From positions 174,430-238,429 of the forward strand of contig NZ_AOIO01000021.1 in assembly GCF_000337555.1 (NCBI RefSeq): a DNA stretch of 64,000 bases. The letters are read 5' to 3'. The DNA comes from Natrialba asiatica DSM 12278 (GTDB lineage Archaea > Halobacteriota > Halobacteria > Halobacteriales > Natrialbaceae). A program made the translations under genes and the position numbers. Position 1 is the stretch's first letter, and each line of letters opens with the position of its first letter. The notes beneath the pieces were generated by a model that worked only from the letters and a program-made list of their open reading frames with translations, was not told the origin of the DNA and made no database searches. Positions 1 through 64,000 of this stretch are shown piece by piece.

Positions 1-74
1 TGAAGCACAACGACGATGGACACGACTAGTGCGGGATCGGCAGATTGATTGGACTCAGCCGAGAGGGGACGGGC

Positions 75-236
75 ATGCTCGACTCCCTGCTGCACACCGG
101 CTCTACCCATCCGAATCTCGTGTGGATTCTGCTCCCGAGTCTGCTCTCGTTCGCGGCCGGACTCGGCCTGGGAGCGCGATCGAACCGGCTGCTCGATCGC
201 GTTCGGTCCGACGACGCGTCCGCACCTACCGAGTGA
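75..236 (+). CDS. Small single-span membrane protein, hypothetical
   Basis: A 53-residue protein with one hydrophobic segment (about residues 15-33, containing VWILLPSLLSFAAGLGLGA) followed by a basic then acidic tail. This gives a membrane-anchored topology with the tail probably cytoplasmic. An in-frame start 30 bases upstream is possible, but the ATG at 75 gives the more compact protein. No family is recognised and no function can be assigned. The main support for it being real is the coherent membrane segment followed by a typical acidic haloarchaeal tail. Confidence 0.45.
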   Translation: MLDSLLHTGSTHPNLVWILLPSLLSFAAGLGLGARSNRLLDRVRSDDASAPTE

Positions 237-369
237 TACGGGCCGCTATCAGTCAGTTCCGGCGCACCCGCAGGGCGGTTTCGCGGGTGCGCTGGGCAAT
301 CGGTACAGCAGGCCGTATGAGTAGCGTCGTCACCGCGTTATAGTTCGCTGCAATCAGTTCGCCGTTTCA

Positions 370-1035
370 TCATCGCCGTCGTCGCATCGTCCCGCGAACC
401 ATCGGCGTCGCCGGAAAGATACCGGCGTCGAGGCGCTCGATCGTCTCGACCGCGAACGCGTCGTTGGAGACGAACCGCTCGATGGTATCTCGGTTGAGTT
501 GACACCCGCCCGCGAGTCGCTTCCACAGCGGATTCAACACGTTCTGTCCCGTCGCTCGCCAGCCGTCATTGCGGACGTGCTCGACGAATCTGAACTCGCC
601 GCCAGGAGCGAGCACGCGCGCGACTTCGTCCAGCGCAACGTCGGGGTCGTGAATCGTACAGAAGACGAGACTGGCGAGGACCGCGTCGAACGCGTCGTCG
701 GGGTAGGGCATCGACTCCGCCCGGGCGTCCCGCAGGTCGACGGCGCAATCGGTTTCGGCCGCTCGAGTCTCGGCCTGGCGACGCATGTGTGGGTCCGGTT
801 CGATCGCGTGGAACTCGACCGACTCGTCGGTGGCTGCGACGTACGGGAAGTTCGTCCCCGTCCCGGCGCCGACGTCGAGAACACGACCGTCGAGATCGGC
901 GGTCAGATACCGACGGTGCGGTGCGAAGAGGAGCCGGTCCGGGACGACGTAGTCGTACACCGCGGCGAACAGCGGACTCGAAATGTCGTTCGACGCGTCG
1001 GTACTGGCCGTCGAAGCGCTCGTGCTGGATGCCAT
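370..1035 (-). CDS. Class I SAM-dependent methyltransferase
   Basis: A 221-residue methyltransferase of the Rossmann (class I) fold. The glycine-rich SAM motif VLDVGAGTG lies at about residues 53-61, an acidic ribose-binding residue follows in HAIEPDPHMR, and motif IV/post-I reads FDAVLASLVFCTI, followed by the VLAPGGEF strand typical of UbiE/METTL7-like enzymes. The N-terminus is Ser/Thr/Ala-rich. The substrate cannot be told from sequence; this subgroup acts on lipids, quinones or thiols. It stands alone on the minus strand just downstream of an NAD(P)HX-dehydratase-like gene, separated by about 45 bases, so the two may be co-transcribed. Confidence 0.85.
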   Translation of the reverse strand: MASSTSASTASTDASNDISSPLFAAVYDYVVPDRLLFAPHRRYLTADLDGRVLDVGAGTGTNFPYVAATDESVEFHAIEPDPHMRRQAETRAAETDCAVDLRDARAESMPYPDDAFDAVLASLVFCTIHDPDVALDEVARVLAPGGEFRFVEHVRNDGWRATGQNVLNPLWKRLAGGCQLNRDTIERFVSNDAFAVETIERLDAGIFPATPMVRGTMRRRR

Positions 1036-1080
1036 GGCGTGCGTGGACGACCACGGGACGCCTCATACCAATTGTCCCCG

Positions 1081-1857
1081 TTAGCGAATCGTGCTCGGAA
1101 TCCGATCGATAACGTCGGTCGCCACGAGTCCCGGACCGAACTCGGCCGTCGCGAGTTCGCCGCTCTTGCCGAGGATCCAGGCACCGAGTTCGGCGGCGGT
1201 CCGGCGATCCATGCCCTGGCCGAGGAGGGAGGCGGTGATACCGGCGAGCGTGTCGCCGGTTCCGGCGACGGTCAGCGCCGACGTGCCGGTGTCGTTCTCG
1301 AGACGTTCGCCGTCGACGACGATCTCGTCGACATCGCCGGTCAGCGTGAGGACGGCACCGGTTTCCTCGGTGAACTGCTCGAGGGACTCGTGACCGTCGT
1401 GGATCGGGTCGTCCTCGGCGTCGCTCGGCGTGAGGACGACGTTCGAGAGGTCCGAGTCGAGCGCCGGTTCGATCGCGAGGGCGTCGGCGACGACGGGAAC
1501 GTCGATCCGGTCGATGACGTCCCGAATCGCGGCCGTGTCGGCGTCGACGAGCCCGGGGCCGATCACCAACGCGTCCGCCCACTCGCAGGTGGCGACGGTG
1601 TCGTCGACGGCGGTCGAATCGAATCGCTCGCCGTCGTAGGGACTGACGAGCAGGTTCGGGGAGTAGCCGGCGACGATGTCGTAGATCGGCTCGGCGACCA
1701 GCGTGCGGACGTGATCGGTACCGGTTCGAAGCGCCGCTTCGCCGACGAGTGCGGGTTGATTCGGATACTCGATGCTCCCGCCGACGACGGCGACGCGACC
1801 GTTGTCGGTGTCGTCCGCCTCGGAAACGGTCGAGAGCGTTCGCTGAAGCCGTCCCAT
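1081..1857 (-). CDS. NAD(P)H-hydrate dehydratase-like (YjeF C-terminal / ribokinase-fold) protein
   Basis: A 258-residue protein of the YjeF C-terminal family, whose known members use ADP or ATP to dehydrate damaged NAD(P)HX back to NAD(P)H. The family signature appears as the phosphate-binding strand VAVVGGS near residue 21, the DALVIGPG strand, and the C-terminal ASALTVAGTGDTLAGI-like segment with its GTGD anion hole and catalytic aspartate. The start at 1857 gives the usual short N-terminal helix; an upstream start would add 13 arginine-rich residues. The gene lacks the YjeF N-terminal epimerase domain. A second member of this family is cut by the right edge of the window beside moaC, so this one is a paralogue whose substrate may differ. 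Confidence 0.75.
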   Translation of the reverse strand: MGRLQRTLSTVSEADDTDNGRVAVVGGSIEYPNQPALVGEAALRTGTDHVRTLVAEPIYDIVAGYSPNLLVSPYDGERFDSTAVDDTVATCEWADALVIGPGLVDADTAAIRDVIDRIDVPVVADALAIEPALDSDLSNVVLTPSDAEDDPIHDGHESLEQFTEETGAVLTLTGDVDEIVVDGERLENDTGTSALTVAGTGDTLAGITASLLGQGMDRRTAAELGAWILGKSGELATAEFGPGLVATDVIDRIPSTIR

Positions 1858-1950
1858 ACGATCGGTTCGGCGGGCGCGACGGTAGGCATTCGGCAAGCGA
1901 GTTCCGGTTGCGACCTGGCGGTATCAGGACCCGCCATCACCGCGTACCGC

Positions 1951-2091
1951 TTATTCGATCGGTGTCTGCCGATTTCGCATATCGGCACCGCAGTCCGGAC
2001 ACGAGCCCGCCGCCGTGGCGGTAACGATGGTTCCGCAGTTGAAACACTCGTACACCGATTCCTCGTCGGGGTCGCGTTCGATATCTTTCAT
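1951..2091 (-). CDS. Rubrerythrin-like zinc-ribbon microprotein
   Basis: A 46-residue protein with two CxxC knuckles: YECFNC (C16, C19) and SCPDC (C31, C34). This makes one zinc ribbon of the kind annotated in haloarchaea as a rubrerythrin-like domain. It has no diiron four-helix domain, so it is a stand-alone zinc or iron ribbon. It starts at an ATG (MKDIERDPDE) and ends at TAA just before the dehydratase-like gene. An AT-rich block at about 2131-2149 is a plausible promoter. Many such small zinc proteins in haloarchaea have regulatory or adaptor roles, but nothing here indicates which. Confidence 0.8.
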   Translation of the reverse strand: MKDIERDPDEESVYECFNCGTIVTATAAGSCPDCGADMRNRQTPIE

Positions 2092-2197
2092 CGTACTGAG
2101 TAGTGCTGTGGGCAACGACTGTCCACTAAGGAATATTAGTTATATTAGGATGAGCGTGTCTGTTCACTATCTAGCCCGCCGTAGTGACAGGGGTTCA

Positions 2198-5100
2198 CTA
2201 TTCAACGGGTGGTGCAGTACTTGCCGGAACACCGAGTTCGTTGAACAGAATGGTGAGTAGTTTTCGCTGGACGGTGCGGGTGTGTCGGTAGAACGCGGCG
2301 GCGGAGATCGAGAGCATCGTCGCGATCTCCTCGCCGGAGCGCTCGCGCGGCGACTCGAAGTACCCGCTGTAGTAGGCGAGCTGGACGACTTCGAGCTGTC
2401 TGTCGGTCAGCCGATCGAGCAGTTCGGAACGGAGGTCCTGGGGCGTCGTCCGATCGAGCTGGCGTTTCGACCGGAGTTCGACCGACGAGAACGCCGTCGT
2501 CACGATATCGACGCTCCCGCCGCCATCGACGCTATAGGGAGCGTCGACGACGACGCGGGTGAACTCGGGCGTCGCGGTGACGCTCCTGAGGACGACGCCG
2601 TGATCCGCGAGCTGGACGGCGGCGAACGGTCGCGAGAGTTCGAGACGGACGGTCCCCTCGCGCTCGTCGCCGTCCGTGCTGTCGTCGCCCGCCGCTGCAC
2701 CGGAGCCGTCCGTGCTGTCGCTGCGGGGGCGTTCGCTGACGACCTGCGCATCCGCCACCGCGACGAGTTCACTCGCCGCCGTCACGACGGCAGCCGCCGG
2801 CGCTCCCCCGACGGTGGCAAACACCGTCGCCCCGTTCTCGTGCTGGCGGACGCCGCCATCGAACGAGATCGTACAGTCCGCCCGGCGTGCGAGGCGCGTA
2901 AAGACGAAGTTTTCGTCCGCGACCGCGAACTCGAGGCGCGTCGTCGTGTTCGACAGCAGCGCGTGCTTTCGCTCCACGCCCGCGATCGCCGAGGCGATCG
3001 TCTCCCCGAGTTCGGCGAGCACCGTCCGCGTCACGTCGTCGAACGCGTCCGGCTGATTCGCGTAGACGGTGACGACGCCGTAGGTGAACTCGTCGTAGGA
3101 GAGCGGCACGGCGAGCACCGACTGGTACTCGCGTTCGAGCGCGTCGGTTCGCCACGCCTGGTCGCGCAGGTTGTCGACGACGTTCGAAACGACCGTTTCA
3201 TCGCGCGTGACGGCGGTTCTGACGGCCGGTTCGCGGTGGCGGAGCCGGGTCCGTCGGTCGTCCGTGCCGGCCGTCTCGGACGCCTCGTTCGCGTCGGTTG
3301 CATCGGTCACATCGGCCGTGTCGGTCACGTCGGTCACACCGGCCGCATCGGCTCCAGCGGATTCGAAAGCGGACAACGAAAACGACACGCTATCGAGGTA
3401 GTCCCGCCCGCGGTCCGTTCCGCCGTGGGCGCGCGGTTCGAGTCGGTCGCCGGCTGCACTCGTCGTGCCGATCCAGGCGAACGAGAACCGATCGGCGGCT
3501 GTCAGCCGGTCGCAGACGCCGCGTTCGATCTCCTCGCGGGTCTCGGCCCGGACGAGTTCGTGATCGATCTCCCGGATGAGTTCGTTGAGTCGGTTGAGCC
3601 GCGAGAGCTGTTGGTTTCGCCGTTTGAGCTCGCGATCGCGTTCGCGGAGCGTGCGCTCCCTGTCGACGCGGTCGAACGCGGCTTCGGCCGTCGCCGCCAG
3701 CAGGTCGGTCAGTTCGCGACGGATATCGTCGAAGACGCCGACCTCGTCCGAGCCCGCGACGAAGACGCCGTGGTCGCCGAGCGGCACGAACGCGGCGCTT
3801 CGGATCTCCGTCGTCGGATCGGCGAGCAACGGCGACTCGTGAACGTCCGCCAGGAACCGGCTCTCGCCGTCGACGAAGACCTCGCCCGCGATGCTGTCGC
3901 CGACCCGCTGGGGCGACAGCGGACCGTGTAACGTTCGCATCGACGTCGACCGGGCGGCCGGACGGAAGACGTTCTCGTCGGTATCGAACAGGTACACCGC
4001 ACTCGCCTCCAGATCGAGGACGTCCGTCGCGTCGTCGACTACGATATCCGCGATCTCCCGATCCGTCTCGGCGTACAACAGCTCGCGGGCGGTTCGATGG
4101 AGCGCCGTCAACGCCTCCTCGCGGCGCTTTCGCATCGTCACGTCGCGACAGCTATAGAGGATCGTCCCGCCCTGAATCGACACCTCGCGGACGTTGACCA
4201 GCAGCGTGTGCTCGCGTCCCGCCTTGTCCGTCGCCGTACACTCGATGTTGGTCAGGACGCCCTCCGCGGCGAGTTCGTCGCGGTCGAACAGGTCGGGGCC
4301 GAGCAGGTCGTCGATCGATCCGAACTCGTAGATCTCCTCGTCCGTGTAGCCGAAGATGAAGTGGACGTTCGGACAGACGTAGGTGAACTCGCCCTCGTCG
4401 TCGGTGATGAGGACGGTGTCGGTCATGTTGTTCAACGTGACTCGGTGGAGTTCCTCCGACTCGCGCCGCTCGCGCTCGAGCGCAGCGCGTTCGGTGACGT
4501 CCGTCGCTCGGACGAACAGGGACGCGACGGCACCCGTCTCGTCGGTGACGGGGCGGACCGTCAGTTCGAGCGTCCGCGTCTCGCGGTCCGTCGCCCGCTC
4601 GCGCTCGGTCGTCACCTCCCGCTGGACGAGCTGTCCGGTCGCCGCCGTCTCGATCGCGCGTCGAATCGCCTCCCGGTCTCCCCCGACGGACTCCCAGAGC
4701 GGAAGCGACCAGAACGAACGCCCGCGACTCGCGTCCACCGTCGCGTTCGGATCCGAACCCGCGGACGCGCCGCGGTCGGCGATCGACGTACTGTTCGCCC
4801 GGCGAACGGTACCATCGGGAGCGAGCACCCAGGCGTAGGTCTCCCGATCGTCGAAAACCGCCTCGAACTGCCGCGCCTTTGCCCGGCGTCGCTTCCGGGT
4901 TCGACCGTGCGCGATCGCTCGCTCGATAGCCGTCGTCAATTTCTCGCGGGTCGTCTCCGCGTCGGTCGGCCGCGGATCGGCGGACTCGGAGCCGGCACCG
5001 GTATTAGTATCCGTTTCGGTCTCGGTCTCGGTCTCGGCCTCGGCTCCGGCCCCGGTTTCGAAACTCGAGCGCGGAACGTACTCCATTACACCCGCAGCAA

Positions 5101-5455
5101 TAGCCTCGCTCGCGAGTGCTTCGCTGCCGTCCGCCGGCGAGAGAACGACCGGCAGTTCGGTATCCGCGTCCGTCTGCCGTTCGCGACGACGGATCGACTC
5201 GAGCAGTTCGAGACCGGTCCCGTCCGGTAACTCCCCCGCCGTCACCAGACAGTCGACAGCGGGGCCGTCCGATTCGAGTTCGGAACGCGCACCAGCCATC
5301 GTCGAGACGCTCCGACAGTCGTCCACCTCGGCCGGCACGAGAGCGGCCTCGTCGGTACCATCGTCCTCGCTCTCATCGCTGAACTCGGCTTCGCCGTCGA
5401 ACCCGGCGACGAGGAGTCGCGTCGGTTCGCTATCGTCCATCCGTGCGGAACCCAT
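2198..5455 (-). CDS. Bat-type sensor/transcription regulator (receiver-like, PAS, GAF, HTH-10)
   Basis: A 1085-residue regulator of the bacterio-opsin activator family. Domains in order are: a degenerate receiver-like domain (about 10-135); a Thr/Glu-rich spacer (about 137-160); a PAS domain (about 195-320); a second, better conserved PAS domain (about 335-445, with NVHFIFGYTDEEI); a GAF domain (about 450-595); a short coiled coil; a second GAF domain (about 630-830) interrupted by a VTD/ATD-rich insertion near 705-733; the Bat-associated domain; and a C-terminal HTH_10 (about 1020-1075, beginning LTDRQLEVVQLAYYSGYFE). It therefore probably binds DNA in response to an intracellular signal such as redox, light or a small ligand; the signal is unknown. 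It has no neighbouring kinase. A start at the second methionine (5440) is equally possible. Confidence 0.9.
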   Translation of the reverse strand: MGSARMDDSEPTRLLVAGFDGEAEFSDESEDDGTDEAALVPAEVDDCRSVSTMAGARSELESDGPAVDCLVTAGELPDGTGLELLESIRRRERQTDADTELPVVLSPADGSEALASEAIAAGVMEYVPRSSFETGAGAEAETETETETDTNTGAGSESADPRPTDAETTREKLTTAIERAIAHGRTRKRRRAKARQFEAVFDDRETYAWVLAPDGTVRRANSTSIADRGASAGSDPNATVDASRGRSFWSLPLWESVGGDREAIRRAIETAATGQLVQREVTTERERATDRETRTLELTVRPVTDETGAVASLFVRATDVTERAALERERRESEELHRVTLNNMTDTVLITDDEGEFTYVCPNVHFIFGYTDEEIYEFGSIDDLLGPDLFDRDELAAEGVLTNIECTATDKAGREHTLLVNVREVSIQGGTILYSCRDVTMRKRREEALTALHRTARELLYAETDREIADIVVDDATDVLDLEASAVYLFDTDENVFRPAARSTSMRTLHGPLSPQRVGDSIAGEVFVDGESRFLADVHESPLLADPTTEIRSAAFVPLGDHGVFVAGSDEVGVFDDIRRELTDLLAATAEAAFDRVDRERTLRERDRELKRRNQQLSRLNRLNELIREIDHELVRAETREEIERGVCDRLTAADRFSFAWIGTTSAAGDRLEPRAHGGTDRGRDYLDSVSFSLSAFESAGADAAGVTDVTDTADVTDATDANEASETAGTDDRRTRLRHREPAVRTAVTRDETVVSNVVDNLRDQAWRTDALEREYQSVLAVPLSYDEFTYGVVTVYANQPDAFDDVTRTVLAELGETIASAIAGVERKHALLSNTTTRLEFAVADENFVFTRLARRADCTISFDGGVRQHENGATVFATVGGAPAAAVVTAASELVAVADAQVVSERPRSDSTDGSGAAAGDDSTDGDEREGTVRLELSRPFAAVQLADHGVVLRSVTATPEFTRVVVDAPYSVDGGGSVDIVTTAFSSVELRSKRQLDRTTPQDLRSELLDRLTDRQLEVVQLAYYSGYFESPRERSGEEIATMLSISAAAFYRHTRTVQRKLLTILFNELGVPASTAPPVE
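5014..5048. repeat. Simple repeat inside the Bat-type regulator
   Basis: Tandem GGTCTC-type hexamers that encode an alternating Glu-Thr run in the linker between the receiver-like domain and the first PAS domain. The linker length is likely to vary between strains through slippage. Confidence 0.6.
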
Positions 5456-5605
5456 TCACTGGGAATACGTAACAGGGTCTAGAGAAGGTACCGGTTCCGC
5501 CAGTCGCGCCCTCGCAAGACCACGCGCACCCGGACGCATCGCCGTCTCCGAACGAACTCGAGACGGAACCGATACTCGTTCACGGCTCGAGACCGAATAG
5601 GGCGT

Positions 5606-6259
5606 ATGTCCACTGCCGTTACCGTCGCGGTCGACGACAGGGAGCCGCCCGCGCTCGTCTCGGCCGTCCGCGACCACCCCGACGTAACGGGCGTCACGGT
5701 CGATCGACTGTCGGCCGGCGACATCACGATCGGGCCGGTCGGCATCGAGCGCAAGACGCCGCGCGACTACGTCTCGAGCGTCATGGGACGGTCCGGGCCG
5801 GATCTGTACGATCAGGTCGAACGGCTCGACGCCGCCGTCACACACGCGTACGTGCTGCTCGAGGGGGACTTCTCGGATTTCGAGTCACTGCGAACGACCG
5901 TGTCTCCGACTGCGATCCGCGGGTCGATGGCGTCTATCACGGCCCGTCACTCGGTCCCGATAATCCCCTGTACCGACCGGCCGCAACTGGTCGACTTTGC
6001 CGTTCGACTCGCCCACAAACACACCGACACGGCCTCGACACGGCCGCTCTCTCCGGGCGCTGTTCCAAGCCGACGCGAACCGACGACCAAACGAATGTAC
6101 GGCTGTATCGACGGCATCGGTCCCGAACTCGCGACCGTGCTCTACGAACGGTATCCGACGGTCGAATCCCTGCTCGAAGCGAGCGTCGAGGATCTGACTC
6201 GGATCGACGGTATCGGCGAAACACGAGCGCGAACGATCGCTGCGGCAGTTCGTGAGTGA
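5606..6259 (+). CDS. ERCC4-type structure-specific nuclease with C-terminal (HhH)2
   Basis: A 217-residue protein in which an XPF/Mus81/Hef nuclease domain comes first: DDRE at 10-13, GD at 38-39 and the hallmark ERKxxxD (ERK at 48-50, D54), all metal-binding catalytic residues. A tandem helix-hairpin-helix follows at about 165-215, with IDGIGPELA and IDGIGETRA hairpins that bind DNA. It lacks the N-terminal helicase of archaeal Hef, so it resembles the short XPF-like nucleases. Its expected role is cutting branched or flap DNA during replication-fork repair, probably as a dimer. The ATG at 5606 is preceded by a 150-base gap from the divergent Bat-type gene. Confidence 0.9.
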   Translation: MSTAVTVAVDDREPPALVSAVRDHPDVTGVTVDRLSAGDITIGPVGIERKTPRDYVSSVMGRSGPDLYDQVERLDAAVTHAYVLLEGDFSDFESLRTTVSPTAIRGSMASITARHSVPIIPCTDRPQLVDFAVRLAHKHTDTASTRPLSPGAVPSRREPTTKRMYGCIDGIGPELATVLYERYPTVESLLEASVEDLTRIDGIGETRARTIAAAVRE

Positions 6260-6286
6260 TCGCGTCCCGCGAGACAGCGTGTCCGG

Positions 6287-7159
6287 TCACGAAACCTCGG
6301 TCGGGGCGATGTCACGCATCGGCTCCCAGCCATCATCCGGATCGACGCGGCCGGCGAGGACGGCGTTGAAGGCGGCACCGAGAAGCAGACAGAGTCCGCC
6401 GAAGTAGACCCAGGTGAGAACCAGCAGGACGGCCCCGGCAATACCGAACAGCGCGACGCTCTCGGCGGTCGAGACGTAGACGCGAAAGCCGAGCGACAGT
6501 ACGGTCCAGGAGAGGGACGCAAATAGCGCGCCGGGAAGGACTTCGCGCGCGGAGACGCCGGCCGGCGGGAAGAGGTAGTACATCGGGAAGAAAACGACGA
6601 GCAGGAGGGACGCGAGGAGAACGCTGCTTGCGGCCGTTGCTACCGCGCCACCGGCGAAAGCGGAGCGGCTCACACCGACGACACTGACCAGCGTGACACC
6701 GAGAGCGACCGTCGCCGTGAGCAGCGCGGCGTTGACGGCTGTCACGAGGGTTACCGTCGCCGCGTTGGCGACGGACGACTGGGTTTTTCGTGCGCCGTAA
6801 ATCTCGGCAAACGCACTGTTTACCGCCCGGAATAACCGGAAACCGCTCCACAGCAGAATCACGAACGCAAGCGTTCCAGCGCGTACGATATTGGCGTCAA
6901 TGCTCCCCGTAACGAGGAGCGTATCACGGGTGAGAACGCCGTCGAGTTCAGTCGCCGCCTCGACGGCGCGAAGCAGTGGTTCGAGCGCGTCGACGAGGCT
7001 CATCCCGACGAGCAGGAGGATGCCGAGCGGGACGAGTGCGTTGAACGCGTGATATGCGAGGCCAGCGGAGATGACGCTGAGTTGGCACTTGCGGGCGACA
7101 GCAACGACGTTTTTGACGAGCGCGAGTGAACTCGCCTTCCGTGTCCGTGAATCGGCCAT
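6287..7159 (-). CDS. YihY/BrkB-family inner-membrane protein
   Basis: A 290-residue polytopic membrane protein of the YihY/virulence-factor-BrkB family. Hallmarks are the N-terminal [16 protein letters not shown] segment (the family's conserved YY/YH..L.P motif) and about six hydrophobic helices including FLYPPAG-like [17 protein letters not shown]. Its molecular function is unknown; members have been proposed as transporters or envelope factors, and the old RNase BN name is an error. The ATG at 7159 is chosen because the upstream extension is Arg/Pro-rich and overlaps the nikR promoter. It is convergent with the ERCC4 nuclease gene, with stops about 27 bases apart. Confidence 0.85.
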
Positions 7160-7278
7160 ACGCTGTCGACGACGAACGATCAGAAGTGAGTACGGTTGTC
7201 GGCAGGCGTTCGGTGGGCGTCTGTTGACACGTGAGATCGCCGGAAGTCGTCTCGGTCCCGTGAGTGGGGAGATAACAA

Positions 7279-7285
7279 TATTTAA
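7279..7285 (+). promoter_or_regulatory. TATA element of nikR
   Basis: The TATTTAA element is centred about 29 bases before the nikR ATG at 7311, so the transcript is expected to be leaderless. A second AT-rich tract (TATATTATTATATG) runs into the start codon and could hold an autoregulatory operator. Confidence 0.55.
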
Positions 7286-7310
7286 CATTTTGTGGCGACT
7301 ATATTATTAT

Positions 7311-7739
7311 ATGAGCGTCGTTAGCGTCTCGATGCCCGAAGCGTTACTCGAACGGATCGACCAATTTTCCGAGGATCACGGCTACTCCGGCCGGAGCGAA
7401 GTACTCCGAGAGGCGAGTCGTAATCTCCTCGGCGAGTTCGAGGACAAGAAACTGGAAGGTCGCGACCTGATGGGTGTCGTGACGGTGGTGTTCGACTACG
7501 AGACGACGAGCGTCGAAGAGAAGATGATGCATCTCCGCCACGAACACGAGGATCTCGTCGCTTCGAACTTTCATAGCCACGTCGGTGGGCACCACTGCAT
7601 GGAACTGTTCGTGCTCGAGGGATCGCTCGATGAGATTTCGACGTTCGTCGGAAAGATTCGAGCGACGAAAGACACGCTCACGATCGATTATTCGGTGCTT
7701 CCCGTCGACGACTTCGGGCCGCTGGCCGAGATGAGCTAA
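7311..7739 (+). CDS. nikR: NikR nickel-responsive ribbon-helix-helix repressor
   Basis: A 142-residue regulator with an N-terminal ribbon-helix-helix DNA-binding domain ([13 protein letters not shown]) and a C-terminal ACT-like nickel domain. The four square-planar Ni ligands of E. coli NikR (His76, His87, His89, Cys95) are all present as H77, H88, H90 and C96, with identical spacing. It should therefore be a functional nickel sensor that binds DNA as a tetramer when nickel is plentiful. It lies upstream of, and on the same strand as, the nickel/peptide-type ABC importer at 8575-14295. This supports nickel as that importer's substrate. A TATA element 29 bases before the ATG fits a leaderless mRNA. 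Confidence 0.93.
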
Positions 7740-8574
7740 GGACGAAACCGCCGTACCGTCTCGGTCACCGTTCAGTGGCCGTCTCAGCGGGGTCCAGTCT
7801 CGTTCTCGAAACCGACTGCCTGAGCCGTCACCACCGCCGACCGGGGCGTTGAACCCCCCGTTCCCGAGGCGGGCACGATCGATCATCGAGATGGGATACC
7901 TGAACTCGGGTCAACCGATCGAACGCGAACGAAATCCCCTCGTTTGGCGCTGTTTCGTAGTTGTCGATGTACTTCTCGACGACCGGTATCTGCTTCGCTG
8001 ACGGTTCGCACAGAACACATCGATAATCTTACTCGATTACGGTCACCGTCGTTGATAATAGTTAGTATCATGTCGTATTCTGATACCAATAGTTAATATT
8101 TTAGTAGGGTATATTCATAATTGGGCTATGCAATCGAGCACGATCCGGTTGCCGATCCCAGGACCTGTTTCGAGTAGGTACCTCAGTACCGGAAACACAA
8201 CCACGCTCAATCCTGTTCTCGAACGGGTACGACTGCCATCGACTCCACGGCGACGTGCTCGCGGAAACCGACCGACTGGCCGACGACCGTCACTGAGCAC
8301 TCCGTGACGAAATCCGAAGTTTTACAACCATACTTTCACTATTACAAATCATATTGCATGGCAGCGCGCTCGACGGCGATCGACCGAGAATCGACGACCG
8401 CCATCGCGGACAGCACTCCCGGACGTGGACGAGCGACGACCGGTCGGTTGCGGTGGGGCGGCGACCGTCTCGACGGCCGGTCGCAGTGCGGACCACCTCC
8501 CGCTCGCACTGCTTGCGTTCGCACTGCCCACTCGCGCGATCACGTCCCCGTTCGACCGACGATCCATCACTAGC
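7740..8574 (+). other. 835-bp intergenic control region between nikR and the importer operon
   Basis: No convincing gene is seen here. The left half (7740-8040) is GC-rich and featureless. An AT-rich patch at about 8050-8120 holds a palindrome flanked by direct repeats (annotated separately). A second AT-rich patch at about 8318-8360 (TTTTACAA, then CATATTGCATG) is a candidate core promoter. The right end has open frames up to the permease start, but none shows a recognisable protein. Confidence 0.6.
8057..8095. promoter_or_regulatory. Candidate NikR operator: GTATCA-N10-TGATAC flanked by AATAGTTA direct repeats
   Basis: A perfect 6-bp inverted repeat, GTATCA at 8065-8070 and TGATAC at 8081-8086, is separated by 10 bases. 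It is flanked by two copies of AATAGTTA at 8057-8064 and 8088-8095, starting 31 bases apart (about three helical turns). The E. coli NikR operator is GTATGA-N16-TCATAC, so the half-sites are related but the spacer is shorter. The position between nikR and the importer genes suits an operator for the importer. Binding by this NikR is inferred. Confidence 0.5.
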
Positions 8575-9519
8575 ATGCTGCGATCCCTCCTCGCTCGACT
8601 CGGCTCGCTGTCGGCCGTGATGGCCGGCGTCTCGCTGATCACGTACGGGTTCGTGTTTCTCACGCCGGGTGATCCGGCGTATACGATCCTCAGAGAACAA
8701 CGCCAGAGTTCACCCTCGGCCGCGGAAGTTGCGGCCTTTCGCGCGGAGCACGGACTCGACGATCCCTTCCTCGTCCAGTACGGTTCGTGGCTCACCGATG
8801 CCGTACAGGGCGATTTAGGTACCTCGTATCTGCAGTCCGAACCCGTCACCTCACTGGTGCTCGCACAGCTTCCGAACACGCTCGAACTCGCGCTGGCGGC
8901 GACGGCCGTTTCGGTGCTACTCGCCGTTCCGATGGGCGTGGTAAGCGCCGTCCACCGCGGTACCTGGATCGATCGAGCGAGCCAGATCGCCGCGTTGGTC
9001 GGTATCTCGATGCCGAACTTCTGGCTCGGGTACCTGCTCATTCTCGTTTGCTCGCTGTGGCTCGGCCTGACGCCGGTCAGCGGCGCTGGAACGCTCGGAC
9101 AGCTCGTCCTCCCGGCGCTCACGCTCGGCACCGGGATGGCGGCGATCGTCACGCGTCTCGTCCGCGCATCGATGCTCGAGGTACTCGACGCCGACTACGT
9201 CGATACCGCGCGGTCGAAAGGCGTCCGCGAACGGCTCGTGGTGTACAAACACGCGCTCCGGAACGCTCTCGTGCCGGTCGTGACGATCGTGGGCCTCCAG
9301 TTCGGGACCGTCATCAACGGTGCCGTGGTCGTCGAAGCCGTCTTTCAACGACCGGGTCTCGGAACGCTGCTCGTCGATGCCGTCTTCGCCAGAGATTATC
9401 CGATCGTGCAGGGGGTCGTCCTGCTCACGACGTTCGCGTTCGTCGTGACCAATCAGCTCGTCGATCTCGCGTACGTCGCCCTCGATCCACGCATCGAGCA
9501 CAGAGGTGAGCGACCGTGA
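8575..9519 (+). CDS. nikB: NikB/DppB-type ABC transporter permease
   Basis: A 314-residue permease of the peptide/nickel (BPD_transp_1) family, matching E. coli NikB in length. It has an N-terminal membrane helix (about 8-30), a large external loop, and five more helices. The EAA-type coupling loop that contacts the ATPase is seen as DYVDTARSKGVRERLVVYKH (about 203-222). The ATG at 8575 begins MLRSLLARLG, right before the first helix, which is typical of the family; an upstream in-frame extension has no matching feature. Its TGA overlaps the GTG of the next permease (GTGA), indicating translational coupling. Nickel rather than peptide as substrate is inferred from nikR next door. Confidence 0.88.
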   Translation: MLRSLLARLGSLSAVMAGVSLITYGFVFLTPGDPAYTILREQRQSSPSAAEVAAFRAEHGLDDPFLVQYGSWLTDAVQGDLGTSYLQSEPVTSLVLAQLPNTLELALAATAVSVLLAVPMGVVSAVHRGTWIDRASQIAALVGISMPNFWLGYLLILVCSLWLGLTPVSGAGTLGQLVLPALTLGTGMAAIVTRLVRASMLEVLDADYVDTARSKGVRERLVVYKHALRNALVPVVTIVGLQFGTVINGAVVVEAVFQRPGLGTLLVDAVFARDYPIVQGVVLLTTFAFVVTNQLVDLAYVALDPRIEHRGERP

Positions 9520-10424
9520 GTAAATCGACTCCTGAACTCGTCCCGTCGAACGTTGGCCTCGGTGGGCTGTGCCGACGGTACCGGCGGTTCGCCCTGCAAA
9601 CGAATACCGCAATCCGCCTTGGAGGCGGGGTTATCTGGCTGCTCGTCCTCGTTGCCCTCGTCGGTCCAGTGGTGTCGCCGTACGATCCGACGACGCAGGT
9701 GCTCGAGATGCGACTGCGGGGCCCGTCGCTCGCCCATCCGCTCGGTACCGACGCACTCGGTCGCGACGTCGCGACCCGACTCGCATACGGGGCCCGTGTT
9801 TCGCTGGCACTCGCGCTCGCGGCGACGCTCGTCAGACTCGTCCTCGGGACGGCGGTCGGCCTGCTCGCCGCCACGGGTGGCCGACTCGTCGACGTACTGT
9901 TAATGAGACTCGTCGACGTCCAACTCGCGTTCCCCGGTCTCGTGCTCGCGCTCGTGATCGCCGGCGTCCTCGGACCGAGCCTGCGAAACGTCGTCATTGC
10001 GCTGTCGATCGTCGGCTGGGCGTCGTACGCACGGGTCGTGAGGGGAACGGTCCTCTCCATCAAAGCGCGGCCGTTCGTTCAGTCCGCGACGCTCTACGGG
10101 ACGCCGTGGCACCGACTGGTCAAACGCCATCTCCTTCCCCACGTCGTCAACCCCGTGATCGTCCTCGCAACACTCAACCTCGGAACGGTCGTCCTCGCGG
10201 CTGCCGGGCTCTCCTACCTCGGACTGGGTGCACAGCCACCGACGGCCGAGTGGGGGTCGATGATCGCCGACGGGCGAAACTACATGCGATCGGCCCCGTG
10301 GCTCGTCACCGCTCCCGGCGTCGCAATCATGGCGACCGTCATCGGCTTCAATCTCCTCGGCGACGGATTGCGAGACCGGTTGGACCCCGATCACCTGAAC
10401 GACCGACAACGGAGGCGGACCTGA
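9516..10424 (+). CDS. nikC: NikC/DppC-type ABC transporter permease
   Basis: A 302-residue second permease of the peptide/nickel family. It has the OppC-type N-terminal helix (about 35-57), followed by the conserved HPLGTDALGRDVATRLAYGAR segment (about 75-95) and five further helices. The EAA coupling loop lies near residues 185-205 (FVQSATLYGTPWHRLVKRH), and LSYLGLGAQPPTAEWG near 232-247 is another family signature. It starts at a GTG overlapping the stop of nikB and ends 2 bases before the ATPase gene. It would form the membrane channel as a heterodimer with NikB. Confidence 0.88.
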   Translation: MSKSTPELVPSNVGLGGLCRRYRRFALQTNTAIRLGGGVIWLLVLVALVGPVVSPYDPTTQVLEMRLRGPSLAHPLGTDALGRDVATRLAYGARVSLALALAATLVRLVLGTAVGLLAATGGRLVDVLLMRLVDVQLAFPGLVLALVIAGVLGPSLRNVVIALSIVGWASYARVVRGTVLSIKARPFVQSATLYGTPWHRLVKRHLLPHVVNPVIVLATLNLGTVVLAAAGLSYLGLGAQPPTAEWGSMIADGRNYMRSAPWLVTAPGVAIMATVIGFNLLGDGLRDRLDPDHLNDRQRRRT

Positions 10425-10426
10425 CG

Positions 10427-12754
10427 ATGGGTGGTCCGCTCGAAATCGACGATCTCCACGTTCGCTTTCGCACCCAGTCCGACACGGTGCACGCCGTCAA
10501 CGGCGCGTCGTTCGAGATCGCCCCCGGCGAAATCGTCGGTCTGGTCGGCGAAAGCGGCTGCGGCAAGTCGGTCACCGCCCGATCGATCGTCCGCCTCGAA
10601 TCCCCGGGCGAGATCGTCGACGGACGCATTCGCTACGACGGCCGGGACCTGACGACGGCCGACGACCGGACGCTCCGACGGCTCCGCGGCCAAGAACTCG
10701 CGATGGTCTTCCAGGACCCGTCGACGACGCTGAATCCGGTTTACCCGATCGGCGAGCAGATCGCCGAGGCCCTTCGAGTTCACCGCGAGCCGGACGAGCA
10801 GCCGTTTTTCAAAGAACTCGCACGCGGGGCGAGTGCGCGGCTCCGATCGACGAGCGTGCGCTCGACCGTCCTCGAACTCATGGAGTCCGTCGGGATTCCA
10901 CAGCCCGATCGGCGAGTCGACGACTATCCCCACCAGTTCAGCGGCGGGATGCGTCAACGGGCGATGCTCGCGATCGCGCTCGCTCGGCGGCCGTCCGTCC
11001 TGATCGCCGACGAGCCGACGACGGCCCTGGATACGACGACGCAGGCGGCGATCCTCGACCGTTTGGCCGAACTCAACGACGAACGGGGGATGGGAATGCT
11101 GGTGATCAGCCACGACTTCGATGTCGTCTCGGCGCTGTGTGACCGGATCGTCGTTATGTACGACGGGGTCGTCGTCGAACGGGGGCCGGCCGCCGAACTC
11201 CGATCGGATCCTGCACACCCCTACACGAAGGCGTTGCTCGGGTGTCTACCGCGTCGCACCGAGCCCCGGTCGCGGCTCCCGACGGTCGCGGGGACGCCGC
11301 CGGACGGAGCCGCGTCATCGGGGTGTGCGTTCGCCGATCGGTGCCCGTTCGCGACCCCCGATTGTCGGACATCGGCGCCGCCGACGGTTGCGGTCGGGTC
11401 GGACCGAACGGTTCGGTGTGACGTGCCGGCTGCCCGCGACGCACCGGTCGAGGCGGTGCGGACCCCCCGTCCGGACACCCGGAGCGACACGCAACGCGAC
11501 GCGCCGTCGATGGCCGTCGACGGCGGCACGGATACAGCCGCGGCTGCGGCGGCTGCTCCGGGCAGCGATCCCGAGCGAGATCCAGACAGCAACCCGGGGC
11601 CGGGACCAGAACACGCGGCCGAGCCGATCGTCGAACTCGAAGGCGTCACGAAATCATTCCGGCGGTCGGACGCGCTCCTCGATCGACTCCTCGGAACCGA
11701 CGACCGAGTGCCGGCCGTTACCGGCGTGTCCGTCGACCTTCGACCGGGAGAAACCGTCGGCCTCGTCGGCGAGAGCGGCTGTGGAAAGTCGACGCTCGCC
11801 CGCCTGGTCGCCGGCCTCGAAACGCCGGACGACGGAACGGTCAGCCTCCGCGGCCAGCAGGTCGGCGGCGTCGACGCGCGGACGAGTTCACAACTGGCCG
11901 AGATCGACGTCGTGTTTCAGCACCCGGGTGCGAGTCTCAATCCGAAACGGACGGTAGCGCAGTCGATCGCCGAACCGCTCTTCGAAGCGGGGTGGGCGGA
12001 GCCGCGGCGGGAAGATCGCGTCGCGACGGTGCTCTCGCTGGTCGGGCTCTCGCCCGCTGCCGCCGAGCGGTACCCGCGACAGCTCTCGGGCGGCCAGCGT
12101 CAACGCGTCGCGATCGCTCGCGCGGTCGCGCTGGAGCCGTCCGTGCTCGTCTTGGACGAGCCGACGGCCGCACTCGACGTGTCGACGCAGGCGACGATCC
12201 TGAATTTGCTCGCCGACCTGCAGGACGAACTCGACCTCGCGTATCTGTTCGTCTCGCACGATCTCGACGTCGTTCGCCACATCGCGGATCGGGTCGCGGT
12301 GATGTACTGCGGTGAACTCGTCGAGGTGGGGCCGGGTCGCTCGACGCTCTCGAATCCGACGCATCCGTACACGCAAACGATGCTGGACGCGATTCCGGAC
12401 GGTCGTTCGGGAGCCGACGGTGGGTCGCGGTCGGCCACGGGGTCGGGCAGCGATGCGCTCGCGGGTGCCCCTCCGAGTCCCGCCGCGCCGCCCGCGGGTT
12501 GTGCTTTCCACCCCCGCTGTCCGGCCGCCACCGAGGAGTGTTCGCGAACTGAGCCGACGTTCGAGGCCGTCGGCGACGCGCGTTCGCGGTGTCTGTACGC
12601 TCCGGAGTGGAGGGACGATGCGGACCGCCGGGAGACCGGTACGGACGATTCGCGAGCGAGCATGGACCGCCCGGGAAACGGCGAGGGAGAACCGTTTCCG
12701 GACGGTAACGCCGAAGAATCGATCGAGACCACCGACGATACCGACACGCAATGA
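10427..12754 (+). CDS. Fused NikD-NikE / OppD-OppF ABC ATPase
   Basis: A 775-residue protein made of two complete peptide/nickel ABC ATPases in one chain. The first half has Walker A GESGCGKS (41-48), signature FSGGMRQRA, Walker B VLIADEPTTALD and a C-terminal oligopeptide-transporter extension with the cysteine motif CAFADRCPFATPDC. A low-complexity linker (about 345-402, Ala/Asp/Pro-rich) leads to the second half. That half has Walker A GESGCGKST (about 447-455), signature LSGGQRQRV, Walker B VLVLDEPTAALD and the matching cysteine motif CAFHPRCPAATEEC. In E. coli these are separate proteins, so this fusion fixes a 1:1 stoichiometry. It overlaps the lipoprotein gene by ATGA. An acidic tail of about 50 residues follows the last motif. 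Confidence 0.92.
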   Translation: MGGPLEIDDLHVRFRTQSDTVHAVNGASFEIAPGEIVGLVGESGCGKSVTARSIVRLESPGEIVDGRIRYDGRDLTTADDRTLRRLRGQELAMVFQDPSTTLNPVYPIGEQIAEALRVHREPDEQPFFKELARGASARLRSTSVRSTVLELMESVGIPQPDRRVDDYPHQFSGGMRQRAMLAIALARRPSVLIADEPTTALDTTTQAAILDRLAELNDERGMGMLVISHDFDVVSALCDRIVVMYDGVVVERGPAAELRSDPAHPYTKALLGCLPRRTEPRSRLPTVAGTPPDGAASSGCAFADRCPFATPDCRTSAPPTVAVGSDRTVRCDVPAARDAPVEAVRTPRPDTRSDTQRDAPSMAVDGGTDTAAAAAAAPGSDPERDPDSNPGPGPEHAAEPIVELEGVTKSFRRSDALLDRLLGTDDRVPAVTGVSVDLRPGETVGLVGESGCGKSTLARLVAGLETPDDGTVSLRGQQVGGVDARTSSQLAEIDVVFQHPGASLNPKRTVAQSIAEPLFEAGWAEPRREDRVATVLSLVGLSPAAAERYPRQLSGGQRQRVAIARAVALEPSVLVLDEPTAALDVSTQATILNLLADLQDELDLAYLFVSHDLDVVRHIADRVAVMYCGELVEVGPGRSTLSNPTHPYTQTMLDAIPDGRSGADGGSRSATGSGSDALAGAPPSPAAPPAGCAFHPRCPAATEECSRTEPTFEAVGDARSRCLYAPEWRDDADRRETGTDDSRASMDRPGNGEGEPFPDGNAEESIETTDDTDTQ

Positions 12755-14295
12755 CAGACGAGAGACGACGCACGATGGATCGGCGAACCGCACTGCAAAC
12801 GACGCTCGGAACCGCGGCGCTCGCCGTTTCGGGGTGTCTGGCGAACGATGAAAACGGGGCTGACTTCCGGATCGGTAGCCCCTGGAAACCGAACCGGGAT
12901 CCGCTCGACGGTGGCAGCACGATCCGCCGGCTCGGGATCACCGAGGGACTGGTCGGCGTCGATTACGACGCGTCGCCCGCGCCCGAACTGGCGACCGACT
13001 GGGAGCGACGCAGCGACCGGGAGTGGGAGTTCACGCTTCGAGAGGACGTTACGTTTCACGACGGAGAGGCGTTCGACGCGACGGCCGCCGTCGACTCGCT
13101 CACCCGAACCGTCGACGCGCCCGCATTCGAGGACGTTCCGATCGACGCCGTCGAGGCGGTCGACGAGACGACCGTCGCCGTCACAACCGAAACGCCGTTC
13201 GCGCCGTTGCCGGCTCACCTCTCGCGCAACGAGGCGGTGATCCTCAGCCCCCGCGCCGTCGACGACGACGGGTCGGTCACCGAGACGATCGGTACCGGAC
13301 CGTTCGCCGTCGAATCGTTCAACCCCAACACCGAGATCCTGACCGCCCGCAACGACGACTACTACGGACAGGTTCCGGCCCTCGAGTCGGTTCGCTACGA
13401 GGTCGTCGACGACGATCAGACGCGCCGGATGAAACTCGAGAACGGTGAACTCGAGATGGCGCGAATCCTTCCGCACGAAACGGTCGACGCGCTCGAATCG
13501 ACCGGCGGGATCGACGTCTACACGCCACCGGTTCCGCGAATCCGATTCCTCGCGTTCGATACGGATTCGGAACCGTTCGACGACCGACGAGTTCGGCGGG
13601 CCGCGTCCCTCGCGATAGACAGGCAGACGATCACCGAGTCGCTCCTCGACGGACTCGTCGATCCCGCCGTCGGGCCGTTTTCGCCGTCGATCACCGAGTG
13701 GGCGAATCCGGATCTGGAGTCCAATCCCTACGATCCGGACCAGGTCCGGACACTGCTCGACGACGCCGGGTGGACCGGAACCGCCGGCGAGACAAGGACG
13801 CGCGACGGCGTCGAACTGTCCGTCGAGTTTCTCACCTTCGACGCCAGAAGCCTTCCCCTGATCGCCGAGGTGATGCAAGATCACCTCGCTGCGGTCGGCA
13901 TCAGCGTCGACGTGCGAACGCTCGAGTACAGCGCGATGATCGACCGGGTCAATCAGCGGTCGTTCGACGCCTACTTCACGTCGTGGGGAACGCTCTGGTA
14001 CCCCGATCCGGACCGACTCGCGGAGCTGTACCACTCGACGGCCGCGTCGATACCCCACGGCTACGGGAACGACCGCGTCGATACGCTGCTCGAAGACGCA
14101 CGAGAACTCGACGAGCGCGCGGCGCGACTGGAACGCTATCACGAGGTCCAGTCGATCGTCGTCGAAGACGCGCCGATCGCCGTCGTGACCGACTACACGA
14201 ACGTCATCGCGACCGCGGACGATGTCCGCGGCTACGAGCCCCACCCAACGGAATCACACTACGGACTCGAGGCGATTTCGATGGACGGCGAGTGA
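12751..14295 (+). CDS. nikA: NikA/DppA-type substrate-binding lipoprotein
   Basis: A 514-residue extracellular solute-binding protein (SBP_bac_5 family). The N-terminus carries a Tat-like DRRTALQ motif, a hydrophobic stretch, and the lipobox AVSGC with the lipidated cysteine at 29, so the mature protein is anchored outside the membrane. Family landmarks follow: ATDWERRSDREWEFTLREDV, a TFHDGEAFDA element, and RRAASLAIDRQTI in the second lobe. It is the last gene of the nikB-nikC-ATPase-lipoprotein operon and overlaps the ATPase stop. The family includes NikA as well as dipeptide and heme binders. The nickel assignment rests on nikR and the gene order. Confidence 0.87.
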   Translation: MTDERRRTMDRRTALQTTLGTAALAVSGCLANDENGADFRIGSPWKPNRDPLDGGSTIRRLGITEGLVGVDYDASPAPELATDWERRSDREWEFTLREDVTFHDGEAFDATAAVDSLTRTVDAPAFEDVPIDAVEAVDETTVAVTTETPFAPLPAHLSRNEAVILSPRAVDDDGSVTETIGTGPFAVESFNPNTEILTARNDDYYGQVPALESVRYEVVDDDQTRRMKLENGELEMARILPHETVDALESTGGIDVYTPPVPRIRFLAFDTDSEPFDDRRVRRAASLAIDRQTITESLLDGLVDPAVGPFSPSITEWANPDLESNPYDPDQVRTLLDDAGWTGTAGETRTRDGVELSVEFLTFDARSLPLIAEVMQDHLAAVGISVDVRTLEYSAMIDRVNQRSFDAYFTSWGTLWYPDPDRLAELYHSTAASIPHGYGNDRVDTLLEDARELDERAARLERYHEVQSIVVEDAPIAVVTDYTNVIATADDVRGYEPHPTESHYGLEAISMDGE

Positions 14296-14359
14296 ACGCG
14301 GGGCATTCGCCTCGCTACTTCTGTAACCGGGCGGTCGCCCGCCGGATTCGACGGCCCCG

Positions 14360-15060
14360 CTACTCGGGGACGTCGACAACCACGAGATACAGTTCCTGCT
14401 CCGGCTCTTCCCCCCAGAGCACCGGCTCCGACAACGATTCGCACTCGACGGCGTCGAATCCCGCCTCCCTGAGAAACGCGGCCAACTCCGCGGGCGGACG
14501 GCCGTCGTACAGCGGCAGGTCGTCGGTGAACTCGTGGAGAACCCCACCGACGACCGTATTCGACCACGTCGTCGCGTCTTCAGCGACCGACTCACCGACG
14601 CCATCCGGACGGAGATGTAGGAGAACCGACGTCTCGAGTTCACCGGCGTGTCCGACGTGGTCGTCGATCGCATCCGTCTCGGTCACCTCCCGAGCCAGGT
14701 GTCAGAGCGTCTCGCCGTTTCCGCCGTGTTCGTTGACGAACACGACCGTGTCGAGGCTCGAACAGGAACTCGACAGCGAGTCGACGATGTCGCGGGCGTA
14801 GCGGCGAAGCGTCTCCGGCGAGATCGACAGGGTTCCGGGAAAGCGGCCGTGGTAGGGCGCGATTCCGACGGGAATCGGCGAGAGCACGACCGACGTGCCG
14901 TCCCACTCTCGGTCGGCCGCAGCGGCGATCAACGGGCGATGATCGTATCGGTTCCGACCGGTGCGTGCGGACCGCGTTGCTCCGTGCTGCCGACGGGAAC
15001 GAGTGCCGTCGTCGGTGCTTCGTCTTCGATCTCCGGCCACGAACTCGTCTCTAGGTGCAT
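14360..15060 (-). pseudogene. Decayed creatininase-family gene fused to a methyltransferase C-terminus
   Basis: The reading starts at an ATG at 15060 (MHLETSSWPEIEDE) with the creatininase/MftE-family N-terminus, including VPVGSTEQRGPHAPVGTDT. A frameshift near 14930-14940 breaks the GTDTIIAR/LIAAAADRE helix. In the new frame the VVFVNEHGGNGETL metal-site motif appears, followed by an in-frame TGA at 14702-14704. Reading through this gives HAGELETS, the second creatininase metal motif. After VVGGVLHEF the homology switches: the last 53 residues (from DDLPLYDGRPPAELAAFL) match the C-terminus of the adjacent methyltransferase at 15113-15793. The locus thus has a frameshift, a nonsense codon and a chimeric 3' end, so no creatininase should be made. 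Confidence 0.85.
14472..14525 (-). repeat. 54-bp near-identical copy of the neighbouring methyltransferase gene
   Basis: This stretch matches 15225-15278 on the same strand, with mismatches seen only at 14474 and 14501. It lies exactly where the creatininase homology ends, marking the join of the chimera. Beyond it toward 14360 the similarity to the methyltransferase continues at a clearly lower level. Confidence 0.8.
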
Positions 15061-15112
15061 TGGTCTAGTTCGTTGAACTGCAATCGCGATCCGAGCGACG
15101 GTTCGCGCCCGC

Positions 15113-15793
15113 TCACCGTGGAACGGTACCGACCGCGATGTACTGGTCGTAGTCCGGTTCGTCGCCCCAGAGCACCGAATCCATCAGCGGTTCGTACTCG
15201 ACGGCCTCGAGTCTGTGCTCCGTGAGGAACGCGGCCAACTCCGCGGGCGGACGACCGTCGTACAGCGGCAGGTCGTCGTGAATCGTCTCGTAGCCCTCGA
15301 ACGGTTCCGGGAAGTCCCAGTGACCCTCGATGAGCGCGATGCGGCCGCCGGGGCGGACGACTCGCTTCCATTCCCGGATCGCGCTCGCGGGCGTCGGAAG
15401 CGTCCAGATGAGATGCCGGCCGATCACGAGATCGAACTCGTCCTCGGGTTCGTCCAGATCTTCCGCATCACCCGTATAGAACTCGGGTGACACCTCGGCC
15501 TGACGGGCTTTCTCTTGTGCCCGAGCGAGCATGTCTGCCGAAACATCGACTCCCGTCACGTCGTGGCCGAGTTCGGCGAGCAGTAACGAGATGACGCCCG
15601 TCCCGCAGCCGAGATCGAGTATCTGCTGTGGCGGGTCACCCGTCCACGTGCGCAGAACCGAGAGCCACGCCTCGCGTTGCTCGGTGTCGTGGATGGCGTG
15701 GTGGCTGTCGTCGTCGTACGTCTCCGCGCGATCGTTCCAGTACGTTTGGACGTGCGCTTTGATATCCTCCGCGGACGGGTCGGAGTCGGGCAT
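15113..15793 (-). CDS. Class I SAM-dependent methyltransferase
   Basis: A 226-residue methyltransferase with N-terminal YWNDRAETYDDDSHH typical of the UbiE/Methyltransf_11 group. It has the SAM motif ILDLGCGTG (about 58-66), an acidic loop VTGVDVSADMLARA, and LVIGRHLIWTLP before the post-motif. The last third (LPLYDGRPPAELAAFL onward) is shared with the chimeric pseudogene downstream. The neighbourhood suggests that a creatininase and two related methyltransferases once formed a minus-strand cluster. Its substrate is unknown. The start at 15793 follows a GC-rich 5' region; a promoter may lie in the AT-rich block near 16045-16075. Confidence 0.85.
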   Translation of the reverse strand: MPDSDPSAEDIKAHVQTYWNDRAETYDDDSHHAIHDTEQREAWLSVLRTWTGDPPQQILDLGCGTGVISLLLAELGHDVTGVDVSADMLARAQEKARQAEVSPEFYTGDAEDLDEPEDEFDLVIGRHLIWTLPTPASAIREWKRVVRPGGRIALIEGHWDFPEPFEGYETIHDDLPLYDGRPPAELAAFLTEHRLEAVEYEPLMDSVLWGDEPDYDQYIAVGTVPR

Positions 15794-16508
15794 TATCTGA
15801 CACCCCGGATTCGCTCGGTAGACGGCCCGCCGCGAGTTCCGCGCGAGAGCGACAGCGCGAGACTGGCGTCTGCGCTCCGTCGAGTCTCGGCTCCGTCGGC
15901 CCCGGCGTCGGGACTGCCGCGTCTGCCGCCGGGTCTCACCGCGATACCAGTCCTCCGAGACGCAGCGGCGTCGTCCGTTCGCGCGTTCTGGCGGTCGTCT
16001 CCCGACCGATTCCGTCCGCCGTTGTCGCCCGTCGCCGTTCGAGGCATATGTTATTAATATTGGGGAACAGGCTATTTATAATTTCGTGTCCGGCGGCTGG
16101 ATGCCGTCTCACCGGTCGGTGCCACCGGGTGCTGCTACGCGCGCTCTCGGAACCGTCGCCGCATCGTCCAGCGGGCCGATGGATTCGCTCGTTTCGACCT
16201 CGCCGCTCGGCCGTCGGTCCGGAACTAGTATTCTATCTAATATTATAGTACATCTTAACTTTGAATATCGGTTTCCGAAGTTTATAAATGAATATAAGAA
16301 ACATTGAGGAAGATACTAACATCAGTTGTAGTAAATACTGTCCCATATTGGCCGAATAGCGACGCTGCAAACCAGAGTACCGATTCACCTGCACGATTCG
16401 ACCGGTTCCTTTCGTCCGGTATCGTCGATAACTATCATCGAAAACGATGTATATGGCCGGCTGAGACCCTGCAAGGATTTTTTACCGTTCAACTCACACC
16501 CCTATGAT
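15794..16508. other. 715-bp intergenic region with an AT-rich block
   Basis: The region 15794-16040 is GC-rich with no convincing protein; an open frame there is arginine-rich and low in complexity. AT-rich patches at about 16043-16085 and 16225-16345 stand out against the surrounding DNA. They include TATTAATATT on one side and TTTATAAATGAATATAAG on the other. They may contain the divergent promoter for the methyltransferase and an upstream control site for PEP carboxylase, or be a remnant of a mobile element. I see no transposase remnant or clear terminal inverted repeats. Confidence 0.5.
16477..16484 (+). promoter_or_regulatory. TATA element of PEP carboxylase
   Basis: ATTTTTTA is centred about 28 bases before the ATG at 16509, the haloarchaeal spacing for a leaderless transcript. 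This supports choosing 16509 as the translation start. Confidence 0.6.
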
Positions 16509-19199
16509 ATGCGACTACACAACAGGGAAGTCCGGCAGGATGTCCGAGAACTCGGTGCCCTACTCGGCGACATCCTCGAGGAGCAGACCTCACGCCAGGC
16601 CTTCGAAACGGTCGAGTCGTGTCGCCAAGCAGCCATCGATTACCGCGCGGGCGAACTCGACTCCAGAGAGTCGCTCATCACCGAACTCGAGGGGCTCTCA
16701 CCCCACCAACAGCGGGTCGTCGCCCGCGCGTTTACGACGTACTTCGAGCTCATCAATCTGGCCGAGGAGCGCGAACGAGTTCGGTCGATCCGAACCGATT
16801 CCCAGGAAGGGGCGCTCGCGGACAGTCTCGAGACGGCGGCGGCTGAACTCGGGGACGAAGATACCGAAACGGTACGGCAGGTTCTCGAGGACGTATTGAT
16901 CGAGCCGACATTTACGGCGCACCCGACGGAAGCGCGGCGGAAAACGGTCAAGTCGAAGCTCCGGTCGATTGCGACGGCTCTCGAAACCCTCGACGAACGG
17001 TTGCTCACCGACAAAGAGAAACGCCAAGTCTGGAAGGATGTCGACTCCGAGGTGACGAGTCTCTGGCAGACGCCACAGGTTCGAAACCGACAGCCGGAGC
17101 CGGAAGACGAGGCGCGAAACGTGCAGTGGTATCTGCAGAATACGCTGTTCGACGTGGTCGGCGAGATCTACGACGAGTTCGCCGACGCGATCGACGAGGA
17201 GGTCGCGAGCGATCTCGATATTCCGAAGCTGTTCGAGTTCAGGTCGTGGGCGGGGAGCGACCGCGACGGGAACCCGTACGTGACCCCGGATGTGACGGCG
17301 ACGACGCTCGAACGGCAGCGCTCGGTCGTGCTCGAGCGCTACCGCGAGCAACTCAAGCGACTGTCGGGGGTGCTGAGCCAGGACGGCAGTCGGATCGACA
17401 CCGGACCGGAGTTCCAGGCTGAACTCGAGGCGGATCGAGAGCGATTGCCGGGGAGTGCCGAAACCGCGGCAGAGCGGTATCCGGGCGAGCCGTACCGCCA
17501 GAAGCTCAAGTTGATGCGAGAGCGACTTGATCGCGTCGGCGATGTGCGGCCGGGCGGGTACGACGACGCCGAGGAATTGCGGTCGGATCTGTCGGTGATC
17601 GCATCGAGCCTCAGGGACAACGGCGCGGAGAGCGTGGTCGACGCCCACGTCGATCCGATTCGCCGACAGGTCGCGACGTTCAGCTTCTCGCTTGCGAGTC
17701 TGGACCTGCGCGATCACCAGCAGAAACACACCGACGCGATCGCGGAGGCACTGGAAGCGGAGGGCGTCGATTACCACGGCCTCTCGGAGGACGATCGCGT
17801 CGAGTTGCTGACCGACGCGATCTTGCAGGACGAGCCGGTGATCGACCTGACGGCGACCGACGGCCTCTCCGAGGAGTCCGCCCGCGTGCTTCGCCTGTTC
17901 GACCGGCTCGCGGACTGGCAGACCGAGTACGGCGTCGAGGCGATCGACACCTACTGTATCTCGATGACCGAGGAACCGAGTCACGTCCTCGAAGTCCTGT
18001 TCCTGGCCGATCAGTCGGGCGTCATCTCCTTGCCCGAGCACTGCGGGATCGATATCGTGCCGTTGCTCGAAACCGAGTACGCGCTCTCGGGCGCACGCCG
18101 AATCATGGGCTCGCTTTTCGAAAACGAGGCCTACGCGCAGGCGCTCGAAGCGCGCGGACGCACGCAGGAGATCATGCTCGGCTACTCGGACTCGAACAAG
18201 GAAAACGGCTTCCTGGCGGCGAACTGGTCGCTGTACAAGAACCAGCGCCGACTCGGGGAGATCTGCGACGACCACGACGTGACGATGCGGCTGTTTCACG
18301 GCCGCGGCGGGTCGATCTCGCGCGGCGGCGGCCCGATGAACGAGGCGTTACTCGCGCTGCCGAACAGCACCGTGACGGGCCAGGTCAAGTTCACCGAGCA
18401 GGGCGAGGCGATCGCCGAGAAGTACGCCAACCCGCGCATCGCCGAGCGCAACATCGAACAGATGCTCAACGCACAGCTTCGGGCGCGTCTCTACACGGAA
18501 GACCGGCCAGAAGAGGAGGTCCGCGAGGAGTGGGTCGACGCTATGGAGACCATGGCCGATGTCGCCCGCCGGGAGTACCGCGACCTGCTCGAGAGCAACG
18601 GCTTCGTCCAGTACTTCGAACAGGCGACGCCGATCACCGTCATCGAGGACCTCGACCTGGGATCCCGTCCCGCCTCGCGCTCCGGCGAGCGGACCGTCGA
18701 GGACCTGCGGGCGATTCCGTGGGTGTTCTCCTGGACCCAGTCGCGGTGTATCCTACCCGGCTGGTACGCCATCGCAACCGGGATCGACGCGTACCTCGAC
18801 GACGGCGGCGACGTGGAAACCCTCCAAGAGATGTACGAATCGTGGCCGTTCTTCCGGACGACGCTCGACAACGCCGCACTCTCGCTCTCTCGCACCGAAC
18901 CCGAAATCGCGGCCCAGTACGCTGAACTCGCGGACGAGGAACTCCGCGAGCAGTTCTTCCCGCGACTGCTCGATGAGTACGAGCGAGCGGCCGACCTGAT
19001 CACGCAAATCGGCCAACGCGAGCAACTGCACACCCGCGACTGGCTGGGCGAAAACCTGGAGCGACGCAACCCGTACGTCGATCCGCTGAACCTGCTCCAG
19101 ACGTACCTGCTCAACCGCACGCACCGGACGGACATCGAAGAGCGAACGCTCCGATTGACGGTCAAAGGGATCGCCGCCGGGATGAAAAACACCGGATAA
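16509..19199 (+). CDS. ppc: Phosphoenolpyruvate carboxylase
   Basis: An 896-residue bacterial-type PEP carboxylase, which adds bicarbonate to PEP to form oxaloacetate and so refills the TCA cycle. Catalytic landmarks in order are: FTAHPTEARRKTVKSKL (the essential His, about 138); SWAGSDRDGNPYVTPDVT; GYSDSNKENGFLAANW (the catalytic Lys-containing loop); FHGRGGSISRGGGP (glycine loop with essential Arg and His, about 597-610); and the C-terminal QTYLLNRTHR and GIAAGMKNTG end, intact to the terminal glycine. Length is normal for the family. It is monocistronic, with a TATA element giving a leaderless start, and convergent with a MoxR ATPase gene. A malic enzyme that can work in the opposite direction lies at 42101-44350. 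Confidence 0.97.
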   Translation: MRLHNREVRQDVRELGALLGDILEEQTSRQAFETVESCRQAAIDYRAGELDSRESLITELEGLSPHQQRVVARAFTTYFELINLAEERERVRSIRTDSQEGALADSLETAAAELGDEDTETVRQVLEDVLIEPTFTAHPTEARRKTVKSKLRSIATALETLDERLLTDKEKRQVWKDVDSEVTSLWQTPQVRNRQPEPEDEARNVQWYLQNTLFDVVGEIYDEFADAIDEEVASDLDIPKLFEFRSWAGSDRDGNPYVTPDVTATTLERQRSVVLERYREQLKRLSGVLSQDGSRIDTGPEFQAELEADRERLPGSAETAAERYPGEPYRQKLKLMRERLDRVGDVRPGGYDDAEELRSDLSVIASSLRDNGAESVVDAHVDPIRRQVATFSFSLASLDLRDHQQKHTDAIAEALEAEGVDYHGLSEDDRVELLTDAILQDEPVIDLTATDGLSEESARVLRLFDRLADWQTEYGVEAIDTYCISMTEEPSHVLEVLFLADQSGVISLPEHCGIDIVPLLETEYALSGARRIMGSLFENEAYAQALEARGRTQEIMLGYSDSNKENGFLAANWSLYKNQRRLGEICDDHDVTMRLFHGRGGSISRGGGPMNEALLALPNSTVTGQVKFTEQGEAIAEKYANPRIAERNIEQMLNAQLRARLYTEDRPEEEVREEWVDAMETMADVARREYRDLLESNGFVQYFEQATPITVIEDLDLGSRPASRSGERTVEDLRAIPWVFSWTQSRCILPGWYAIATGIDAYLDDGGDVETLQEMYESWPFFRTTLDNAALSLSRTEPEIAAQYAELADEELREQFFPRLLDEYERAADLITQIGQREQLHTRDWLGENLERRNPYVDPLNLLQTYLLNRTHRTDIEERTLRLTVKGIAAGMKNTG

Positions 19200-19232
19200 C
19201 ACCGGATAACGGCGCGACCGAGAGCCGGTCGG

Positions 19233-20201
19233 CTACGCGTTCTGGTCCGGAGCCTCGATCGTTGGGACCGGAACGGACTCGAGGACACCGTCGACGACCT
19301 GCGATTTGTCGACACCGTTGACGGTCGCGTCCGGCGTCAGTACGAGCCGATGGGCAAGCACCGACCGGGCGACGCGCTTGATGTCGTCCGGTGTGACGTA
19401 CGACCGTCCGGTAATCGCCGCGTAGGCCCGCGCCGCCTCGAACAACCGCTGTGTGCCACGCGGTGAGACGCCCACCTCGACGCGACCGTCGCTTCGCGTC
19501 TCGCGAGCGAGCGCCGCAATGTACTCCAGTAAGTCCTCGTCAACCCGAATCGTTTCCGGAGCCCGGCGGAGCTGTTCGACCTGGTTCGGTTCGAGCACCC
19601 GCTCGACGGACGGACTCGTCGTCTCCCGATCCGCGCGCCGCCGCAAGAGTTCGACTTCGCCGGCCTCGTCGGGGTACCCCATCGACGTTTTGACGAGGAA
19701 GCGGTCGACCTGGGCTTCCGGAAGCGGGAAGGTCCCCTCCTGTTCGACCGGATTCTGGGTGGCAATCACGATAAAGGGGTCGGGGAGCTGACGGGTTTCG
19801 CCGTCGACGGTGACCTGTCCTTCCTCCATGGCCTCGAGCAGCGCGGCCTGGGTCTTCGGCGGGGCGCGATTTATTTCGTCTGCGAGGACGACGTTCGCGA
19901 AGATCGGACCCTTGTTGAACTCGAAGGTGCGTTCGCGTTCGTTGAAGATGTGGGTGCCGGTGACGTCCGCGGGGAGTAAGTCGGGCGTGAACTGGATGCG
20001 GGAGAACGAGAGGCCGAGTGCGGTGGCGACGCTGCGGGCGGTCAGCGTCTTGCCGGTGCCGGGAACGTCCTCGACGAGGACGTGGCCGCGGCCGACGACC
20101 CCGACGAGGATGTCCTCGGGGAAGGATCGGTCGCAGATGACGGCGTCGTCGATCGTCTGGAGGACGGCCGTGCACTCGGTGCTGGCCTGGGTAACGTCCA
20201 T
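19233..20201 (-). CDS. MoxR-family AAA+ ATPase
   Basis: A 322-residue MoxR AAA+ ATPase. It has Walker A in VLVEDVPGTGKT (about 40-52), the RIQFTPDLLPADVTG segment, Walker B ANVVLADEINRAPPKTQAAL, sensor 1 IATQNPVEQEGTFPLPEAQ with arginine finger VDRFL, and a C-terminal helical lid ending in a sensor 2 region. MoxR proteins act as chaperones that load cofactors or mature complexes, usually with DUF58 and von Willebrand proteins encoded next to them. None of these is present here, so it is an orphan in this window. The start at 20201 is chosen because longer readings would overlap the divergent tRNA gene. Confidence 0.9.
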   Translation of the reverse strand: MDVTQASTECTAVLQTIDDAVICDRSFPEDILVGVVGRGHVLVEDVPGTGKTLTARSVATALGLSFSRIQFTPDLLPADVTGTHIFNERERTFEFNKGPIFANVVLADEINRAPPKTQAALLEAMEEGQVTVDGETRQLPDPFIVIATQNPVEQEGTFPLPEAQVDRFLVKTSMGYPDEAGEVELLRRRADRETTSPSVERVLEPNQVEQLRRAPETIRVDEDLLEYIAALARETRSDGRVEVGVSPRGTQRLFEAARAYAAITGRSYVTPDDIKRVARSVLAHRLVLTPDATVNGVDKSQVVDGVLESVPVPTIEAPDQNA

Positions 20202-20417
20202 GAAAGCGTCCTCGACCGCTCGTGTCAAATGGTTTTCGCTCTTGGTGGCGTCTACTGGACCGTGATCGTCCGCTGGAACGCGTTCGTGACCGGTTCCTCG
20301 ACTGGCGTCCCCCCTTCGAGGATCGCCGACGGCGGCCAGCCGATCGGACGTGACCGATCCACAGACTCCGAGAGAGATCGAAACCGGTAAAAACGTTACC
20401 CGAGTACCAACGGATGA

Positions 20418-20502
20418 GCCGAGATAGCCTAGCCCGGCCAAGGCGGCAGATTCGAAATCTGCTGTCCCCACGGACTCGGGAGTTCAAATCTCCCTCTCGG
20501 CG
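20418..20502 (+). tRNA. tRNA-Ser(CGA)
   Basis: A complete class II tRNA. The acceptor stem GCCGAGA pairs with TCTCGGC, and the discriminator is G. The anticodon arm GCAGA-TTCGAAA-TCTGC exposes CGA. There is a long variable arm as in serine tRNAs, and a TTCAAAT T-loop. CCA is not encoded. A T5 tract directly downstream (20504-20508) is a likely terminator. It is transcribed divergently from the MoxR gene. Confidence 0.95.
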
Positions 20503-20727
20503 CTTTTTCACGAGGCAACATCGCAGAGCGTTGCGTGTGCTTGGTCTTGGATGCAACCTGTAACGGAGCGAGCACGGGCTGTACCAGAACGACGCTGGAC
20601 TAGAGAAACGCACGCTCTGCTCACCGTCATCTGCAGGGGACCCCATTATTCACGTCGGGCTGGTCGATATCCCTGACAATGAGTGTCATAATTCAGGGTG
20701 CGATCGACAGCGGGGTGGGCAGCGACG

Positions 20728-22305
20728 ATGACTGATCCAGGTGACCGAGACGAGCACGACGATCGAGCGGGCAGCGATCGACCCGATCCGGATGACTCCG
20801 CCGAGAAACGAGATCGGAAGCGAGAATCAGAGAGGCCGTCGGCAGACGACATACAGTCGGACGATACGCAGACAGACGATACAGAACCAGACGACACACA
20901 GTCGGACGAGACAGAACTCGAAACCGGAGAGCTATTCCATCCGCTCGGCGAGAGCGCACAGACCGATTTCAGGGACATGCTCGAGGAGACCGAGTACGAC
21001 ACGGACCTCGGCATGGAGATGGCCAGAGACGCGATGCAGCTCACGAAAGGTGAACTCTCAGAGGAAGCGTTCTACGACCGATACCATGACGAGGTCGTCG
21101 AGGAGTTCGGTGAGGACGAACGGCCGATGGCCGAGCGAGTCGAGACGGCCCGCGAGGAGGGGCGACTCGATCGGGCGCTGTCACGGTTCGGCGCGGAAGA
21201 CGAGTCACGGCGGGAGCTACTCACGAAGATGGGTGCGAGCGCGGGTATTTTCGGGTTCAGCGCGTGGGGTGCCTCGCACGCCGATGAGTCGGACCCGGCG
21301 GCCGGAGCGATACAAAACGAGGCGGACGAAGATGGAGGAGACGACGGCGACCAAACGCAGTGGGGGATGGTTCTCGACCTCGAAACCTGTGACGGCTGTC
21401 TCTCCTGCGTGGTCGCCTGCAACGAAGAGCACAACTGGAACGACGGCGCGAACTGGATGTACATCCTCGCCTACGAGGACGGCACCGTCGAATCCCCCGA
21501 TGCCGACGAGTTCGAAGACACGCGGGATTTCAACTACCTGATCCGCCCCTGTCAGCACTGTACCGACGCGCCGTGCGAAAAGGTCTGTCCGACGACGGCC
21601 CGCCATACCCGCGAGGACGGCGGCCTCGTTCTGACGGATTACAACGTCTGTATCGGCTGTCGGTACTGCCAGGTTGCCTGTCCCTACGGCGTCAACTACT
21701 TCCAGTGGGAGGACCCGGCGTCCGAGGCCCCCTCAGAGGATCTCGGCGAGGACATGATGTACGACGAGCGCGGCCGCTGGGTGAGCGGTCGTGGTCCGCG
21801 CGGCGTCATGGAGAAGTGCATCTTCGATCCGGCCCGCCAGGACGGCAATATGGGCGAGGATATGGTCGGGACGACCGCCTGCGAAGACGCCTGTCCGCCC
21901 GGCGCGATCCAGTTCGGGAATATGAACGATCCCGACAGCGATCCCCAGCAGTACATCGAGAACGTCCCGCTCGCGCGAGCGCTCGAACACGACCCCGACG
22001 ACGAGGAACTACAGGAAGCCATCGCAATCGTCCAGGGCGAGGAAGAACCGGCGGAGGAAGACGACGAGGACGGCATGACCGAAGAGGACGCGATCCGACT
22101 CCTGCGCGGCGAGTACGGCGATAACACCTCGTCGTTCAAACTCCTCGACGAGTACAACACCGACCCGAACGTCACCTATCTCGGCAACCAACCCGGATCC
22201 GAGGCCGAACAGGTCGAGGGCCCGGTCGCCTACGACGATGTCAACCTGGTCGATAATCGGATGGACGAAACCGACGAACGCACCTTCGGCGGCCTCGAGT
22301 TATAG
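20728..22305 (+). CDS. Ferredoxin-like Fe-S electron-transfer protein (DmsB/NrfC-type, 4Fe-4S N-terminal domain)
   Basis: A 525-residue protein. Residues 1-65 are an acidic, repetitive disordered tail (SDDTQTDDTEPDD). A helical N-terminal domain (about 69-155) follows, then an internal RR motif (R161, R162, in ESRRELLTKMG) preceding a hydrophobic segment (167-182) that looks like a Tat signal. The iron-sulfur domain comes next, with CDGCLSCVVAC, CQHCTDAPCEKVC and CIGCRYCQVAC clusters plus a fourth set of cysteines including ACEDAC, as in DmsB/NrfC subunits that wire molybdopterin enzymes to quinones. No molybdopterin catalytic subunit or NrfD-type anchor is adjacent. Only a 67-residue membrane protein follows. 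Confidence 0.85.
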   Translation: MTDPGDRDEHDDRAGSDRPDPDDSAEKRDRKRESERPSADDIQSDDTQTDDTEPDDTQSDETELETGELFHPLGESAQTDFRDMLEETEYDTDLGMEMARDAMQLTKGELSEEAFYDRYHDEVVEEFGEDERPMAERVETAREEGRLDRALSRFGAEDESRRELLTKMGASAGIFGFSAWGASHADESDPAAGAIQNEADEDGGDDGDQTQWGMVLDLETCDGCLSCVVACNEEHNWNDGANWMYILAYEDGTVESPDADEFEDTRDFNYLIRPCQHCTDAPCEKVCPTTARHTREDGGLVLTDYNVCIGCRYCQVACPYGVNYFQWEDPASEAPSEDLGEDMMYDERGRWVSGRGPRGVMEKCIFDPARQDGNMGEDMVGTTACEDACPPGAIQFGNMNDPDSDPQQYIENVPLARALEHDPDDEELQEAIAIVQGEEEPAEEDDEDGMTEEDAIRLLRGEYGDNTSSFKLLDEYNTDPNVTYLGNQPGSEAEQVEGPVAYDDVNLVDNRMDETDERTFGGLEL

Positions 22306-22360
22306 CGAGAGCCGAATACGAGGCGTTCATAACGCTGCACACGAACGAGTTCACATCCAC

Positions 22361-22564
22361 ATGATCAGTCGCAATCGGCTTTTTATCGGATCCCTCTGGA
22401 TCGGGGTGGCTGCGCTGATGACCGTCCCCCTATCGCTCGATTCGGGGCTCCCCAGTTCGGCAGGCGAACTCGCACAGGTGTTCGTGATCGTCCTCGCGCT
22501 CTTTCTGGCCGGTATCTATCTCCTCGATCCCTGGGGTGTGCTCAGTCGGCAGCCGTTTCAGTGA
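22361..22564 (+). CDS. Small two-helix membrane protein, hypothetical
   Basis: A 67-residue protein with two predicted membrane helices (about 7-25, LFIGSLWIGVAALMTVPLS, and about 36-56, AQVFVIVLALFLAGIYLLD) joined by a short polar loop. It starts at ATG 22361, 55 bases after the Fe-S protein gene on the same strand. It could anchor that Fe-S protein to the membrane, though it has no heme-binding histidines in the helices. No family is recognised. Confidence 0.65.
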   Translation: MISRNRLFIGSLWIGVAALMTVPLSLDSGLPSSAGELAQVFVIVLALFLAGIYLLDPWGVLSRQPFQ

Positions 22565-22693
22565 CTCGATAGTTCGAGCCGCTAGCTGAACTCGGTGTGT
22601 AGCACTCGGCATGTAGCATTCGGTATGGTTTCCGCGAATCGAAGCGCGGCACTCGGTTTACCGTTCACCGATTCGGTCGTCCGTCCGCCGGAT

Positions 22694-24223
22694 TCAGTCG
22701 TCCGCCGGCGTGAGCGGTTGCTGATCGACTGCAAGCAACCGATCGAGCGCGTCGACCATGGCTTCGACGCTCGCCCGCGTGATGTCCGCTTCACTGCGGG
22801 CGACGGTCACGGATCGGTCGTTTCGAACCATGGTTACCTCGACGGTCACGACGGCATCGGTGCCGCCCGTGACGGCATCGACGTGGTAGGATTCGAGTTC
22901 AGCCGTGGCGTTCGACCCGAGCGCGTCGCGGATGGCGGAGACGGCGGCGTCGACGGGGCCGGAGCCGGTGCCGCTGGCGACGCGGTCCTCGCCGTCGACT
23001 TCGAGGCGGATGCTCGCGGTGGGAACGGAGCCGCCGCTCGTGGCGGTGAGATCGCACAGTTCGACGACGCGCTCGCGGTCGTCGCCGGTTACGTCCTCGG
23101 CGATGGCGAGGAGGTCGGCGTCCGTGACGCGGCGGCCGCGGTCGCCGAGTTCGGTGACGCGGGTCGCGATTTCGGCGACTTCCTTGTCGCCGGCCTCGAC
23201 GTCGTGTTCCTCGAGTGCGGCGGCGACGCCGGCGCGGCCGGTGTGCTTGCCGAGGGCGAGGCGTCGCTCGCGGCCGACGGTCTCGGGCGCGTAGGGCTCG
23301 TACATCTTGTCGTCTTTGAGGGTGCCGTCGGTGTGGATGCCGCTCTCGTGGGTGAAAGCGTTCTCACCGATGACGGCCTTGTTCGGCGCGAGTTCAACGC
23401 CTGTCGCGCGGGCGGCGCGCTGGGCGAGGTCGTACAGTTCGTCGAGTTCGAGCGTCTCCACGTCGTAGACGTGCGAGAGGGCGATCGCGACCTCCTCCAG
23501 GGCGACGTTCCCGGCGCGTTCGCCGAGGCCGTTGACGGTGCAGTGGACGAGGTCTGCGCCGGCCGAGACGGCCGCGAGCGCGTTCGCGACGCCGAGACCG
23601 AGGTCGTCGTGGGTGTGAGCGCTGACGGGGCCGAGGTCGGCGAGCCGGGAGACGGCCTCGGTGGTCCGTTCGGGGCCCGTGTGGCCGACGGTGTCGGCGA
23701 AACAGAAGCGGTCCGCGCCGGCCTCGAGTGAGGTTTCGGCTACCGACTCCAGGTAGTCGAGGTCGGCTCGGGAGCCGTCTTCGCCGATGACTTCGACCCA
23801 GAGGCCGTGGTCGGTCGCGTACTCGACGAGTTCGGCCGTCGTCGCGAGGTTGTCCTCGCGGGAGGTGCCGACCTTGCCTTCGACGTGGCGGTCGCTCGAG
23901 GGGACGACGATGTGGACGCCGTCGACGGAGCACTCGAGCGCGAGGTCGATATCGGTCTGCATTCCGCGGCAGAAACTGGTGACGCGGGCGTCGAGATCGA
24001 GGTCGGTGACCCGCGAGATAGCTCGTCGCTCACCCGCGCCGGTGCAGGCGCTGCCGGCTTCGATGACGGCGACGCCGGCGCGTTCGAGTCCCCGGGCGAG
24101 GTCGACCTTCTCGTCGGGCGAGAGGGAGACGCCGGGTGCCTGCTCGCCGTCGCGAAGCGTAGTATCGAGTAGTCGAACGGGTCGGTCCGGGTGAATCGTC
24201 TGCTCGGGGGTGAGCGAAGTCAT
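22694..24223 (-). CDS. 2-isopropylmalate / (R)-citramalate synthase family protein
   Basis: A 509-residue enzyme of the LeuA/CimA/homocitrate synthase family, which condenses acetyl-CoA with a 2-oxo acid. The DRE-TIM barrel begins with [19 protein letters not shown]. Metal-binding [15 protein letters not shown] (about 203-217) and NGLGERAGN follow, then [10 protein letters not shown] near residue 293. The C-terminal third (about 375-505) is the LeuA-type regulatory dimer domain that binds the feedback amino acid. Whether the substrate is 2-oxoisovalerate (leucine) or pyruvate (isoleucine via citramalate) cannot be fixed by eye. It is not linked to ilvBN or leuCD here, which slightly favours the citramalate role. 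Confidence 0.85.
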
Positions 24224-24447
24224 GTCAGAATCAGGCGCAGTTTCCGTCGCGGATTGTAGAGAAGCAGTACCACAGAGCGATGAGGTGCGACTACGTTCGC
24301 CGTAGAATTTCGCGTCCAGCCGGGTCGCCCCGACTTCCTCTATCCTCCGGCGATGAGACGGAATCTCGTGCCATTGTACCTCGGTCTACCGTGGCACACC
24401 TCCTTAAACGCGCCGGTGACGGTACTATCTGCGACGGCCGCGTTCGG

Positions 24448-24804
24448 CTACTCGTCCGCGAGCACGAGTTCGTCACCGGGTTCGACCCCGTCTGCAGCCC
24501 CCGCCGGCAGTTCGAGGATCGTGTCCGCTCGCTCGCGGGCGAAGCCGAACCACGGCCGGAGGCGTTCGATCCGCTGGACGACGCCGTCGACGACCCAGAC
24601 GACATCGAGCGGCACGAACACGAACAGCATGTGTACGTCGCGGGTGCTCGCGGCGTCGAACCGGAACGCGAGGGCGAACTCGTCGGGGAGCGACCGTCGG
24701 AACATGAGCCCGCGCGTCTGAGCGAGTAGCGAGTCCGCGAGTTCGACCTGCGAGGCGAGTACCGTCGCGCCGTCGGCCGCGTCGGCGTCGTGAACGAGGT
24801 GCAC
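24448..24804 (-). CDS. DUF192 family protein
   Basis: A 118-residue protein of the DUF192 family: the conserved QTRGLMFRRSLPDEFAL segment (about 31-47) is the family hallmark, followed by VHMLFVFVPLDVVWVVDG and VQRIERLRPW. The GTG at 24804 is chosen because it places the conserved core about 20 residues in, as in relatives. An ATG start further upstream would add a low-complexity segment that overlaps the divergent HNH-like gene. The biochemical role of DUF192 proteins is unknown. It lies divergent to the DUF7097-like gene at 24990 and shares its promoter region. Confidence 0.8.
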   Translation of the reverse strand: MHLVHDADAADGATVLASQVELADSLLAQTRGLMFRRSLPDEFALAFRFDAASTRDVHMLFVFVPLDVVWVVDGVVQRIERLRPWFGFARERADTILELPAGAADGVEPGDELVLADE

Positions 24805-24989
24805 GACCGCGAATCGATGCGCAGGTGGCAAAAAGACTGCCGATTTCGGCGGCTCGAAGCGCCGTCTCGCGAATCGTCGATGCCGCCCCGAGGCATGGCG
24901 GGTTCGGAGAACCGAGGGCACCGAGGACTCCGACGGTTCCGAAGGCTCCGAGGGGTTCAAATCGATCGACGCCCTGGTTCGGTTCGAGG

Positions 24990-25577
24990 ATGGAGCGAAC
25001 GCCAAACGGCACGTCCGTCGGCGTCGACGACCCCTACGAGTTCGCCGGCGTCTGCGACCATCTCACGGGTGAAGGGCAGTGTCGGTACGCCTTCGACCAC
25101 TACGAGCACGACCCCGAGTTCGCCCGCGAGCGCGCCGACGAGGACTACGCCTGTCCAGTCGTCGACCCCGAGAGGGACGAGACGTGGGCCGACTGTCCGC
25201 ACTTTCGCTCGCGCAACCGCGACCGCGAGTGCGTCCGCTGCGGACTCGCCGAGAAACGGCTTGCTCACGACGATGAACGGCCGTTACTGGAGGAACACCA
25301 CCTCTCTTACAACGATGGGCATCGTCCATCGAGCGATCAGAACGCGTCGCGTTCTGAAGATGCCCGCGACGGAGAGTCGCTCTCCCACGAGATTACGGTC
25401 TACCTCTGTCGCTGGTGTCACGCCAAGGTCCACAACTCGTGGGCGCGAATCACCGACGACGCCGCACCCGACCCCGAGGCGATCGCCGAACTGGAGGGGC
25501 GGCACAGTCGCGAACGCGACGAGTTCGGATTCGAATCCGCGGCGGAGCGGTACGACCGCGCCGGCGACGACGAGTAG
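24990..25577 (+). CDS. Cysteine-rich HNH-like protein (haloarchaeal DUF7097 type)
   Basis: A 195-residue acidic protein rich in Cys and His. The first half has CDHLTGEGQC and WADCPHFRSRNRDRECVRCG, spaced as zinc knuckles. The second half holds LLEEHHLSYNDG and, after a Ser/Asp-rich insert, VYLCRWCHAKVHNSW. These resemble the HNH nuclease core (H-x-S-Y, then CxxCHxxxHN), so a metal-binding, HNH-like fold is likely. The asparagine/histidine pattern is consistent with activity, but this is untested. It is widespread in haloarchaea as a protein of unknown function. The DUF number is from memory. Confidence 0.7.
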   Translation: MERTPNGTSVGVDDPYEFAGVCDHLTGEGQCRYAFDHYEHDPEFARERADEDYACPVVDPERDETWADCPHFRSRNRDRECVRCGLAEKRLAHDDERPLLEEHHLSYNDGHRPSSDQNASRSEDARDGESLSHEITVYLCRWCHAKVHNSWARITDDAAPDPEAIAELEGRHSRERDEFGFESAAERYDRAGDDE

Positions 25578-25664
25578 GGCTCGATCTCGAGTCGGTCGAC
25601 CCGCTGGCGTCGGGCGGCGCTCGCCGGGCCATCGTTTACCCGCCGGGGAATCGGATTCGTGCGT

Positions 25665-26843
25665 ATGTCCTCACCATCAGTCCTGCTGTACGGCTCCTAC
25701 GGGTTCGTCGGGAACCTGGTCGCACGGGAGGCGATCGACCGCAACCTCGACGTGCTGCTCGCCGGCCGCGACCGCGAGGCGCTCGCGGAGCAGGTCGACG
25801 AACTCGAGCGGCCCGGTCGCGCGTTCCCCCTCGAAGACCCGGCCGTCGTCACCGACGCGCTCGACGACGACGATATCGACTGCGTGTTGAACTGCGCCGG
25901 CCCGTTCTCGAACACGGCGGACCCGCTCGTCGAGGGCTGTCTGCGAACCGGCACGGACTACGTCGACATCACCGGCGAAATTCCCGTTATCGAGGGCATC
26001 GGAAAGCGAGGCGACGATGCGAGCGACGCCGGCGTCACGCTTCTCCCGGCGGTCGGATTCTCCGCGGTGCCGATGGACTGCCTCGCCGCCCACCTCGCGG
26101 AGCGCCTCCCCGAAGCCGACACCCTCGAACTGGGCGTCGACTCGTTTCGCCCGCCGTCGATCGGCACGGTCAGGACGGTCGTCGAAGGGATCGAGGACGG
26201 CGGTGCGATTTACCGCGACGGCCGACTCGAACACGTTCCGGCCGCGTGGCGAACGCGGCGCATCGACTTCGGCCGCGGCAAACGTTCCGCAGTGACGATG
26301 CCGATGGGCGACGTGTCGACGGCTCACTACACGACCGGGGTCCCGAACGTCTCCGTCTACGCGATCGCACCCCGGCCCGCACGGCTCGCGTTGCAATCCC
26401 ACCGGTACCTCGCACCGCTGCTCGCCGCGACGCCCGTCCGAGAGGGCATGAAGCAATTCGCGGGGCTGGTCCGCGAGGGGCCCGGCTCGTGGTCGCGAAA
26501 GCGCGGCTCGGCGTACCTCTGGGGCGAGGCGCGGGTCGAAGGTGAGGAGGGTGACGACGAGCGCGGACCCGGGGCCGCGGACGATGCTGACGCCGATGGC
26601 GAAGACACGAACGGTGGCGAGCGAGCCGTCTCCCGCCTGCAAACGCCGGACCCCTACGTCGTCACCGTCGACGCCGCCGTCGCGGCGACCGAGCGCGTCC
26701 TCGACGGTGAGGCCGAAGACGGCTTCCGGACGCCGGCCGACGCGTTCGGGCCCGAGTTCGTTCTCGAACTCGAGGGTGTCGCGGGATTCTTCGACGAGTC
26801 GACGCCCGAATCCGACTCGCCGGCGGTCGACGTTCCGTCGTGA
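25665..26843 (+). CDS. Saccharopine dehydrogenase-like / trans-acting enoyl reductase family protein
   Basis: A 392-residue NAD(P)-dependent oxidoreductase-like protein. The Rossmann fold begins at once with LLYGSYGFVGNLVAREA (GxxGxxG, about 7-23), followed by LLAGRDREALAEQ and the CVLNCAGPFSNTADPLVEGC segment and YVDITGE, all typical of the saccharopine dehydrogenase / mycobacterial trans-acting enoyl reductase group. A Glu/Asp-rich insertion lies near 290-315. Its substrate is unknown; relatives act on lipids or polyketides. The ATG at 25665 is preceded at about 30 bases by a TTTAC element, consistent with a leaderless start. Confidence 0.85.
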   Translation: MSSPSVLLYGSYGFVGNLVAREAIDRNLDVLLAGRDREALAEQVDELERPGRAFPLEDPAVVTDALDDDDIDCVLNCAGPFSNTADPLVEGCLRTGTDYVDITGEIPVIEGIGKRGDDASDAGVTLLPAVGFSAVPMDCLAAHLAERLPEADTLELGVDSFRPPSIGTVRTVVEGIEDGGAIYRDGRLEHVPAAWRTRRIDFGRGKRSAVTMPMGDVSTAHYTTGVPNVSVYAIAPRPARLALQSHRYLAPLLAATPVREGMKQFAGLVREGPGSWSRKRGSAYLWGEARVEGEEGDDERGPGAADDADADGEDTNGGERAVSRLQTPDPYVVTVDAAVAATERVLDGEAEDGFRTPADAFGPEFVLELEGVAGFFDESTPESDSPAVDVPS

Positions 26844-26872
26844 GCCGCCAGCGGGAGCGGGACTGGATCGAC

Positions 26873-28048
26873 TTACGGCACGAACACCGGCCGAACGCAG
26901 CCGTCTTCCTTGTGCTTGAACAGGTCGTACCCCCGCGGCGACTCCTCCAGCGAGAGTTCGTGGGTCGCCAGGTACGAGGGGTCCATCTCGCCCTCGGCCG
27001 CGTACTCGAGCAGATCCGGCACGTACCGCTGGCCGTGTTGTTGGGCCGTGCGCACGGTGAGGCCCTTGTTCATGACGATCCCGAGCGGGAACTTGTCCAT
27101 CAGGCCGTAAACGCCCAGGATCGAGAGGGTGCCGCCCTTTCGGCAGGCGACGATGGCCTGGCGGAGCGCCTCGCCGCGGTCGGTGTGTAACTTCAGTTGC
27201 TGCTTCGCGCGGTCGTAGGCGTGAGCCGGGCCGGTGCCGTGGGCTTCCATGCCGACCGCATCGATGCAGGCGTCCGGGCCGCGCCCCCCGGTCACGGCTT
27301 TGAGCGCGTCGACGACGCTGTCGACCGCGGTGTAGTCGATCGTCTCCGAGCCCGCCTCCCGCTCGGCGAGTCGCAGTCGCTCCGGGAAGCGGTCGATCCC
27401 GATCACGCGCTCGGCACCCATGAGGGCGGCGCTCTGCTGGGCCATCAGTCCGACGCCGCCGCAGCCCCAGACGGCGACGGTGTCTCCCTCCTCGATGTCG
27501 CAGAAGTCAGCGCCCATGTAGCCCGTCGCCCAGGCGTCGGAAGCAAACAGCGCCTGCTCGTCGTCGAGTTCATCGGGCACGTGAAAACAGTTCTCGTCGG
27601 CGTGAGGCACTCGGACGTACTCGGCGTGTGACCCCGCGTAGCCGCCGAAGGCGTGCGTGTAGCCGTAGATGCCGGCGGTCGTGTCGCCGAGAACGGGCTC
27701 TTGTAGCGCCGCGTTCGGGTTCGTATTGTCACAGAGCGACCAGAGGTCACCCTGGCAGTAGCCACAGCTCCCGCAGCCGATGAACGAGGGGACGACGACG
27801 CGGTCCCCCTCCTCGACGCCCTCGACCTTGCGGCCGACTTTCGCGACCTCGCCCATGAACTCGTGGCCGATCACGTCGCCCTCGCGCATGGTCGGGAGGT
27901 AGCCGTCGATGAAGTGCAGGTCCGACCCGCAGGCCGTCGTCATCGTCACCCGGAGGACGATATCGCGCGGGTTGACGAGTTCGGGCTCGGGCACGTCGTC
28001 GACGCGCAGATCGTTGACGTCGTGCCAGCACAGTGCGCGCATGCTCAT
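26873..28048 (-). CDS. Zinc-dependent alcohol dehydrogenase (MDR family)
   Basis: A 391-residue medium-chain dehydrogenase. The catalytic zinc site is in TACGSDLHFIDG and GHEFMGEVAKVG. The structural zinc loop CGSCGYCQGDLWSLC has its four cysteines, and the NAD-binding VAVWGCGGVGLMA lies near residue 195. This layout matches the glutathione-independent formaldehyde dehydrogenase / threonine dehydrogenase-like subgroup. Its ATG overlaps the TGA of the upstream SRPBCC gene (ATGA), so the two are translationally coupled. A paralogue sits in the phosphate region at 32318-33475. The substrate is not determined. Confidence 0.9.
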   Translation of the reverse strand: MSMRALCWHDVNDLRVDDVPEPELVNPRDIVLRVTMTTACGSDLHFIDGYLPTMREGDVIGHEFMGEVAKVGRKVEGVEEGDRVVVPSFIGCGSCGYCQGDLWSLCDNTNPNAALQEPVLGDTTAGIYGYTHAFGGYAGSHAEYVRVPHADENCFHVPDELDDEQALFASDAWATGYMGADFCDIEEGDTVAVWGCGGVGLMAQQSAALMGAERVIGIDRFPERLRLAEREAGSETIDYTAVDSVVDALKAVTGGRGPDACIDAVGMEAHGTGPAHAYDRAKQQLKLHTDRGEALRQAIVACRKGGTLSILGVYGLMDKFPLGIVMNKGLTVRTAQQHGQRYVPDLLEYAAEGEMDPSYLATHELSLEESPRGYDLFKHKEDGCVRPVFVP

Positions 28049-28878
28049 ATCAGATCACCCGCCCCGCGGGCGGAGGGGTTGGCCTCGAGCGTCGGGATTT
28101 CGCCCGTTTCGGCGAGGCTCTTGAACCGGCGGAGCGTCGTGCCGACGAGTACGTCGGGTGCGACATCGAGCCATCGCATGACTGCAGTGCCGAGCGTTCC
28201 GCCGGGCGGGTCGTACTGCACCCGAAGCGTCACCTCGGTTCCGCGGTCGCCCGGTGCCGGACGGAACTCGACCGTTCCGTCGTGAGGGATCGGCGCATCC
28301 TCCATCGTCTCCCAGTGCAGGTCGTCGTCGGAGTGAGTCGCGTCCGGCTGGTCCCCGTCGGACTGCTCCGCGTCGGACCGATCCGAGACGAGTTGCGCAT
28401 CCCATTCGATCGTCTGCCCGAACGGACCGTATACGCGCCAGTTGTATCGGTCCTCGCCCCAGGTGGTCACGTCGGCGAAGTGGCCGACGAGTTGCGACAA
28501 CCGCTCCGGGTTCCGCCAGTACGGGACGAGTTCATCTGCCGGCTTCCCGACGGTGATCGAGCGCTCGACCGTGACGGGGTCAGTTCGCGGTCCGGCGTCT
28601 CGGTACTCGTCGCCCGCCGTATTCATGCCGAGACGGCGGTACAGGTGACTGTGACCGCGCGCGCCGCGGGAGACCAATGCCCCGCCGACGAGTGCCATCG
28701 CCGCGCCGCCGAGCGAGCGTTTCCGGAGCCCGCGGACGAGGAGGATGCCGCCGAGTGCGGCGGAGCCGAGTCGGTCCCAGCGTCCGACGTTGCCGGTCGG
28801 ACCGGATCCAGAGCGACTCGAGGGCGTGGCCGACTCGTCTGCTGTCGCAAGCGAGGTGTCGTTCGGCTGGGTGGTCAT
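28045..28878 (-). CDS. SRPBCC-domain protein with N-terminal YgaP-like membrane hairpin
   Basis: A 277-residue protein. After a polar leader, residues about 35-75 form a DUF2892/YgaP-type hydrophobic hairpin (LGSAALGGILLVRGLRKRSLGG and AAMALVGGALVSRGA). The rest (about 100-265) is a START/SRPBCC ligand-binding or cyclase-like fold with VERSITVGKPADELVPYWRNP at its entry. Such proteins bind hydrophobic ligands at the membrane. The gene is coupled by ATGA to the alcohol dehydrogenase downstream, suggesting that the pair acts on one lipophilic substrate. A short upstream frame also ends at its start codon. Confidence 0.85.
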   Translation of the reverse strand: MTTQPNDTSLATADESATPSSRSGSGPTGNVGRWDRLGSAALGGILLVRGLRKRSLGGAAMALVGGALVSRGARGHSHLYRRLGMNTAGDEYRDAGPRTDPVTVERSITVGKPADELVPYWRNPERLSQLVGHFADVTTWGEDRYNWRVYGPFGQTIEWDAQLVSDRSDAEQSDGDQPDATHSDDDLHWETMEDAPIPHDGTVEFRPAPGDRGTEVTLRVQYDPPGGTLGTAVMRWLDVAPDVLVGTTLRRFKSLAETGEIPTLEANPSARGAGDLI

Positions 28879-28982
28879 GGTTCCACCGCCGGGCCGGTTC
28901 CCCGCGCGAAAGCGAGTTCCGTCCCGACCCGTCGATACGTCCGCTGCTCGTCGCCGACGTGCGCCAGTTTGAGTCGTTCCAT
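28875..28982 (-). CDS. Possible 35-residue upstream ORF coupled to the SRPBCC gene
   Basis: A short frame, MERLKLAHVG to the end at AVEP, stops at a TGA that overlaps the SRPBCC start as ATGA. This is the same overlap used at the next junction in the operon. Third-position bases look typical of local coding DNA. It is too short to recognise and may simply be a leader peptide or chance frame. Confidence 0.3.
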   Translation of the reverse strand: MERLKLAHVGDEQRTYRRVGTELAFARGTGPAVEP

Positions 28983-29134
28983 AGCGTGTCAGTCCGATAT
29001 GTAATCGGGTGAACCGGTCCATTGGTGATTCGGGCTGCAAGTGCAACGCTGGACGCGACTCGGGCGTGAACGTGGCGAACGGAGACGGCAAAACCGATCG
29101 ACGACCGACGGCCGACCGACGCGAGTTCGGCGCG

Positions 29135-29332
29135 CTACGCGAGAATATCGCCGACGCGGCGCGGTTCTCCCTGGAGGCTCGGCTGCTCGGCGACCATCTG
29201 CAGGACCTCGTGATCGGTCACATCGTAGTAGGACTTTTCGACGGCTTCTTCGATGAGTTCGCGTTCGAGGCGAAACTCGGTGCCCTCGTAGACGACATCG
29301 ACGCCGTCATCATCGAATGCAAGCGTTGTCAT
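29135..29332 (-). CDS. DUF5800 family small acidic protein
   Basis: A 65-residue acidic protein starting MTTLAFDDDGVDVVYEG, with the central ELIEEAVEKSYYDVTDHEVLQ helix. It matches my recollection of the haloarchaeal DUF5800 family. The ATG at 29332 is the natural start; an upstream one would add a hydrophobic stub not seen in such proteins. The function is unknown. It is divergent from the halofilin-like gene at 29496 across a short intergenic region. Confidence 0.65.
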   Translation of the reverse strand: MTTLAFDDDGVDVVYEGTEFRLERELIEEAVEKSYYDVTDHEVLQMVAEQPSLQGEPRRVGDILA

Positions 29333-29462
29333 GGCCTGGTGTACGCGATGGGGGATGTAAAAGGAACCGAACGCTGCCACGAGCCGACAGTTCCGTTCAG
29401 ATGGCGCTGTGATGATGATACCGCACTAACAGGCGTCAGACGAACGGCGGACGACGCGCGAG

Positions 29463-29469
29463 GTTTATT
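29463..29469 (+). promoter_or_regulatory. TATA element of the halofilin-like gene
   Basis: The GTTTATTA tract is centred about 29 bases ahead of the GTG at 29496. The spacing points to a leaderless mRNA and supports that GTG over the alternative TTG at 29484. Confidence 0.55.
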
Positions 29470-29495
29470 ACCGGGCGCTCACATTGGGTGAGAGT

Positions 29496-30359
29496 GTGGC
29501 CGGACACAGGGACCCGCTCGACGAACTCGTCGTTCCCGACGGGACGGAAGCCAAGGAAGTCGCCCTCGAAACCGATGGAGACGTACTGATCGGTAGTCGC
29601 TCGACCATCGAGTTCGGCGTGCGCGGTCGCAACGTCCTCGCCGGCGAGAGCGTCTCAGTCGACGGCGAGATCGAAGCCGAAGGCGACTGTCGCCTCGACA
29701 TGTGGTGTGACGTTGCGGAGAACGTTCTCGTCGGCCAAGACGCCTATATCGGCGAGCGAGTGCATATCGAAGGCAAACTCAAAGTCGCCGGCGATCTGGA
29801 TATCGGCGATGATGTGGACATCGAAGAGGGGTTCGAAGCCAACGGCTGGATCGTCATCCGCAACCCCATGCCGACGATCGTCCTCATGTTCGTCTACCTC
29901 AAACACCTCCTCCTGATCGGCGAGGAAGACACCGCCCAGCGGCTGATCTCCGAACTCGTCGACGAGGATGCGGACGAAGACGACCCCGACACGGAGCCGC
30001 TCGTCATCCCCGGGAACGCGACCGTCGGCGACGACGCCTGGCGCGTCTCGACGCCCGCGACGATCGGCGACGACTGCCGCCTGCACGGCAACGTCCGCGC
30101 CGAAACGATCGCCGTCGGAAGCGACTGCAACATCTTCGGGAGTCTCCGCGCCCGCGACGACGTGACCGTCGGCGACGGCACTCGCATCCACGGCGACCTG
30201 ACGACGCGAAACGGCGACGTGACGATAACCGACGACGCGCGCATCCTCGGCGACGTGTCGTGTGCCGATCTCGAACTCGGGCCCGGTGCCGAAATCGACG
30301 GCACGATCCGGGCCGACGGCGAAATTACGATGGCGACGGGCGAGCGCGATCTCGAGTAG
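29496..30359 (+). CDS. Polymer-forming cytoskeletal protein (bactofilin/halofilin-like)
   Basis: A 287-residue beta-helix protein of the bactofilin group. The repeating hexapeptide pattern typical of a right-handed beta-helix appears twice: about 25-120 (for example DGDVLIGSRS, GRNVLAGESVSVDGEIE, GKLKVAGDLDIGDDV) and about 175-280 (GNATVGDDAW, RLHGNVRAETIAVGSD). The two blocks are separated by a hydrophobic stretch (about 127-143, IVLMFVYLKHLLLIG) and an acidic linker (DEDADEDDPD). Bactofilins self-assemble into filaments that shape cells; halofilin A of Haloferax volcanii is the archaeal relative. The two-block architecture and hydrophobic bridge suggest a membrane-touching polymer. Confidence 0.85.
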   Translation: MAGHRDPLDELVVPDGTEAKEVALETDGDVLIGSRSTIEFGVRGRNVLAGESVSVDGEIEAEGDCRLDMWCDVAENVLVGQDAYIGERVHIEGKLKVAGDLDIGDDVDIEEGFEANGWIVIRNPMPTIVLMFVYLKHLLLIGEEDTAQRLISELVDEDADEDDPDTEPLVIPGNATVGDDAWRVSTPATIGDDCRLHGNVRAETIAVGSDCNIFGSLRARDDVTVGDGTRIHGDLTTRNGDVTITDDARILGDVSCADLELGPGAEIDGTIRADGEITMATGERDLE

Positions 30360-30429
30360 GTTCCATTTTAGCGCACCGCTTGCTCGTCCCACCCGAACAA
30401 TCATCGGGCCACAACCTGGATACCAACCC

Positions 30430-31071
30430 GTGTCCCTCATCGTCGAGTTCGAACTGGAAACGCCGATCCTTCGCACCGCAGCGTCGGCGATCGAAACGCT
30501 GCGGATCGACGAACTCTACCGGACCGAGGCCGGCGAGCCGAAACTGCTCTTCTGGGCGATGGGCGAGGAGTTCACCGCGTTCGAACGCGCACTGCGAGCC
30601 GACGATAGTATCGCTCGATTCGCTGAACTCGAGTCACTGGCCGAGCGACGCCTGTACAGTGTGGTCCTCTCGGAGGAGGCAACCACGAAGCTCACCTATC
30701 CGGTCGCCGCCGAACACGACATCGGGATTCTGGACATCGTCGTCACGGAAACGACCGTCGTTCGCGCCCGCGTCCCCTCTCGGAAGGCGCTTCGCGCGTA
30801 TCGCGAGGGCTGTCTCGAACGAGACGTTGGCTTTCTCGTCCGGCGAATCTACCAGGAACACCGGACTGAAACCGCACAGTACGATCTGACGGCACACCAA
30901 CGCGAGGCCCTACTGACCGCCCTCGAACGCGGCTACTTCGAGGTCCCGCGGACGGTCACCCTCTCGGAACTCGCCGCCGAACTCGATATCTCCGATCAGG
31001 CCCTGTCCGCTCGACTCCGACGCGGACAGACGAATCTGCTCTGGAATACGCTCGCAGACGACTCCTCTTAA
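30430..31071 (+). CDS. Short Bat-type HTH transcriptional regulator
   Basis: A 213-residue regulator of the haloarchaeal HTH-10 group. The N-terminal part (VSLIVEFELETPILR, about 1-15, through about 150) is the Bat-associated ligand-like domain. The C-terminal helix-turn-helix begins near residue 158 with LTAHQREALLTALERGYFE and continues into LSELAAELDISDQALSARLRRG. It starts at a GTG. Unlike the 1085-residue Bat-type protein at 2198 it has no PAS or GAF sensory modules, so its signal must enter through the small N-terminal domain. The same-strand neighbours are a halofilin-like gene and a HalOD1 gene. Confidence 0.88.
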   Translation: MSLIVEFELETPILRTAASAIETLRIDELYRTEAGEPKLLFWAMGEEFTAFERALRADDSIARFAELESLAERRLYSVVLSEEATTKLTYPVAAEHDIGILDIVVTETTVVRARVPSRKALRAYREGCLERDVGFLVRRIYQEHRTETAQYDLTAHQREALLTALERGYFEVPRTVTLSELAAELDISDQALSARLRRGQTNLLWNTLADDSS

Positions 31072-31125
31072 AAGGTTGGCCAGTCAACGGACGACCTTTC
31101 CCGGCTTCCGTTCGTTAATCAATTC

Positions 31126-31473
31126 GTGAACCAGACACCACACAGTACTCACGCCGACGCGACGACCCAGACGGCCGCAAGTGACGACCGGTTCGTCTAC
31201 CAAGCCGATCCCGAACAGCCCTTAAGCGTCGCCGTTATCTCTGCAATCGCGAGCCAGGACGGCCGCGACATGATGGCGGTCGCGGACGAACTCGATCCCC
31301 TCTACAACGTGGTCGATCCAGCGGCGCTCGATTCCCTCTTCGAACCCGAACCCTGTGACGCGTCGGCCGACTCTTCTTCCCTCGACCGCGCAGGCGGCAG
31401 CGTAACGTTCTCCTACGCCGCCCGCACCGTCACGGTCGATACGACCGGCCGCGTTGAACTCGAAGATGCGTAA
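31126..31473 (+). CDS. HalOD1-type output domain protein
   Basis: A 115-residue acidic protein with the HalOD1 pattern: PLSVAVISAIASQDGRDMM, then DELDPLYNVVDPAALDSLF, and a C-terminal strand VTFSYAARTVTVD. HalOD1 is a haloarchaea-specific domain often fused to or placed next to response regulators. Its output activity is unknown. It starts at a GTG 54 bases after the Bat-type regulator, so the two may share a transcript. Confidence 0.8.
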   Translation: MNQTPHSTHADATTQTAASDDRFVYQADPEQPLSVAVISAIASQDGRDMMAVADELDPLYNVVDPAALDSLFEPEPCDASADSSSLDRAGGSVTFSYAARTVTVDTTGRVELEDA

Positions 31474-31564
31474 CGAGGCCCTTCGGTCAGGTTTGGATTA
31501 TTCTCGGTCTGTCGCTTGATTCGCGCTTGCTCTGTCGGTGTTTCGATTCTGACTCGCTTTCAGC

Positions 31565-32236
31565 TCAATAGATCAGTTCGTCGTCGTTCTCGACCATGTA
31601 TAGCGTCCGTGCGGCGATGTTGACGGCGTGATCACCGACCCGTTCGAGGTCTCGAATCGTCAGCAGGAGACGCGAAACGTCCTGCAGAAGTCGTTCGACC
31701 TCGTCGGGTGAATCGAGTTCGCGTTCGATGAGGTCGCGGACGACGATTTCGCTCGCGCGCTCGGCGAAGTGATCGAGGTCGTCGTCGCGTTCCGCCAGTT
31801 CGCGGCAGCCGTCGGTGTCTTCGCTGTCGTAGGCGAGCATCGCATCTTCGATCATCTCGAGGGTCATCTCGCCCATTTCCTGCACGTCGACATCGGGGAA
31901 GAGGTCGTGTCTGGCGTCGAGGGTGTATTCGCCGAGATTAACCGCAAGGTCGCCGATTCGTTCGAGGTCCGTGATGATCTTGAACGACGCAGCGATAAAC
32001 CGCAGATCGCTGGCGACGGGTTGCTGGAGGGCCAGCAGTTCGATACACTGCTGCTCGAGGTCGAGGTACTGCTGGTTGACTTCGCTGTCGCCTTCGATAA
32101 CCTCGCGGGCGAGATCGTTGTCCTTCTGTTCGAGGGCGTCGAGCCCCATCCGAAGGCGTTCCATGACGATCTCGCTCATGTAGAGGATATCCTCGCGAAG
32201 CGTTTCGAGTTTCTCCTGATAGGATTGGCGGGCCAT
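31565..32236 (-). CDS. phoU: PhoU phosphate-signalling regulator
   Basis: A 223-residue all-helical PhoU with two tandem PhoU repeats. The metal-binding E/D-x-x-x-D motifs are visible as FKIITDLERIGDLAVNL (about 86-102) and LLTIRDLERVGDHAVNIAAR (about 189-208). PhoU couples Pst transport to phosphate signalling and limits phosphate uptake. It lies downstream of pstSCAB on the same strand, but an alcohol dehydrogenase gene stands between pstB and phoU. It ends about 90 bases from the convergent HalOD1 gene. Confidence 0.95.
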   Translation of the reverse strand: MARQSYQEKLETLREDILYMSEIVMERLRMGLDALEQKDNDLAREVIEGDSEVNQQYLDLEQQCIELLALQQPVASDLRFIAASFKIITDLERIGDLAVNLGEYTLDARHDLFPDVDVQEMGEMTLEMIEDAMLAYDSEDTDGCRELAERDDDLDHFAERASEIVVRDLIERELDSPDEVERLLQDVSRLLLTIRDLERVGDHAVNIAARTLYMVENDDELIY

Positions 32237-32317
32237 ATTGCAGAAAGCACGCTGGTGATTGATAAAGATTGGTAGCGGTGAGCTCTCGTCTCGGTTCGTT
32301 GCTGCCTGTTCCTCACC

Positions 32318-33475
32318 TTAGGGATGCAACAGCACCTTCGTCACGCCCTCCTCACGCTCGTCGAATCGCTCGTACATCTCGGGGGCATCATCGAGTTCAA
32401 CCTCGTGGGAGACGAGAAAGCCCGGTTCGGCCCGGCCGGAGACGATCATGTTGCGGAGCCGTCGGTTGTAGCGCTTGACGGGGCACTGCCCGGTACCGAA
32501 CTGGATCCCCTTCTCGAAGGCGAGCCCGAGATCGATGTCGAGCGTTCCCTGTTCGTCGACCTGCTCGGGCGGGTCGGGTTCCTCCGAGATGTAGAGGCCG
32601 ACGATTCCGATCTCGCCGGTCGCTTCGACCGCCTGAATCAGTTGGTTGATCACGAGTGAGGGGTTCTCGCGTTCGTGATCGTAGGGGTGGTCGCCGTCGC
32701 GTTCGCTGTCGATCGCCTGGTAGCCGACGGCGTCGACGCCCTTGTCTACCGGGCCGCCGTGGGCGTCGACGATGGCCTCGACTGCGTCCACGTCCTCGAA
32801 GTTGATCGCCGTCGCGTCGCAGTGGTCCTCGGCCAATTCGAGGCGACTCTCGACTCGATCGACGATGTAGATTTCAGAGGCTCCCTTGAGCTTTGCGCTG
32901 TAGGCAGCCATGAGGCCGACGGGACCAGCGCCGAAGACGGCGACCGATTCGCCGGGTTGGAGGTCGGCGAGTTCGGTGCCGTGCCAGCCGGTGGGGAACA
33001 CGTCGGCGAGCATGATGAAGTCCTCCTCGTGGCCCTCGTCGGGGAGCGAGAGCGCGTTGAAGTCGGCGTATGGAACGCGGACTTTCTCGGCCTGCCCGCC
33101 CTGGTAAGGCCCCATCTTGACGTAGCCGTAGGCGCCGCCGGGCGTCTCCGCGACGGTCTCGCAGTAGTTGTAGTTCCCTTCCTCGCAGTTTTTACAGAAC
33201 CCGCAGGCGATATTGAACGGGAGGACGACTCGATCGCCGGGTTCGAGCGTGTCGACGCCCTCGCCGACCTCGGTGATTTCGCCCATGATCTCGTGGCCGA
33301 AGACCATTCCCTCGTCCGCGCCGGCCCGCCCCTCGTACATGTGCAGGTCCGAGCCGCAAATCGCGGTCGTCGTCACGTCGAGTATCGCGTCGTTCGGGTG
33401 TTCGAGTTCCGGTTCGTCGACTTCATCGACCGATACGTCGTGGGAGTCGTGGTAGACAACGCCTTTGATTGACAT
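32318..33475 (-). CDS. Zinc-dependent alcohol dehydrogenase, glutathione-independent formaldehyde dehydrogenase-like
   Basis: A 385-residue medium-chain dehydrogenase. It has catalytic zinc residues in AICGSDLHMYEG and GHEIMGEITEVG, the structural zinc loop CGFCKNCEEGNYNYC, an NAD-binding VAVFGAGPVGLMA motif (about 180-192), and the long FdhA-type insertion with YQAIDSERDGDHPYDHERE. This subgroup oxidises formaldehyde and other aldehydes without glutathione. The ATG at 33475 is preferred over a GTG at 33484. It sits between pstB and phoU, all on the minus strand, and may be read from the pst transcript. It has no evident phosphate-related role. Confidence 0.87.
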   Translation of the reverse strand: MSIKGVVYHDSHDVSVDEVDEPELEHPNDAILDVTTTAICGSDLHMYEGRAGADEGMVFGHEIMGEITEVGEGVDTLEPGDRVVLPFNIACGFCKNCEEGNYNYCETVAETPGGAYGYVKMGPYQGGQAEKVRVPYADFNALSLPDEGHEEDFIMLADVFPTGWHGTELADLQPGESVAVFGAGPVGLMAAYSAKLKGASEIYIVDRVESRLELAEDHCDATAINFEDVDAVEAIVDAHGGPVDKGVDAVGYQAIDSERDGDHPYDHERENPSLVINQLIQAVEATGEIGIVGLYISEEPDPPEQVDEQGTLDIDLGLAFEKGIQFGTGQCPVKRYNRRLRNMIVSGRAEPGFLVSHEVELDDAPEMYERFDEREEGVTKVLLHP

Positions 33476-33689
33476 CGGTGACACCTATTGGCCGCGACTC
33501 CGACCCTGTCCCTAAAGATTCGCGGTGCACGTGCAACTCGGTGACGAACCGACCGCCCGAGCGCTGAACGCGGAGCGTGGAGCGTAGAGCGTGGAAAACC
33601 GAGTGCGAATCGGAAAGAGAAAGAGAGAAAAATGCCAAAAACAAGGTCCAGAACCGCGAATAACCGGCCGAAACGAAGCTACTCGTCGA

Positions 33690-34589
33690 CTATCCGAACT
33701 TGCCCGTGATGTAATCCTCGACCCGATCGCTCTCCGGGTTCTCGAAGATTTTCGTCGTATCGTCGAACTCGACGAGGTTCCCCCCGGTGAGGAAGACGGC
33801 GGTCTTGTCGGAGATACGCGCCGCCTGCTGCATGTTGTGAGTGACGATAATCACCGTGTACTCCTCGGCCAGATCCTCGATCAGATCTTCGATCTTCGAG
33901 GTTGCGACGGGGTCGAGCGCCGACGCCGGTTCGTCCATCAGGATGACCTCCGGATCGGGCGCGATCGCCCGTGCGATACACAGGCGCTGTTGTTGGCCGC
34001 CCGAGAGATCGAGGCCGCTCGAGTCGAGTTGGTCCTCGACCTCGTCGAGCAACGCGGCGCGTTCGAGGGCCGTGTGGACCTTCTCGTCTAAGTTGTCATC
34101 TTGGCCCTGTACTCGAAGCCCGTAGGCGACGTTGTCGTAGATGCTCTTCGGGAACGGGTTCGGCGACTGGAACACCATGCCGATCCGCCGGCGCAGCGCA
34201 ACCGGGTCGACATCGTCGTCGTAGACGTTCTTCTCGCGGAAGAACAACTCCCCGTCGACGCGGGCGATATCGATGAGGTCGTTCATGCGATTGATCGAGC
34301 GCAGGAACGTCGATTTTCCACAGCCCGAGGGTCCGATAAGCGCCGTCACCTGCTGTTCCGGAATCTCCATCGAAATCCCGTTAAGCGCCTGGTCGTCGCC
34401 GTAGTACACGTCCAGATCGCGCGACTCGATGATCGTTCGATCGGCCACCGTCGCCGGGTCGTCACGCGAACTCGTTTCGACGCCGATATCGGTTCCGCGG
34501 TCCGCGAGACTGTCGGTGCCCGGCGTGGGATTTGGTTGCTGGTCGTCAGTCTGTTCCGTTTCCGAGGACGTCATCTGTCTGTTAGTCAT
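33690..34589 (-). CDS. pstB: PstB phosphate ABC transporter ATPase
   Basis: A 299-residue PstB. After a Gln/Thr/Asp-rich leader of about 50 residues comes the ABC domain: [18 protein letters not shown], Walker [10 protein letters not shown], the Q-loop [15 protein letters not shown] characteristic of PstB, signature [16 protein letters not shown], and Walker [17 protein letters not shown]. It energises phosphate import by PstC-PstA. The start at 34589 lies 2 bases after the pstA stop. The extended acidic N-terminus is longer than in E. coli PstB and may be a halophilic addition. Confidence 0.96.
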
Positions 34590-34591
34590 TG

Positions 34592-35482
34592 TCAGGTTCG
34601 CTGTTGATATCGATTCCGGATGATGATCGCGACCGAGTTGATCGTAAGCAGGATTACGAGCAGCGTCACGACGCCGGCCGCAACGACGCCGTACTGGAAC
34701 TCCGTCTGCGGGTACGACGCCCAGTTGTAGATTTGTAAGGGCATGGCGCTGACCTTGCTGAGAAGGCTGTTTGGAACTCCGAAGACGGTCGTCGGTGCCG
34801 CGATCATGATCAGCGGTGCCGTCTCGCCGATTGCACGACCCAGTGCGAGGATCGTCCCGGTCATGATGCCGGGCATCGCCCGTGGTAGAACAACGTTCCG
34901 GATCGTCTGCCACTTCGTCGCGCCCATCCCGTAGGATGCCTGTCGCTGCGAGTCGGGGACCGATCGAATCGCTTCCTGTGCCGAGATGATTACGATCGGC
35001 AGGATAAGCAAGGAGACGGTAAACGCCGCGGCCAGCACCGACCCGTAGCCGATGTTAAAGAGCCCTACGAACAGCCCCAGTCCTAACAAACCGTACACAA
35101 CTGAAGGAACGCCCGCAAGATTGGCGATGTTGAGCTGGATGAACCGCGTGAGGTAGCCGTCACTGGCGTACTCTTCGAGGTAGATCGCAGCCCCGACACC
35201 GAGCGGGAAGGTGACGAGCGCGATCATGATCATAATCGCGATGGAGCCGACGATCGCGGGCAGGAATCCGGCATTGTTCGGATTCGGATGCGGCGGGTTC
35301 GTGAGGAAACCCCAGTCGAGCCAGCCGACCGCGTCGACGGCGACGTTCAGGAGCAACGCCGCGAGCGAGACGATGCCGATGAGCGTCGCCGCCAGTGCGA
35401 GCAGCCGGAACGCCACGTCTTTCGTGCGGCTGATCTGGCCGAACCCGGAGTCGACCGATGCCTCCTGCGTATCGGCAGCCAT
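34592..35482 (-). CDS. pstA: PstA phosphate ABC transporter permease
   Basis: A 296-residue permease with about six membrane helices, beginning with [19 protein letters not shown] (about 27-45). The PstA-specific [11 protein letters not shown] stretch lies near residue 58, and the EAA coupling loop [19 protein letters not shown] near 178-196 interacts with PstB. Its ATG overlaps the pstC stop by one base (TAATG), showing tight translational coupling. Confidence 0.95.
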
Positions 35483-36405
35483 TAGCGATACACCTCCCGA
35501 TAGCGCGAGGCGACGAGTTCACTGACGAGGTTCATGACGAAGGTGATGACGAATAGGGTGAGTCCGACTGCAAAGAGGCTCTTGTAGGCGGCTCCCTGAC
35601 CGACGATGTCGCCGGTACCGATCTGGACCATGGCAGAAGTCATGGGTTGGATCGAATCCAGGAACATCCCCGCCGGATCGGTCAGATCGACCATCCGCGG
35701 TGTCTGCCCCGCTGCGATAGCGACGATCATCGTTTCGCCGATCGCCCGCGAGAGGGCGAGGATGAACGAGGAGATGATTCCCGAAAGCGCTGCCGGCACG
35801 ACGACGGATGTCGAGACGGTAAACTTCGTCGCCCCGAGTCCGTAGCTGGCCTGTCGAAGCGAGTCCGGGACTGCACTCATCGCGTCCTCGCTGATCGAGG
35901 ATACCATCGGGATGATCATGATCCCGACCATGATCGATGCCGAGAGCGCGTTGAACGTTGAGAGCGGCAGGATCGTATCTAGCGCCGGCGTCACGTAGAC
36001 GAGCGCGAAGTAGCCGTAGACGACCGTCGGCACGCCAGCCAGCACCTCGAGCGCCGGTTTGAGGTAGGCTCGTCGGCGCTCGGAGGCGTACTCGCTGAGA
36101 TAGATCGCGGTCAGCAACCCGATCGGAAGCGCGACCAGCGCCGAGCCGAGGGTGATGATCAACGTCCCCGAAATCAGCGGCAGCACGCCGAACGCGACCG
36201 GGTCGTTCGTCGGGCTCCACCGCGTTCCCGTAAGGAACTCGACCGGCGAGACGGTCGCGAAGAAATCGATCGCGTCGATGAGAAGCGTCGCGACGATGGC
36301 GACGGTAGTCAGGATCGACAGGAGCGCACACAGCATGAAGAGATAGCGAAATGCCGTGCCGCGCGCGGTGCGGATGCCGTCGTGAGAGAAGTCCGGCTGG
36401 CTCAT
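35482..36405 (-). CDS. pstC: PstC phosphate ABC transporter permease
   Basis: A 307-residue permease with about six helices. The family fingerprint is the first external loop SPVEFLTGTRWSPTNDPVAF (about 53-72) and the coupling loop LRQASYGLGATKFTVSTSVVV. It pairs with PstA. Its ATG overlaps the pstS stop as ATGA, so pstS-pstC-pstA are all translationally coupled. Confidence 0.95.
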   Translation of the reverse strand: MSQPDFSHDGIRTARGTAFRYLFMLCALLSILTTVAIVATLLIDAIDFFATVSPVEFLTGTRWSPTNDPVAFGVLPLISGTLIITLGSALVALPIGLLTAIYLSEYASERRRAYLKPALEVLAGVPTVVYGYFALVYVTPALDTILPLSTFNALSASIMVGIMIIPMVSSISEDAMSAVPDSLRQASYGLGATKFTVSTSVVVPAALSGIISSFILALSRAIGETMIVAIAAGQTPRMVDLTDPAGMFLDSIQPMTSAMVQIGTGDIVGQGAAYKSLFAVGLTLFVITFVMNLVSELVASRYREVYR

Positions 36406-37376
36406 TCGGTCACCTCGGCGATCGCTTCGTCGAGTTTCGCTAGGTTTTCGTCGCGTTGGTCCTCGGTGATCGGGACGTACCCAACCTCGGAAACCAGATC
36501 CGTCGCCGCTCGTTCCATATAGAAGCGAGCGAAGTCACGGACGGCTGGATCTGCGAGCGATTCCTTCGCGACGTAGATGAACAGCGGCCGCGAGAGCGGG
36601 GTATACTCACCGGACATCGCCGTCTCGATCGAGGGCTCCACGCAAGCGCCGTCGTCGTCGATCGAGAGCGCCTTGATCGAGTCCGGATTTTCGCTGTAGT
36701 ACGAGAAGCCGAAGTAGCCCATCGCGTACTCCGATCCCTGCACGCCCTGTACGATCGTTCGGTCGCGCTCGGTCGCGTGGTAGTCGCTTCGGTGGTTTTC
36801 CTCCTCGCCGATGATTGCCTCGTTGAAGTAATCGAACGTTCCGGAAGTCGTCGCAGCGCCGTACAGTTCGAACTCCTCGTCGGGCCAATCTTCGTCGATA
36901 TCGCTCCAGCGCTCGGCTCCACCGGCGCGCCAGATATCCCGGAGTTCGTCGACGGTAAGGCAATCAACCCAGTCGGCCTCCGGATTGACGACGACCGTCA
37001 ACGCGTCCGTCGCGACCTGGAACTCGATCGGCGTAATACCGTTCTCTCCACACTGTTCGGTTTCGGCGTCGGCGATCGCCCGACTCGCGTTGTTAATGTC
37101 GGTCCGTCCCGCACAGAAGAAGTTCCCGAACCCGCCGCCGGTCCCCGTCTTACTGAGCGAGAGGTTGACGGTCGGATTTTTCTCGGAAAATGCGGAGGCG
37201 ATCGCCTCGGTCACGGGAAACACGGTGCTGCTTCCCGCGATATTCACTTGATTGCCCTCTTCGGCGAAGACACCGGCACAACCGGCCATTCCGCCGGAGA
37301 GAGCAACACTTGCCGCGGCGAGAAAATCACGCCGACCGAGTCCGGTCGGCAAGGGCGCCGTGGTATCTCTCGACAT
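36402..37376 (-). CDS. pstS: PstS phosphate-binding lipoprotein
   Basis: A 324-residue phosphate-binding protein. It has a Tat signal (GRRDFLAAA, about 14-22) and a lipobox GMAGC with lipidated Cys33. Phosphate-binding segments are visible as NIAGSSTVFPVTEAIA (about 49-64), SKTGTGGGFGNF (about 84-95) and INNASRAIAD, and the second-lobe GAATTSGTFDYFNEAI. It captures phosphate outside the cell and hands it to PstC-PstA. The ATG at 37376 is preferred to an upstream start. A TATA-like CTTATTTG element about 27 bases upstream would give a leaderless transcript. Confidence 0.95.
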   Translation of the reverse strand: MSRDTTAPLPTGLGRRDFLAAASVALSGGMAGCAGVFAEEGNQVNIAGSSTVFPVTEAIASAFSEKNPTVNLSLSKTGTGGGFGNFFCAGRTDINNASRAIADAETEQCGENGITPIEFQVATDALTVVVNPEADWVDCLTVDELRDIWRAGGAERWSDIDEDWPDEEFELYGAATTSGTFDYFNEAIIGEEENHRSDYHATERDRTIVQGVQGSEYAMGYFGFSYYSENPDSIKALSIDDDGACVEPSIETAMSGEYTPLSRPLFIYVAKESLADPAVRDFARFYMERAATDLVSEVGYVPITEDQRDENLAKLDEAIAEVTE

Positions 37377-37769
37377 CACTGAAGAATCGCCAGCACCCAA
37401 ATAAGTACTCTACTATGATGGCTATATATCTATATATAATATCCATCCTGAGTTTCCTCAATGAGATAGATAGCCAGTCTGGTCGTCACCCCCGCCATGC
37501 GCCGGGATGACGAACGATTACGGAGCCGTTACGAATCAGTAGTCTTAACATAGCTTTAGACATCTATACTGCATTGCCGTCGTCTCACGTACAGACGGAA
37601 CTGTTCCGGAGTGATCCACAGTTATATGTATCTAGTTACCCTATTCGTTCTGATGGCCATAGTGATCGGTGAATATCCCATTTCCGGGCCCAATACATCC
37701 ATTTTATAGCTGGCAGTGATCTCTATAGATAGCAGGGTATTTATATTCGAACGCTCAAACACCTCCGGT
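37377..37769. promoter_or_regulatory. Divergent control region of pstS and the AbrB/PhoU-type regulator
   Basis: This 393-bp region has no gene. Near pstS there is a minus-strand CTTATTTG-type box (about 37400-37407). Further out is a striking alternating tract, TATATATCTATATATAAT (about 37423-37440), that is almost self-complementary. Near the divergent regulator, TTTATATT (about 37740-37747) lies about 27 bases ahead of its ATG. The middle holds mixed AT-rich sequence including TTATATGTATC. The arrangement suits a phosphate-responsive switch read from both sides. Confidence 0.65.
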
Positions 37770-38765
37770 ATGGAAACGCGGAAGGTTCAGGTGACCGGCG
37801 GATCGACGTACACCGTCTCACTGCCTAAGACGTGGGCGACCGAAAACGATGTCGAGGCCGGAACGACAGTCGAGTTCTATCCGGAGGACGATGCGCTCTT
37901 GCTCACGCCGGCAAGCGATATCGAGCGCCAAGAAGGAACGCTCGACGTCTCCGATCTCGAAGGCGAACGCCTAACCAGGGCCGTGATGACCATGTACGTC
38001 AGCGGGTTCGACCTCATCCGGCTCGAGGCAACCCGGATCACGACCGACCAGCGCCGGGCGATTCGGAACGCCACGCAGAGCCTCGTCGGCGTCGAAGTTC
38101 TCGAAGAGACGAACGACAGTGTCGTCATCCAGGATCTGCTCGATTCCGCCGAACTCTCGATCGTCAACGCCGTCTCGCGCATGCGCCTGATAGCGAGTTC
38201 GATGCTCGCCGATGCCGTCACCGCCCTCGTCGAGAACGACGACGACATCGCACTCGACGTGATCCAGCGCGACGACGACGTCGATCGCCTCTGGCTCGTC
38301 GTCTCCCGTATCTTCCGGGCGACGCTTCGCTCCCCGCGCGCCGCGGAAGAACTCGGCGTGCCCCGCGAGGACTGTTTCGACTACCACTCGAGCGCGCGCC
38401 AACTCGAGCGCATCGCCGACCACGCCACCAAGATCAGCAATCTCGCGCTCAAACTCCAGGAGATTCCGGAATCGGTCGCCGAGGCGGTCGTTGCGCTTCA
38501 CGAGGACGCTGCCGACGTCTTAGAGAAGTCGATGGACGCGCTGGTCGCCGACGATTCCGAGGAAGCAAATCGACTGGGACACGCCGCCCGCCAGGCCGTC
38601 GTCGAAATCGACGAACACACCAGGACGATCGACGACATGCTCCGTGAACTCGATCCCGTACAGGCCCAGTCGCTCGGTCTGATCGTCGACTCGCTTTCGC
38701 GAAGCGCAGACTACGGTGGAAACATCGCCGAGACGGCGTTGCAGAAGGCGGCTCCGCGGCCCTAA
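37770..38765 (+). CDS. Phosphate uptake regulator with AbrB-like N-terminus and PhoU domains
   Basis: A 331-residue protein whose first ~45 residues (METRKVQVTGGSTYTVSLPK) form an AbrB/SpoVT swapped-hairpin DNA-binding domain. The rest is helical PhoU-like, with DCFDYHSSARQLERIADHATK (about 206-226) and a second repeat near 285-320 (SLGLIVDSLSRSADYGGNIAE). It is therefore a candidate DNA-binding phosphate regulator for the divergent pst operon. TATA-like TTTATATT about 27 bases before the ATG suggests a leaderless start and supports 37770 over the upstream in-frame ATG. Confidence 0.92.
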   Translation: METRKVQVTGGSTYTVSLPKTWATENDVEAGTTVEFYPEDDALLLTPASDIERQEGTLDVSDLEGERLTRAVMTMYVSGFDLIRLEATRITTDQRRAIRNATQSLVGVEVLEETNDSVVIQDLLDSAELSIVNAVSRMRLIASSMLADAVTALVENDDDIALDVIQRDDDVDRLWLVVSRIFRATLRSPRAAEELGVPREDCFDYHSSARQLERIADHATKISNLALKLQEIPESVAEAVVALHEDAADVLEKSMDALVADDSEEANRLGHAARQAVVEIDEHTRTIDDMLRELDPVQAQSLGLIVDSLSRSADYGGNIAETALQKAAPRP

Positions 38766-38882
38766 TCGTAATCGTAGTCGTAACCGTAACCGGTTCTCCG
38801 AGCGCCAGCGTTCGTTCTCCGCACTGTTCCGCCGCGGCGGGTTTGACTCGAATTCAATTGAAATCCGGTGTGCAATCCACGA

Positions 38883-39278
38883 TCACGACCAGCGGTCGGA
38901 AACGCGACGGGCCAGCGGTCCTGTCTCGGCGTCAATCTGTCGGTGAAACAGGTACTGGACGAATGCCGGGAATGCCCCGAAAATACCGATGAGTCCGAGT
39001 ACCGTCATCTGGGAGACGGCATTCGTGGCGATTGCAACCAGCCCGCCCACGCCGAGTAGCACCAAGAGGAGGACGGAACCGAGATATATGCGCGACCGGA
39101 CAGGGGCCGCCGCCTTCTCGTCCGCATCGTACAGGAAGAACTCGTAGAGACAGAGGACTCCTGCGAGAACGACGGCGAACGAGAGGGCGGCGGCGAACGG
39201 AGCGAGCATACCTACTAGGTAGAAAGACACCATCATAAAATACTCGACCGTTCCGAATCTTCGTATCAGACTGGACAT
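38883..39278 (-). CDS. Four-helix membrane protein, hypothetical
   Basis: A 131-residue protein with four predicted membrane helices: about 13-31 (FMMVSFYLVGMLAPFAAAL), 32-49, 66-84 (LGSVLLLVLLGVGGLVAIA) and 91-110. The cytoplasmic tail is charged (RQIDAETGPLARRVSDRWS). The first two helices run almost together. No family is recognised. The start could also be at MMVSF 14 residues in. It is divergent from the SnoaL-like gene at 39380. Confidence 0.65.
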   Translation of the reverse strand: MSSLIRRFGTVEYFMMVSFYLVGMLAPFAAALSFAVVLAGVLCLYEFFLYDADEKAAAPVRSRIYLGSVLLLVLLGVGGLVAIATNAVSQMTVLGLIGIFGAFPAFVQYLFHRQIDAETGPLARRVSDRWS

Positions 39279-39379
39279 CTCCGTCTCGAACGCGTCTCAC
39301 GACCGAGGTTGGTGCCGAGGACGTCGGCGACAGCGTGTTCCCCCCAATCTCTACACACGATGATGGTGTACGGTATCGT

Positions 39380-39799
39380 ATGAGAACTCCCGAGGAGTCC
39401 CTCGAACGATTGTACACGGATGTCTGGAACGGCGAAAACCCGGAGGCGGCAGACGAATTGGTGCACGAGACGTACGTCATCCACGATCGCGATCTGGCCG
39501 CGGAACTGCAGGGTCCCGAATTGTACAAGGCGCTCGCAAGCGCCACGCGAGAGATCTTCCCAGACATGACGTTCGAGATAGCGGACGTGGTCGCCGCCGG
39601 CGAGACGGTGGCTGTTCGGTGGACGATGACGGGCACGCACCGCGGAGAGCTGTTCGGCGTCGAACCGACCGGACGGCAGGTCGAACTCCCGGCGATCGAG
39701 TTCAATCGCTTCGAGGACGGGATGCTCATCGAAACGTGGACCCAGAGCGACCAGTTCGGACTCTTGCACCAATTGGGAGTGGATCCGACGGCCGAGTGA
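39380..39799 (+). CDS. SnoaL-like polyketide cyclase / ester cyclase family protein
   Basis: A 139-residue protein with the NTF2-like cone fold of the SnoaL family. Features are LERLYTDVWNGENPEAADELVHETYVIHD (about 8-36, shown in part), FPDMTFEIADVVAAGETVAVRW and FEDGMLIETWTQSDQFGLL at the end. These proteins act as cyclases, isomerases or ligand binders; the substrate is unknown. The ATG at 39380 gives the usual length. Confidence 0.8.
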   Translation: MRTPEESLERLYTDVWNGENPEAADELVHETYVIHDRDLAAELQGPELYKALASATREIFPDMTFEIADVVAAGETVAVRWTMTGTHRGELFGVEPTGRQVELPAIEFNRFEDGMLIETWTQSDQFGLLHQLGVDPTAE

Positions 39800-39925
39800 G
39801 ATCAGCGCCAAACGCCATGACGCAAGCAACGCCGAAAGCACGTCCAGCGACGCGCTGACAGCGCTGTCGGATTGACACTGCTGGTGCTATGGAAAACGAG
39901 TCGAAGAGAATCGAGTCGGCGTCGA

Positions 39926-40300
39926 TCAGTTATCGAGCAGCACGGCGTTGACCTGGCCGGTCTGGCCGGGTCGGGACGTAACGCGGGCCTCGCCCTCGGA
40001 GGTCGCGATAACGGCACCCTTCGTGATGATGTTTCGGCGGACGTAGTTCGGGTTGGCATCGTTCTCGACGACGTCCTCGATGTCCGCGGAGACCGTTTCG
40101 TCGTCGGTGTTGACGCTTGCAACGTCCGTCGCGAGCGCACGCGTCTTCGTGTCGTTGCCGCGGACATCGACGGTCCGGAAGCGCGGTTCGCCGACCTGCG
40201 TCTCCGTCGGCAGTCGGCCGAGTTCGTCCTTTCGGCGCTTGCGAACGTTCTTCAGTCGACCGCCGGTTCGCTTTCGCGTAGAGCGTCCCTGGTCTTGCAT
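39926..40300 (-). CDS. rps8e: 30S ribosomal protein S8e
   Basis: A 124-residue archaeal S8e. The basic N-terminus MQDQGRSTRKRTGGRLKN is the S8e signature (archaeal S8e starts like this). The ENDANPNYVRRNIITKGAVI segment (about 79-98) is also diagnostic. It is a component of the small ribosomal subunit. The ATG at 40300 is supported by a minus-strand TATA-like element (AAGTATTTG) about 25 bases upstream. Its neighbours are unrelated metabolic genes. Confidence 0.97.
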   Translation of the reverse strand: MQDQGRSTRKRTGGRLKNVRKRRKDELGRLPTETQVGEPRFRTVDVRGNDTKTRALATDVASVNTDDETVSADIEDVVENDANPNYVRRNIITKGAVIATSEGEARVTSRPGQTGQVNAVLLDN

Positions 40301-40366
40301 ACGCGGGAACTGTCCCGGCAAATACTTGAATGCACGCTTTCGTGCCGGCGGGACCGACACCGTGTG

Positions 40367-41761
40367 TCAGTCGTCGGCGACCAGACAGTAGGCGTGCCCC
40401 GGTTCCTCGAGCGTCGTCGTCTCCTCGTCATCGTCGTAATAATTCGAAATTACGCCGCGCTCGGCGTAGTAGATCCGCCCGTTGACGGGCACGGGGGCAC
40501 TGGTGACGCGACCCCGGTTTTCGACGCGCCAACGACGGTCTCCGGTCTCCTTGTCGAGCGCGTACAGGTGCGAGTCGTACGAGCCGGCGAGTACCGTCTC
40601 GGCCGTGACCGTCAGTGCTCCGATGACGCGCCCGTTGACGTTCGTCGACCACAGTTCCTCGCCGGACTCGGCATCGAGCGCGTAGACGTAGTTGTCGTCG
40701 CTTCCCATGTAGACGATATCTTCTTCGACATCGACCGCCGGATTCGACATCACCGACGCTCCCGTCTCGAACACCCACTCCTCCTCGCCGTCCGCCAGAT
40801 CGAGACAGTAGAAGTTGTCGTCCCAACTCCCGACGTAGCCGTAGCCGTCGTGGGCCGCGACGGTCCCCTTGATCTGGGCACCCTTCCGAAACGCACCATC
40901 CGCGGCTTCTTCGCCGTCCGCGTCGGCCTGGTACTGCCAACTGAACTCGAGTTCAGGGAACTCCCAACAGTAGACGGCACCGTCGTTCGAGCCGGCGAGT
41001 ATCCGTCCGGCGTCGAGGTCGATCGTCGGCGAGGGATGGGCCTGCCCCCAGATGCGGTCGTCGCTCCAGGTTGGGTCGCCAGTGTTCGGGTCGATCGCCC
41101 AGAGCGCACCGCTCGAGGGCGGGGCGAATTCGGAGATGACGTACAGCGTGCCGTCGTGGTAGGCCGGGCTCGAGCCGATCGCGAGCGCGCCGTCGAGTTC
41201 GGCGGAGCGAGTGCGCCAGACGATGTCGCCGCTGTCGGTGTCGAGCGCGTAGAGGTCGCCGTCGTAGCCGCCGATGTAGGCGGTATCACCGACGATGGCG
41301 GGGGAGCCGTGGAAGCCGAGTTCGGTCGCGCCGGTTTGAGTCGTCCAGCGCAGTTCGCCCGCGGGCGTGTAGGCGTGAACGCGGCCGGTGTCGCCGGCGA
41401 ATAGGATCGTCTCGCCGTCGGGCGTCGGGAGGGGGCTAGATTTGGCTGCGGTGTGGCCGACGGAGTTGATCGGGAAGGTCCAGTCGACGTGTACGGCATC
41501 GGGGACGACCTCGTCGGGGTAGTAGCCGAGTCGACGTAGGCCGTTCTGGAACAGGGAGACGTCTTCGGAGCCGTTGACGAGGCCGCCGAGCGTGTTCGGC
41601 AGGTCGACGCAACCGGCGAGGCCCGTCGCCGCGGCGGTTGCAGTCGCGGTAGCGCCGAGAAAACGGCGTCGCGATGCGTTCGCCTCGCCGTCGGCGGGGG
41701 AGGTTCGAGATCGAGGGCGGGTTCGGGATCGACGAGATCGGGGTCGGTGTGGCGGTTCCAT
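40367..41761 (-). CDS. PQQ-like beta-propeller lipoprotein
   Basis: A 464-residue secreted protein. A 30-residue basic tail precedes a Tat signal (SRRRFLGAT, about 30-38), and a lipobox GLAGC gives lipidated Cys51. The remainder is a beta-propeller with repeated AYTPAGELRWTTQTG-like, ALDTDSGDIVWRT, ALDAESGEELWSTNVNG and ALDKETGDRRWRVE tryptophan-docking motifs, about seven blades. This is the same repeat as in BamB/quinoprotein dehydrogenases, but no PQQ-site residues were checked. It may be an envelope binding protein. A start 5 codons upstream is possible. Confidence 0.9.
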   Translation of the reverse strand: MEPPHRPRSRRSRTRPRSRTSPADGEANASRRRFLGATATATAAATGLAGCVDLPNTLGGLVNGSEDVSLFQNGLRRLGYYPDEVVPDAVHVDWTFPINSVGHTAAKSSPLPTPDGETILFAGDTGRVHAYTPAGELRWTTQTGATELGFHGSPAIVGDTAYIGGYDGDLYALDTDSGDIVWRTRSAELDGALAIGSSPAYHDGTLYVISEFAPPSSGALWAIDPNTGDPTWSDDRIWGQAHPSPTIDLDAGRILAGSNDGAVYCWEFPELEFSWQYQADADGEEAADGAFRKGAQIKGTVAAHDGYGYVGSWDDNFYCLDLADGEEEWVFETGASVMSNPAVDVEEDIVYMGSDDNYVYALDAESGEELWSTNVNGRVIGALTVTAETVLAGSYDSHLYALDKETGDRRWRVENRGRVTSAPVPVNGRIYYAERGVISNYYDDDEETTTLEEPGHAYCLVADD

Positions 41762-42100
41762 AGCGCGCTCTAGCAACAGCCACGGTCGAGACCGGCTAAA
41801 TACCGGCGATTTGTTGCACGCGTCGCCCGGGTGAGTGGTGCCGGGGAGAAGGCGGAGACGAAGATACCGCGACGGCTATGCAGCGTTCGTTTCACGGGAA
41901 CGAAGAGCACGCGGTCTGTATTCACCTACGGCCTGAACACGCGCCAGACGGCGCGGGGATGCAGTAGTGCGGTCGGTGGTTTCTCCATCATTTGCACACT
42001 GAAGAAGAGATCCCACAGGTGGCCGTCGGTGTGGGCCTTCCGAAGGAGGCGAGACAGATACCAGTTCAGGAAATACGTCTTACAAAGCCGATACTCGTCG
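41762..42100. other. 339-bp intergenic gap
   Basis: No credible gene is seen between the propeller lipoprotein (start 41761) and the malic enzyme stop (42101). Open frames here are Ser/Arg-rich and show no recognisable protein. I see no RNA gene or clear terminator hairpin by eye. Confidence 0.5.
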
Positions 42101-44350
42101 CTATTCCTGTTGTGCGTCGACGACCGCGACGCTCGCCAGATTCACGATGTCCTTGACCTCGTCGCCGCGCTGGAGGACGTGTACCGGCCGATCCATGCCG
42201 ACCAGCATCGGGCCGATGGCGTCCGCGCCGCCGAGACGCTGGAGGAGTTTGTAGCCAATGTTCCCCGATTCGAGGTTCGGGAAGACGAGCACGTTCGCCG
42301 GTTCCTCGAGTTCGGAGAAGCCGTAGGTTCCCTCGAGAATGTCGTCGACGACGGCGGTGTCGGCCTGCATCTCGCCGTCGACGGGGAAGTCGACCGCGGG
42401 ATCGTCCTGTAGCATTGTCGCGGCGCGACGCGGTTTACGCGTGCCGTCGTTGTCGACGCTGCCGAAGTTCGAGTACGACAGCAGTGCGGCGCGGGGTTCG
42501 ATGTTGAACCGGCGGGCGAGCTTGCCGGTCTGTTTGGTGACCTCCGCGAGGACCTCCTCGTCGGGAGCCTGATTGACCGTCGCGTCGGCGACGAAGATCA
42601 CGCGATTCTTGAACGTGAGCATGTAGACGCCGGCGGCGTAGTCGACGTCGTCCGCGGTGCCGATCACCTGCAGCGGCGGTCGGAGCGCCGACGGATAGTG
42701 ATGGGAGAGACCCGTCAGGAGCGCATCAGCGTCGCCCTGTTCGACCATCACGCTGCCGAAGTAGTTCGAATCACCCTCGATGAGTTCGCCGGCTTCCGTT
42801 CGCGTGATACCCTTGCGCGCGCGGAGTTCGTGCAGACGGTCGGCGTACGCCTCGTAGTCGCCGACCGCGGGATCCGCGACCTGCGGCGTGAACTCGAGGC
42901 CGAGACTCGATGCGGTCTGGCGGATCTCGGACTCGTCGCCGATGAGAATCGGCGCGGCGATGCCTTGTTCCTGAATTTGGTAGGCTGCCCGGATCATCTT
43001 CTCGTTTTCCCCCTCCGCGAGCGCGACCGTCTTGGGGTCGCTCTTTGCCTTGTTGAGGACGACCCGCATCATCTCGCGGGACTTGCCGAGGCGAGCTTCG
43101 AGTTCTTCCTCGTAGGCGTCGAGGTCGAAGTCGGTGCGGGCAGCGCCCGACTCGATCGCGGCTTCGGCGACGGTCGGGGCGACCTGGAAGAGCACGCGCG
43201 GGTCGACGGGCTTCGGAATGATGTAGTCGGGGCCGTACTGAAGCGGCTCGTCGCCGTAGGCTTTGACGACGGCGTCTGGAACGTCCTGCCGGGCGAGGTC
43301 GGCGAGCGCCTCGGCGCAGGCGACTTTCATCTCCTCGTTGATCTCCGTCGCGCGCACGTCGAGTGCACCCCGGAAGATGAAGGGAAACCCGAGGACGTTG
43401 TTGACCTGATTCGGGTAGTCGGAGCGGCCGGTCGCCATGATGACGTCGTCGTCGCGGGCGGCCTTTGCCTCCTCGTAGCCGATTTCGGGATCGGGGTTGG
43501 CCATCGCGAAAATGACCGGGTTGCTGGCCATCGACTGGACCATCTCCTGGGAGACGATGCCGCCGACCGAGAGGCCGACGAAGACGTCCGCCCCCTCCAT
43601 AGCATCCGCGAGATCGCCACCGGGGATGTCGCGAGCGAACTGGCGCTTGTACTCGTTGACCTCCTGCGCCCGAGTTTCGGTGATGATACCCGAGGAGTCA
43701 CACATCGTGATGTTCTCGGCGCGACAGCCGAGCGAGACGTAAAACCGGGCCGTCGCGATGGCGCTCGCGCCCGCTCCCGAGAACACGATTTCGAGGTCTT
43801 CGAGGTCCTTACCCGCAATATCTGCCGCGTTGAGCAGTGCGGCACCGGAGATGATCGCCGTCCCGTGCTGATCGTCGTGAAACACCGGAATGTCGATTTC
43901 CTCGCGCAGGCGCTCCTCGATCGTGAAACACGACGGTGCCGTGATGTCCTCTAAGTTGATCCCGCCGAAGGTCGGCTCCATCATCTTCACCGCCTCGACG
44001 AACTCGTGTGGGTCCGACTCGTCGAGTTCAATGTCGAAGACGTCGATGTCGGCGAAGCGTTTGAACAGGACGCCCTTGCCCTCCATGACGGGCTTTGAGG
44101 CCTGTGCACCGATATCACCGAGTCCGAGCACGGCAGAGCCGTTCGAAACGACGCCGACGAGGTTCCCTTTTGCCGTGTAGGTATACGCCTGGGTCTCGTC
44201 GTCGTCGATCTTCCGGCAGGGCGCAGCAACTCCCGGCGAATACGCGAGTGAGAGGTCTCGCTGCGTGTTCGTCGGCTTCGTCGTCGAAATTTCGATCTTC
44301 CCCGGCGGATCAGTCTGGTGGTACTCCAGCGCGTCCTCGTCAAGTCCCAT
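42101..44350 (-). CDS. maeB: NADP-type malic enzyme with C-terminal phosphotransacetylase-like domain (MaeB)
   Basis: A 749-residue MaeB. The N-terminal malic enzyme half has [41 protein letters not shown], and metal-binding [11 protein letters not shown], followed by the nucleotide-binding [15 protein letters not shown]. The second half (about 415-749) resembles phosphotransacetylase ([38 protein letters not shown]), a regulatory domain that senses acetyl-CoA in this enzyme type. It converts malate to pyruvate plus CO2 and so counterbalances PEP carboxylase. The ATG at 44350 is chosen because upstream sequence is low-complexity. Confidence 0.95.
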
Positions 44351-44457
44351 ACCATGGACAGTGTGGGCATTCACTAAAAACAATTCGAAGGCGGATATCG
44401 ACAATCGTCGAACTGCGGGCATAGCTCGTCTCGGTCACCTCGTTTCCAGATTCGACC

Positions 44458-44464
44458 GTTTTAT
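44458..44464 (+). promoter_or_regulatory. TATA element of coaD
   Basis: GTTTTATA is about 27 bases before the coaD ATG at 44490, the leaderless spacing seen at several genes of this window. Confidence 0.55.
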
Positions 44465-44489
44465 ACGGGCCGCGCCAGTGAGGTGGGGT

Positions 44490-44957
44490 ATGGACGTCGC
44501 GCTTGGTGGGACGTTCGACCCCGTTCACGACGGCCACCGGCGGCTCTTCGAACGGGCGTTCGAACTCGGAGACGTCACTGTCGGCTTAACCAGCGACGAA
44601 CTCGCCCCGAAGACACGACACGAAGAGCGAACGGTCCGGTCGTTCGACGACCGACGGGCCGACCTCGAAACCGAACTCGAAGCGATCGCAACCGAGTACG
44701 ACCGATCGTTCGAAATCCGACGACTCGAGGAACCGACCGGCATCGCGACTGAACCCCAGTTCGACTACCTGGTCGTCTCACCGGAAACCAGATCCGGCGG
44801 CGAACGAATCAACGAGATTCGCCGTGAGCGGGGCCACGACCCACTCGAGGTCGTCGTCGTCCCTCACCTGCGTGCTGACGACGGCGATATCATCTCAAGT
44901 ACCCGAATTGTCCACGGGGAGATCGACGAACACGGCACTGTTCTCGAAGGCGACTAG
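44490..44957 (+). CDS. coaD: Archaeal phosphopantetheine adenylyltransferase
   Basis: A 155-residue nucleotidyltransferase with the motif MDVALGGTFDPVHDGHRRLF at its start, giving the T/HxGH-type active site (here HDGH), and a C-terminal DDGDIISSTRIVHGEI containing the ISSTRI signature. It transfers AMP to 4'-phosphopantetheine in coenzyme A synthesis. A TATA element about 27 bases before the ATG supports the start. Confidence 0.93.
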   Translation: MDVALGGTFDPVHDGHRRLFERAFELGDVTVGLTSDELAPKTRHEERTVRSFDDRRADLETELEAIATEYDRSFEIRRLEEPTGIATEPQFDYLVVSPETRSGGERINEIRRERGHDPLEVVVVPHLRADDGDIISSTRIVHGEIDEHGTVLEGD

Positions 44958-45159
44958 TCACCGACCGTGTCCGTCGCGGAATCTGTACAGACTGCACTGA
45001 ACTCGAACCGAATCGAGTGAACTCGGCAGTTCTATCTCCAATGGAAATTACAGGGAGCTACTAATACTGCCTTTCCAGCCATGTATCGTAAACTTACGGT
45101 CGGTAACGGTCAGTGGCGCGGTGGTCTGGGCAAACGTCGGTTCTGATCAATCAGTCGCG

Positions 45160-45468
45160 TTACCAGCTGGGTGGTTCGAGACCGGCTGCAGCGAGCCGAT
45201 CCTTCCAGCGGGTCTGGATCGAGAGGCGAGAGACATCCGCCGCGTCGGCAACGGCACCCTGCGTTCGGCCATCCCCGGCGACGAGCGAGCCGGCGTAGAT
45301 ACTCGCGGCGAGAACGGCCCGTTTCGAGCGGTCTTCCGGCGGTACGTCGCCGAGAAAGAGTTCGGTAGCACAGGAGCGGGCGTCACTGGAGAGGTCGAGT
45401 CGGTCGGCGATCTGCTCGAGTTCGGTGAGCCAGGTATCGTACTCGATTCGATCGCGGGCGCTGTGCAT
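45160..45468 (-). CDS. TFIIB-like single cyclin-repeat transcription factor
   Basis: A 102-residue protein matching one TFIIB cyclin repeat: SKRAVLAASIYAGSLVAGDG (about 48-67) and RTQGAVADAADVSRLSIQTR then WKDRL, as in the second repeat of archaeal TFB. It lacks the zinc ribbon and B-finger needed to recruit RNA polymerase, so it is not a full TFB. It may bind DNA or TBP and modulate promoter choice. Stand-alone TFB-like proteins of this size occur in haloarchaea. Confidence 0.82.
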   Translation of the reverse strand: MHSARDRIEYDTWLTELEQIADRLDLSSDARSCATELFLGDVPPEDRSKRAVLAASIYAGSLVAGDGRTQGAVADAADVSRLSIQTRWKDRLAAAGLEPPSW

Positions 45469-45799
45469 AGGCGAAGTAGCGTGCCATCGGAGATAAATCT
45501 GCGGACGTGAGCGTCGGCGAACAGGAGCGGGGTAGTCGGGACGTGGGCTGGCGTAGTCGGTGGGTGACAGGAGTATGTGTAATGGAGAGTCAGTGTAGCG
45601 GCCCTCGGAATGTGTCCGTTTCAGATCGTTGTGAATCCCAATAGCGCGCTACTTGCACCAAGAGTTAGCTACGAACAGGTCGCCGAATCAGCCGTTCTGC
45701 CTGGGTTTCACTAGGAGACAACTACTAAAGCCCGAGAATCGCCAAGTGAGAAACACCGTTGGGTTCCGGTCTCGGTACGGACTGGACCTGCGTCCCGTC
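45469..45799. other. 331-bp intergenic gap
   Basis: This lies between the TFB-like gene start and the small CxxC protein. No gene is supported. Frames here are short and lack a recognisable protein. Some mildly AT-richer sequence at 45715-45760 could hold a promoter for the next gene. Confidence 0.45.
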
Positions 45800-45973
45800 A
45801 TGAAGGAGCCAACTTGCAAGCTCGTCTGCACCGGCTGTGGTCTCGAGATGCCGTACCGAGACCGATCGTTAGCCGAGCAGGCGGCAGAGCTACACCAACT
45901 TCGCGATGCCGAGCACGTGACCTTTATCGTTCCACCGGACTGGTCGCCCGAAGAGCCGGTGAAACATCAGTAG
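45800..45973 (+). CDS. Small CxxC protein, hypothetical
   Basis: A 57-residue protein starting MKEPTCKLVCTGCGLEMPYR, with cysteines at 6, 10 and 13 (CTGC) and a helix rich in Glu/Ala (SLAEQAAELHQLRD). A zinc or metal site is plausible, although only one CxxC pair is present. It ends just upstream of tRNA-Leu on the same strand. The function is unknown. Confidence 0.65.
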   Translation: MKEPTCKLVCTGCGLEMPYRDRSLAEQAAELHQLRDAEHVTFIVPPDWSPEEPVKHQ

Positions 45974-46039
45974 TCGGAAGTCACGAGGTGCCGTCCGGAC
46001 CGACAGTTACTTACTGGATTCGTGAAAAGCGAAAGGTGC

Positions 46040-46124
46040 GCGCGGGTAGCCAAGCTAGGCCAACGGCGCAGCGCTTAGGACGCTGTCCCGTAGGGGTCCG
46101 CCGGTTCGAATCCGGTCCCGCGCA
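46040..46124 (+). tRNA. tRNA-Leu(TAG)
   Basis: A complete class II tRNA. The acceptor GCGCGGG pairs with CCCGCGC, and the discriminator is A. The anticodon arm CAGCG-CTTAGGA-CGCTG exposes TAG. It has a long variable arm and a TTCGAAT T-loop. CCA is not encoded. Its 3' end is repeated at 46201-46228. Confidence 0.95.
46097..46124 (+). repeat. Attachment-site-like core within tRNA-Leu 3' end
   Basis: The left copy of a 28-bp direct repeat (right copy 46201-46228, two mismatches) that covers the T-arm and acceptor 3' strand of tRNA-Leu. tRNA 3' ends are the standard attachment site for tyrosine-recombinase elements. Confidence 0.7.
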
Positions 46125-46200
46125 TTCTCCGCGAACACTATCGTAAGCGGAGGCTGCAGTCGATCGATTCTCACCCTGGAAACCGACCGAAGTGGAGGGT

Positions 46201-46228
46201 TCCTCCGGTTCGAATCCGGTCCCGCACA
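46201..46228 (+). repeat. Direct repeat of the tRNA-Leu 3' end (att-like scar)
   Basis: Positions 46205-46225 are identical to 46101-46121 (21 bp), and the full 28 bp differs at two positions (46204 T for G, 46226 A for G). Only 76 bases separate it from the tRNA, too few for an intact element. This suggests a deleted or nested integration remnant. No integrase gene is visible in the window. Confidence 0.7.
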
Positions 46229-46267
46229 CTCTCGTCGTGCGGACGTGTCATAAAAAGGCACGCAGCG

Positions 46268-46561
46268 ATGGTTGCAGACCAAAAGAGGGTGCCGGACACA
46301 AGTGCAACTCTGCAAGGCGTAGCCGCGAGTGGCGAACTCGTGAACGCGGCTGCCGAGACAGTGCCGTCATTCGAATGGTCTCCGTTTGAATTTCTGCTGG
46401 AGTACGAGTGTTTCTTCGAGCGGGCGAACACGAGTTCACTAGCCATCGGATCGCTTCAAGGCGTTCTCCAGTGCTGTTACAAGCCGAAGTTGTATCGGAA
46501 AATTCGTGAAAGCGACCTGATGCGTGTTGTCTACAGCAGCAAGCGTTTGTGGGCTATGTAG
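46268..46561 (+). CDS. Truncated hypothetical ORF beside the att-like scar
   Basis: A 97-residue frame starting MVADQKRVPDTSATLQGVAA. It has an internally coherent middle (FEWSPFEFLLEYECFFERA) and a Tyr/Lys-rich stretch (CYKPKLYRKI), then ends abruptly in SSKRLWAM. The composition resembles the N-terminus of a larger protein, perhaps a transposase or element-borne gene cut short, but I cannot identify it. Its position right after the tRNA-end repeat supports an origin from a lost mobile element. Confidence 0.45.
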   Translation: MVADQKRVPDTSATLQGVAASGELVNAAAETVPSFEWSPFEFLLEYECFFERANTSSLAIGSLQGVLQCCYKPKLYRKIRESDLMRVVYSSKRLWAM

Positions 46562-46642
46562 ACCCCGTACTGTAGAGGGTTTCTATACGGACATATGCTA
46601 GAGATCAGAAAGTATTTTATGAGAGGGAATAAGTATAAACGC

Positions 46643-47584
46643 GTGACAGATATTGATCTGAACGGGCTTCGAAAAGAGTTCGGTAACGGGGTGGTCGCCG
46701 TCGACGACCTCAGTTTCAGCATCGGATCGGGGGAGATATTCGGGTTTCTCGGACCGAACGGCGCTGGGAAGTCGACGACGATCGATATCCTCCTCGGGTA
46801 CGTCGCCCCGACCGCTGGTCACGCGACCGTTCTGGGTCAGGATGTCTGCGATAATTTCGCACCGACTCGCAACCGAATCGGCATCCTTCCGGAGGGATAC
46901 GGCCTGTACGATCGGCTGACGGCCCGCGAACACGTCGAATGGGTGGTTCGAACGAAAGATGCGGCGGACGATCCCAACACGATCCTCGAGCGGGTAGGGA
47001 TCGCTGACGCGGCGGATCGTCGTGTCGGTGGATTTTCCAAGGGAATGAGTCAACGACTCGCATTTGGAATGGCCCTCGTCGGCGATCCCGACCTGTTACT
47101 TCTCGATGAACCGTCGTCGGGGCTCGATCCGACGGGTATTCAGGAGATGCGAAAGACGATCCGCGAGTTGGCCGACGACGGGACCACGGTGTTCTTCTCG
47201 AGCCACGTGCTTTCCGAGGTCGAAGCGGTCTGTGATCGCGTCGGGATCATGTCCGAGGGGCGACTGGTCGCCCTCGACGAAATCGATGCGCTTCGCGATC
47301 AAATTGGCGGGTCCGCGCGCCTTACGCTGTCGCTCGAGTCACCTCCTCGCTCGCTCGAACTCGAGCGACTTCGTGGCGTCCGGACGGTCGCGATTGACGG
47401 GGACACAGTGTCCGTCGATTGCCGCAGTGGTGCCGAGAAGGTCGATGTGATCAAACACGTCGATGACCGGGCGGCGATCACCGATATCGTTTCCGAGGAA
47501 CCCTCGATGGAGGATCTCTTCAACCGGTACACGGAGGGAACCCACTCTGAGACCGACCGGCAGATACTGGAGGTTCCACAATGA
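46643..47584 (+). CDS. ABC-2 type exporter ATPase
   Basis: A 313-residue ABC ATPase with Walker A FLGPNGAGKSTTIDIL (about 40-55), a Q-loop at GILPEGYGLYDRLTARE, signature FSKGMSQRLAFGMALV, and Walker B LLLLDEPSSGLDPTG. The C-terminal ~90 residues form the extra domain of DrrA/CcmA-type exporters. It drives efflux of a drug, lipid or peptide in partnership with the next permease. A TATA-like AGTATTTTAT at 46611-46620 makes a GTG at 46643 the best leaderless start; ATGs at 46595 and 46619 lie in or before that box. Confidence 0.9.
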   Translation: MTDIDLNGLRKEFGNGVVAVDDLSFSIGSGEIFGFLGPNGAGKSTTIDILLGYVAPTAGHATVLGQDVCDNFAPTRNRIGILPEGYGLYDRLTAREHVEWVVRTKDAADDPNTILERVGIADAADRRVGGFSKGMSQRLAFGMALVGDPDLLLLDEPSSGLDPTGIQEMRKTIRELADDGTTVFFSSHVLSEVEAVCDRVGIMSEGRLVALDEIDALRDQIGGSARLTLSLESPPRSLELERLRGVRTVAIDGDTVSVDCRSGAEKVDVIKHVDDRAAITDIVSEEPSMEDLFNRYTEGTHSETDRQILEVPQ

Positions 47585-48423
47585 GTGTCGCGGACGTAAT
47601 CTGGAAGGATTTCCTGAATGTCCGTCGTTCGAAGGGTATCTGGATCGCCGGCTCCACCTATGCGGTATTCGCCGGCCTCTTCTTACTCATTCAACGGAAC
47701 CAACTCCGGTTCTACGAGACTGGTCGGGAGGGGGTAATCGCGACCGTCTCTCAAGTCAACTCGCTCGGATCGTTTTTCGTTCCGATCGTCGCGTTCGTCG
47801 TCGCCTATCTTGCCATCGCGGGCGAACGCGAAACGGGGAGCGCTAAACTGGAACTCGGCCTGCCGAATACGCGTCGCGACGTCCTCATCGGCAAATTCAT
47901 CAGTCGTAGTTTCGTTATGGTGCTCAGCGTCGTGCTTGCGTACGCTGTTGTCGTCGCAATATTGCTACTAACAAGTTATCCCGTCTTTCCGGGTCCCACT
48001 CTCCTTGCGTTGTTCGGTTTGATGACGCTCTATACGATCGCGTACGTCGCAATTGCCATCGGTATTTCTGCGGCGGTTGCCACCAAAGCTCGCGCAGCAG
48101 CCGTTGGGTTCGGAGTGTACTTCGTGCTGAACGTTCTCCTCCTCTTTACCACACTTGGAAACCTCATCCGGAGGCTCCACGTCGGTGTCTTCGGATTCTC
48201 CGAGACGCCGATTCTCTACCAATTCGCCTCCCAGTTCGTGCCGAATGAGGGAATATTAGTGGGAATACAGAGTATTACCGGTCAAAGCGTAACGGGCCGG
48301 GAGTTACCCTCGAGTACGGCGTTCTACGTGCAACCGGAATTCATGCCCGTGGTTCTGTGTGTCTGGATCGTTGTCCCACTCGTAGTTGGGTACTATCGGT
48401 TCAGACGAGCCGACGTGAGTTAA
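47581..48423 (+). CDS. ABC-2 type permease
   Basis: A 280-residue permease with about six membrane helices (for example GIWIAGSTYAVFAGLFLLIQ near 20-39 and FFVPIVAFVVAYLAIAG near 62-78). The conserved ABC-2 segment ERETGSAKLELGLPNTRRDVLIGK lies near 80-103. Its ATG overlaps the ATPase stop (ATGA). It forms the channel of the exporter with that ATPase. The substrate is unknown. Codons and local sequence are more AT-rich than in the flanking core genes, consistent with acquisition along with the tRNA scar. Confidence 0.88.
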   Translation: MSVADVIWKDFLNVRRSKGIWIAGSTYAVFAGLFLLIQRNQLRFYETGREGVIATVSQVNSLGSFFVPIVAFVVAYLAIAGERETGSAKLELGLPNTRRDVLIGKFISRSFVMVLSVVLAYAVVVAILLLTSYPVFPGPTLLALFGLMTLYTIAYVAIAIGISAAVATKARAAAVGFGVYFVLNVLLLFTTLGNLIRRLHVGVFGFSETPILYQFASQFVPNEGILVGIQSITGQSVTGRELPSSTAFYVQPEFMPVVLCVWIVVPLVVGYYRFRRADVS

Positions 48424-48562
48424 TAACGGGCTTTCGTTCACAAGAACGCTCGTTGTCGAATCGTCGTTCTCGATTAGCCGCCTTCATTCCATTTGAAGTT
48501 ATATTCAAGATTATTGAATTAGTGTCGGCAACCTTTTGCCACGCGCACGACAACACGATAGC

Positions 48563-49570
48563 ATGCCGGGCACCACGAGTTGGCATACCCTTCTCGAGAC
48601 CATCGCGGAGTTACCACCCGATGCGACACTCCTCACGCCACTCTCGCGGGACCCCTTCCAGATAACTGAGACGCAGGACCATCGGATTCTCGTCGAGTTC
48701 GAACACGAATCGGAGACGGTTCCACTGCAACGCGAACAGTTCGAGACGCTGCTTCAACGAGTTCAGGATACGGCCGGCGGCTTCGATCTTGACCGGCTTC
48801 CGTCGGCGGCCGAACCCTACGCGACGACCCTCAGTCTTCATCCGCGGTTTGAACTGGATGACAGGGCCGGAACGCTGACAGAAACCGAGACGCCAACCGG
48901 CTCTCCGCTGGTCGATACAGATGCGGGCTTCGAGTCCGGTTCGGCTGCCGCCGCAGAGCACGCGGAGCGCGAAGAACCCGATCTCCCAGTCTACGCCGAC
49001 GCCCTGCTGTTGATCGACGCCCTGGAGCGACACGATCCAACCGCACTCGACGGGATGGAGACGGCGGCGTTGGTCAATCTCTATACGCTCCTTTCGGACG
49101 TGCAGCGAAACGCCGACGCCCTCCGGCAGGAGGTCAGCGAGAGCTTGCTCGACCGGCTCCACCACGACCGTCAGGTCAGCGGACAGTACGGGTCGATCCA
49201 GCGGACTGCCCGCCGGAATCGATCGCTCAAGGACGACGAAGACGTACTGCCCGTCCTGGAAGACGCCGGAATCGATCCCGAACGCGTCACCAGCGTCGAC
49301 CCGGCGAAGGTCGACGAGGCGCTCGCGGTGACTGAACTCGCCGAGTCCGCGGTATACGAGATCGAACGCAGCGAGTACGTCCGCAAAGCGGAGGTCGACG
49401 AGGAAGAGAAAGAATCGCGACTGCAGGGGCTCAAGGATCAACTTACCGGGACGGACGAGGAAACCGCCGAACTGCAGCGAGAAATCGAAGCCCTGGAGGC
49501 GCGTATCGACGATCTCACCAGCTTCGATTCCGGTGCGTCGTTTCGCTCTCCATCCGGTGGGGAAACCTGA
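48563..49570 (+). CDS. Hypothetical protein with C-terminal coiled coil
   Basis: A 335-residue acidic protein with no recognised family. The N-terminal half contains a beta-rich stretch (RILVEFEHESETVPLQREQFE) and a Glu/Thr-rich linker (about 115-145). A helical middle follows (LLIDALERHDPTALDGME, LLDRLHHDRQ). The C-terminal ~60 residues are a heptad-like helix (EEEKESRLQGLKDQLTGTDE, then ETAELQREIEALEARIDDLT). It may be a scaffold or adaptor. Its start at 48563 follows an AT-rich gap. Confidence 0.7.
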   Translation: MPGTTSWHTLLETIAELPPDATLLTPLSRDPFQITETQDHRILVEFEHESETVPLQREQFETLLQRVQDTAGGFDLDRLPSAAEPYATTLSLHPRFELDDRAGTLTETETPTGSPLVDTDAGFESGSAAAAEHAEREEPDLPVYADALLLIDALERHDPTALDGMETAALVNLYTLLSDVQRNADALRQEVSESLLDRLHHDRQVSGQYGSIQRTARRNRSLKDDEDVLPVLEDAGIDPERVTSVDPAKVDEALAVTELAESAVYEIERSEYVRKAEVDEEEKESRLQGLKDQLTGTDEETAELQREIEALEARIDDLTSFDSGASFRSPSGGET

Positions 49571-49698
49571 TCACAGCCATCCGCACAGCGGTGGCTTCCC
49601 CATAGTGACTGCTCTCCGATTAAAGCATAGCCTGCTGTGGCCGACACACGTCTGACGCTCCATAACGCTTATTCGCGCGGAAACGACTTGTATGAGCA

Positions 49699-50511
49699 AT
49701 GGCCGGGTTAGACGATGTGTTCGGGCAGCTCTTCTCGAACGCCGATGCCGTCGCTCTCTTTTCACCGAGTAGCTCCGATTACGAACGCTGTCAAACAGCC
49801 GACGATCTCGACGTACTCGTCATCGCCACCGACAACGATGTCGGCGCAGAGACGTTCGTCGAACTCCCCCTCGAGTTCGAGGACGTTGCCGAACGGATTA
49901 GCTTTGGCCTCGAGGAGGCACTCGAGCAGGACGTTATCGAGGACGGCGACGAACTCGTCTGTGCAACGCGCGTCTTCGGGGACGAGATCGATACCATCTC
50001 GCGCGTGCGAGCCAGCGCGGATGACCGGACCGGGATCTACGACCTCTTTGCGAAGTCGCGGGCCGAGCCGACGGTCATCAAAGCCGTCCTCGAACTCGCG
50101 ATCGAACTCGGCAAGAAGGGCCAGAAGGGCAAGCCGGTAGGGGCACTTTTCGTCGTCGGCGACGCGGGAAAGGTGATGAACAAGTCTCGGCCGCTGTCGT
50201 ACAACCCCTTCGAGAAGTCACACGTTCACGTCGGCGATCCGATCGTGAACGTCATGTTGAAGGAGTTCTCTCGGCTCGACGGCGCGTTCGTCATCTCCGA
50301 TGCGGGCAAGATCGTCTCGGCCTATCGGTATCTCGAGCCATCCGCGGAGGGCGTCGACATTCCGAAAGGGCTCGGCGCACGCCACATGGCCGGCGGCGCG
50401 ATCACGCGCGATACGAACGCGATCACGATCGTGCTGTCGGAAAGCGATGGGCTCGTCCGGGCGTTCAAGGCCGGCGAGCTCATCATGGAGGTCGATCCGG
50501 AGGCGTACTGA
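49699..50511 (+). CDS. dacZ: Diadenylate cyclase (DacZ/DisA_N)
   Basis: A 270-residue archaeal diadenylate cyclase that makes c-di-AMP from two ATP. An N-terminal PK-like domain (about 1-115) precedes the DAC domain (about 125-265), with FSRLDGAFVISDAGKIVSA (DGA motif near 195) and LGARHMAGGAITRDTNAI. In the latter the usual RHR reads RHM, as in archaeal DacZ. The enzyme is the c-di-AMP source studied in Haloferax volcanii, where it affects osmotic balance. It is followed 2 bases later by an MscS channel gene, which fits an osmotic role. Confidence 0.93.
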   Translation: MAGLDDVFGQLFSNADAVALFSPSSSDYERCQTADDLDVLVIATDNDVGAETFVELPLEFEDVAERISFGLEEALEQDVIEDGDELVCATRVFGDEIDTISRVRASADDRTGIYDLFAKSRAEPTVIKAVLELAIELGKKGQKGKPVGALFVVGDAGKVMNKSRPLSYNPFEKSHVHVGDPIVNVMLKEFSRLDGAFVISDAGKIVSAYRYLEPSAEGVDIPKGLGARHMAGGAITRDTNAITIVLSESDGLVRAFKAGELIMEVDPEAY

Positions 50512-50512
50512 T

Positions 50513-51277
50513 ATGAACTGGCAGACCCTTATCGACGAGCCGGCCGTCATAGCTGCGGCGGTGCTCGTACTCGGGCTGGTCATCGGCTACCTGGTCGGTC
50601 GACTCAACAAGGAACTTCTCTCGGCCTCGGGTGTGCCAGAAGCCGTTGAGGGGACGCCGTTCGAACGCACCGCCCAGTCGATCGGTACCTCGTTGGTCGA
50701 CATCGTCGCCAGGTTGAGTTCGTGGTTCATTTACGGAATCGCCGTCCTGACGGCGATTCATATCGCGCAATTACTCGACACCGAGGCCTTCTGGATTCGC
50801 GTCGTCGAGTACATCCCGCAGGTGTTTATCGCCGTCCTCGTGCTCATCTTCGGGTTCATCGTGGCGGACAAGGCGGAGTTAGCCGTCAGCGAGTACCTCC
50901 GTAGCGTCAAACTCCCCGAAGCCTCGATTATCCCCCGAGTCGTCAAGTACTCCGTCTTGTACGTCGCCTTTCTCATCGCACTGGGACAGATCGGTGTCTA
51001 CGTCCTGCCGTTGCTCATCCTGCTTGCCGTCTACGCCCTCGGCCTCGTCTTCGTCGGCTCCGTCGTCTTTAAGGACTTCCTGATATCGAGTGCCGCAGGG
51101 ATTTACCTGCTGCTCAACCAGCCCTACGGAATCGGCGATCAGGTCCGTATCGGCGACCAGGCCGGTATCGTCCAGGAAGTCGACCTCTTCGTCACCAAAA
51201 TCGAAGACAACTCCGAGGAATACATCATCCCGAACCGGAAGGTCTTCGAAGACGAACTCGTCCGTATCCGGGACTGA
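50513..51277 (+). CDS. MscS-family mechanosensitive channel
   Basis: A 254-residue membrane protein. It has helices at about 8-28 (AVIAAAVLVLGLVIGYLVG), 68-88 (LSSWFIYGIAVLTAIHIAQL), 103-120 and two in 150-185. A glycine-rich segment (YALGLVFVGSVVFKDFLISSAAGIYLLL, shown in part) leads into the beta domain QPYGIGDQVRIGDQAGIVQEV (about 205-225), typical of MscS. It opens under membrane tension to release solutes in hypo-osmotic shock. It starts 2 bases after dacZ, so the two are probably one operon. Confidence 0.9.
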   Translation: MNWQTLIDEPAVIAAAVLVLGLVIGYLVGRLNKELLSASGVPEAVEGTPFERTAQSIGTSLVDIVARLSSWFIYGIAVLTAIHIAQLLDTEAFWIRVVEYIPQVFIAVLVLIFGFIVADKAELAVSEYLRSVKLPEASIIPRVVKYSVLYVAFLIALGQIGVYVLPLLILLAVYALGLVFVGSVVFKDFLISSAAGIYLLLNQPYGIGDQVRIGDQAGIVQEVDLFVTKIEDNSEEYIIPNRKVFEDELVRIRD

Positions 51278-51318
51278 AGCCACCCCAAACCGAATCGGAT
51301 ACAGATACAGATAGCCGC

Positions 51319-52140
51319 TTACTCGAGCGAGAGGCCGGGATGCCACCGATCCGCTCCCGCCTCGCGTTTGACCGCATCCATCGTCGCCAGCAGATGCGTC
51401 GCAAGCGTCGCCGTTTCAGCCGCCCGAGACTCGCCTTCCGTTCTGAACTCGCCAGTCCGGCGGTTCGCGTAGACGGAACAGACCGCACCCGCACGCAGCC
51501 CGTAGATGTTCGCGATCGTGAAAATCGCACTCGCCTCCATCTCGATATTCTTGACGTTCGCCTCGACGAGTTCATCGATCAGGTCGTCCGCGCCGGCGGC
51601 TTCGAACTCGTCGTAGCCGGGACGACCCTGGCCGGCGTAGAAGGAGTCGGCGCTCATCGTGATGCCGGTGTGGTAGTCGTAGCCGAGTCGCTCGGCGGCG
51701 GCGACGAGTGCGGAGACGACCTCGTAGTCCGCGCTCGCGGGGTAGTCCTCGCGGACGTACTCGTCGCTCGTGCCCTCCTGTCGGACCGCGCCGGTGCTGA
51801 TCACGAGGTCGCCGACATCCATGTCGGCCTGGATCGCCCCGCAGGAGCCGACCCGGATGAACGTCTCACAGCCGACGCGGGCCAGTTCCTCGACGGCGAT
51901 CGCGGCCGACGGGCTGCCGATTCCGGTCGAGGTGACCGAGATGGGCGTGGCCTCGTAGGATCCGGTCGCGGTCCGGTACTCGCGGTGGCGGGCACGAATC
52001 TCGTGGTCGTCCCAGTGGTCCACGATCTTCTCGAGGCGTTCGGGATTACCGGGTAGGAGGACGGTATCGGCCACGTCCGCGTCGCTGACCTCGAGATGGT
52101 ACTGTACGTCTGCGTTTGGATCTTCACTGTCTCCGGTCAT
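51319..52140 (-). CDS. udp: Uridine phosphorylase / nucleoside phosphorylase
   Basis: A 273-residue NP-I family phosphorylase. It has phosphate-binding STGIGSPSAAIAVEEL (about 69-84) and TFIRVGSCGAIQADMDVG, the substrate site NIEMEASAIFTIANIYGL, and the N-terminal VLLPGNPERLEKIVDHW. It splits uridine and phosphate into uracil and ribose 1-phosphate. It is divergent from the DUF488 gene and close to cytidine deaminase and the nucleoside importer, so it belongs to the salvage block. Confidence 0.92.
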   Translation of the reverse strand: MTGDSEDPNADVQYHLEVSDADVADTVLLPGNPERLEKIVDHWDDHEIRARHREYRTATGSYEATPISVTSTGIGSPSAAIAVEELARVGCETFIRVGSCGAIQADMDVGDLVISTGAVRQEGTSDEYVREDYPASADYEVVSALVAAAERLGYDYHTGITMSADSFYAGQGRPGYDEFEAAGADDLIDELVEANVKNIEMEASAIFTIANIYGLRAGAVCSVYANRRTGEFRTEGESRAAETATLATHLLATMDAVKREAGADRWHPGLSLE

Positions 52141-52168
52141 CGAGTGCCGGCGATTCGCACCGACGCCG

Positions 52169-52177
52169 TATATAAAT
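52169..52177 (+). promoter_or_regulatory. TATA element of the DUF488 gene
   Basis: TATATAAAT centred about 28 bases before the ATG at 52201 is the clearest promoter element in the window and predicts a leaderless mRNA. Confidence 0.65.
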
Positions 52178-52200
52178 GCAGGGCAGCCGTACCAGCGGGT

Positions 52201-52626
52201 ATGGCACGGGGAACCCTCACAGACACGTATGTCGCCGCGCTGCAGCACGAGTTCGCCGACGTCCCTGCAGACGCGACGCGGGTCGGCGTCGTCCGCAATC
52301 CGACCTCGTGGTTTCACGCCGCCGTCGACGAGACCGTTCCCGAACTCGGCCCGCCGGCCGACCTGCTCGACGCGCTCCGCACCGCCGAGGAGGACCTCAA
52401 GATGCGCGGGATCTGCGACGAGGAAGCCCACAACGCCGCGTGGAACCGGGTCGCGTTCGGAGACGCCTACCGCGAGCACCTCGCGACAGCCGACGAAGCA
52501 CGGGCGGCGATCGCGGACCTCTCGACGCGGCTCGACGGCGGCGAGGACCTGGCGCTCGTCTGCTACGAGAATACCGAGAAGAAACGCTGCCATCGAACGA
52601 TCCTTCGAACTGAACTCGAGCGGTAG
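52201..52626 (+). CDS. DUF488 family protein
   Basis: A 141-residue protein with the family's C-terminal signature LALVCYENTEKKRCHRTILR (about 118-137) and the central VRNPTSWFHAAVDE segment. DUF488 proteins have an unknown activity; the Cys-x-x-His end suggests a metal or thiol site. It is monocistronic, with a strong TATA element, and convergent with cytidine deaminase. Confidence 0.82.
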   Translation: MARGTLTDTYVAALQHEFADVPADATRVGVVRNPTSWFHAAVDETVPELGPPADLLDALRTAEEDLKMRGICDEEAHNAAWNRVAFGDAYREHLATADEARAAIADLSTRLDGGEDLALVCYENTEKKRCHRTILRTELER

Positions 52627-52651
52627 CGTCGGCGCTCGTGCTAAAAGCCGG

Positions 52652-53125
52652 CTACTCCAGGGTCTCCTCGGTGATCGTATTCGGCAAGAGTTCACCGAGC
52701 GTGTACTCGGTTACCTGAATCTCAGTTGTAGCCGCTTCGTCGCCGGTATCCTCGTCGCTCCCGTCACCTTCGTCGCACCACACCACGAGTTCGTCGTCAC
52801 AGAATTCGGCCAGCGTCTGCCGGCACATCCCGCAGGGCGTGACGCCGTCTTGCCGGTCGGAACTCACGGCGAGGTGACTGAACTCGCGGTGGCCGTTCTT
52901 GACCGCTTCGGCGATGGCGACCTCCTCGGCGTGGAGGCTGTTGCTGAAATTGGCGTTTTCGAGATTGCAGCCGACGAAGACCTCGCCGGCTGCGGTTTCG
53001 AGTGCGGCACCGACGCGGTACTCGGAGTATGGAACGTGGGCGGCTGACTGAGCGTCGCGGGCGGCCGCGACGAGGGCGGTACGGTGATCGGTGGTGGCGC
53101 CATTGCTGTCGTCGTGCGGAGTCAC
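52652..53125 (-). CDS. cdd: Cytidine deaminase
   Basis: A 157-residue tetrameric-type cytidine deaminase: VPYSEYRVGAALETAAGEVF, zinc site NSLHAEEVAI (His and catalytic Glu) and TPCGMCRQTLAEF (two Cys). It turns cytidine into uridine, which the uridine phosphorylase can then cleave. A Glu/Asp/Thr-rich insertion lies near residues 120-136. The GTG at 53125 is preferred to a TTG 9 codons upstream. It lies downstream of the nucleoside importer genes on the same strand. Confidence 0.93.
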   Translation of the reverse strand: MTPHDDSNGATTDHRTALVAAARDAQSAAHVPYSEYRVGAALETAAGEVFVGCNLENANFSNSLHAEEVAIAEAVKNGHREFSHLAVSSDRQDGVTPCGMCRQTLAEFCDDELVVWCDEGDGSDEDTGDEAATTEIQVTEYTLGELLPNTITEETLE

Positions 53126-53199
53126 ACCGGATAGTATCGCGAGTGAGCGCAAGAAGGCATCGACCGCTCTATAGGTCCAGTTTCAGGTCCGGGTCCGAG

Positions 53200-53217
53200 C
53201 CCGGGTCCGAACCCGGG
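53200..53217. repeat. Inverted repeat CCCGGGT-CCGA-ACCCGGG
   Basis: A perfect 7-bp stem with a 4-base loop between the last importer permease and cdd, within a run of GGTCCGGG-type direct repeats. It may be a terminator, attenuator or protein site. There is no T-run on either side. Confidence 0.5.
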
Positions 53218-53240
53218 AAGAGGTCCCCCGTACTGCCGGC

Positions 53241-54287
53241 TCAGTCCTCGCCGGACTCGTAGTGGTCGCCGGCGGCGTCCGGCAGTCGCGTTCGGCCGAC
53301 GAGCACGAGGACGACGATGACCGACATGTGCGGGATCGTGCGGACGAGTTCGTGCGGGATCGCGTAGCCAGCCGACTGCAGTGCGGTCTGCAGGGAGTTC
53401 AGCCCCGCGAAGAGGAACGAACCGAGGACGGCACCGACGGGGTGGTAGTTCGCGAGGAGGTACGTGGCGATTGCGATGAACCCGCGACCGTTGATCGCCG
53501 TGTCGCCGCCGCCGGCGAACGTCCCGAGGGTGCCGAGTGCGAAGCCGGCACCGCCGAGGCCGGCGAAGACGCCCGAGAGCAACACCGCGGCGTATCGGAC
53601 CTTTCGAACGTCGACGCCGGCCGTATCGAGCGCCTTCGGATTCTCGCCGCTGGCGACGATCCAGCGGCCGAAAGACGTCCGGGAGAGCAGATACCAGCCG
53701 GCGAGCGTGCCGGCCAGCATGAGATAGACCTGCGGTTCCGTATCGAACAGCAGATAGCCGACGATCGGAATCTCCGACAGGCCGGGCACCGTTACGTTTC
53801 CGAAGCGCGTAATGTTCGCCGTATTCGGATTGCCGAAGACGATCCGCGACGCGAACGGCGCAAGTCCGAGCGAGATCAGCCAGATCGCGAGGCCGGCGAT
53901 GATCTGGTCGGCTTTGAACTCGATACAGACGATCGCAAAGATCAGCGCGAACAGGACGCTAACCAGGATGCCGACCAGCAGCCCCCACCACAGGTTCGAC
54001 ACGCCCATCGTCGCGCCGCCGTCGCCCAGCCAGTAGACCGCGATGATCGAGCTAAACGCCGAGACGATGAGCAGCCCCTCGATACCGATGTTGATGACGC
54101 CGCTCTTCTCGGCGAAGATCCCCCCGATCGCCGCGAGCGCGATCGGAACGGCGAGCCGAAGCGTCGAGGTCTGCCAGCTCGCGGGAGTCGCCCAGAGGAA
54201 CGCCAGAACGATGACGCCGACGCTCAGACTCGCCGCCCGCGGGTGTCGATCGATGAACTCGCGCGTGCGGCGGAATCGCTTACGCAT
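53241..54287 (-). CDS. Nucleoside ABC transporter permease (BMP-type, second)
   Basis: A 348-residue permease of the YufQ/RbsC-like branch with about ten helices. The family motif IGGIFAEKSGVINIGIEGLLI lies near 51-71. A later region, KALDTAGVDVRKVRYAAVLLSG (about 224-245), is another landmark. The ATG at 54287 is chosen because GGAGGTGA, a strong ribosome-binding site, precedes it by a few bases; a GTG at 54296 would lie inside that site. It overlaps the stop of the upstream permease by 8 bases. Confidence 0.9.
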   Translation of the reverse strand: MRKRFRRTREFIDRHPRAASLSVGVIVLAFLWATPASWQTSTLRLAVPIALAAIGGIFAEKSGVINIGIEGLLIVSAFSSIIAVYWLGDGGATMGVSNLWWGLLVGILVSVLFALIFAIVCIEFKADQIIAGLAIWLISLGLAPFASRIVFGNPNTANITRFGNVTVPGLSEIPIVGYLLFDTEPQVYLMLAGTLAGWYLLSRTSFGRWIVASGENPKALDTAGVDVRKVRYAAVLLSGVFAGLGGAGFALGTLGTFAGGGDTAINGRGFIAIATYLLANYHPVGAVLGSFLFAGLNSLQTALQSAGYAIPHELVRTIPHMSVIVVLVLVGRTRLPDAAGDHYESGED

Positions 54288-55560
54288 CGTCCTCACCTCC
54301 GGATCCGTCGGCCGCCTCGTCAGCGGGAACGCTTCCCCCGTCGGCTCTGGCGGGCTCCGGTGAACCGACGTCGACGTACTGTCTCCCGATCATCCGGAAG
54401 AACTCGGGCATGGCCACGAAGAGGATGATCAATCCCGTGAGGATTCCGACCAGGTCGGGTGGCACGCTCGTCGCAGTTCCGATCGACTCCGAACCGCTCT
54501 TGAGGAGGCCAAAGAGGAACGCTGCTGCGCCGACGCCCAGCGGGTTACTGCCGGCCAGTACCGACACGGCGATTCCGTCGAATCCGATCGACGGGACGTT
54601 CTCGAGCCAGTATCCGTGGACCATCAGAACCCAGAACGCGCCGGCGATACCACCGAGTGCGCCCGAGAGGGTCATACTCGCAACTGTCATGCGCTTCTCG
54701 TTGACACCGCCGTAGGCGGCTGCGGCCGGCTGAATGCCGCTCGTTCGGAGTTCGTATCCGAACGAAGTGCGGGCGAACAGCCAGGCGATCCCGACCATGA
54801 GGACGATGGCGAATCCGAGTGCGAGTAGCGAGAAATCCATCCGTCCGCTAAACCCGATACCCGGAACGGTCGGGATTTCGGCGTATTCGGGAACCCGTTC
54901 CGTCCGCGGATTGGGGCTATCGGCTTCGAACCTCCAGGACAGCAGCGTCGACGTGATGCCGGCTGCGACGAAATTGAGCATGATCGTCGTAATCACCTCG
55001 TTCGCGTCGGCGTACGCCTTTAGGACGCCCGGAATCGCGCCGTAAAGCCCCCCGCCAATAGCGCCTACAAGGACGCCGAGGGGGATGAGGACGACCGCCC
55101 CGACAAATCCGTCGGGGACGATCGGTGCCGCAAAGACAACCGTGATAGCCGTTACGAACCCGCCGATGACGAGCTGGCCCTGTGTCCCGATGTTGAGGAG
55201 GCCGGCGCGAAACGCCACCGCGACGGAGAGGCCTGCAAAGAGCAGCAACGTCATCTGCTGGAGCGTCGTCGCGAGGCTCAAGTTCGTCGGCGACCAGCCG
55301 GCTTGCAACGGGTTACCCAGTGCCCCGAGGAACAATTCGTAGAAAACCTGCATCGGATTGTAACAGAACGTTATCCCGGCTACGTCGAGTCCGGACCGGC
55401 ACGAGGCGACCCCGCCCGAGACGAAGACGAACGCGCCACCGACGAGTACTGCAGCGAACAACGCTGCGATACTGATAACGATCCGTTCCATCGCCGATGC
55501 TTGGACGAGCCGTTCGAGGAGTCGCCGCACTTGGCCCTGCCCATCCGAGTCCGAACTCAT
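54280..55560 (-). CDS. Nucleoside ABC transporter permease (BMP-type, first)
   Basis: A 426-residue permease of the YufP branch. After a helix at about 30-50 comes a periplasmic loop with a cysteine pair (ASCRSGLDVAGITFC) that may form a disulfide. The family motif AGLLNIGTQGQLVIGGFV follows near 121-138, then EVITTIMLNFVA and PAAAAYGGVNEKRMTVASM. An acidic cytoplasmic tail of about 30 residues ends the protein. Its start overlaps the ATPase stop as ATGA. With the second permease it forms the membrane pore. Confidence 0.9.
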   Translation of the reverse strand: MSSDSDGQGQVRRLLERLVQASAMERIVISIAALFAAVLVGGAFVFVSGGVASCRSGLDVAGITFCYNPMQVFYELFLGALGNPLQAGWSPTNLSLATTLQQMTLLLFAGLSVAVAFRAGLLNIGTQGQLVIGGFVTAITVVFAAPIVPDGFVGAVVLIPLGVLVGAIGGGLYGAIPGVLKAYADANEVITTIMLNFVAAGITSTLLSWRFEADSPNPRTERVPEYAEIPTVPGIGFSGRMDFSLLALGFAIVLMVGIAWLFARTSFGYELRTSGIQPAAAAYGGVNEKRMTVASMTLSGALGGIAGAFWVLMVHGYWLENVPSIGFDGIAVSVLAGSNPLGVGAAAFLFGLLKSGSESIGTATSVPPDLVGILTGLIILFVAMPEFFRMIGRQYVDVGSPEPARADGGSVPADEAADGSGGEDDA

Positions 55561-57275
55561 CGTGATTCACCTCCCTGTATGTCGGCAGGGCTAGCACTAC
55601 TGGCACTATTCGCTCCCTCGTCCAGTTGCTCACCCGCCATGAGCAACCCGAGTTCTTCCTCGGTGATTGCGTCCGGATCGTTCATATCGATGAATTCGCC
55701 TTCGTACATCACAGCGAGCCGATCGGACAGCGCTCGCACCTCGTCGAGTTTCGAGGAGACGAGCACGATCGCGACCCCCTCCTGTCGGAGTTCGAGCAGG
55801 CGGTCGTGGATGAACTCGGTCGATCCGATATCGACCCCGCGGGTTGGATGCGTTGCGATAACCAGCGAGGGATCGCGCTCGAACTCGCGGCCGACGATGA
55901 ACTTCTGCTGGTTCCCGCCGGAGAAAGAACTGGCATCGGCATTGGCGTCCGGCGGTCGGACATCGTAGGTGTCGATGAGGTCGTCCGTGTGGTCACGAAC
56001 GCTGGTCCAGTCGATGCGACCGTCGGGTGCGAATTCGGGGTCGCGCTGACTCCCCAGAATGCTGTTTTCGACGAGATCGAACGGCATGACTAGCCCGCGC
56101 TTGTGACGGTCTTCCGGAATGTAGGACATCCCGGCGTCGATTCGCTTGCGGCGAGACCAGTCGGTGATGTCCGTGCCCTCGTACGTGACCGTTCCCTCGT
56201 CGGGCGTTCGAAGACCGGTGATCGCCTCGATCAGTTCGGCCTGGCCGTTCCCGTCGACGCCCGCGATGCCGACGATTTCGCCGGCCCGAACGTCGAGATC
56301 GATGCCGGAGACGACGTCGACACCCCATTCGTCCTCGACGGCGACGTTCTGCGTCGAGAGGACGACATCGCCCGTGGCGACGGGGTCCGAATCGGCTTCA
56401 AGCAGCACCTCGCGGCCGACCATGCGCTCGGCCAGATCTTCGCGGTCCGTGCGTTCGGGCGCAACCGTTCCGACAGATTCGCCGTCCCGGAGAATGGTGA
56501 TCGCGTCGGCTGCGTGGGTCGCCTCCTCGAGTTTGTGCGTGATGAAAATGATCGTCTTTCCCTGTGCAGTGAGTTCTTCGAGCACGTCGTAGAGCCCCTC
56601 GACTTCCTGGGGCGTGAGTACAGCTGTCGGCTCATCAAGGATCAGCACATCCGCGCCGCGAAATAGCGCCTTGAGGATTTCGACACGCTGCTGGACACCG
56701 ACGCTTAGATCCTCGACGGTCGCCTCCGGATCGACATCAAATCCGTATCGATCACAGAGTTCAGTGATCTCAGCAATGATCTGCTCGCGGTCGACCGCCA
56801 GTCCGAACCACTTGGTCGGCTCGTTTCCCAGAGCGATGTTCTCGGCGACCGTCATGGAGTCGACCAGCATGAAGTGCTGGTGGATCATCCCGATACCGGC
56901 GTCGATAGCGTCCTGCGGCGAGTCGAACGCGCGTTCGCGTCCGTCCACGACGACACGCCCTTCCTCGGGATGGTACAGTCCATAGAGGACGTTCATCAGC
57001 GTCGTCTTTCCGGCGCCGTTCTCGCCGAGCAAAGCGTGAACGCTCCCCCGTTCGACGCGCAAGTCAACGTCGTCGTTTGCGGTGACGCCGGGGAATCGCT
57101 TGGTGATTCCATCGAGGTGGACGGCGAGGTCCGTTCCCGCTCCCGTTTCCGCTCCCGTTCCCGTTCCTGTTTTCGTCCCCGTCTGTCCCATATCCGTTCC
57201 GTGATCGGCGGTATCCCCTTCCGATCCGGTGGCCAGTTCTGCTCCGTCCGTCGTTCCCGGTCCCGACTCGGTCAT
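55557..57275 (-). CDS. Nucleoside ABC transporter ATPase, tandem ABC domains (BMP/sugar type)
   Basis: A 572-residue ATPase with two ABC domains in one chain, as in RbsA/YufO. A Thr/Gly-rich leader (about 25-48) precedes the first Walker A LLGENGAGKTTLMNVLYG (about 80-97), a LSVGVQQRVEILKAL signature and ILDEPTAVLTPQE. The second domain begins with VVSGIDLDVRAGEIVGIAGV and has a degenerate A site (VDGNGQAELIEA), SFSGGNQQKFIVGRE and a HPTRGVDIGSTEF second Walker B. A poly-repeat DNA tract (57131-57184) encodes the Thr/Gly leader. It starts 4 bases after the lipoprotein stop. Confidence 0.92.
   Translation of the reverse strand: MTESGPGTTDGAELATGSEGDTADHGTDMGQTGTKTGTGTGAETGAGTDLAVHLDGITKRFPGVTANDDVDLRVERGSVHALLGENGAGKTTLMNVLYGLYHPEEGRVVVDGRERAFDSPQDAIDAGIGMIHQHFMLVDSMTVAENIALGNEPTKWFGLAVDREQIIAEITELCDRYGFDVDPEATVEDLSVGVQQRVEILKALFRGADVLILDEPTAVLTPQEVEGLYDVLEELTAQGKTIIFITHKLEEATHAADAITILRDGESVGTVAPERTDREDLAERMVGREVLLEADSDPVATGDVVLSTQNVAVEDEWGVDVVSGIDLDVRAGEIVGIAGVDGNGQAELIEAITGLRTPDEGTVTYEGTDITDWSRRKRIDAGMSYIPEDRHKRGLVMPFDLVENSILGSQRDPEFAPDGRIDWTSVRDHTDDLIDTYDVRPPDANADASSFSGGNQQKFIVGREFERDPSLVIATHPTRGVDIGSTEFIHDRLLELRQEGVAIVLVSSKLDEVRALSDRLAVMYEGEFIDMNDPDAITEEELGLLMAGEQLDEGANSASSASPADIQGGESR
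57131..57184. repeat. CCGTTCC-type simple repeat in the ATPase leader
   Basis: Tandem GGAACG/GGGAACG-like units encode a Thr-Gly run near the N-terminus of the nucleoside ATPase. This is a likely length-variable, disordered linker. Confidence 0.6.
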
Positions 57276-57279
57276 GCGG

Positions 57280-58332
57280 TTACAGTTCTGTTGGAACGTC
57301 GATTTCGCCGTCGATGATAGCCTGCCTGGACTCCTCGAGTTGCGTCTTGATGTCGTCGGGAATCTCGTCGCCGAGCGTGTCGCCGTACTTCGCGATGACA
57401 CCGTCTTCTTCGAGCCCGAGCTGTTCCGCTTCGCCGCCGGTGAACTCGTCGTTGACGACCGACTCGATGGCCGAGTACACCGCGCTGTCGACGCGTTTGA
57501 CCATACTTGCGAGGATGACGTCGGCAAAGTCGTCGTTCGAGATCGACTGGTCGTCATCGACACCAATCGCGAATCGCCCCTCGTCCTTTGCCGCCTGGAA
57601 GACGCCGATACCGGTTCGACCGGCCGCGTGGAAGACGATGTCGGCGTCCTCGTTTTGGTACATCGACCGAGCGGCCTGCTGACCGGCCGAAGTATCGGTA
57701 AAGACGCCCGTGTACGACGAGACGACTCTCGCGTCCTCGTTTGCGTGCTCAACGCCGGCGCGGAATCCGGCCTCGAACGACTCGATCAGCGGCGTTTGGG
57801 TCGCTCCAACAAAGCCGACCACGTTCGCATCCGGATTCGTCTCGCCGTCGCCAGCCGCGAACTCGCGGTCGGTCAACAGTCCGGCCAGGTGACCGACCTG
57901 AAACGAACCGGCGGGTTCGTCGAACACGTAGCTTCGAACGTTATCCTCCTCGACGACTTCGTCAACGAGAATGAAGTCCTGGTCAGGGTATGCCGGCGCA
58001 TTCTCCGAGAGCGCCTCGGCCTGCGCGTAGCCGATACAGTTGACCAGCTCATACTCGCCGGATTCCGCAAATTGGCTCTGTGCGCTGCCGAACTCCCCCT
58101 CCGTCTCCGGTTCTCGCTTGTCGAGCCCGATATCGAACTCCCCCTCCGCCTCGTCGAGCCCCTGTTTTGCCATGTCGTTGAAGGAGTCGTCGCCGAGGCC
58201 ACCGGTTGCATATACTGTCCCGATCTGATACTCTGCCCCACCCTCGTTACCGAACCCCCCGACGCAGCCGGCGAGGCCTGCTAACCCAACAGCACCCGCT
58301 CCCGTAAGAAACCGCCGTCGATCTCGTGACAT
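57280..58332 (-). CDS. BMP-family nucleoside-binding lipoprotein
   Basis: A 350-residue substrate-binding lipoprotein of the PnrA/BmpA family. It has a Tat motif (RDRRRFLTG, about 3-11) and a lipobox GLAGC with lipidated Cys23. The first lobe begins IGTVYATGGLGDDSFNDMAKQG (family signature, shown in part) and the second includes VVGFVGATQTPLIESFEAGF and VFHAAGRTGIGVFQAAKDEG. These proteins bind purine or pyrimidine nucleosides. It is the first gene of the importer operon, with a TATA element (GGTTTATACC, about 58356-58365) about 28 bases upstream. Nucleoside as substrate is supported by cdd and udp nearby. Confidence 0.92.
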   Translation of the reverse strand: MSRDRRRFLTGAGAVGLAGLAGCVGGFGNEGGAEYQIGTVYATGGLGDDSFNDMAKQGLDEAEGEFDIGLDKREPETEGEFGSAQSQFAESGEYELVNCIGYAQAEALSENAPAYPDQDFILVDEVVEEDNVRSYVFDEPAGSFQVGHLAGLLTDREFAAGDGETNPDANVVGFVGATQTPLIESFEAGFRAGVEHANEDARVVSSYTGVFTDTSAGQQAARSMYQNEDADIVFHAAGRTGIGVFQAAKDEGRFAIGVDDDQSISNDDFADVILASMVKRVDSAVYSAIESVVNDEFTGGEAEQLGLEEDGVIAKYGDTLGDEIPDDIKTQLEESRQAIIDGEIDVPTEL

Positions 58333-58497
58333 ATGACCGGCTATTGCACACAATTGGTTTATACCCGTCGAAATTCCCGTTCAGACCTCACGACTCGAGA
58401 TACAGTTCAGCTACCAGTCACGAGTTATCCGAGGAATGGACGGACTCCGAAACAATCACCAAATCAACGGCGAGTTCAGCTCTGGGACCGACGTCCC

Positions 58498-59868
58498 CTA
58501 GGCGGCGTCCGCGATTGCCGTCTCGATGATCGCTTGGGCCTCGGCGACGAGTTCATCGACGGCCTCGCTTTCGGCGTAGAGACGGACGTACGGTTCGGTG
58601 CCGCTCGGTCGAACGAGGAGCCACGACGCGTCGTCGAACTCGAGGCGGATGCCGTAGTCGGTGTCGACGGTCGCCTCGGAGAACGCTGCGGGCAGTTCGC
58701 TCTCGAGCGCCGCCATCACGTCGGATTTGCGCTGGTCCGGACACTCGACGCTGACCTTCCGATAGGGTCGTTCGGTAACGGGGTCGCGGAGAGCGTCGGT
58801 GTCGCCCGCGGCGGCGACCAGCGCGGCGACGACGGCCGCGCTCGTGACGCCGTCGATCCACCCGCCGAAGGCCGTGTGAATGTGCTTCCAAGGCTCGGCC
58901 GCGAAGACGACCTCGGTGAACTCGTCTCCGGCGGCGCGTTCCCGGGCGATGCCCTCGTGAAGCGCTCCCAGTCGAACGCGTTCGACGCGCCCGCCGGCCC
59001 CCCGAACGCGCTCGTCGATTCGTGCCGAAGCGTTCGGCGTCGTGACGACGACCGGATCGTCGGCGTCGCTCGTGGCTGTATAGTGCGCTGCGACGACGGC
59101 GAGAATGGTGTCTTCGTGGATCACGTTGCCGTCGGGACCGAGGACGACCAGCCGGTCCGCGTCGCCGTCGTGTGCCAACCCGAGGTCGAACGAGCCGTCC
59201 GCGAGGAACCCCGAGAACGACGAGAGCGTTTCCGGCGTCGGTTTGCTCTCTCGAGCCGGGAAGTGGCCGTCGACGGTCGCGTTTACGCCGACGACGGTCG
59301 CGCCGAGGTCGTCGAGGACCTGCGGCGTCGCGAGCGCGCCGACGCCGTTTCCGCAGTCGACGGCGATCGAAAGGCCGGTGAGGGGCGACTCTCCAAACTC
59401 GTCGAACTGGTCGCGAACGTACGCAGCGACCGCGGTTCGGTACGATTCGAGTATTTCGAGGTCGTTCGATCGACCCCACTGGTCCCACGCGGATTGCGAC
59501 GAGTCAGCGTCGATGGCACCCTCGATGCGCTGTTCGGCGGCGCGGTCGAACTCGACCCCGTCGGCGAAGAGTTTGATGCCGTTATCGGTCGGCGGGTTGT
59601 GACTCGCGGTGAGCATGACGCCCGTTCGTCCTCGCGAGGCAAAGGCGAGCGTCGGCGTCGGCACCTGGCCGAGACGGCACACGTCCGCGCCGGCACTCTC
59701 CAGACCGGCTTCCATCGCCGCTGCCAGTGCCGGTCCCGTTTCGCGTCCGTCACGGCCGACGACGACCGTCTCGCCGGGTTCGCCGACGGCTTGCCCGACC
59801 GAGAGGGCGAGCGACGGCGTGATCTGCTCGACTGGTCCGCGGATGCCCGCGGTCCCGAATAGTGTCAT
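58498..59868 (-). CDS. Phosphohexomutase-family enzyme (phosphopentomutase/phosphoglucosamine mutase-like)
   Basis: A 456-residue alpha-D-phosphohexomutase. Four hallmark loops are present: the phosphoserine loop VMLTASHNPPTDNG (about 90-103), the metal loop LAHDGDADRLVVL (about 233-245), a third loop AAEPWKHIHTAFGGWIDGV, which differs from the usual GEQSGH/GGE form, and the phosphate-binding loop RPSGTEPYVRLYAE near the end. Its place next to the nucleoside block suggests it turns ribose 1-phosphate into ribose 5-phosphate, but glucosamine or glucose phosphate are also possible. It lies just upstream of the importer on the same strand. Confidence 0.87.
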   Translation of the reverse strand: MTLFGTAGIRGPVEQITPSLALSVGQAVGEPGETVVVGRDGRETGPALAAAMEAGLESAGADVCRLGQVPTPTLAFASRGRTGVMLTASHNPPTDNGIKLFADGVEFDRAAEQRIEGAIDADSSQSAWDQWGRSNDLEILESYRTAVAAYVRDQFDEFGESPLTGLSIAVDCGNGVGALATPQVLDDLGATVVGVNATVDGHFPARESKPTPETLSSFSGFLADGSFDLGLAHDGDADRLVVLGPDGNVIHEDTILAVVAAHYTATSDADDPVVVTTPNASARIDERVRGAGGRVERVRLGALHEGIARERAAGDEFTEVVFAAEPWKHIHTAFGGWIDGVTSAAVVAALVAAAGDTDALRDPVTERPYRKVSVECPDQRKSDVMAALESELPAAFSEATVDTDYGIRLEFDDASWLLVRPSGTEPYVRLYAESEAVDELVAEAQAIIETAIADAA

Positions 59869-59940
59869 ACTGGCCCGTTCCGCGAGCAACTACTTATATG
59901 ACGTGACACGAGCGCTACGCGCTGGGTCGCACCGGAGCAG

Positions 59941-60330
59941 TCAGGAGACGATGGCACGCCAGCCCGGTTCGTAACAGAGACCGTACGCCGCGGGGAGCGT
60001 AACGACCAACAGCGGCGGGACGAACAGGAGCATGCTGAACGGATCCGGCGGCGCGATGATCGACCCGACGGTGTACGCGGTACCGATACCGATACCGGCC
60101 GTGCCGATCAACCGTTCGCGTCGCGTGGCCGGGTCGCTCCGGTCGGGAAGCCGCCTCCTGTAGATGAGGTACGCAAGGGCGGCGATAGACAGGGTAAAGA
60201 AGGTGGCCAATCCCCAGGCACCTCCGTCCGCTCCGCGAGCGGCAGCATCGGCGCTGACGGCGTAGCTGAGACAGAGTCCAGCCAGCGGGAGCGCGAGGAG
60301 GAATACGAACCCAACCAGAACGAGGCCCAT
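59941..60330 (-). CDS. Membrane protein, hypothetical
   Basis: A 129-residue protein with four hydrophobic segments: about 3-26 (LVLVGFVFLLALPLAGLCLSY), 41-58, 76-93 and 97-118 (FSMLLFVPPLLVVTLPAAYGL). A basic loop (RRRLPDRSDPATRRERL) lies between the second and third, suggesting the usual inside-positive topology. No family is recognised. It lies between the mutase and the proteasome operon. Confidence 0.65.
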   Translation of the reverse strand: MGLVLVGFVFLLALPLAGLCLSYAVSADAAARGADGGAWGLATFFTLSIAALAYLIYRRRLPDRSDPATRRERLIGTAGIGIGTAYTVGSIIAPPDPFSMLLFVPPLLVVTLPAAYGLCYEPGWRAIVS

Positions 60331-60452
60331 AGTTTGTAACAGACACGGCGTTAATCGAATAATACTGTTTCGGTCACGGAGTGCGCAGACGCGGTCGTCC
60401 GTTCCAACTTGCGGCGAACCGCGAGCCGAGTTCGTACGCCCGCTGCGCTAAA

Positions 60453-60462
60453 ATATATTTTA
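60453..60462 (+). promoter_or_regulatory. AT-rich promoter element of the proteasome pair
   Basis: TATATTTTAG lies about 50 bases before the beta-subunit ATG, so a leader of about 20-25 bases is expected. A GAGG ribosome-binding site (60500-60503) stands just before the ATG. This differs from most genes here, which look leaderless. Confidence 0.5.
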
Positions 60463-60506
60463 GCTAACACCTATTCCGACGGGGACCCTCGATTCTCACG
60501 AGGATA

Positions 60507-61172
60507 ATGCACGGGACAGACTCCAACGGAATCGTTACGACAGGCACGACGACGGTCGGCCTCGTCGGCGCGGACGGCGTCGTCCTCGCAGCCGACAGCC
60601 GAGCGAGTCTCGGCGGCCGATTCGTCACGAACCGCACGGCCCGAAAGGTCGTCCCCGTCGACGACCGAACAGCGCTCACCTTCGCCGGCAGCGTCGGCGA
60701 CGCCCAGTCGTTCGTCCGCCGCCTCCGCGCCGAACTCGCGCTGTACGACATGGATCACGAACCCGGCGCGTCGGTCGACACCGCGGCGACGGTCGCCGCC
60801 GATCTCATCCGCCGCGAGGAAACTCCCCAACTCGAACTCGTTCTGGGCGGCGTCGTTCCCGATCCGACGGTCTACCAGATCGACCCCGCTGGCGGTGTCA
60901 TGGACGCTCCTATCGCCGCCAGCGGGAGCGGAATGCAACTCGCCTACGGCTACCTGGAGGACGCACACGACCCCGAACGGTCGGTTGCGGAACTCCGAGC
61001 CGTCGCCGCGATGGCCGTTCGAAACGCAACCGAGCGCGACACCGCGAGCGGCGACGGCATGACCATCGCGACGATTACCGCAGACGAACTCGAACGCGAG
61101 CAGTACGACGGCATCGAACGCGCCGTTTCCGCCGCTACCAGCCGGACCACAGACTCGGAGGTGGTGCGATGA
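60507..61172 (+). CDS. Proteasome beta-type catalytic subunit (paralogue)
   Basis: A 221-residue Ntn-hydrolase. The short propeptide ends at VTTG, leaving TTTVGLVGADGV with catalytic Thr14 (mature Thr1) ready for self-cleavage. Asp17 (in LAADSRAS) and a lysine near mature position 33-34 (TARKVV) are present, as is the ERDTASGDG block corresponding to Asp166 and Ser169. All catalytic residues are thus conserved, with a one-residue insertion before the lysine. It is shorter than main haloarchaeal PsmB. Its stop overlaps the alpha gene start (ATGA). Confidence 0.87.
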   Translation: MHGTDSNGIVTTGTTTVGLVGADGVVLAADSRASLGGRFVTNRTARKVVPVDDRTALTFAGSVGDAQSFVRRLRAELALYDMDHEPGASVDTAATVAADLIRREETPQLELVLGGVVPDPTVYQIDPAGGVMDAPIAASGSGMQLAYGYLEDAHDPERSVAELRAVAAMAVRNATERDTASGDGMTIATITADELEREQYDGIERAVSAATSRTTDSEVVR

Positions 61173-62020
61173 ACACGAGTTCACGTCAGCGGGCCTACGA
61201 TCGCGGGCACACGATCTTCTCTCCTGACGGCCGGCTCTACCAGGTCGAGTACGCCCGCGAGGCGGTCGAACGCGGCTCCCCGAGCGTCGGCGTCGTGACG
61301 AGCGAGGGCGTCGTCCTCGCGGCGCGCAAGCGCGTCCGGTCGCCGCTGCTCGAACCGGATTCGGTCGAGAAGATCCACCGCGTCGACGACCACCTCGCCG
61401 TCGCGACCGCCGGCCACGCCGCCGACGCGCGGCAACTCGTCGAGGCGGCCCGCAAGCGCTGCCAGCAGCACCGGCTGCAGTACGGCGAACCGATCGGCGT
61501 CTCGGTCCTCGCGAGCGACCTCGCGGATCACATCCAGGAGCAGACCCAGTCCGGCGGGACGCGACCCTACGGGGCTGCGGTGCTCGTCGGGGGTGTCGAT
61601 CCGGGTCCAGGCCCGAATTCCTCCCCCACACCCGACGACCGATCCGCCGACGAAACCGAGCGCGAGCGCGAGTCAGCCACCGAACGGACCGTCCAGCCAG
61701 CACTCTACGAGGTCGATCCGGGCGGCACGTTCTACGGCTGGCGCGGAACCGCCATCGGCGACGGCACCGCCGAGATCCGGTCGTTCCTCGAGACCGAACT
61801 CGACGGCGGCGACAGTACCGCCGCAACTCCCGATCTGACCCGGGATCGCGGGCTCTCGATTGCTCTCGACGCGCTCGCAACCACAGCCGCGGACGACCGC
61901 CCGATCTCAGCGTCGACAGTCACGGCCCGCGTTCTCGGACCGGAATCGGATTCGGGACAGTCGACCCCAGTCGGCGACGACGAACTCGAACGGGTACTCG
62001 CCGCGCTCGAATCGGACTGA
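61169..62020 (+). CDS. Proteasome alpha-type subunit (paralogue) with acidic insertion
   Basis: A 283-residue alpha-type subunit. The conserved gate-region helix is present as YDRGHTIFSPDGRLYQVEYA (about 10-29). SVEKIHRVDDHLAVATAGHAADAR (about 69-92, shown in part) holds the lysine of the activator-docking pocket. After AAVLVGGVD (near 147) comes an acidic, low-complexity insertion of about 30 residues (NSSPTPDDRSADETER) not found in typical alpha subunits. The strand ALYEVDPGGTFYGWRG then resumes the fold. No HbYX-accepting residues are visibly lost. It is co-translated with the beta subunit, suggesting an alternative 20S particle. Confidence 0.85.
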   Translation: MNTSSRQRAYDRGHTIFSPDGRLYQVEYAREAVERGSPSVGVVTSEGVVLAARKRVRSPLLEPDSVEKIHRVDDHLAVATAGHAADARQLVEAARKRCQQHRLQYGEPIGVSVLASDLADHIQEQTQSGGTRPYGAAVLVGGVDPGPGPNSSPTPDDRSADETERERESATERTVQPALYEVDPGGTFYGWRGTAIGDGTAEIRSFLETELDGGDSTAATPDLTRDRGLSIALDALATTAADDRPISASTVTARVLGPESDSGQSTPVGDDELERVLAALESD

Positions 62021-62025
62021 GCGGG

Positions 62026-63087
62026 TCACTTCGCGGTCTCCGCCTCTTTCGCCGATTCTGCCGTCTCTGCCGTTTCCGTCCCGTCCGACGATGGTGCCGT
62101 CTCCGACGACGCCCGCTGCGTATCGACCACCGCGACCTGTTCGTCGACGTACAACGCGAGCACCGAGTCGTCGAGTTCAACCACGACGCGGACGGCGAGC
62201 GGGTCCTCGGAGAGCACCGCCTCGGCCCACTCGTGGCCGACGTTCCAGATCGGGCGGTCGCGCACGTCCCGGTCGTGATCGTCGTAGAACGAGACGACGG
62301 CCGGGTGCGAGAGCAACGAGAGTGCGACGGGCGCACGCAGCGTCATCCCGCAGCGCGAACAGCTGAACTCGGCCTGGACGTGGTCGGTGTGCTCGGCTGG
62401 AAGCAAGTCTTCGGTCGACGACGAGAGCGTCGCGAGCCGAGCATCGACCGCGCCGCTGCAGTCGGGACAGACGCCGTCGCGCATGAGCGAGAGCCGGTGT
62501 CTGTGGTGGCGGTCGAAGGCGGCCGGAAACGCCGCGCCGTGGGAGTCGAGCCCGGCGGGCGGAAAGCCGAGCCGAAGGAGCCGTCGGTCGCAGTGCCCGC
62601 AGCTCACCGTTACTCTGTTATCGGTCGCCTGCGCCGTCAGCGCCGCCCGGCCACAGAACGGACAGTCGTCGTCGAGTTCGGTCGGCGGATGATCGACCCG
62701 TTGGGTGTACGTTCCGGTGGCGATCGCTCGCGCGATCCGCTCGCCGGCGTAGGTGAGTTCGTAGCCCTCGGACTCCGTTTCGCCGTTCCACGCCTCGTCT
62801 CCGGCCTCCACCTTTCGGAGGTACGGCCCGACGAGTTCGTCCAAGTGATAGGCGAACCCGGCGGTGGTGTCGACCTCGGAGGCGTCGAAGAGTGCCGAGA
62901 AGGTGGGCGTCGAAGGCGTGGCTTCAGTGGAGTCAGTATCGTTCCCATCGCCGAACTCGAGCATCGTCTCGAGAATCCCCATCCGGATCTCGTTGCCGAG
63001 CGCCTGGAAGGCGTCGCTCGGGTCTGAGACGCGGTCGCTGGGCTCGGGAGAAGCGGTCGGTAATTCCTCTCCGTCCTCTGCGGACAT
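62026..63087 (-). CDS. Winged-helix regulator with C-terminal zinc ribbons
   Basis: A 353-residue protein. An ArsR-like winged helix lies at about 22-130 (DAFQALGNEIRMGILETMLE, then FDASEVDTTAGFAYHLDELV, then YELTYAGERIARAIATGTYT). Three cysteine pairs follow: DDCPFCGRAAL / VSCGHCDRRL, GVCPDCSGAV and EFSCSRCGMTL, suggesting two zinc ribbons. The C-terminal part includes WNVGHEWAEAVLSEDPLAVR and ends in an Ala/Glu/Thr tail. It is common in haloarchaea; a DNA-binding, metal- or nucleic-acid-responsive role is likely but not defined. It is convergent with the proteasome alpha gene (6 bases apart). Confidence 0.8.
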   Translation of the reverse strand: MSAEDGEELPTASPEPSDRVSDPSDAFQALGNEIRMGILETMLEFGDGNDTDSTEATPSTPTFSALFDASEVDTTAGFAYHLDELVGPYLRKVEAGDEAWNGETESEGYELTYAGERIARAIATGTYTQRVDHPPTELDDDCPFCGRAALTAQATDNRVTVSCGHCDRRLLRLGFPPAGLDSHGAAFPAAFDRHHRHRLSLMRDGVCPDCSGAVDARLATLSSSTEDLLPAEHTDHVQAEFSCSRCGMTLRAPVALSLLSHPAVVSFYDDHDRDVRDRPIWNVGHEWAEAVLSEDPLAVRVVVELDDSVLALYVDEQVAVVDTQRASSETAPSSDGTETAETAESAKEAETAK

Positions 63088-63128
63088 AGGATACCGTACA
63101 CTTGGGCTGCGTGGAGAAGTAGCTTCGT

Positions 63129-63644
63129 TTATCCCCGGTGTTTTTCCTTCTCGAGTACCCGCACGCGTTCGATTCCGGTCTCCGGATACTGGCCGCTCTC
63201 ATCTTTCTCGACGGCCTTGACCATATCCCAGACGACGTTGAGGCCGGTCGTGACGCCCTCGAGCGCCTCCATCTCGCAGCCGGTCTTGCCCGTCGTCTCG
63301 ACCGACACCGCGAGTTCGATGCGATCCTCGGCGATCGAGAACTCGGTGTCGACGTTCGTGATCGGGATCTGGTGGCACATCGGGATCGCCTCCCAGGTGT
63401 GTTTGACGGCCTGGATCGCGCCGATACGGGCGGTCGCAAGCACGTCGCCCTTGCCGATTTCGTCTTCGCGGATGGCCTCGACAGTCGACTCTCGCAGCCG
63501 GATTTCGCCCGCCGCGACGGCCCGGCGCTCGCTGTCCGGTTTGTCGCCGACATCGACCATCTGCACGTCGCCGTCGTCGGTGGTGTGCGTGAGATCGCCG
63601 GCACCGGCGTCCTCGCCGTCCGCAGGCGGTGAATCGTCAGTCAT
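63129..63644 (-). CDS. moaC: Cyclic pyranopterin monophosphate synthase (MoaC)
   Basis: A 171-residue MoaC, second enzyme of molybdopterin synthesis, which acts after MoaA to make cyclic pyranopterin monophosphate. Hallmarks are MVDVGDKPDSERRAVAAGEI, the active-site IPMCHQIPITNVD, and the C-terminal GCEMEALEGVTTGLNVVWDM. The start at 63644 follows an upstream start that would overlap more of the NAD(P)HX dehydratase gene; the two overlap by 8 bases. Halophilic acidity is seen in the first 25 residues (SPPADGEDAGAGD). Confidence 0.95.
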   Translation of the reverse strand: MTDDSPPADGEDAGAGDLTHTTDDGDVQMVDVGDKPDSERRAVAAGEIRLRESTVEAIREDEIGKGDVLATARIGAIQAVKHTWEAIPMCHQIPITNVDTEFSIAEDRIELAVSVETTGKTGCEMEALEGVTTGLNVVWDMVKAVEKDESGQYPETGIERVRVLEKEKHRG

Positions 63645-64000
63645 CGGTTCCACCCTCGTTCCAGAGTGCCTTGGGAATTTCCTCGAGAACCTCCGAGGCG
63701 AGGAAGCCGAACTCGCGTGACGCCGCCAGGCGTTCGCCGGCGACGCCGTTGACTTGCGCACCGGCGGCGGCCGCGTCGAGCGGATCGGCGTGTTCCACGA
63801 GCGCGGCGACGATGCCGGTGAGCACGTCGCCCGTCCCGCCGACTTTCATCCCCGCCGTTCCCGAGCGGCTGAGTCGCGTGCGCTCGCCGTCCGTCGCCAC
63901 GTCCGTCGCTCCCTTCGCGAGGACGACGTGTCCCAGGTCGGCTGCAAAGGCCTCGATCTCGTCCGCGGCGTCCTGCAGGTCGTCAACGTCGGGGCCGCCC
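63637..64000 (-). CDS. NAD(P)H-hydrate dehydratase (C-terminal part, cut by window edge)
   Basis: The visible 120 residues of a YjeF C-terminal dehydratase: HVVLAKGATDVATDGERTRL, then AGMKVGGTGDVLTGIVAALV with the GTGD anion hole and catalytic Asp, and VNGVAGERLAASREFGF. The reading frame runs open to base 64000, so the N-terminal part, possibly including the epimerase domain, lies outside. It overlaps moaC by 8 bases. It is the second family member in the window, and probably the main NAD(P)HX repair enzyme. The complete domain set cannot be seen. Confidence 0.85.
   Translation of the reverse strand, partial: GGPDVDDLQDAADEIEAFAADLGHVVLAKGATDVATDGERTRLSRSGTAGMKVGGTGDVLTGIVAALVEHADPLDAAAAGAQVNGVAGERLAASREFGFLASEVLEEIPKALWNEGGTDD

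Follow-up and report, generated by a model that had tools for sequence, protein, structure and literature searches.

A probable NikR-type operator array around the archaeal promoter of a decayed cobW gene, ahead of a nickel-type importer in Natrialba asiatica

The closest described counterparts of the locus considered here are bacterial operators of the nickel regulator NikR. In the passages of the three reports on which we draw, the E. coli operator of nikABCDE is GTATGA-N16-TCATAC, with centres 22 bp apart (PMC7055735); the H. pylori consensus is TRTTA-N15-TAWTA, a spacing of 20 nt that is described as two helix turns (PMC5385501); and the delta-proteobacterial sites are GTGTTAC-N13/14-GTAACAC, reversed in D. 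psychrophila (PMC545781). We found no haloarchaeal NikR operator in the literature searched. Bioinformatic work on NikR sites by Rodionov et al. in 2006, which reportedly included methanogens, lies outside that scope, and an earlier description is therefore possible.

Between nikR and a nickel-type importer, the window (the whole stretch of 64,000 nucleotides of Natrialba asiatica DSM 12278 that was analysed) contains a probable NikR-type operator array that can be compared with each of these systems as far as those passages describe them. Like the E. coli operator, it has inverted half-sites about two helical turns apart at the promoter of a nik importer and would answer to the same regulator family, whereas the haloarchaeal half-sites read TTRTTAW/ATARYAA, are several in number and have a TATA box inside the array. 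The sequence GTATGA-N16-TCATAC itself is not present: the letters differ, and N10 separates GTATCA from TGATAC. The H. pylori half-site is nearly the same AT-rich sequence with 20-nt spacing, whereas haloarchaeal promoters have a second pair, a spacing of 20-22 and an archaeal promoter. The delta-proteobacterial sites are of another sequence and form a single pair, and they share with ours that predicted NikR half-sites vary in sequence and orientation between lineages. A preliminary description of this DNA had likened the arms GTATCA/TGATAC to GTATGA/TCATAC of E. coli and had taken the 10-bp spacer for a distinct geometry. The likeness of the arms holds, but the geometry fails, because the conserved register is one of 7-mers 21 bp apart, close to the 22 of E. 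coli and the 20 of H. pylori and thus ordinary for NikR. The real difference is the TATA-straddling array of multiple half-sites together with the different half-site sequence. The features concerned are these:

7272-7310, plus strand: putative autoregulatory operator of nikR (match to model R1, 27.5 bits; conserved in 83 non-redundant nikR promoters)
7311-7739, plus strand: nikR, ribbon-helix-helix nickel regulator (PF08753, PF01402; H77/H88/H90/C96; PDB relatives)
8057-8095, plus strand: outer limits of two AATAGTTA direct repeats, exact
8062-8068, minus strand: half-site 1, TTAGTAT, at offset -21 from half-site 2; overlaps left arm GTATCA
8065-8086, no strand: palindrome GTATCA-N10-TGATAC, exact, not conserved
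8083-8089, plus strand: half-site 2, ATACCAA, within R1 match 8080-8105 (composite score 22.6); overlaps right arm TGATAC, 8081-8086
8093-8099, plus strand: TATA box TTAATA, a half-site look-alike (half-site 3, TTAATAT), at a fixed position relative to half-site 2 as in nikR promoters
8114-8120, minus strand: half-site 4, TTCATAA, 31 bp from half-site 2; identical in three Natrialba loci
8128-8301 (end approximate), plus strand: decayed cobW/COG0523 gene fragment (37 aa, 46% identity to intact CobW, in the L007 frame)
8313-8357, plus strand: proximal promoter-like element CCGAAGTTTTACAAC...CACTATTACAA...TATTG, recognisable in most of 30 nikB orthologs
8575-9519, plus strand: nikB permease (NCBIfam Opp2B above cut-off; Pfam)
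9516-10424, plus strand: nikC (NCBIfam Opp2C above cut-off; Pfam)
about 10427-12754, plus strand: fused ABC ATPases (Pfam)
12751-14295, plus strand: nikA-type solute-binding protein (Pfam)

The regulator combines an RHH domain (PF01402) with a NikR_C domain (PF08753) that bears His-His-His-Cys nickel ligands, the canonical set H77, H88, H90 and C96 first noted being present. It aligns with the solved NikR structures 2bj1 and 1q5v and reaches 83.2 bits against NF002815 (cut-off 83), with the other NCBIfam NikR models below cut-off. No second NikR match was found in the genome at E<=0.001, and the genome encodes urease and thus has a use for nickel. As for the importer, Opp2B and Opp2C (named nickel ABC transporter permease and nickel transporter permease) are above their NCBIfam cut-offs, and TIGR02789, TIGR02790 and the nikA models are below theirs. 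Among the genomes compared, nikR adjoins this importer in three only, all of one genus: the window's own, Natrialba aegyptia (L007/L036) and a third Natrialba (L008). Orthologous importers unlinked to nikR occur in other genera of the family, where NikB matches at E<=1e-100, paralogues included, occur in 73 of 125; we examined the best 30 loci.

The palindrome was reported accurately. Its perfect 6-bp arms lie at 8065-8070 and 8081-8086, the two 8-bp copies of AATAGTTA at 8057-8064 and 8088-8095, and both elements fall between the nikR stop (7739) and the NikB start (8575, set by profile match). Taken alone, however exact, neither the palindrome nor the direct repeats rise above chance. Dinucleotide shuffles of 8040-8130 contained a perfect 6-bp inverted repeat with a spacer of 3-20 in 38% of cases and an 8-mer direct repeat in 13%; the window holds one palindrome match at <=2 mismatches where 0.57 are expected, and the whole genome holds two exact copies, the second (C17:82017) among ORFs with no evident nickel link. 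The preliminary description had regarded lack of conservation before orthologous importers as decisive against it. None of the 29 other nikB orthologs carries GTATCA-N10-TGATAC within 1.5 kb upstream at <=2 mismatches, and since the window's own locus is the only one of the 30 to do so, the palindrome as written does not survive. We also rejected it as a conserved unit in nikR loci, 111 of which yielded no further match at 0-1 mismatches (both exact matches being the window's own locus, present twice) and 11 at two mismatches, with similar results for other spacers. In an alignment of the three nikR-importer gaps, the palindrome is preserved in neither same-genus syntenic gap; AATAGTTAATATTTTAGTAG (with one change in L007) and TATTCATAAT, directly downstream of it, are preserved, and the TATA box shows at most slight change in the two sister loci.

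A different register emerges from the promoters of nikR itself. Across 83 non-redundant haloarchaeal nikR promoters (a set that left out only L003, the partial-start L088/L090/L108 and then near-duplicates), ATRRYAA stands at -39, a TATA element (YTTAATA) at -30 to -24 and TTRTTAT at -7 to -1, directly 5' of a start codon that looks leaderless. In the window these parts are ATAACAA (7272-7278), TTTAACA (7281-7287) and TTATTAT (7304-7310), with the outer half-sites 32 bp apart and the putative operator ending at a leaderless-looking ATG. Our sequence-only model R1 was built from 77 such promoters, none from the three nikR-importer genomes (the window's L001 and L003, L007, L008, L036, the partial-start L088/L090/L108 and near-duplicates were left out); 62 of them have the left half-site at exactly -39, and 74 have the right one at -7. 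R1 matched the window at 7269-7310 (27.5 bits) and 8080-8105 (12.7 bits, E 0.009) only, and a search of all 4.4 Mb of the genome at E<=10 yielded the same two places and no other (E 1.1e-5 and 0.62). The second-best R1 place of the genome thus sits in the nikR-importer gap and overlaps the right arm of the palindrome. On the sister loci L117/L118, R1 did not report the importer site. Over 125 family genomes it produced 117 matches, spread over 110 genomes. Wherever coordinates were compared, by eye, the leading match of a genome abuts nikR; some of these promoters were in the training set. Seven matches were extra: two before nikR paralogues or fragments, one 42 nt before the ATG of an intact CobW-family gene, one at an unlinked nikB ortholog, and three without evident target.

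A composite of half-site and TATA box peaks in the gap at 8082-8101, with p=0.003 for its score (1000 permutations of the half-site columns only); the corresponding p is 0.015 in L008 and 0.13 in L007. Among unlinked importers 10 of 27 reached p<0.05, versus 1 of 29 control pieces of the window; since most of these pieces are GC-rich, the permutation test deserves more weight. CbiM promoters failed this composite (0/16 at p<0.05). The TATA box shares letters with the half-site, which inflates the similarity. A scan for left plus right half-sites at spacers of 22-26 was discarded, as TATA boxes dominated it (window p=0.098).

The gene that this promoter appears to have served is a cobW relative. 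A cobW fragment occurs in all three Natrialba genomes, its frame starting 8 nt after half-site 4; it spans 66 aa in N. aegyptia (L007 2315-2512) and is more broken in the window. The 66-aa remnant matched no Pfam family at E<=1, and its identity rests on the 37 aligned residues and the Pfam match (PF02492 and PF07683) of its intact relative. Intact cobW promoters, 32 in number, mostly follow the order TTAATAA-21-ATAATAA-TATA-about 30-TTGTTAA-ATG. From this set L196 and L211, which have no anchor, and three near-duplicates were removed; a profile of the remaining 27 placed 8099(-) first and 8083(+) second among 127,868 window positions, a ranking that holds without one same-genus row. With the non-TATA columns permuted, 53 of 2000 trials reached the observed value, a modest significance once AT content is controlled. 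The window half-sites score 9.7 on this profile, versus 20-40 for many unlinked nikB promoters. The window has four AT-rich islands only, and those at 16160-16420 and 46520-46740 gave the next-best profile scores, 9.0 and 5.0.

The half-site centres of the array lie 21, 10 and 21 bp apart. The inverted 7-mers TTAGTAT and ATACCAA, 21 bp centre to centre, are thus two helical turns apart, within the 20-22 bp range of an operator, and their half-site is common to other promoters of the same predicted regulon by R1, the composite and the cobW profile alike. To locate partner sites, the nikR-derived half-site was scanned by offset over promoters anchored on the element that immediately precedes the TATA box, in four classes: unlinked nik importers (18 of 27, those with a composite score of at least 12), the window trio, CbiM (14 of 18, without L056, L088, L089 and L090) and SBP (14 of 21, without L009, L043, L056, L060, L067, L077 and L087). 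The rows omitted from the last two were duplicates, poor starts or odd rows, and their anchors were chosen by us from alignments. In all four classes the best offset was -20 to -22 upstream and +30/+31 downstream. Permuted half-sites reached the upstream result in 20/200 (unlinked nik), 0/200 (trio), 7/200 (CbiM) and 0/200 (SBP) cases, and the downstream result in 0/200, 69/200, 7/200 and 11/200, respectively; the downstream half-site of the Natrialba trio is thus weakly supported, and the -21 site of the SBP class scores higher in direct orientation. The nikR promoters have the downstream site only (53/200 upstream, 0/200 downstream). By these comparisons the predicted layout recurs upstream of cobW, CbiM transporters, NMT1-type ABC transporters and unlinked nik importers, with a reduced form at nikR. 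The N10 palindrome is most likely a partial view of the upstream half-site pair, a by-product of two half-sites. Because the window sites are degenerate, the operator may be weak or decaying.

In other haloarchaea, an NMT1-type solute-binding protein with an ABC transporter, or CbiM, or both, lie downstream of nikR (Pfam). At many of these loci nikR precedes an NMT1/TauA-type solute-binding protein, permease and ATPase, with CbiM further downstream in several (L040 4510-7902, L043, L046, L056, L063, L064, L072 and others). This ABC system beside nikR is a candidate for nickel uptake under the same promoter layout. Models of the CbiM promoters (R2) and SBP promoters (R3) gave no match at the window locus; R2 also matched none of 33 nikB-region loci, and its one match in the genome, C29:79962, shows no obvious connection with nickel. 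NikR paralogues of 50-59% identity often stand, judging by coordinates, beside a second cobW (G041:C26, G048:C1, G049:C1, G083:C1, G084:C1, G102:C1, G103:C30, G107:C10), which suggests a separate NikR-like/CobW pair.

We therefore favor, at a probability of roughly 0.7, the reading that 8062-8120 is a NikR-type operator array around an archaeal promoter that lies ahead of the nik importer and once belonged to a cobW gene, since decayed. NikR binding in this gap had been proposed from the start; the region does most likely hold a NikR-type operator, since the right arm is the half-site of nikR's own promoter at the same TATA spacing and the left arm overlaps a half-site position common to other importer and cobW promoters, and only the palindrome as the bound unit has to be given up. 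What is seen directly is that the sequences resemble each other, that their spacing is fixed and that they recur at nikR, cobW and three types of transporter. The NikR tetramer contains two DNA-binding dimers and, once loaded with nickel, would occupy two half-sites separated by two helical turns; the candidates here are the inverted 7-bp pairs 8062-8068 with 8083-8089 and 8093-8099 with 8114-8120, with the TATA box inside the array. Bound NikR would block TBP/TFB at the TATA box, so that an ample nickel supply would silence transcription downstream. The promoter would first have driven a gene for a cobW-type metallochaperone, of which a fragment is left, and transcription from it may still continue into the nik importer. 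From the comparisons above we infer NikR as the binder, dependence on nickel, repression by TBP occlusion and present-day use.

The alternative that survives best, though we consider it unlikely, is that the array is a relic in decay, left from the promoter of a dead cobW and with its sites drifting, and that the importer is transcribed from the proximal element instead. This would accord with the fragmentary state of cobW, the divergence of the sister loci, a cobW-profile score well below that of many unlinked nikB promoters, and the presence of the proximal element at most nikB orthologs. That element is directly upstream of the nik leader, has a motif different from the nikR-type half-sites and did not match the nikR-derived model; it may be the real or main promoter of the importer. 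Written as CCGAAGTTTTACAAC...TTTCACTACTACAA...TTAGTTTG, it has its own loose dyad and is followed by a nik leader of roughly 100-250 nt. Yet the trio shows little or no change in half-site 4, the TATA box and the AATAGTTAATATTTTAGTAG stretch, and unlinked importers without evident cobW retain such a distal promoter.

Less probable still is a real operator whose main reader is another metal regulator that also controls nikR, be it a NikR paralogue (about 50% identity) or a regulator through which cobW answers to zinc or cobalt. NikR paralogues do occur in many of the 125 family genomes, often beside a second cobW, and cobW proteins can serve zinc elsewhere, but the strongest and most universal site is the promoter of nikR itself, and this genome has a single NikR match at the threshold given above. 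We regard it as more doubtful again that the array is a chance product, with half-site look-alikes inside an archaeal promoter that is AT-rich in an otherwise GC-rich genome. The scarcity of AT-rich islands and the frequency of such palindromes in shuffles would fit this view, whereas the second-best R1 match in 4.4 Mb, permutation tests that preserve AT content and the spacing common to four classes speak against it. Least probable is that NikR binds the perfect GTATCA-N10-TGATAC as such, in a haloarchaeal operator of distinct, shorter geometry, for the exact, E. coli-like arms and their place between nikR and importer are outweighed by the absence of the palindrome before 29 other nikB orthologs, both sister loci included, by the ease with which shuffles yield inverted repeats, and by conserved half-sites in another register, 20-22 bp apart.

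Our preferred reading of an operator array fits into a broader picture that we put forward tentatively and hold at somewhat less than even odds: a haloarchaeal NikR operator with four half-sites arranged around the TATA box at spacings of about 21/10/21 bp, at which one or two tetramers would occlude TBP, and a regulon that would include cobW and the NMT1/TauA-type ABC system beside nikR. If this is true, that ABC system would take up nickel, a function for which it is not described. The idea of an operator with a short spacer is corrected, and a palindrome that looks like chance leads to a testable operator rule for nickel control across an archaeal class, made up of a half-site, its register, its spacing and the predicted targets nikR, cobW, CbiM, the NMT1-type ABC and the nik importer. 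The layout would be one in which a repressor family common to bacteria has been wired onto an archaeal TATA box.

Follow-up and report, generated by a model that had tools for sequence, protein, structure and literature searches.

In the 64,000-nucleotide stretch of Natrialba asiatica DSM 12278 DNA analysed here (the window), a gene for a proteasome beta subunit runs directly into a gene for an alpha subunit, which raises the question whether this pair encodes the housekeeping proteasome or a second one, and what would set a second one to work. More broadly, the pair bears on the question why some archaea maintain more than one proteasome subtype. The beta gene (60507-61172, plus strand; 221 aa) and the alpha gene (61169-62020, plus strand; 283 aa) share the letters ATGA, in which the 3' end of the former overlaps the start of the latter. 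Both products match PF00227 above the Pfam cut-off (1e-43 for beta and 3e-47 for alpha), and alpha also matches PF10584, the alpha N-terminal signature. The assignments were further based on NCBIfam, alignments and trees and, for alpha, on a predicted structure model, which matched solved alpha subunits and thus has the proteasome fold. ORFs, Pfam and alignment therefore agree with the initial annotation, which had described a beta subunit with intact catalytic residues overlapping an alpha subunit. The compact operon that it proposed holds for these two genes, but not beyond them, as the gene upstream of the pair is divergent and the gene downstream is convergent. The upstream neighbour (59941-60330, minus strand) is small and has a sub-threshold match to DUF7534; L056 is the one other locus in which a relative of it was seen next to the module.

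The genome, 4.40 Mb and 99.8% complete, contains a canonical psmA (C30:3473) and a canonical psmB (C30:39525), which are unlinked, lie at separate loci away from the pair, and are both of the ordinary haloarchaeal type. This excludes the housekeeping reading, and the pair in the window is thus a second, non-housekeeping one. Both of its subunits score below the NCBIfam equivalog cut-offs (181 versus 224 bits for beta with TIGR03634, and 236 versus 287 bits for alpha with TIGR03633), and neither was placed in a canonical clade. The alpha subunits of beta-alpha pairs from several families form a single clade (99/92 support) apart from the canonical alphas, and the second beta falls outside the clade (98/92) that unites the canonical betas with those of pairs in alpha-beta order; the betas of beta-alpha pairs do not form one clade under outgroup rooting. 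In the sample of non-haloarchaeal genomes, each has essentially a single alpha and a single beta. Within the genus, beta identity is 94% for N. taiwanensis and N. aegyptia, and 65% for N. hulunbeirensis. These intact, non-canonical genes occur alongside the canonical ones, and together with the placement of both subunits in the trees this supports the alternative 20S particle suggested previously.

The beta subunit has the Gly-Thr cleavage site, and T1, D17, K33, S129, D166 and S169 (T. acidophilum numbering) are all present and invariant in the alignments. The subunit is indeed short, as had been noted, mainly because its propeptide comprises only 13 aa ahead of T1, but the mature domain has its full length. 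A one-residue insertion before the active-site lysine had been put forward as a special clue, but the canonical beta of this genome has it as well; the extra residue before Lys33 is general in haloarchaeal betas and absent only from the non-haloarchaeal outgroups in the alignment, and was therefore rejected as a mark of the second beta. A difference does exist at position 45, which we take to be an S1-pocket position with a role in cleavage preference: it is Phe in 17 of 17 betas of the Natrialbaceae clade, the one in the window included, and Met, Leu or Ile in canonical betas. This is suggestive of a somewhat different cleavage preference, and not more than suggestive. In alpha, the YDR gating motif and the activator-pocket lysine (Y10, D11, R12 and K68) are invariant in 65 alphas.

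The initial annotation had also reported an acidic insertion of roughly 30 residues in alpha, and had proposed altered gating or partner binding through it. The long loop is there, comprising 34 residues after GGVD (residues 145-178; 61601-61702, plus strand) where the genome's canonical alpha has about 5, but it is only mildly acidic (8 D/E, 4 K/R and 12 G/S/P of 34). In the structure model it forms a hairpin loop between two strands and is predicted to be disordered (pLDDT about 50-58). Within Natrialba its composition ranges from mixed-charge acidic (net -4, -9, -8) to the non-acidic loops of two related species, one Gly/Ser-rich (-1) and the other Lys/Arg-rich (+6). The loop is much shorter in most orthologs, the long version being a Natrialba feature, and a long loop of other sequence occurs in L060. 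With a net charge that varies between -9 and +6 among Natrialba species, the loop is unlikely to have a conserved role in gating or partner binding, the more so as the YDR motif and pocket lysine are invariant while the loop is hypervariable in length and charge. We rejected the insertion as a conserved functional device; its behaviour fits a tolerated variable surface loop.

A dedicated activator was sought among 35 Natrialbaceae genomes. Two PAN copies were present in 34 of the 35, with or without the pair, and one genome had a third, partial match; no extra PAN goes with the pair, and a dedicated PAN was rejected. Therefore, the ordinary activators probably serve the second proteasome.

What does go with the pair is the convergent gene downstream (62026-63087, minus strand). 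Its product combines a winged-helix domain (DUF7347, E 5e-20) with a zinc-ribbon-like domain (DUF7351, E 6e-51), both above the Pfam cut-offs, and is a candidate dedicated regulator of the operon on the grounds of domain content, co-occurrence, adjacency and monophyly. Four Cys pairs of the DUF7351 domain are invariant in the alignment, and it is conjectural that these cysteines bind zinc and possibly sense redox state or metals. A fold search with the medium-confidence model of the regulator gave no useful match, and a search of the open-access literature found no paper naming DUF7347 or DUF7351. When 20-kb regions around the pair were compared, this family recurred beside it in otherwise different surroundings, and no other regulator co-occurred in these neighbourhoods. 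Among the 35 Natrialbaceae genomes, an ortholog (190 bits or more) is present in 15 of 15 with the pair, adjacent each time, and in 0 of 20 without it, where the best score was 140 bits.

The search was extended by profile to 286 Halobacteriales genomes, one per species, with gene calls in related loci made by a simple codon-score method and checked by tblastn. It returned 61 regulator orthologs above a clear score gap. The sampled genomes carry several DUF7347-DUF7351 paralogs. Of the 61 orthologs, 60 are no more than about 4 kb from a beta of the second-pair kind, and the remaining one (G058) is about 12 kb from it on one contig. At the site, beta-alpha is present in 56 of the 61 genomes and beta alone in five, all of family f5. 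As linked copies went into the first profile, an independent test comes only from the genomes outside it, and there 34 of 34 conformed, as against 0 of 4 controls from below the score gap. The proteasome-linked regulators lie on one side of a branch that separates them from the paralogs, as a distinct subgroup (SH-aLRT 99). The distances of alpha, beta and regulator correlate (r 0.76-0.82), to which shared species history contributes. The regulator gene is thus inherited together with the beta-alpha pair.

Two further observations concern the layout of these loci. In L044, L050, L057, L058 and L230, an aminopeptidase P family gene (so named in the annotation of L230) lies just upstream of beta in the same direction, and is possibly a further peptidase of the module. 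In L080, L066, L077, L054, L047 and L060, alpha, and in some also the convergent regulator, terminates with ...AS-stop, which, judging from the translations only, looks like a palindromic GCTTCATGAAGC-like sequence where the two stop codons overlap.

Upstream of beta, a perfect 18-bp palindrome, GCTAAAATATATTTTAGC (60447-60464, without strand), lies over a TATA-like region and is a candidate operator; it is its own only match in the whole genome at up to 3 mismatches. It overlaps an extended conserved 22-bp element, CTAAAATATATTTTAGCTAACA (60448-60469, plus strand), 37 bp before the beta ATG, identified by its conservation and by genome counts. Majority-base conservation of the element is 96% in 46 non-redundant loci, compared to 45% and 51% in the flanks. 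At up to 2 mismatches, it was found in 53 of the 286 genomes, usually once each, and a reversed control pattern in none of the 286. Nearly all sites (52 of 54) directly precede a beta of the second-pair kind, and the spacing to the beta ATG is 28-31 bp in 54 of 64 loci (some from the same genome), or else 37-38 bp. The palindromic element is therefore conserved and nearly fixed in its spacing, and it hardly ever occurs anywhere but ahead of this beta. Some copies of the module have a degenerate or undetected one. Slightly further upstream, an TTCGTACGCC box (60431-60440, plus strand), possibly an upstream promoter element, recurs by eye in many Natrialbaceae upstream regions and was not seen by eye in other families. 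The initial annotation had missed both this promoter element and the regulator that is conserved along with the pair, and these two features are the best support for calling the second proteasome dedicated.

With these data, we put the probability at roughly 70% that the locus is a haloarchaeal alternative 20S module, in which a second beta and a second alpha are expressed from one promoter and accompanied by a dedicated convergent DUF7347-DUF7351 regulator. The palindrome could alternatively be read by another conserved factor, such as a special TBP/TFB or a global regulator, with the linked HTH protein acting elsewhere, perhaps on the particle itself as its adaptor or activator. Consistent with this, and also with the module reading, is family f12, where the pair and the element are kept but the convergent protein is a short, DUF7347-only one, the winged helix alone. 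Most DUF7351 paralogs also lack a similar upstream site: none was found in 24 tested, and a single related site occurs in G186. However, one would expect many sites for a global regulator whereas there is usually one per genome, and no other regulator accompanies the pair in the neighbourhoods compared, so that we regard this explanation as quite improbable.

The site in G186, one of the two stray ones, is a related palindromic element with 2 mismatches; about 110 bp separate it from the paralogous DUF7347-DUF7351 gene that follows (L289 2869-3981, G186:C3). It hints that the wider family may read related operators. The regulator gene in the window has no copy of the element, as a search allowing up to 3 mismatches gave only the one site in the genome, and autoregulation through the same element was rejected for this reason.

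The trio of beta, alpha and regulator stays together in varied genomic surroundings, including a plasmid of Halomontanus rarus, where the order is aminopeptidase P, beta, alpha and an 'ArsR family' regulator whose domains we confirmed; this counts in favour of the module. The changing contexts, and the grouping of some f1 copies with those of other families in the alpha, beta and regulator trees alike, would also fit a mobile module for which the 22-bp element served in recombination or integration and not as an operator. Yet such a role hardly agrees with an element that is usually single-copy, has no counterpart at the other end of the module, and keeps a nearly fixed distance to the beta ATG, which makes it the least credible of the explanations, with a very small chance of being right.

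In family f5 (L210, L211, L212, L215 and L217), the regulator is still found with the second beta, and so is the element in a weaker form (3-5 mismatches), but the alpha partner lies 8-13 kb away, or 122 kb in G269. In these five genomes, the element was found neither before the distant second alpha nor at the canonical genes tested. In f5, the catalytic subunit may be the only one that is swapped.

This separation of beta and alpha counts for another explanation, in which the second subunits are ordinary paralogs that mix with the canonical ones into hetero-particles, the regulator serves other genes, and the element is simply a strong promoter. There is a precedent in Haloferax volcanii, where 20S subtypes containing alpha1 or alpha2 differ in subunit composition and the alpha2 protein rises in stationary phase (PMC2910475). 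Nevertheless, a whole beta-alpha pair has been retained across families together with one regulator clade, and a near-invariant palindrome of 22 bp, usually present once, exceeds a generic TATA box, so that we consider mixing of ordinary paralogs unlikely, though more plausible than the two explanations above.

On the reading that we prefer, the alternative proteasome is controlled, and probably repressed, by the neighbouring regulator. As a dimer, the regulator would bind to the palindrome and so cover the TATA region, and would, most simply, repress the operon until a signal releases it, perhaps metal or redox, sensed through its cysteines. The second subunits would then form their own or mixed 20S particles, which would work with the ordinary PAN/Cdc48 activators and might cut with a somewhat different preference, given Phe instead of Met, Leu or Ile at position 45 of the S1 pocket. 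The genes, their co-occurrence and adjacency and the conservation of the element are observed, whereas the binding, the sign of the regulation, the signal, the assembly and the cleavage preference are all inferred. Because the regulator travels with the pair and the promoter sequence is nearly unchanging, the data suggest that the second proteasome may be a spare one that is switched on under special conditions. A regulator and operator travelling with one subtype across families provide a direct handle on the question of why subtypes are kept. If true, this would give a first function to part of the DUF7347-DUF7351 family, and the regulator would, as far as we know, be the first archaeal transcription factor dedicated to a proteasome.

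That Natrialba has a second linked pair is already known. A 2012 report on Natrialba magadii describes a second linked operon, Nmag_0515-0514, besides a separate alpha and beta elsewhere (Nmag_3313 and Nmag_3351), the same arrangement in the same genus; its passages on these genes mention no neighbouring regulator, promoter element or spread across haloarchaeal families (PMC3403918). The open-access literature yielded no expression data for Nmag_0514/0515. H. volcanii is likewise a haloarchaeon with more than one proteasome subtype, growth-phase dependent in that organism, but it has a second alpha only and a single beta, whereas Natrialba has a whole second pair (PMC2910475). Other haloarchaea have a second linked pair in alpha-beta order, for example on a plasmid of Natrinema thermotolerans (CP031304.1). 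These pairs differ in their reversed gene order, in their place in the tree and in lacking the element, and in the 20-kb regions compared the DUF7347-DUF7351 neighbour was absent from them and from solo subunits. In three Natrialbaceae loci (L046, L059 and L231; CP031304.1 154576-165169), one of them the N. thermotolerans plasmid, such an alpha-beta pair lies directly before gyrB-gyrA, again with neither this neighbour nor the element. In eukaryotes, the immunoproteasome is built with alternative catalytic subunits, and in yeast, Rpn4 is a transcription factor for proteasome genes. The regulation of the haloarchaeal module is not homologous to these systems, and the likeness is one of analogy only. 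We give about even odds to the broader proposition that a one-operon transcription factor with a near-invariant operator controls an alternative 20S proteasome in many haloarchaeal families, and that this proteasome, with an altered cleavage preference, is an archaeal parallel to inducible proteasome subtypes that arose independently.
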